DNA of 10,863 bases from Deltaproteobacteria bacterium RIFOXYA12_FULL_61_11 (GTDB taxonomy: Bacteria > Bdellovibrionota_F > JAHFAK01 > YA12-FULL-61-11). The notes under the pieces are model-generated. The model was not told the origin of the DNA and made no database searches. It saw only the letters and a program-made list of their open reading frames with translations. Below are positions 1-10,863 of this stretch, in pieces; the first letter of the stretch is position 1; each line of letters opens with the position of its first letter. A program made the translations under genes and the position numbers. The DNA is taken from NCBI GenBank assembly GCA_001799195.1, contig MGSU01000124.1, positions 7,299 through 18,161 on the forward strand. The letters run 5' to 3'.

Positions 1-587
1 AGCCGATGCAGGCGATAGAACTGCCGATTGTCGAGTCCCAGGGTATCGTCGCGACGCCGTCGGTGTAGCGTGCTCAGCAGGGCGTCCTGCTCTTTTGCCC
101 AACCTATCGCCTGGGCGAGGTTTAGGGCCTCGATCGGCGTGAAACGACGGCCGAGTTCCGCGGCGAGAATCTCCAAGCGAGCGAGGAGGAAGTCGCGGCC
201 AAGCGGCCCGCGCTCGCGGGGCAGACCGAGGAACCAGGTAGGCAACTCGGGAAGCAGGGAGTCGTGCACCAAGGTAGCCAGGTTCTGGAGGGAATCGCAG
301 GTGTGCGGCACGAGGAACCCGTCGAGGAGTTTTCCCCGTCGGGAAAGCACCAAGTCGAGGACGCCTTTGACGATCGGACACACGGTCGGCTGGAGATGGA
401 TCCCGGCCTCGCTCCCTTCGACCGGGGGATCCCAGATTTCGACCGGGAGGACCCCGCAGGCCCAGAACAGTTCCCGCGGATAGATCGCCGGCGCGACCCC
501 GACCACTGCCCGGCCGCGTTCCCGTTGCCTGGCAAGATAAGCCGACCGGCTCTCTTCGGCTCCTTCCACCGCTCGCCTCTTTTGCAT
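1..587 (-). CDS. 2-hydroxyacyl-CoA dehydratase family protein (HgdB/BcrC-type), N-terminal part
   Basis: The gene runs off the left edge. The frame is open from ATG at 587 to position 1, giving 195 visible codons. The protein begins MQKRRAVEGAEESRSAYL and continues with VGVAPAIYPRELFWACGVLP, typical of the 2-hydroxyacyl-CoA dehydratase D-component family (2-hydroxyglutaryl-, phenyllactyl- and related dehydratases, benzoyl-CoA reductase subunits, double-cubane cluster proteins). Cysteines C44, C70 (QPTVCPIVKG) and C97 (VPHTCDSLQN) sit where this family ligates an Fe-S cluster. Members use low-potential electrons, usually from an ATP-driven activator, to reduce or dehydrate substrates; no activator or partner subunit lies in the window. 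A TAG stops the frame upstream of the ATG. An alternative start is GTG at 569, preceded by AAGAGG at good spacing, whereas the ATG has no ribosome-binding site and lies only about 8 nt from the predicted transcript start. Family is fairly sure; exact reaction is unknown. Confidence 0.8.
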   Translation of the reverse strand, partial: MQKRRAVEGAEESRSAYLARQRERGRAVVGVAPAIYPRELFWACGVLPVEIWDPPVEGSEAGIHLQPTVCPIVKGVLDLVLSRRGKLLDGFLVPHTCDSLQNLATLVHDSLLPELPTWFLGLPRERGPLGRDFLLARLEILAAELGRRFTPIEALNLAQAIGWAKEQDALLSTLHRRRRDDTLGLDNRQFYRLHR

Positions 588-601
588 CGTCGAGGGATCA
601 G

Positions 602-630
602 GCTATAGCCCGCTCCGAGCACAGATGCAA
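602..630 (-). promoter_or_regulatory. Candidate sigma-70 promoter of the HgdB-like gene
   Basis: On the minus strand, TTGCAT (630-625) is followed after exactly 17 nt by TATAGC (607-602). Transcription would begin near 595, leaving about 8 nt before the ATG at 587 or about 26 nt before the GTG at 569. The short leader is one reason to consider the GTG start. Call rests on sequence match only. Confidence 0.45.
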
Positions 631-669
631 GTCCCTGCGAAGGTTGCCGTCCCGACCCGGTCAGAGCGA

Positions 670-698
670 TTGACGCAAGCGCGGTCGAGGACTAGGAT
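670..698 (+). promoter_or_regulatory. Candidate sigma-70 promoter of the radical SAM pair
   Basis: TTGACG (670-675) and TAGGAT (693-698) are separated by 17 nt, the optimal sigma-70 spacing. Predicted transcription start is near 705, about 46 nt ahead of the ATG at 751. Its position inside the longer open frame that begins at 625 argues against an upstream start for the first radical SAM gene. Confidence 0.5.
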
Positions 699-750
699 CT
701 GTTTTGTCACGGAACACCCTGCACGAACTCCGAGGTCGACGAGACGGCAC

Positions 751-2238
751 ATGAAGATCCTGCTCCTCTGGCCCAAGGGCTTCGAAACCGTTCAGGTCCT
801 CCCCCTCGCCTTCGCATACCTTGCCTCCAATTGCACCGCCCGCGGCCATGAAACCGCAATCGTGGACTGTGCCCTCCATCGCGCGAATGCCTCCTCGCGG
901 TGGTTGCGACGCGCGCTCCTAGCCCATTCGCCGCGGATCATCGGGATCAGCTTTTGGAGTCAGACCCGCGACGAAGCTCGGGACCTGTTCCGTCTGTGCC
1001 GGCTACTCTTCCCGGACAGTCTCACCCTCGCTGGAGGGATCCATCCCACCCTCTTGCCCAACGACACCCTGGCCTGGCCCGAGGTCGACCTGGTCCTCCG
1101 GGGCGATGGGGAGAGAGCCCTGCCCGACCTCCTCGACCTGTTGGCTCATACTCCCCACGGTCTGCCTCCCGGTAAGAAGCTGGCCACGGTGCCCGGCTTG
1201 TGCTACCGTCGGCCTGACGGCACCACGATCCTCGCGAAGCCGAACCAGCTCGAGGACCTCGATCGACTCGCCTTCCCCGATTACCGCTCCATCGACCTCG
1301 ATGGCTATATCCGGCAAGGCTACGGATTGCACACCACCGTGCGCGACAACGCCCCGGTCTGGATCAGTCGCGGGTGTCCCTATCGCTGCGCCTTCTGTTC
1401 GACCCCGCACAAAGACGGCCGGAAGATCCGCCGGCACGGACTCTCCTATCTGCTGAGGCTCATCGGCACCCTCTACCGTGAACACGACATCCGGCTTATC
1501 AATATTATCGATGACAATTTCACCTATGACCTGGAGTTCGCCAAACAGTTCTGCCGCGCTGTCATCGAACTCGGACTTCCCGGTCTGCGCATGAGTACTC
1601 CCAACGGCATACGGCTCCAACATACCGATGCCGAGCTCTTCGCCCTGATGCGCAGAGCGGGGTGGACCTATGTCGTCGTCGCTCCGGAGAGCGGTTCCCC
1701 AAAAACCCTAGACCGCATGCGCAAGGACGTGAGCCCCGAGCTCTTCCGGTCCAGGACAGGGGAGATCAAGGCCGCCGGCTTGAAGGTCCACGCCTTCTTC
1801 ATCCTCGGGTACCCCGGAGAGACCCGGGAGGACATCGAGGCAACCCGCCGCCTGCTCCGAGACTGCCGCTTCGACTTTTTCTACATGAACAATTTCCAGC
1901 CGTTACCCGGCACCCCGGTCTTCGAGGAATTAGTGGCCTCCGGTGAAATCCGCACCTCGACCCGGCCCGGGAACTACGTCTCAGGTGAACGGGTATACGT
2001 ACCGCGGGACCTCTGCGATTTCGATTTCCCTGCCTTCGTCCTCGGAGAATACTTGCATCAGGCCCTCACGCATCCCGGCAGCCTGCCGAGCATGCTGACC
2101 GCGCTCTCGCCCCGTATCGTCAGTGTCAAAGTACTGCATAACCTCGTGTACTTATTAAGGATCGAAGCCCGGCGCTTCCTGACCAAGGCAGGGTTGCCCC
2201 ATCGCCCCGGGAATCGCTCCTTGGAACCGGGGGAGTGA
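751..2238 (+). CDS. B12-binding domain radical SAM protein (first of tandem pair)
   Basis: A 495-residue enzyme. An N-terminal cobalamin-binding-like Rossmann domain (about residues 1-140) opens MKILLLWPKG and carries the characteristic stretch LTLAGGIHPT followed by VDLVLRGDGE. The radical SAM core follows, with the [4Fe-4S] motif C209-P-Y-R-C213-A-F-C216 (CxxxCxxC), then the usual APESGS and FFILGYPGET motifs. No DxHxxG cobalamin motif is present, which is common in this class. Family members methylate unactivated carbons or rearrange substrates in cofactor, lipid, quinone, pigment and natural-product pathways; the substrate here cannot be told. The frame stays open back to 625, but the extension is Arg-rich, unlike the family and overlaps the likely promoter, so ATG 751 is preferred; upstream GAGACGG gives only a weak ribosome-binding site. 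It is likely co-transcribed with the next gene, which begins 10 nt after its stop. Confidence 0.88.
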   Translation: MKILLLWPKGFETVQVLPLAFAYLASNCTARGHETAIVDCALHRANASSRWLRRALLAHSPRIIGISFWSQTRDEARDLFRLCRLLFPDSLTLAGGIHPTLLPNDTLAWPEVDLVLRGDGERALPDLLDLLAHTPHGLPPGKKLATVPGLCYRRPDGTTILAKPNQLEDLDRLAFPDYRSIDLDGYIRQGYGLHTTVRDNAPVWISRGCPYRCAFCSTPHKDGRKIRRHGLSYLLRLIGTLYREHDIRLINIIDDNFTYDLEFAKQFCRAVIELGLPGLRMSTPNGIRLQHTDAELFALMRRAGWTYVVVAPESGSPKTLDRMRKDVSPELFRSRTGEIKAAGLKVHAFFILGYPGETREDIEATRRLLRDCRFDFFYMNNFQPLPGTPVFEELVASGEIRTSTRPGNYVSGERVYVPRDLCDFDFPAFVLGEYLHQALTHPGSLPSMLTALSPRIVSVKVLHNLVYLLRIEARRFLTKAGLPHRPGNRSLEPGE

Positions 2239-2248
2239 TCGAAAGCCC

Positions 2249-3658
2249 ATGCGCGTCGTCTTCTACCAGCACGACCCCTTCGTCCGCTTGGGAGTTATCA
2301 GTCTCACCAACCTCTTGCGCCGTCACGGGCATGCCAGCGAGGTGGTGGTCGAAAGCGCCCATCGCGAGCCCCTGGCCGTCGTGGCCGCCGCAGCACCCGA
2401 CTGCATTGCCTTCTCGGTGACGAGCGCTCACGCTGCCTGGACCGCGAACGCAGCCCGTCGACTGAGGAAACTGGTGCCCGGTGCCTTGCAGCTCGCCGGG
2501 GGGCCGCACTGCACCTTCAGTCCCGATTTCCTGGACCAGGGTGGTTTCGATTACCTCATCCGCGGCGAAGGCGAAGAGGCCTTGCTCGAACTGCTCGACG
2601 CCCATGAGCGAGGTCGCACCGTCGAGGGCCTTCATAATCTGGTGCGAAGAGGTCCCGGCGGCACGATCCTGTGCGAACCCTTGCGTCCCCTCCTGGAACG
2701 TGCGGCGTTGGACGCGCTCCCGGACGGAGAGCTCCACGCCTATGGCCGCTATCCCGCCATCCTCGAGTATTACCGGCACATGTTCCCCGTGGCAGCCAGC
2801 CGCGGTTGTCCCATGGCCTGCTCCTATTGTTTCAACGAGCGCTACCGCGAACTCTATCGGGGCAAGGGCCGCGCCGTCCGCTGGCGCAGCCCAGAGCGCT
2901 CCGTGGCCGAACTCACCGCGTTGCACCGCCGCTATGCCGTCACCCACTTCGTCTTCGAGGACGATGCCTTCCTCCTCGATCCGGCGTGGTTCCGCGCCTT
3001 CGCCCCTCTGTACCACCGAGAGGTCGGCCTTCCCTTCACCTGCCAGGCCATTGCCCGTTCCATCGACCACGAGAGGATCTCCCTCGCCGCCCGCGCGGGT
3101 TGCCGCTCGATGCGCATCGGGCTGGAAACCGGGGACGAGAAGCGCCGGACGAGCTTGCTCGGGAAAATCGTCAGCGACAACGACCTGCGTCGGGCGACCA
3201 CCCTGATCCGCGCCCATGGCATCAACCTGCAGACCTTCAACATGGTCGGTCTGCCCGAGGAGACCCCGGACCAAGCCCTCTGTACCTATGCGCTCAACCG
3301 CGAACTGGGGACCGACTTTGCCTGGTGCTCGGTGCTCACGCCCTATCCCGGGACCAAGATCGAGCGCACGCTCGGTGCGGGGTCCGCTTCGGAGCCGAGC
3401 GCCTATTTCCGCCCGGGGGAGGCTTGCGCAACCCCAGAAGCAGTGCTCAACCTCCAATCCCTGATGACGCTCGGAATCCTGCTCGGATTGCCGACTACCG
3501 TGATGCGGCATGTGATCCGGCTGCCCAGGTCCGCGCTGCACCCGCTGCTCTTCGAGTTGGCCTTCGCCTATGCCGTCAAGACGCTCAACCAGGTCCCACT
3601 CCTCCCCTTCCTCCGCCTGTCCCTACTCGCCTCGCACTACCTGCGCGAGCGTACCTGA
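2249..3658 (+). CDS. B12-binding domain radical SAM protein (second of tandem pair)
   Basis: A 469-residue protein built like its neighbour. The N-terminal cobalamin-binding-like domain (about 1-120) includes LAGGPHCTF and FDYLIRGEGEEAL. The radical SAM core has C187-P-M-A-C191-S-Y-C194, followed by FVFEDDAF, the MRIGLETGDE segment and TFNMVGLPEET. The C-terminal 65 residues are hydrophobic or amphipathic (LMTLGILLGLP, then LHPLLFELAFAY), suggesting membrane association or a lipid-like substrate. ATG 2249 is 10 nt after the preceding stop. A GGGGGAG tract overlapping that stop, or GAAAG closer in, could serve as ribosome-binding site. The two proteins share architecture but are clearly diverged, so they probably perform successive steps or act on different positions of one substrate rather than being a recent duplication. 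That role is inferred; the family assignment is strong. Confidence 0.88.
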   Translation: MRVVFYQHDPFVRLGVISLTNLLRRHGHASEVVVESAHREPLAVVAAAAPDCIAFSVTSAHAAWTANAARRLRKLVPGALQLAGGPHCTFSPDFLDQGGFDYLIRGEGEEALLELLDAHERGRTVEGLHNLVRRGPGGTILCEPLRPLLERAALDALPDGELHAYGRYPAILEYYRHMFPVAASRGCPMACSYCFNERYRELYRGKGRAVRWRSPERSVAELTALHRRYAVTHFVFEDDAFLLDPAWFRAFAPLYHREVGLPFTCQAIARSIDHERISLAARAGCRSMRIGLETGDEKRRTSLLGKIVSDNDLRRATTLIRAHGINLQTFNMVGLPEETPDQALCTYALNRELGTDFAWCSVLTPYPGTKIERTLGAGSASEPSAYFRPGEACATPEAVLNLQSLMTLGILLGLPTTVMRHVIRLPRSALHPLLFELAFAYAVKTLNQVPLLPFLRLSLLASHYLRERT

Positions 3659-3668
3659 GTCCTCGCGG

Positions 3669-3688
3669 GAATTTCCGGAAGTTCGAAC
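3669..3688. repeat. Overlapping palindromes just after the radical SAM operon
   Basis: GAATTTCCGGAAGTTC (3669-3684) is self-complementary except for one G-T pair, and GTTCGAAC (3681-3688) is a perfect palindrome overlapping its end. They start 11 nt after the stop of the second radical SAM gene. No T-tract follows, so this is not a canonical intrinsic terminator; it may be a protein-binding site or simply chance. Confidence 0.35.
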
Positions 3689-3692
3689 GACC

Positions 3693-3838
3693 GTAACGCT
3701 TCAGTCTTTGGTGGATTGCAGGTTGATTGTCACCACGTTGGGGTGGCACCGACGGGGGTCCCACACCACGCGCAAGGATGAGCATGGTGGGGGTGAGAGG
3801 TGACAGGACCCCGCACATCGTTAAGACTGAAGAGTTAC
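3693..3838. mobile_element. Candidate miniature inverted-repeat element (146 bp)
   Basis: The ends are GTAACGCTTCAGTCTT (3693-3708) and its inverted counterpart AAGACTGAAGAGTTAC (3823-3838), matching at 15 of 16 positions. The immediate flanks GAACGACC (3685-3692) and AAACCACC (3839-3846) agree at 6 of 8 positions, as would a decayed 8-bp target duplication. IS66-family elements have ends beginning GTAA and make 8-bp duplications, so a non-autonomous derivative is conceivable, but no transposase remnant is present. Inside are further complementary pairs: TGTCACC (3728-3734) with GGTGACA (3799-3805), and GGGGTCC (3755-3761) with GGACCCC (3806-3812). A structured RNA leader for the next gene is the main alternative. 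Identity is unproven; the inverted repeat itself is plain. Confidence 0.4.
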
Positions 3839-3857
3839 AAACCACCGCCGGTACCCC

Positions 3858-3886
3858 TTGCCCTTCCGGCCTTTGCATGGTATGGC
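3858..3886 (+). promoter_or_regulatory. Weak candidate promoter of the exported protein gene
   Basis: TTGCCC (3858-3863) and TATGGC (3881-3886) lie 17 nt apart, with TGG directly ahead of the second box as in extended -10 promoters. The -10 box matches the consensus poorly, so this is tentative. It would give a leader of about 44 nt. Confidence 0.25.
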
Positions 3887-3936
3887 AGCAGAACTCGTGG
3901 AGTTGCCGTTCCCGTCCTGAACACGTGAGGAAGAAC

Positions 3937-4608
3937 ATGAACTCCCGGTACGCTCTCCTCCTGGTGCAACTCCCGCTGCTCGGCTTGCTCGCCGCCGGAG
4001 CAGGTCCCTCCTGCCTCGGAGCAGGAACCGACCTCGGCGAGGTCGCCATCGTCTCCTTACCTTATGCGCTCGGCGAGCCCTTCGACCAACGCCTCCAGAA
4101 CTACTACGTCGAGGGCATGGGCGCGAAACCAACCTGGTTCCACGAGCACGTCCAACCGCTCTACGACGACCCTTTGCTCTACCTGCTGGACGACTTCCCC
4201 AATACCGCGACCAGGACCATCGCGAACGGTTGTGCCGAACTCTCCGACGATCCCTTCGAGCAGGTAGCCTGCGCCAGCGGCTCGGTGCACCGCTGGTTGA
4301 TGGACCACCACGAATACCGGAGCGGCGGCCACAGCGCCGAGGGCAACCTGCGCAGCTTCTGCCGCGACCACGCCCGGGCTCTCGACGAGGTGGTCAAACA
4401 TATCCCGGGTTTAGGCCGTGGCGCCATCGGCAACCTCTTCCTCACCACCCACGTCCTCAACACCCTCACCGTGCGCGACGCCGACGGTCTCGCGTATCGC
4501 TATGCCTTCGACGCCGGACACGACAAGACCACCTTGCGGTACTACCCGCTCAACGAAGCGGCGATCCAAGCAGGAAAAACCATCTTCACCGTGCTCGGCA
4601 TAGACTGA
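3937..4608 (+). CDS. Exported protein of unknown family, possible transglutaminase-like Cys-His-Asp hydrolase
   Basis: I do not recognise a named family. The 223-residue product starts MNSRYALLLVQLPLLGLLAA, a clear signal peptide with probable cleavage around residues 22-29 (AGA or LGA). C26 lies near the cleavage site, but GPSC is not a standard lipobox. The mature part has many His and Tyr residues (WFHEHV, WLMDHHEYRSGGH) and cysteines C99, C112 and C142. Around C142 the sequence EGNLRSFCRDHARALDEV looks like the helix carrying the nucleophile of transglutaminase-like proteins. H172 (LTTHVLNTL) and D192 (YRYAFDAGHD) follow in the order and approximate spacing of that Cys-His-Asp triad. This is inference from pattern only. 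ATG 3937 is fixed by TGAGGAAG (3926-3933) just upstream; the longer frame from 3727 would include the inverted-repeat element and is rejected. The gene stands alone between a putative element and a T-tract hairpin. Confidence 0.7.
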   Translation: MNSRYALLLVQLPLLGLLAAGAGPSCLGAGTDLGEVAIVSLPYALGEPFDQRLQNYYVEGMGAKPTWFHEHVQPLYDDPLLYLLDDFPNTATRTIANGCAELSDDPFEQVACASGSVHRWLMDHHEYRSGGHSAEGNLRSFCRDHARALDEVVKHIPGLGRGAIGNLFLTTHVLNTLTVRDADGLAYRYAFDAGHDKTTLRYYPLNEAAIQAGKTIFTVLGID

Positions 4609-4632
4609 ACGAGAGGAAGGCCCTGCCACTGT

Positions 4633-4664
4633 CCTGAGGCCTACCCATGGGTTACAGGTTTTTT
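4633..4664 (+). terminator. Possible intrinsic terminator after the exported protein gene
   Basis: CCTG (4633-4636) pairs with CAGG (4655-4658) around an inner ACCCATGGGT palindrome (4643-4652), followed at once by six T (4659-4664). It sits 25 nt beyond the stop at 4608. The stem is short and interrupted by an asymmetric internal loop, so termination may be partial. A second hairpin, CCGGTG/CACCGG with CCGC/GCGG inside (4674-4700), follows but has no T-tract. Confidence 0.4.
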
Positions 4665-4730
4665 CCGTTCCTCCCGGTGCCGCCGCTCGCGGTTCACCGG
4701 CCTGACCCCGGAATCGAGCACCGAAAGGCA

Positions 4731-4760
4731 TTGCCAAGCGCGCACCCCCTTCATTATAGA
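4731..4760 (+). promoter_or_regulatory. Candidate sigma-70 promoter of the GH57 gene
   Basis: TTGCCA (4731-4736) and TATAGA (4755-4760) are separated by 18 nt, giving a start near 4767 and a leader of about 29 nt before ATG 4796. It lies downstream of the possible terminator, suggesting that the GH57 gene is transcribed on its own. Confidence 0.45.
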
Positions 4761-4795
4761 GAGAAGAGACGGCCATCCACCCGTAGGTGACTCCC

Positions 4796-6850
4796 ATGCA
4801 TTTCATCTTCGCGGTCCACAACCATCAACCCGTGGGCAATTTCGCCGAGGTCCTCGAAAAGGCATACCAAACCAGTTACTTGCCCTTCCTCAAGGTCCTC
4901 GAACGCTATCCGGGCATCACCTTCTCCATGCACACCAGCGGTCCGCTCCTCGACTGGTTGGAGCTGGAGCACCCGGAGTACCTGGACAGCGTCGCCGCCC
5001 TGGTCGAACTCGGCAGGGTCGAGATCCTGGCAGCGGGGTACTACGAACCGATCCTGGCCTCGATCCCGGAAGAAGACCGCATCGAGCAGATCACCCTGAT
5101 GGCCGACTACGCCGAGCATCGCTTCGGGCATCGTCCGCGGGGGCTCTGGCTCACCGAGCGGATTTGGGAACCCTCCCTGGCCAAGACCCTCTGCAAAGCC
5201 GGTATTCGCTATGTCGCGGTCGATGATTACCACTTCTCGACCTCAGGCCGGAGCGGAGCCGAACTCGATGGGTATTTCCTGACCGAGGACGAAGGCCACA
5301 CCCTGGCCGTGTTCCCCATCTCGCAACAACTCCGGTACGCCATCCCCTTCGAGCCTCCCGGCACCTCCCTTGCCATCTTCCGCAAGCACGACCGTGAGGG
5401 CGCGGTCATGGTCATGGCCGATGACGGCGAGAAGTTCGGGGTCTGGCCGCGCACTGCCGAGAAGGTCTTCGGCCGGGGACGTTGGTTGGAACGGTTCTGC
5501 ACCCAACTCGAGAAACACCGGGACTGGCTGCAGACCACGACCTTCTCCGCCTTCCTCGACCGGCATGCGCCGCTCGGCCGGGTCTACCTGCCTACCTCCT
5601 CCTATTTCGAAATGAGCGAGTGGACTCTCCCGACGGCGCTGGGCCGTCGCTATGAGCACCATCTCGAGGACCTCCGCAAGCGCCGCCAACTCGAGCGCTG
5701 GCGGCCCTTCCTGCGCGGCGGTTTCTGGCGGGACTTCCTGACCAAGTACGAGGAGGCCAACTGGATGCACAAGCGTGCCTTGGCCGTATCGGAGGAGCTG
5801 CGTTCCCTGCCGCGGGAAGCCCCTGCCCGACGTGCCCTGTTCAAGGCTCAGTGCAACTGTGCTTACTGGCACGGCATCTTCGGTGGTCTGTACCTCCCCC
5901 ACCTGCGCCATGCCATCTATGCCGAACTGCTCGAGGCCGAGGCCCTGCAGCCCCGTTCCTTGCAACACCACGTCTTCGACCTCGACCGGGATGGACAGGA
6001 CGAGGCAGTCTTGCGTTCCAAAGGGTTGAGCCTCTACCTGACCAAACACGGGGGCGCCATCCGGGAACTGGATCTTCTCGAGAAACGCTTCAACCTCACC
6101 AATACCCTGGCTCGGCGCGTAGAGACCTACCATGCCAAGTTGGCCAAGGCCGTGCTCGACCCGGGTGAGGTCCACTCGGCCTCGATCCACGATCTGATCC
6201 TGGCCAAGGAACCCGGCTTAGACCGGCACGTCTTCCAGGACCAGCAGCAGCGCTGGATGTTGCAAGACCATTTCTTCGACCGAACGGCCACCTGTGCCGC
6301 CTTCCACCGCAACGAACACCGCGAACGGGGGGATTTCCTGAAGGGGCTCTACGAGCTGTCGGTGAGCGATACCGGAGCAGTGCTGACTCGTCAGGGCTCG
6401 GTCGACGGCCAACCCGTGAAGGTGATCAAACGGATCACCCTCGGGGCTGTCGGTCTGAACGTAGTCATCGAGGTACGCAACCTCTCGGACCAGCGTTTGG
6501 AAGCCACCTATGCCAATGAGTGGAACTTCTCCCTGCTCGGCGGCAATTCCCCGGACCGCTATTTTCTCCTCGACGGCGAACCGCCAGAGGCTTCGAACCT
6601 AGCCTCCACGGGCACGGACACGGTGCGCAGCCTGACCATGGTCCTCGAATGGGAGGGTCTATCCCTCGAGTTGGCCTTCCCCGCCCCGACCGAGGTCTGG
6701 CGCCACCCAATCGAGACCGTCTCCATGTCCGAGGCCGGGTTCGAACGGGTCTACCAGTGCTCGGGCATCCTCCCGGTATGGCCGCTCGAACTCGCCCCCG
6801 GCGAGCTCGCGGTCCTCGGTTTCACCTTGACCACCACCTGCCAGAACTAG
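4796..6850 (+). CDS. Glycoside hydrolase family 57, 4-alpha-glucanotransferase/alpha-amylase type
   Basis: A 684-residue cytoplasmic enzyme (no signal peptide) acting on alpha-1,4-glucans, most likely transferring or hydrolysing maltodextrin and glycogen chains. All five GH57 conserved regions are visible: HNHQP (residues 8-12), GRVEILAAGYYEP (73-85), WLTERIWEP with likely nucleophile E121, ADDGEKFG with likely acid/base D210 (208-215), and EEANWMHKR (319-327). The segment YWHGIFGGLYLPHLRHA (358-374) is also typical of the Thermococcus litoralis-type glucanotransferase branch, whose length (about 660) and catalytic positions (Glu123, Asp214) are very close. Residues from about 380 onward form the beta-rich C-terminal domains of that branch (DUF1925/DUF1926). 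ATG 4796 is chosen because TAGGTGA (4784-4790) precedes it; an in-frame GTG at 4787 would add three residues and has no such site. Its TAG stop overlaps the stop of the converging gene. Amylase versus transferase activity cannot be decided by reading. Confidence 0.93.
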   Translation: MHFIFAVHNHQPVGNFAEVLEKAYQTSYLPFLKVLERYPGITFSMHTSGPLLDWLELEHPEYLDSVAALVELGRVEILAAGYYEPILASIPEEDRIEQITLMADYAEHRFGHRPRGLWLTERIWEPSLAKTLCKAGIRYVAVDDYHFSTSGRSGAELDGYFLTEDEGHTLAVFPISQQLRYAIPFEPPGTSLAIFRKHDREGAVMVMADDGEKFGVWPRTAEKVFGRGRWLERFCTQLEKHRDWLQTTTFSAFLDRHAPLGRVYLPTSSYFEMSEWTLPTALGRRYEHHLEDLRKRRQLERWRPFLRGGFWRDFLTKYEEANWMHKRALAVSEELRSLPREAPARRALFKAQCNCAYWHGIFGGLYLPHLRHAIYAELLEAEALQPRSLQHHVFDLDRDGQDEAVLRSKGLSLYLTKHGGAIRELDLLEKRFNLTNTLARRVETYHAKLAKAVLDPGEVHSASIHDLILAKEPGLDRHVFQDQQQRWMLQDHFFDRTATCAAFHRNEHRERGDFLKGLYELSVSDTGAVLTRQGSVDGQPVKVIKRITLGAVGLNVVIEVRNLSDQRLEATYANEWNFSLLGGNSPDRYFLLDGEPPEASNLASTGTDTVRSLTMVLEWEGLSLELAFPAPTEVWRHPIETVSMSEAGFERVYQCSGILPVWPLELAPGELAVLGFTLTTTCQN

Positions 6851-7344
6851 CGCAACTCGACCCAGACTGCCTCCCGAGATCCTCCGCGGGTCGCCTTCTT
6901 CCTCGGCGCTTTCGTGCCGAGGTGATCGGGTCGGCGACGAAGGATCAACGCCGCGAGGAAGGAAGGTCCGTTCCTCAAGACCACAGCCTCTTTGCCGGGT
7001 TCTTCGAGGAGAATGCGCGGTCCTCCCCTCTCGAAGAGCGAGGAATTCCGGCCATAGGCGCTGTTGTAACAACACGCTATCCTGGTCAGCAGCACATGTT
7101 TGAACGCATGGAAAGCCCACGGATCGCAGATGCGGCACCGCACCCCGAGGTGGTCGTCCTCGAGGATGAACTCGAGGAGGTCTATGCCGTACCGCAGCTT
7201 CTCCTCGTGGACGATCGTGCGCAGCAACCAGCGGCTCCGGTCGGTCCGAAAATATTTTCTCCCCTGATGGGTGGCCCAGAAATATTCGACCACCATGCCC
7301 GGTTCCAGGACCGGCATCTTCCGGCTCGCTCTCTCCCGAGGCAT
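6847..7344 (-). CDS. Diverged REP-associated tyrosine transposase-like (Y1_Tnp) protein
   Basis: A 165-residue basic protein. Its opening, LEPGMVVEYFWATHQGRKYF then RTDRSRWLL, parallels the usual start of REP-associated or IS200-like Y1 transposases (PGALYHVTSRGN...IFxDDxDRxxFL). The segment LEFILEDDHLGVR (58-69) sits where the family has its HUH motif (LMPNHFHLL): H65 remains, but the second histidine is replaced by G67. A tyrosine followed by Asn and then GR and LF (ACCYNSAYGRNSSLFERGG, 90-108) matches the catalytic-Tyr region, Y93 being the candidate. The C-terminal third is Arg/Lys-rich and lacks the usual NPVRAG signature. ATG 7344 is preferred over ATG 7362 because GGAGGA (7356-7351) lies 6 nt before it. 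The changed HUH motif suggests an inactive or domesticated protein. Family assignment is moderate; a sequence-unrelated nucleic-acid-binding protein is the alternative. Confidence 0.6.
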   Translation of the reverse strand: MPRERASRKMPVLEPGMVVEYFWATHQGRKYFRTDRSRWLLRTIVHEEKLRYGIDLLEFILEDDHLGVRCRICDPWAFHAFKHVLLTRIACCYNSAYGRNSSLFERGGPRILLEEPGKEAVVLRNGPSFLAALILRRRPDHLGTKAPRKKATRGGSREAVWVELR

Positions 7345-7418
7345 ACCTGTTCCTCCGCCCATGGAGTGTCGGGCCCAGCCTGTATCAAACTCCGTACCAA
7401 CGGGAAGTATCCAGCGAT

Positions 7419-7447
7419 AGGATATATTATCATAGAGTTGAAAACAA
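7419..7447 (-). promoter_or_regulatory. Candidate promoter of the transposase-like gene
   Basis: On the minus strand, TTGTTT (7447-7442) and TATCCT (7424-7419) are 17 nt apart, inside an AT-rich island unusual for this window. The -35 box lies within the dyad AGTTG-AAAA-CAACT (7436-7449 on the plus strand), which could be a binding site. GATAAT further up is another possible -10. The leader would be about 67 nt. Confidence 0.35.
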
Positions 7448-7471
7448 CTTGCGGAAACCCTGTGGCGGGAT

Positions 7472-7488
7472 GCCGAATTCGGTTCGGC
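7472..7488. repeat. Stem-loop downstream of the CGGC-type gene
   Basis: GCCGAA (7472-7477) and TTCGGC (7483-7488) form a 6-bp stem around TTCGG; the alternative CCGAATTCGG (7473-7482) is a perfect 10-bp palindrome. It lies 26 nt beyond the stop codon of the minus-strand gene ending at 7514. No T-tract follows on the minus strand, so it could at most stabilise a 3' end. Confidence 0.35.
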
Positions 7489-7513
7489 TACGCGAATCGC
7501 TTTCGAGAATCAC

Positions 7514-7867
7514 TCAATAGGCATGCGTGCCAAGAACCACCTCAATACCGAACTTCTTCTCCAGCGTAAGCTTGAGGGTGTCGAAATCGATGGGACAGTG
7601 CGCGGTTTCCATGGCCAACTTCATACAGGTGCCCAGGTGCAGGACCTCGATGGGCCGCTTCAGGCTCGAGGTGATTTCGGTCAGGAGTTTGACCTTGGGT
7701 ACGACCAAACCCGGACAATCGCCGCAGTCGGTCATGGCCACCAACTCGATGGTGTCGTGCCGACCATACTCGCCGTTCTTCTCGGCCATGCCTTTATAGC
7801 ATTTTGCGCACGCGATACAGGAGAAGTCCTTGACCTTCTTGCAATACACCACCGCGATCTTCGCCAT
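7514..7867 (-). CDS. Cysteine-rich CGGC-domain-type protein, putative metal binding
   Basis: A 117-residue soluble protein, MAKIAVVYCKKV..., with eight cysteines: C9, C17-x2-C20-x2-C23 (SCIACAKC), C48-G-D-C51, C81 (HLGTCMKL) and C91 (AHCPID). The order, the MTDCGDCPGLVVPK segment and the LHLGTCM segment fit the CGGC-domain family of predicted metal-binding proteins (here CGDC rather than CGGC). The biochemical role of this family is not established; the cysteine pattern suggests binding of a metal or Fe-S cluster. ATG 7867 is fixed by AAGGAG 6 nt upstream, which is made from the last two codons of the preceding gene, so the pair is translationally close (3-nt gap) and surely one operon. Control would come from the promoter ahead of the DUF134 gene. 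Confidence 0.8.
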   Translation of the reverse strand: MAKIAVVYCKKVKDFSCIACAKCYKGMAEKNGEYGRHDTIELVAMTDCGDCPGLVVPKVKLLTEITSSLKRPIEVLHLGTCMKLAMETAHCPIDFDTLKLTLEKKFGIEVVLGTHAY

Positions 7868-7870
7868 GTC

Positions 7871-8299
7871 CTACTCCTTCGATGTGAGGTTCTTCTCGGC
7901 TGGTCCTCGCCCTTCCGCCCTTGTTACCCCGGAGCGAGGTGCCCCGCGGTCACCTTGCGTTTCCTGGGCTTCCCGCGTCCCATCGTGCAGCCGGCAACAA
8001 CGATGTCCGTGAGGAAGCACCGGTCCGCCCTCTATCCTCAAGGCCTTGCCGTGGACCAATACATCCGCCACCTTGCGATGGGCGGACTCGATGATCCTGC
8101 TGAAGGTCGGACGGGAGACCCCCATCTCTACGGCGGCCAACTCCTGATACAGCTCTCCGAGATCGGCCAAGCGCAGGGCCTCGAACTCATCGAGGGTCAT
8201 CACCACCTCCTCGAGTTCAGCCACCGGAATGCCGATAGGCTTGAAGATCGCCGCGGCAGGCCGCCCCGCGACGCGCCGCGAATGAAAAGGTCTCGGCAT
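7871..8299 (-). CDS. DUF134/UPF0251 family helix-turn-helix protein
   Basis: A 142-residue probable DNA-binding protein. MPRPFHSRRVAGRP, then IFKPIGIPVAELEEVVMTLD and EFEALRLADLGELYQELAA are characteristic of the UPF0251 (DUF134) family. A helix-turn-helix spans about residues 51-75, with VEMGVSRPTFSRII as turn and recognition helix. After about residue 95 comes a polar, low-order tail with C101-C102. Start ATG 8299 has GAGGTGG (8310-8304) directly upstream. The in-frame ATG at 8329 is rejected because it lies upstream of the predicted -10 box and inside the operator palindrome. It is first in an operon with the cysteine-rich gene 3 nt downstream. The palindrome in its own promoter points to autoregulation. 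Family members are known from sequence and structure prediction only, and the signal sensed is unknown. Confidence 0.85.
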   Translation of the reverse strand: MPRPFHSRRVAGRPAAAIFKPIGIPVAELEEVVMTLDEFEALRLADLGELYQELAAVEMGVSRPTFSRIIESAHRKVADVLVHGKALRIEGGPVLPHGHRCCRLHDGTREAQETQGDRGAPRSGVTRAEGRGPAEKNLTSKE

Positions 8300-8317
8300 A
8301 CGTCCACCTCTTTCGCC

Positions 8318-8346
8318 ATTTTTGGACATAGGTCCACAACTGTCAA
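8318..8346 (-). promoter_or_regulatory. Promoter of the DUF134-CGGC operon
   Basis: On the minus strand, a perfect -35 box TTGACA (8346-8341) is followed after exactly 17 nt by AAAAAT (8323-8318), which matches TATAAT at four positions. Transcription should begin near 8311, so the GAGGTGG ribosome-binding site is almost at the 5' end of the message. The spacer contains the operator palindrome listed separately. Confidence 0.6.
8323..8336. promoter_or_regulatory. Candidate operator palindrome between -35 and -10
   Basis: TGGAC-ATAG-GTCCA is a 14-bp inverted repeat (5-bp arms) lying in the promoter spacer of the DUF134-CGGC operon. On the minus strand the sequence GTGGACCTATGTCC (8337-8324) recurs as GTGGACGTATGCCG (8307-8294), matching at 11 of 14 positions and displaced by exactly 30 bp, about three helical turns. 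A regulator bound here would block RNA polymerase. The encoded helix-turn-helix protein is the natural candidate. Confidence 0.55.
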
Positions 8347-8382
8347 GCTGGTTTCCACTGGGGGCGCCGGACGACTATTTCG

Positions 8383-8411
8383 TTGCATTTTCTTCGGTCC
8401 CTCCGCATACA
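8383..8411 (+). promoter_or_regulatory. Weak candidate promoter of the cation antiporter gene
   Basis: TTGCAT (8383-8388) and CATACA (8406-8411) are 17 nt apart, but both match the consensus only moderately. It is the best pair found between the divergent DUF134 promoter and the antiporter start, giving a leader of about 40 nt. Confidence 0.25.
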
Positions 8412-8457
8412 TCGCATTGGAGCCATCAAGCCTTGCGACCCATGATTGAAGCCTGAA

Positions 8458-10446
8458 ATGCACCACCTCCCCATTCTCACTGAACTGGCGATCATCACAG
8501 CCCTGGGCGTCATCATCCTGGTGGTGCTCTCGAGGCTGCGCCTACCCGCGGTCGCGGGGTTGCTCGTAGCCGGCGGGCTCCTGGGACCTTCCGGACTGGC
8601 CCTCGTCGAATCGATCGGCACGATCGAGGTCCTGGCCGAGGTCGGCGTGGTGCTCCTCCTGTTCACCATCGGCCTCGAGTTCTCCCCGGAACGTTTGCGG
8701 CCAATCGTGCGTATCATTACCCTGGGCGGTGGGTTGCAGGTCCTCCTCACCCTGGGAGCCACGGTCCTGGTGCTCCTGGTCCTCGGCCGTCCCCTGCAAC
8801 AAGCGGTGTTCTTCGGTTTCGTGGTCGCCCTCTCGAGTACGGCCATCGTCCTACGCGCGCTCGGTGAACGCGGGGAGCTCGATGCCCCGCACGGCCGTTT
8901 CATCGTCGGCATCATGATCTTCCAGGATCTCTGCGTCGTTCCCATGGTGCTCCTCGTACCAATCCTGGCGCTCTCCGGCGGCTTCGGGAGCGTGTTCACG
9001 GATCTCGGCCTCGTCGGCCTCAAAGCCGTACTCGTGCTCGCCCTCGCCTGGACGTCGGCCAGATACTTGGTGCCCACCTTCCTGCACCTGGTCGATGCCA
9101 GCCGCAGCCGCGAGATTTTCCTCTTGGCCGTATTGGGACTCTGCATGGGAATGGCTTGGTTGACCTCTCTGGCCGGTCTCTCCCTGGCCCTCGGCGCCTT
9201 CGTCGGCGGCTTGGTGGTCGCGGGCAGTGATTTCAACCAACGAGCGCTCGGTGAGCTCATCCCTCTGCGCAACGCATTCGTCAGCGTCTTCTTCATCTCC
9301 CTGGGCATGCTGTTCGACGCCAGGATCGTGCTCGAATACCCACTGACAATCCTGCTCCTCTTCACGGGTTTGTTGTTCGGTAAAGCGGCGATCGCCGGCC
9401 TTTGCGCCGTGATCCTCCGCTTTCCCCCTCGAGTCGCTTGGCTGGCCGGCATCGCCCTGGCCCAGTTCGGCGAGTTTGGCTTCGTGCTCCTGCGGTTGGG
9501 GCAGAGCCACGGCTTGGTGACCTCGACCGAAGCGCGGATCATCCTCTCGGCAGGGGTGCTGAGCATGTTCGTGACTCCTTTGCTGATCCGGCTTGCCCCA
9601 CATCTGGCCGCAGGAGAAAAGATCCTCAGCCCGTTGGCCCATTTGTTGCGGGTCCGAGCCCTCGAACCCGGGCACAACCTCGACCAACAGTCCGGCCACG
9701 TCGTCATGATCGGCTATGGGGTTGCGGGGCGCATGGTCTCGCGAGCCCTGGCAGCTTGTGAGGTTCCACGGGTGATCCTCGAATTGAACGTCGAGACCGT
9801 ACGGCGAGCCAGGGCCGAGGGCGAACCGATCTGGTATGCCGATGCTTCCAGCGAAGAAGCCTTGAGCCACGCAGGCGTGCTGCGAGCCCGGGCCGCGGTC
9901 GTCTTGATCAATGATCACCTCGCGGGCGAACGCGTGGTCGAGGCCATCGGCCGGCTCGCCCCTCAGGTCCCCGTGTTCATTCGCACCCGATTTTTTGCCG
10001 ATTTACCGCGCCTTGGTCGGTTAGGAGCATCCAACGTGGTCGTCGACGAGGTTGAAGCAGGGCTCGAAACCGCGGCCCGTCTCCTCCGTAAGTTACAACT
10101 GCCACGCAACCGCATCGAAGAACAGCTCCACCTCGCCCGAGAAGAGACTCAGCATTCCTCGAGACCAGTCGAATTACCCCCTGTGACCCTTAGTGCCAAT
10201 GCCGATCTGCGTTCCCTCGAACTCGAACCGATCGAGTTGACCAACGGCACTCCGACCCAGGGGAAAACCTTGAGGCAATTGGAGCTGCGGGAACGCACCG
10301 GTGCTCTGGTGGTGGCTCGTCGCCGAGCCGGCGTGTTGCAGTTGGATCTCGGACCCGACGAACCGCTCCTCGTGGGCGACATCCTCTATGTGGCGGGTCC
10401 CCACGAGGCCCTGGCGAAGGCCTACACCTATCTCTTGGGGACGTGA
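8458..10446 (+). CDS. CPA2/Kef-type monovalent cation:proton antiporter with RCK (TrkA) domains
   Basis: A 662-residue inner-membrane transporter. Residues 1-385 hold about 12 hydrophobic segments with CPA2 landmarks: RLRLPAVAGLLVAGGLLGPS (26-45), LLLFTIGLEF (66-75), ALSSTAIVLRAL (124-135), and MIFQDLCVVP (153-162), where D157 is the likely ion-binding acid of the FQD motif. A cytosolic TrkA-N (RCK) domain follows, with the nucleotide-binding motif GYGVAG (419-424) and E442 at the end of the second strand. A TrkA-C domain covers about 575-660. By analogy with KefB/KefC and related proteins it would exchange K+ or Na+ for H+ under control of a dinucleotide or other ligand; ion preference is not readable. 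ATG 8458 is chosen; an in-frame TTG at 8446 adds four residues and neither has a clear ribosome-binding site. Its stop overlaps the next gene's start by one base. Confidence 0.92.
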   Translation: MHHLPILTELAIITALGVIILVVLSRLRLPAVAGLLVAGGLLGPSGLALVESIGTIEVLAEVGVVLLLFTIGLEFSPERLRPIVRIITLGGGLQVLLTLGATVLVLLVLGRPLQQAVFFGFVVALSSTAIVLRALGERGELDAPHGRFIVGIMIFQDLCVVPMVLLVPILALSGGFGSVFTDLGLVGLKAVLVLALAWTSARYLVPTFLHLVDASRSREIFLLAVLGLCMGMAWLTSLAGLSLALGAFVGGLVVAGSDFNQRALGELIPLRNAFVSVFFISLGMLFDARIVLEYPLTILLLFTGLLFGKAAIAGLCAVILRFPPRVAWLAGIALAQFGEFGFVLLRLGQSHGLVTSTEARIILSAGVLSMFVTPLLIRLAPHLAAGEKILSPLAHLLRVRALEPGHNLDQQSGHVVMIGYGVAGRMVSRALAACEVPRVILELNVETVRRARAEGEPIWYADASSEEALSHAGVLRARAAVVLINDHLAGERVVEAIGRLAPQVPVFIRTRFFADLPRLGRLGASNVVVDEVEAGLETAARLLRKLQLPRNRIEEQLHLAREETQHSSRPVELPPVTLSANADLRSLELEPIELTNGTPTQGKTLRQLELRERTGALVVARRRAGVLQLDLGPDEPLLVGDILYVAGPHEALAKAYTYLLGT

Positions 10447-10863
10447 TGCAAGCCCTCGTCCCGCTGCTCTGGGTCCTCGTCCTCGTCCTCTCGGGCAAGA
10501 CCTTGCTGCTGCTCCTCGCAAGTCGCCAGTACCTGTACGGAGTTCGCGGGTTGCTCTGCCCCCGGGAACCTGCCCGAACCCCGGAGGTCACCGCGGTGAT
10601 CGCGGTGCGGGATGAGGCGCCTGTCTTGCCGCGTTTGTTCGAGGCGCTGGCCGGCCTGCGCTTCCCTCCCGGCAAGCTCGAATTCCTCTTCGTCGATCAC
10701 GGTTCGACCGATGCTACTCCCGAGTTGATCCGCGCGTTCGGCGCTTCGATGCCGATCGGCACGGTGAGGCTGCTCTCCCTCCCAAGGGAAACCGGAGGGA
10801 GCGGCAAGGCAACGCCGCTCAATGCCGCCCTCGCGGCAGCTCCGCGGGAGGTACTCGTGTTCT
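10446..10863 (+). CDS. Membrane-anchored GT2 family glycosyltransferase, N-terminal part
   Basis: The gene leaves the window on the right; 139 codons are visible. ATG 10446 shares its A with the preceding TGA (TGATG), so translation is probably coupled to the antiporter gene. Residues 3-25 (ALVPLLWVLVLVLSGKTLLL onward) form a transmembrane helix, then the GT-A fold begins: VTAVIAVRDEAPVLPRLFEA (48-67) and LEFLFVDHGSTDATPELI (78-95), with GSGKATPLNAALAAA (117-131) matching the usual GKAxALNxGL element. The motif normally read as VDDGSTD is VDHGSTD here, replacing one acidic residue of the nucleotide-sugar site. The sugar and acceptor are unknown; polysaccharide or lipid glycosylation at the membrane is likely. 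Confidence 0.8.
   Translation, partial: MQALVPLLWVLVLVLSGKTLLLLLASRQYLYGVRGLLCPREPARTPEVTAVIAVRDEAPVLPRLFEALAGLRFPPGKLEFLFVDHGSTDATPELIRAFGASMPIGTVRLLSLPRETGGSGKATPLNAALAAAPREVLVF

What the first reader, a model, noticed from the sequence alone, without database searches (positions are those of the whole stretch)
8294..8346. Self-regulated DUF134-CGGC operon: operator inside the promoter spacer plus a second copy 30 bp downstream
Seen: on the minus strand, TTGACA-N17-AAAAAT with a 14-bp palindrome (TGGACCTATGTCCA) filling the spacer. The extended site GTGGACCTATGTCC is repeated as GTGGACGTATGCCG exactly 30 bp on, covering the ribosome-binding site and start codon. Known: DUF134 proteins carry a helix-turn-helix. 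Inferred: the DUF134 protein binds both sites cooperatively, on the same face of the helix, and represses its own operon; I know of no described operator for this family.
Basis: partly seen in the sequence, partly recalled or inferred. Interest (0 to 1): 0.6.

Follow-up and report, generated by a model that had tools for sequence, protein, structure and literature searches.

The report
DUF134 proteins' own promoter operator
A widespread, unstudied bacterial protein family (DUF134) appears to switch off its own gene by binding a palindrome inside its promoter, and its DNA-reading helix and the palindrome change together across bacteria, which gives the family a probable function as a regulator of metal-cofactor genes.

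Summary
The palindrome is real and it is an operator. On the minus strand, TTGACA (8346-8341) is followed by the dyad TGGAC-CTAT-GTCCA (8336-8323) and a weak -10, AAAAAT (8323-8318). Alone the dyad would be unremarkable. However, DUF134 genes from many phyla carry a dyad of the same geometry in their promoter (135 of 203 loci, 4 of 203 shuffled), usually centred 17-18 bp after the first base of TTGACA. Its arms covary with the DUF134 recognition helix: R68N goes with TTAGC (13/13 against 0/100), H64 with TGCTC, and P64+S67, the window's type, with TGAAC/TGGAC. For each of the four variable half-site positions, the most informative protein column lies in that helix. The nearest solved structure, DeoR bound to DNA, has the same SRPT-V/F-SR helix and reads TTGAAC. 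In 16 other genomes all 17 operator matches precede DUF134 genes. The window's genome holds one further site with the same promoter layout, upstream of a separate orange-protein-like operon (sigma-54 activator, two NifX-type proteins, MinD/Mrp ATPases). The claimed second copy 30 bp downstream has no counterpart in relatives and is largely ribosome-binding site plus start codon. Binding, repression and signal remain untested.

The parts
8341..8346 (-). -35 element TTGACA
   Evidence: TTGACA-like hexamers lie in the same register to the dyad in most orthologues and at G000:C195.
8323..8336 (-). DUF134 operator, dyad TGGAC-CTAT-GTCCA inside the promoter spacer
   Evidence: Same geometry and register in DUF134 promoters of many phyla. 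Arm bases covary with the DUF134 recognition helix.
8318..8323 (-). Weak -10 element AAAAAT, 17 bp from the -35
   Evidence: 4 of 6 consensus matches; relatives have CATAAT or TATAAT in nearly the same place.
8304..8311 (-). Shine-Dalgarno AGAGGTGG of the DUF134 gene
8294..8307 (-). Claimed second operator copy GTGGACGTATGCCG; judged a coincidence of Shine-Dalgarno, ATG and CCG
   Evidence: 11/14 match; no other orthologue has a match of 11 or more within 60 bp; chance estimate.
7871..8299 (-). DUF134 gene (PF02001), true start ATG at 8299 (MPRP...), 142 aa; predicted autoregulator
   Evidence: E 7.6e-22. Conserved MPRP start. AlphaFold2 model with the HTH region at pLDDT above 90.
8096..8113 (-). 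Codons 63-68 (R-P-T-F-S-R), start of the recognition helix
   Evidence: Helix 63-83 in the model. Columns 63, 64, 67 and 68 have the highest mutual information with the variable operator bases.
7514..7867 (-). CGGC-domain gene (PF08821), 117 aa, 3 bp after the DUF134 stop, same operon
   Evidence: E 2e-21; spacing.

Best explanation
The DUF134 protein is a small helix-turn-helix repressor that binds, as a dimer, the dyad TGGAC-N4-GTCCA lying between the -35 and -10 of its own promoter. It thereby blocks RNA polymerase and limits transcription of DUF134-CGGC. In this genome the same protein very probably also controls, in trans, a separate orange-protein-like operon (PAS/sigma-54 activator, two Nitro_FeMo-Co proteins, MinD-type Fe-S ATPase, Mrp) whose promoter bears the site TGCACCTATGTCCA in the same place. 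The family follows a recognition code: Arg68 reads the G of TGnnC, Arg63 the C/G pair of the arm, and residues 64 and 67 the two middle bases. Shown here by computation: conservation, register, covariation, genome-wide specificity and the second site. Inferred: binding, dimerisation, repression rather than activation, and a metal or Fe-S-related signal that releases the repressor.
For: Operator-like dyads precede 135 of 203 DUF134 genes against 4 of 203 in shuffled regions. Excluding the Asn68 class, 69 of 117 sites are bracketed by -35/-10 hexamers with 16-18 bp spacers; the rate at random positions is 4%. For each of the four variable half-site positions the best of all protein columns lies in the recognition helix: position 4 with R68 (0.42 bits; next column 0.20), 5 with P64, 6 with P64 and S67, 7 with R63; positions 3 and 8 hardly vary and have no such partner. 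R68N goes with TTAGC/TTGGC in 13/13 against 0/100; S/T/H67 with A6 in 17/21 against 1/92; H64 with TGCTC in 5/5 against 0/108. A third lineage adds SR[G/A]T[V/I]QR with TGTGC. The window (RPTFSR) and its nearest relative L042 (RPTFSR, TGAACCTATGTCCA) fit; relatives in the same clade with A64 or T64 have GAGC/GGGC. The best solved match is the DeoR DNA-binding domain on operator DNA (7bhy, 0.7 A over 41 residues), helix SRPTVSR, operator ATTGAACA..., with DeoR R39, equivalent to R68, contacting G4 (PMC11229326). In 16 genomes all 17 sites precede DUF134 genes; reversed-pattern control 0. In the window's genome, of 17 dyads or near-matches only the window's and the one before the orange-protein-like operon have TTGACA 6/6 in register.
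Against: No experiment. Phylogenetic independence is only partly shown: on well-supported branches there are only 1-2 independent contrasts per residue, too few for a sign test. About a third of DUF134 genes, including the whole SRPTVTR group, show no such site, some probably because they sit inside an operon. The site finder favours a CATATG centre. The window's -10 is weak. The window and C195 come from one draft binned assembly, so the shared genome is an assumption. Repression is inferred from site position only.
Confidence: 0.82

Rival explanations
1. The dyad is an operator, but DUF134 activates from it (for example like MerR proteins, which bind promoter spacers) instead of repressing.
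For: The site lies in the spacer, as MerR-type sites do.
Against: MerR-type promoters have overlong 19-20 bp spacers that the protein corrects (own knowledge). Here the spacers are 17 bp in 52 of 69 bracketed cases and -35/-10 are often near consensus, so no activator should be needed. In the Asn68 group the site sits mostly 35-37 bp after the first base of the -35, over the -10/start, which suits only a repressor.
Confidence: 0.1
2. Two cooperative sites: the second copy at 8307-8294 is a real lineage-specific operator that also blocks translation initiation.
For: 11/14 match at exactly 30 bp, about three helical turns; shuffled downstream regions reach 11 or more in roughly 0.3% of loci.
Against: No other orthologue has it; 7 of 11 matches coincide with Shine-Dalgarno, ATG and the CCG of MPRP; its right arm fits poorly; the second site of the same genome at C195 shows no such repeat.
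Confidence: 0.1
3. The dyad is bound by another regulator that controls DUF134 operons, and DUF134 only accompanies it.
For: None specific; a conserved operator alone does not name its protein.
Against: Arm bases covary with exactly the DUF134 recognition-helix residues; one site per DUF134 gene in genomes with one or two copies; G143 has two paralogues, RPTFSR and RPTFGR, whose sites are TGAAC and TGAGC respectively.
Confidence: 0.05
4. Chance palindrome, or an RNA hairpin in a leader.
For: A perfect 5-N4-5 dyad in 150 bp occurs by chance in about 14% of regions.
Against: Conserved geometry and register to the -35 across phyla; it lies upstream of the expected transcript start, so it is not in the RNA.
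Confidence: 0.02

Closest known systems
Bacillus subtilis DeoR (SorC/DeoR family), PDB 7bhy and 8r7y
   Same: Same HTH fold and recognition-helix motif (SRPTVSR against SRPTFSR), best structural match, and the same TGAAC half-site in its operator ATTGAACAAAATTTCAAT...ACATATGTTCAA (PMC11229326).
   Different: DeoR has a large C-terminal sugar-phosphate-binding domain and acts as a tetramer on a 39-bp operator. DUF134 is about 110-150 aa without that domain and has one compact dyad in the promoter spacer.
DUF134 / UPF0251 (PF02001)
   Same: The window protein is a clear member.
   Different: Nothing on an operator or function was found in the papers held; the operator and code described here are the addition.
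Orange protein (orp) operons of Desulfovibrio vulgaris (PMC6345978, PMC3897727)
   Same: The trans target at C195 has the same kinds of parts: sigma-54 activator, NifX/ORP-type proteins, MinD-type ATPases with 4Fe-4S motifs, Mrp.
   Different: In D. vulgaris the orp operons are described as driven by sigma-54 and DVU2106; no DUF134 operator was found in the passages read. Here a sigma-70-type promoter with a DUF134 site precedes the activator gene.
Sigma factor region 4 (for example SigD4, SigE region 4)
   Same: HTH of the same shape.
   Different: DUF134 reads a palindrome rather than a single -35 element.

Membership tests
DUF134 (PF02001) | Match above the Pfam gathering score | tested here: met
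   78.1 bits against 27; conserved MPRP start and HTH.
DUF134 (PF02001) | HTH with recognition helix | tested here: met
   AlphaFold2 model: helices 52-59 and 63-83, HTH region at pLDDT above 90; DeoR HTH as best match.
CGGC domain (PF08821) | Match above the Pfam gathering score | tested here: met
   76.6 bits against 27.
Conserved DUF134-CGGC operon | CGGC adjacent to DUF134 in relatives | tested here: not met
   Among 80 loci only L042 and L059 have a CGGC relative in the fetched DNA, about 2.4-2.5 kb from the DUF134 gene; the usual next gene is Nitro_FeMo-Co (29 of 60).
SorC/DeoR repressor family | C-terminal effector-binding domain | tested here: not met
   Only about 47 low-confidence residues follow the conserved domain.
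SorC/DeoR repressor family | HTH reading TTGAA-type half-sites | tested here: met
   By sequence pattern only: helix alignment; DeoR operator; DUF134 S67 type with TGAAC.
Autoregulatory promoter-occluding repressor | Operator overlapping its own promoter | tested here: met
Autoregulatory promoter-occluding repressor | Protein binds the operator and lowers transcription | not testable with these tools
   Needs gel shift and reporter assays.
MerR-type activator | 19-20 bp spacer containing the operator | tested here: not met
   Spacer 17 bp in the window and 16-18 bp in relatives.
orp-like operon as regulon member | DUF134 site in its promoter in the same genome | tested here: met
   TTGACA-GAAA-TGCACCTATGTCCA-TAAT at G000:C195:4843-4856 upstream of Sigma54_activat, Nitro_FeMo-Co x2, CbiA/Fer4, ParA.

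The most novel reading that the evidence does not exclude
DUF134 is a phylum-spanning family of single-dyad autorepressors with a readable helix-to-operator code (residues 63, 64, 67, 68 with half-site bases 7, 5, 6, 4), dedicated to NifX/orange-protein/Mrp metal-cluster gene sets and sensing the state of those clusters; in the window's lineage the regulator moved away and controls the orange-protein-like operon in trans.
Probability: 0.45. Interest if true: 0.75.

Novelty: new member of a known kind. Interest (0 to 1): 0.62.

Why it matters
DUF134 (UPF0251) is found in bacteria and archaea, often beside NifX/orange-protein-type genes, and its Pfam entry still reads 'unknown function'. An operator and a four-residue recognition code turn it into a directly testable regulator family, allow its targets to be predicted in genomes where it is not next to them (as for the orange-protein-like operon here), and offer a natural series of matched helix/operator pairs for work on DNA-recognition codes.

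Tried and rejected
1) A regulon search with the strict dyad TGRACN4GTYCA in the whole genome gave 15 sites against 12 for the reversed control, and with 3 mismatches no excess: no large regulon. Only requiring the promoter register singled out two sites. 2) Sites L014, L015, L033 and L233-L244 were looked at as further targets and dropped: no -35 in register. 3) A sigma-54 promoter inside C195: 29 matches with up to 3 mismatches against 29.9 expected, no evidence. 4) Viral contigs: no relative. 5) E. coli genomes: no match. 6) Literature: the papers naming DUF134, UPF0251 or COG1342 that were opened held nothing on an operator, and several were only prefix matches such as DUF1343. The 2011 D. 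vulgaris orp paper and the DeoR DNA-binding-domain paper are not held. 7) Formal independent-pair tests on the tree: too few supported branches. 8) MerR-type activation and a second cooperative site were considered and rated unlikely. 9) Laying out the whole genome was not possible, so genome-wide tests used the search tool.

Full report
WHAT WAS CHECKED. The stated sequence elements exist exactly where described on the minus strand: TTGACA 8346-8341; dyad TGGAC-CTAT-GTCCA 8336-8323 (12 of 14 positions symmetric, perfect 5-bp arms); AAAAAT 8323-8318 after a 17-bp spacer; and a 14-mer 30 bp further on (8307-8294) that matches at 11 of 14. The gene is DUF134 (PF02001, E 7.6e-22) followed after 3 bp by a CGGC-domain gene (PF08821, E 2e-21). 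The true start is the ATG at 8299 (MPRP..., conserved in the family), not the upstream in-frame ATG at 8329, which lies inside the dyad. A perfect 5-N4-5 dyad within 150 bp has about a 14% chance, so the palindrome alone is not strong evidence.

CONSERVATION. Ten DUF134 loci from unrelated genomes, 80 named loci from many phyla and 111 unnamed loci, all but one from one large phylum, were examined. A dyad of the same geometry, most often TTATGAGC-N4-GCTCATAA, lies upstream of 135 of 203 genes at a score reached by 4 of 203 shuffled regions. Excluding the Asn68 class, 69 of 117 sites are flanked by recognisable -35 and -10 hexamers with 16-18 bp spacing (4% at random positions), and the first -35 base lies 17 or 18 bp before the centre in 64 of these 69. 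The distance to the start codon varies far more (-90 to -27). So the site is tied to the promoter and acts at the DNA level. Genes without it include members that probably lie inside operons and the whole SRPTVTR group.

RECOGNITION CODE. Across 113 non-redundant pairs, mutual information between every protein column and each half-site position ranks recognition-helix residues first for each of the four variable positions: R68 for position 4 (0.42 bits, next 0.20), P64 for 5, P64 and S67 for 6, R63 for 7; the nearly invariant positions 3 and 8 have no such partner. Because all columns share the same phylogeny, this ranking is itself a control. Counts: Asn68 with TTAGC/TTGGC 13/13 and never otherwise (0/100); S, T or H at 67 with A6 in both arms 17/21 against 1/92; His64 with TGCTC 5/5 against 0/108; Gln63 mostly with T7 (5/6 against 2/107). 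A third lineage adds SR[G/A]T[V/I]QR with TGTGC-N4-GCACA. Related or same-genome contrasts agree: L066 (S67, GAAC) beside L065 (A67, GAGC); the window's clade, where A64 or T64 relatives have GAGC/GGGC while P64 relatives mostly have GAAC, GCAC or GGAC; G143 with two paralogues and two matching operators. The window's helix is RPTFSR and its operator is of the expected type; its closest relative, L042 from an Eisenbacteria MAG, has RPTFSR and TGAACCTATGTCCA. Limits: on well-supported tree branches only 1-2 independent contrasts per residue remain, too few for a formal test, and some loci in the two collections appear to be the same contigs (equal contig lengths), which the 85% identity filter removes.

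STRUCTURE. No DUF134 structure was found by sequence. The AlphaFold2 model has a confident HTH with the recognition helix starting at residue 63. Its best match among solved structures is the DeoR DNA-binding domain on operator DNA (7bhy, 0.7 A over 41 residues, Foldseek E 0.05). DeoR carries SRPTVSR where the window has SRPTFSR. The DeoR operator begins ATTGAACA and its right half contains ACATATGTTCA; DeoR R39 contacts G4 (PMC11229326). R34 and R39 are five residues apart like R63 and R68, so R39 corresponds to R68, the residue that covaries with that same G. The residue matching is my inference from the alignment.

TARGETS. In 16 DUF134-bearing genomes (about 58 Mb) the consensus with up to 2 mismatches occurs at 17 places, every one in front of a DUF134 gene by its coordinates (compare), and 0 times for the reversed control. 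The typical target is therefore the regulator's own operon, whose next gene is Nitro_FeMo-Co (NifX/orange-protein type) in 29 of 60 cases; CGGC is a rare partner. In the window's own genome the four Nitro_FeMo-Co matches lie on other contigs, two of them on C195. Upstream of that cluster is TTGACAGAAATGCACCTATGTCCATAAT (C195:4843-4856, minus): the same promoter layout, 13 of 14 operator bases, and the same unusual CCTATG centre shared by the window and L042. The genes that follow are a PAS/sigma-54 activator, two Nitro_FeMo-Co proteins, a double MinD-type ATPase with 4Fe-4S motifs and an Mrp-type ATPase cut by the contig end, the parts of an orange-protein operon as described for D. vulgaris (PMC6345978; PMC3897727). 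Of 17 dyads or near-matches inspected in the genome, only this one and the window's have TTGACA 6/6 in register. I read this as one regulator with two targets, the second in trans.

SECOND COPY. Searching 60 bp downstream of the operator in 121 loci, only the window (listed twice, as L001 and window) reaches 11 of 14, and the distribution otherwise resembles shuffled sequence. Seven of its 11 matches are the GTG of the Shine-Dalgarno, the ATG, and one C of the CCG that starts the conserved MPRP codons; four chance matches in the other seven positions have probability 0.07. I regard it as a coincidence, with about 10% left for a lineage-specific second site.

MECHANISM. Most likely the DUF134 dimer sits on the spacer and excludes RNA polymerase. 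17-bp spacers and mostly good hexamers argue against a MerR-like activator. In the Asn68 group the dyad lies over the -10/start region instead, which also suits repression. The signal is unknown. The window's clade ends in a conserved RCC-x-x-HD tail, several other members have a Cys4-type tail, and the neighbours are metal-cluster proteins, so a metal or Fe-S signal is a fair guess (inference only).

NOVELTY. In the papers held, no operator for DUF134, UPF0251 or COG1342 was found; most subscription papers are not held, so this is not proof. The kind of system, an autoregulating HTH repressor, is well known. The family assignment, the operator, the code and the orange-protein link appear new.

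Noticed in passing
L249 (G000:C195) 3-4856, minus strand: Orange-protein-like operon: PAS/sigma-54 activator, two Nitro_FeMo-Co proteins, fused double MinD/4Fe-4S ATPase, Mrp-type ATPase, under a sigma-70-type promoter with a DUF134 site.
   Followed up: yes
window 7982-8002 (minus strand); L042-L048 DUF134 C-termini: The window's DUF134 clade shares a C-terminal RCC-x-x-HD motif, a possible metal site; most of these relatives also have Cys at residue 6 or residues 6-7 (PFCC), where the window has PFHS.
   Followed up: partly
L122, L123, L125, L126, L128-L130, L142-L146, L149, L151, L160, L166, L173: A DUF134 group with helix SRPTVTR shows no dyad of this type upstream; its binding site, if any, is different or elsewhere.
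   Followed up: no
L059, L067, L091, L097, L106, L107 and other Asn68 loci: In the R68N group the dyad TTAGCATATGCTAA lies mostly 35-37 bp after the first base of the -35, over the -10/start, instead of inside the spacer.
   Followed up: partly
window 8446-10446, plus strand: Divergent Na+/H+ exchanger with TrkA_N/TrkA_C domains (KefB-like) starts about 110-120 bp from the operator; whether it is co-regulated is unknown.
   Followed up: no
window 6847-7362, minus strand: 171-aa ORF about 150 bp downstream of the CGGC gene, on the same strand, with no Pfam match.
   Followed up: no
L011 (G023:C14) 1495-2166: DUF134 fused in one protein to a Nitro_FeMo-Co-like domain (read from the sequence, not scanned), which would support the functional link between the two families.
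   Followed up: no
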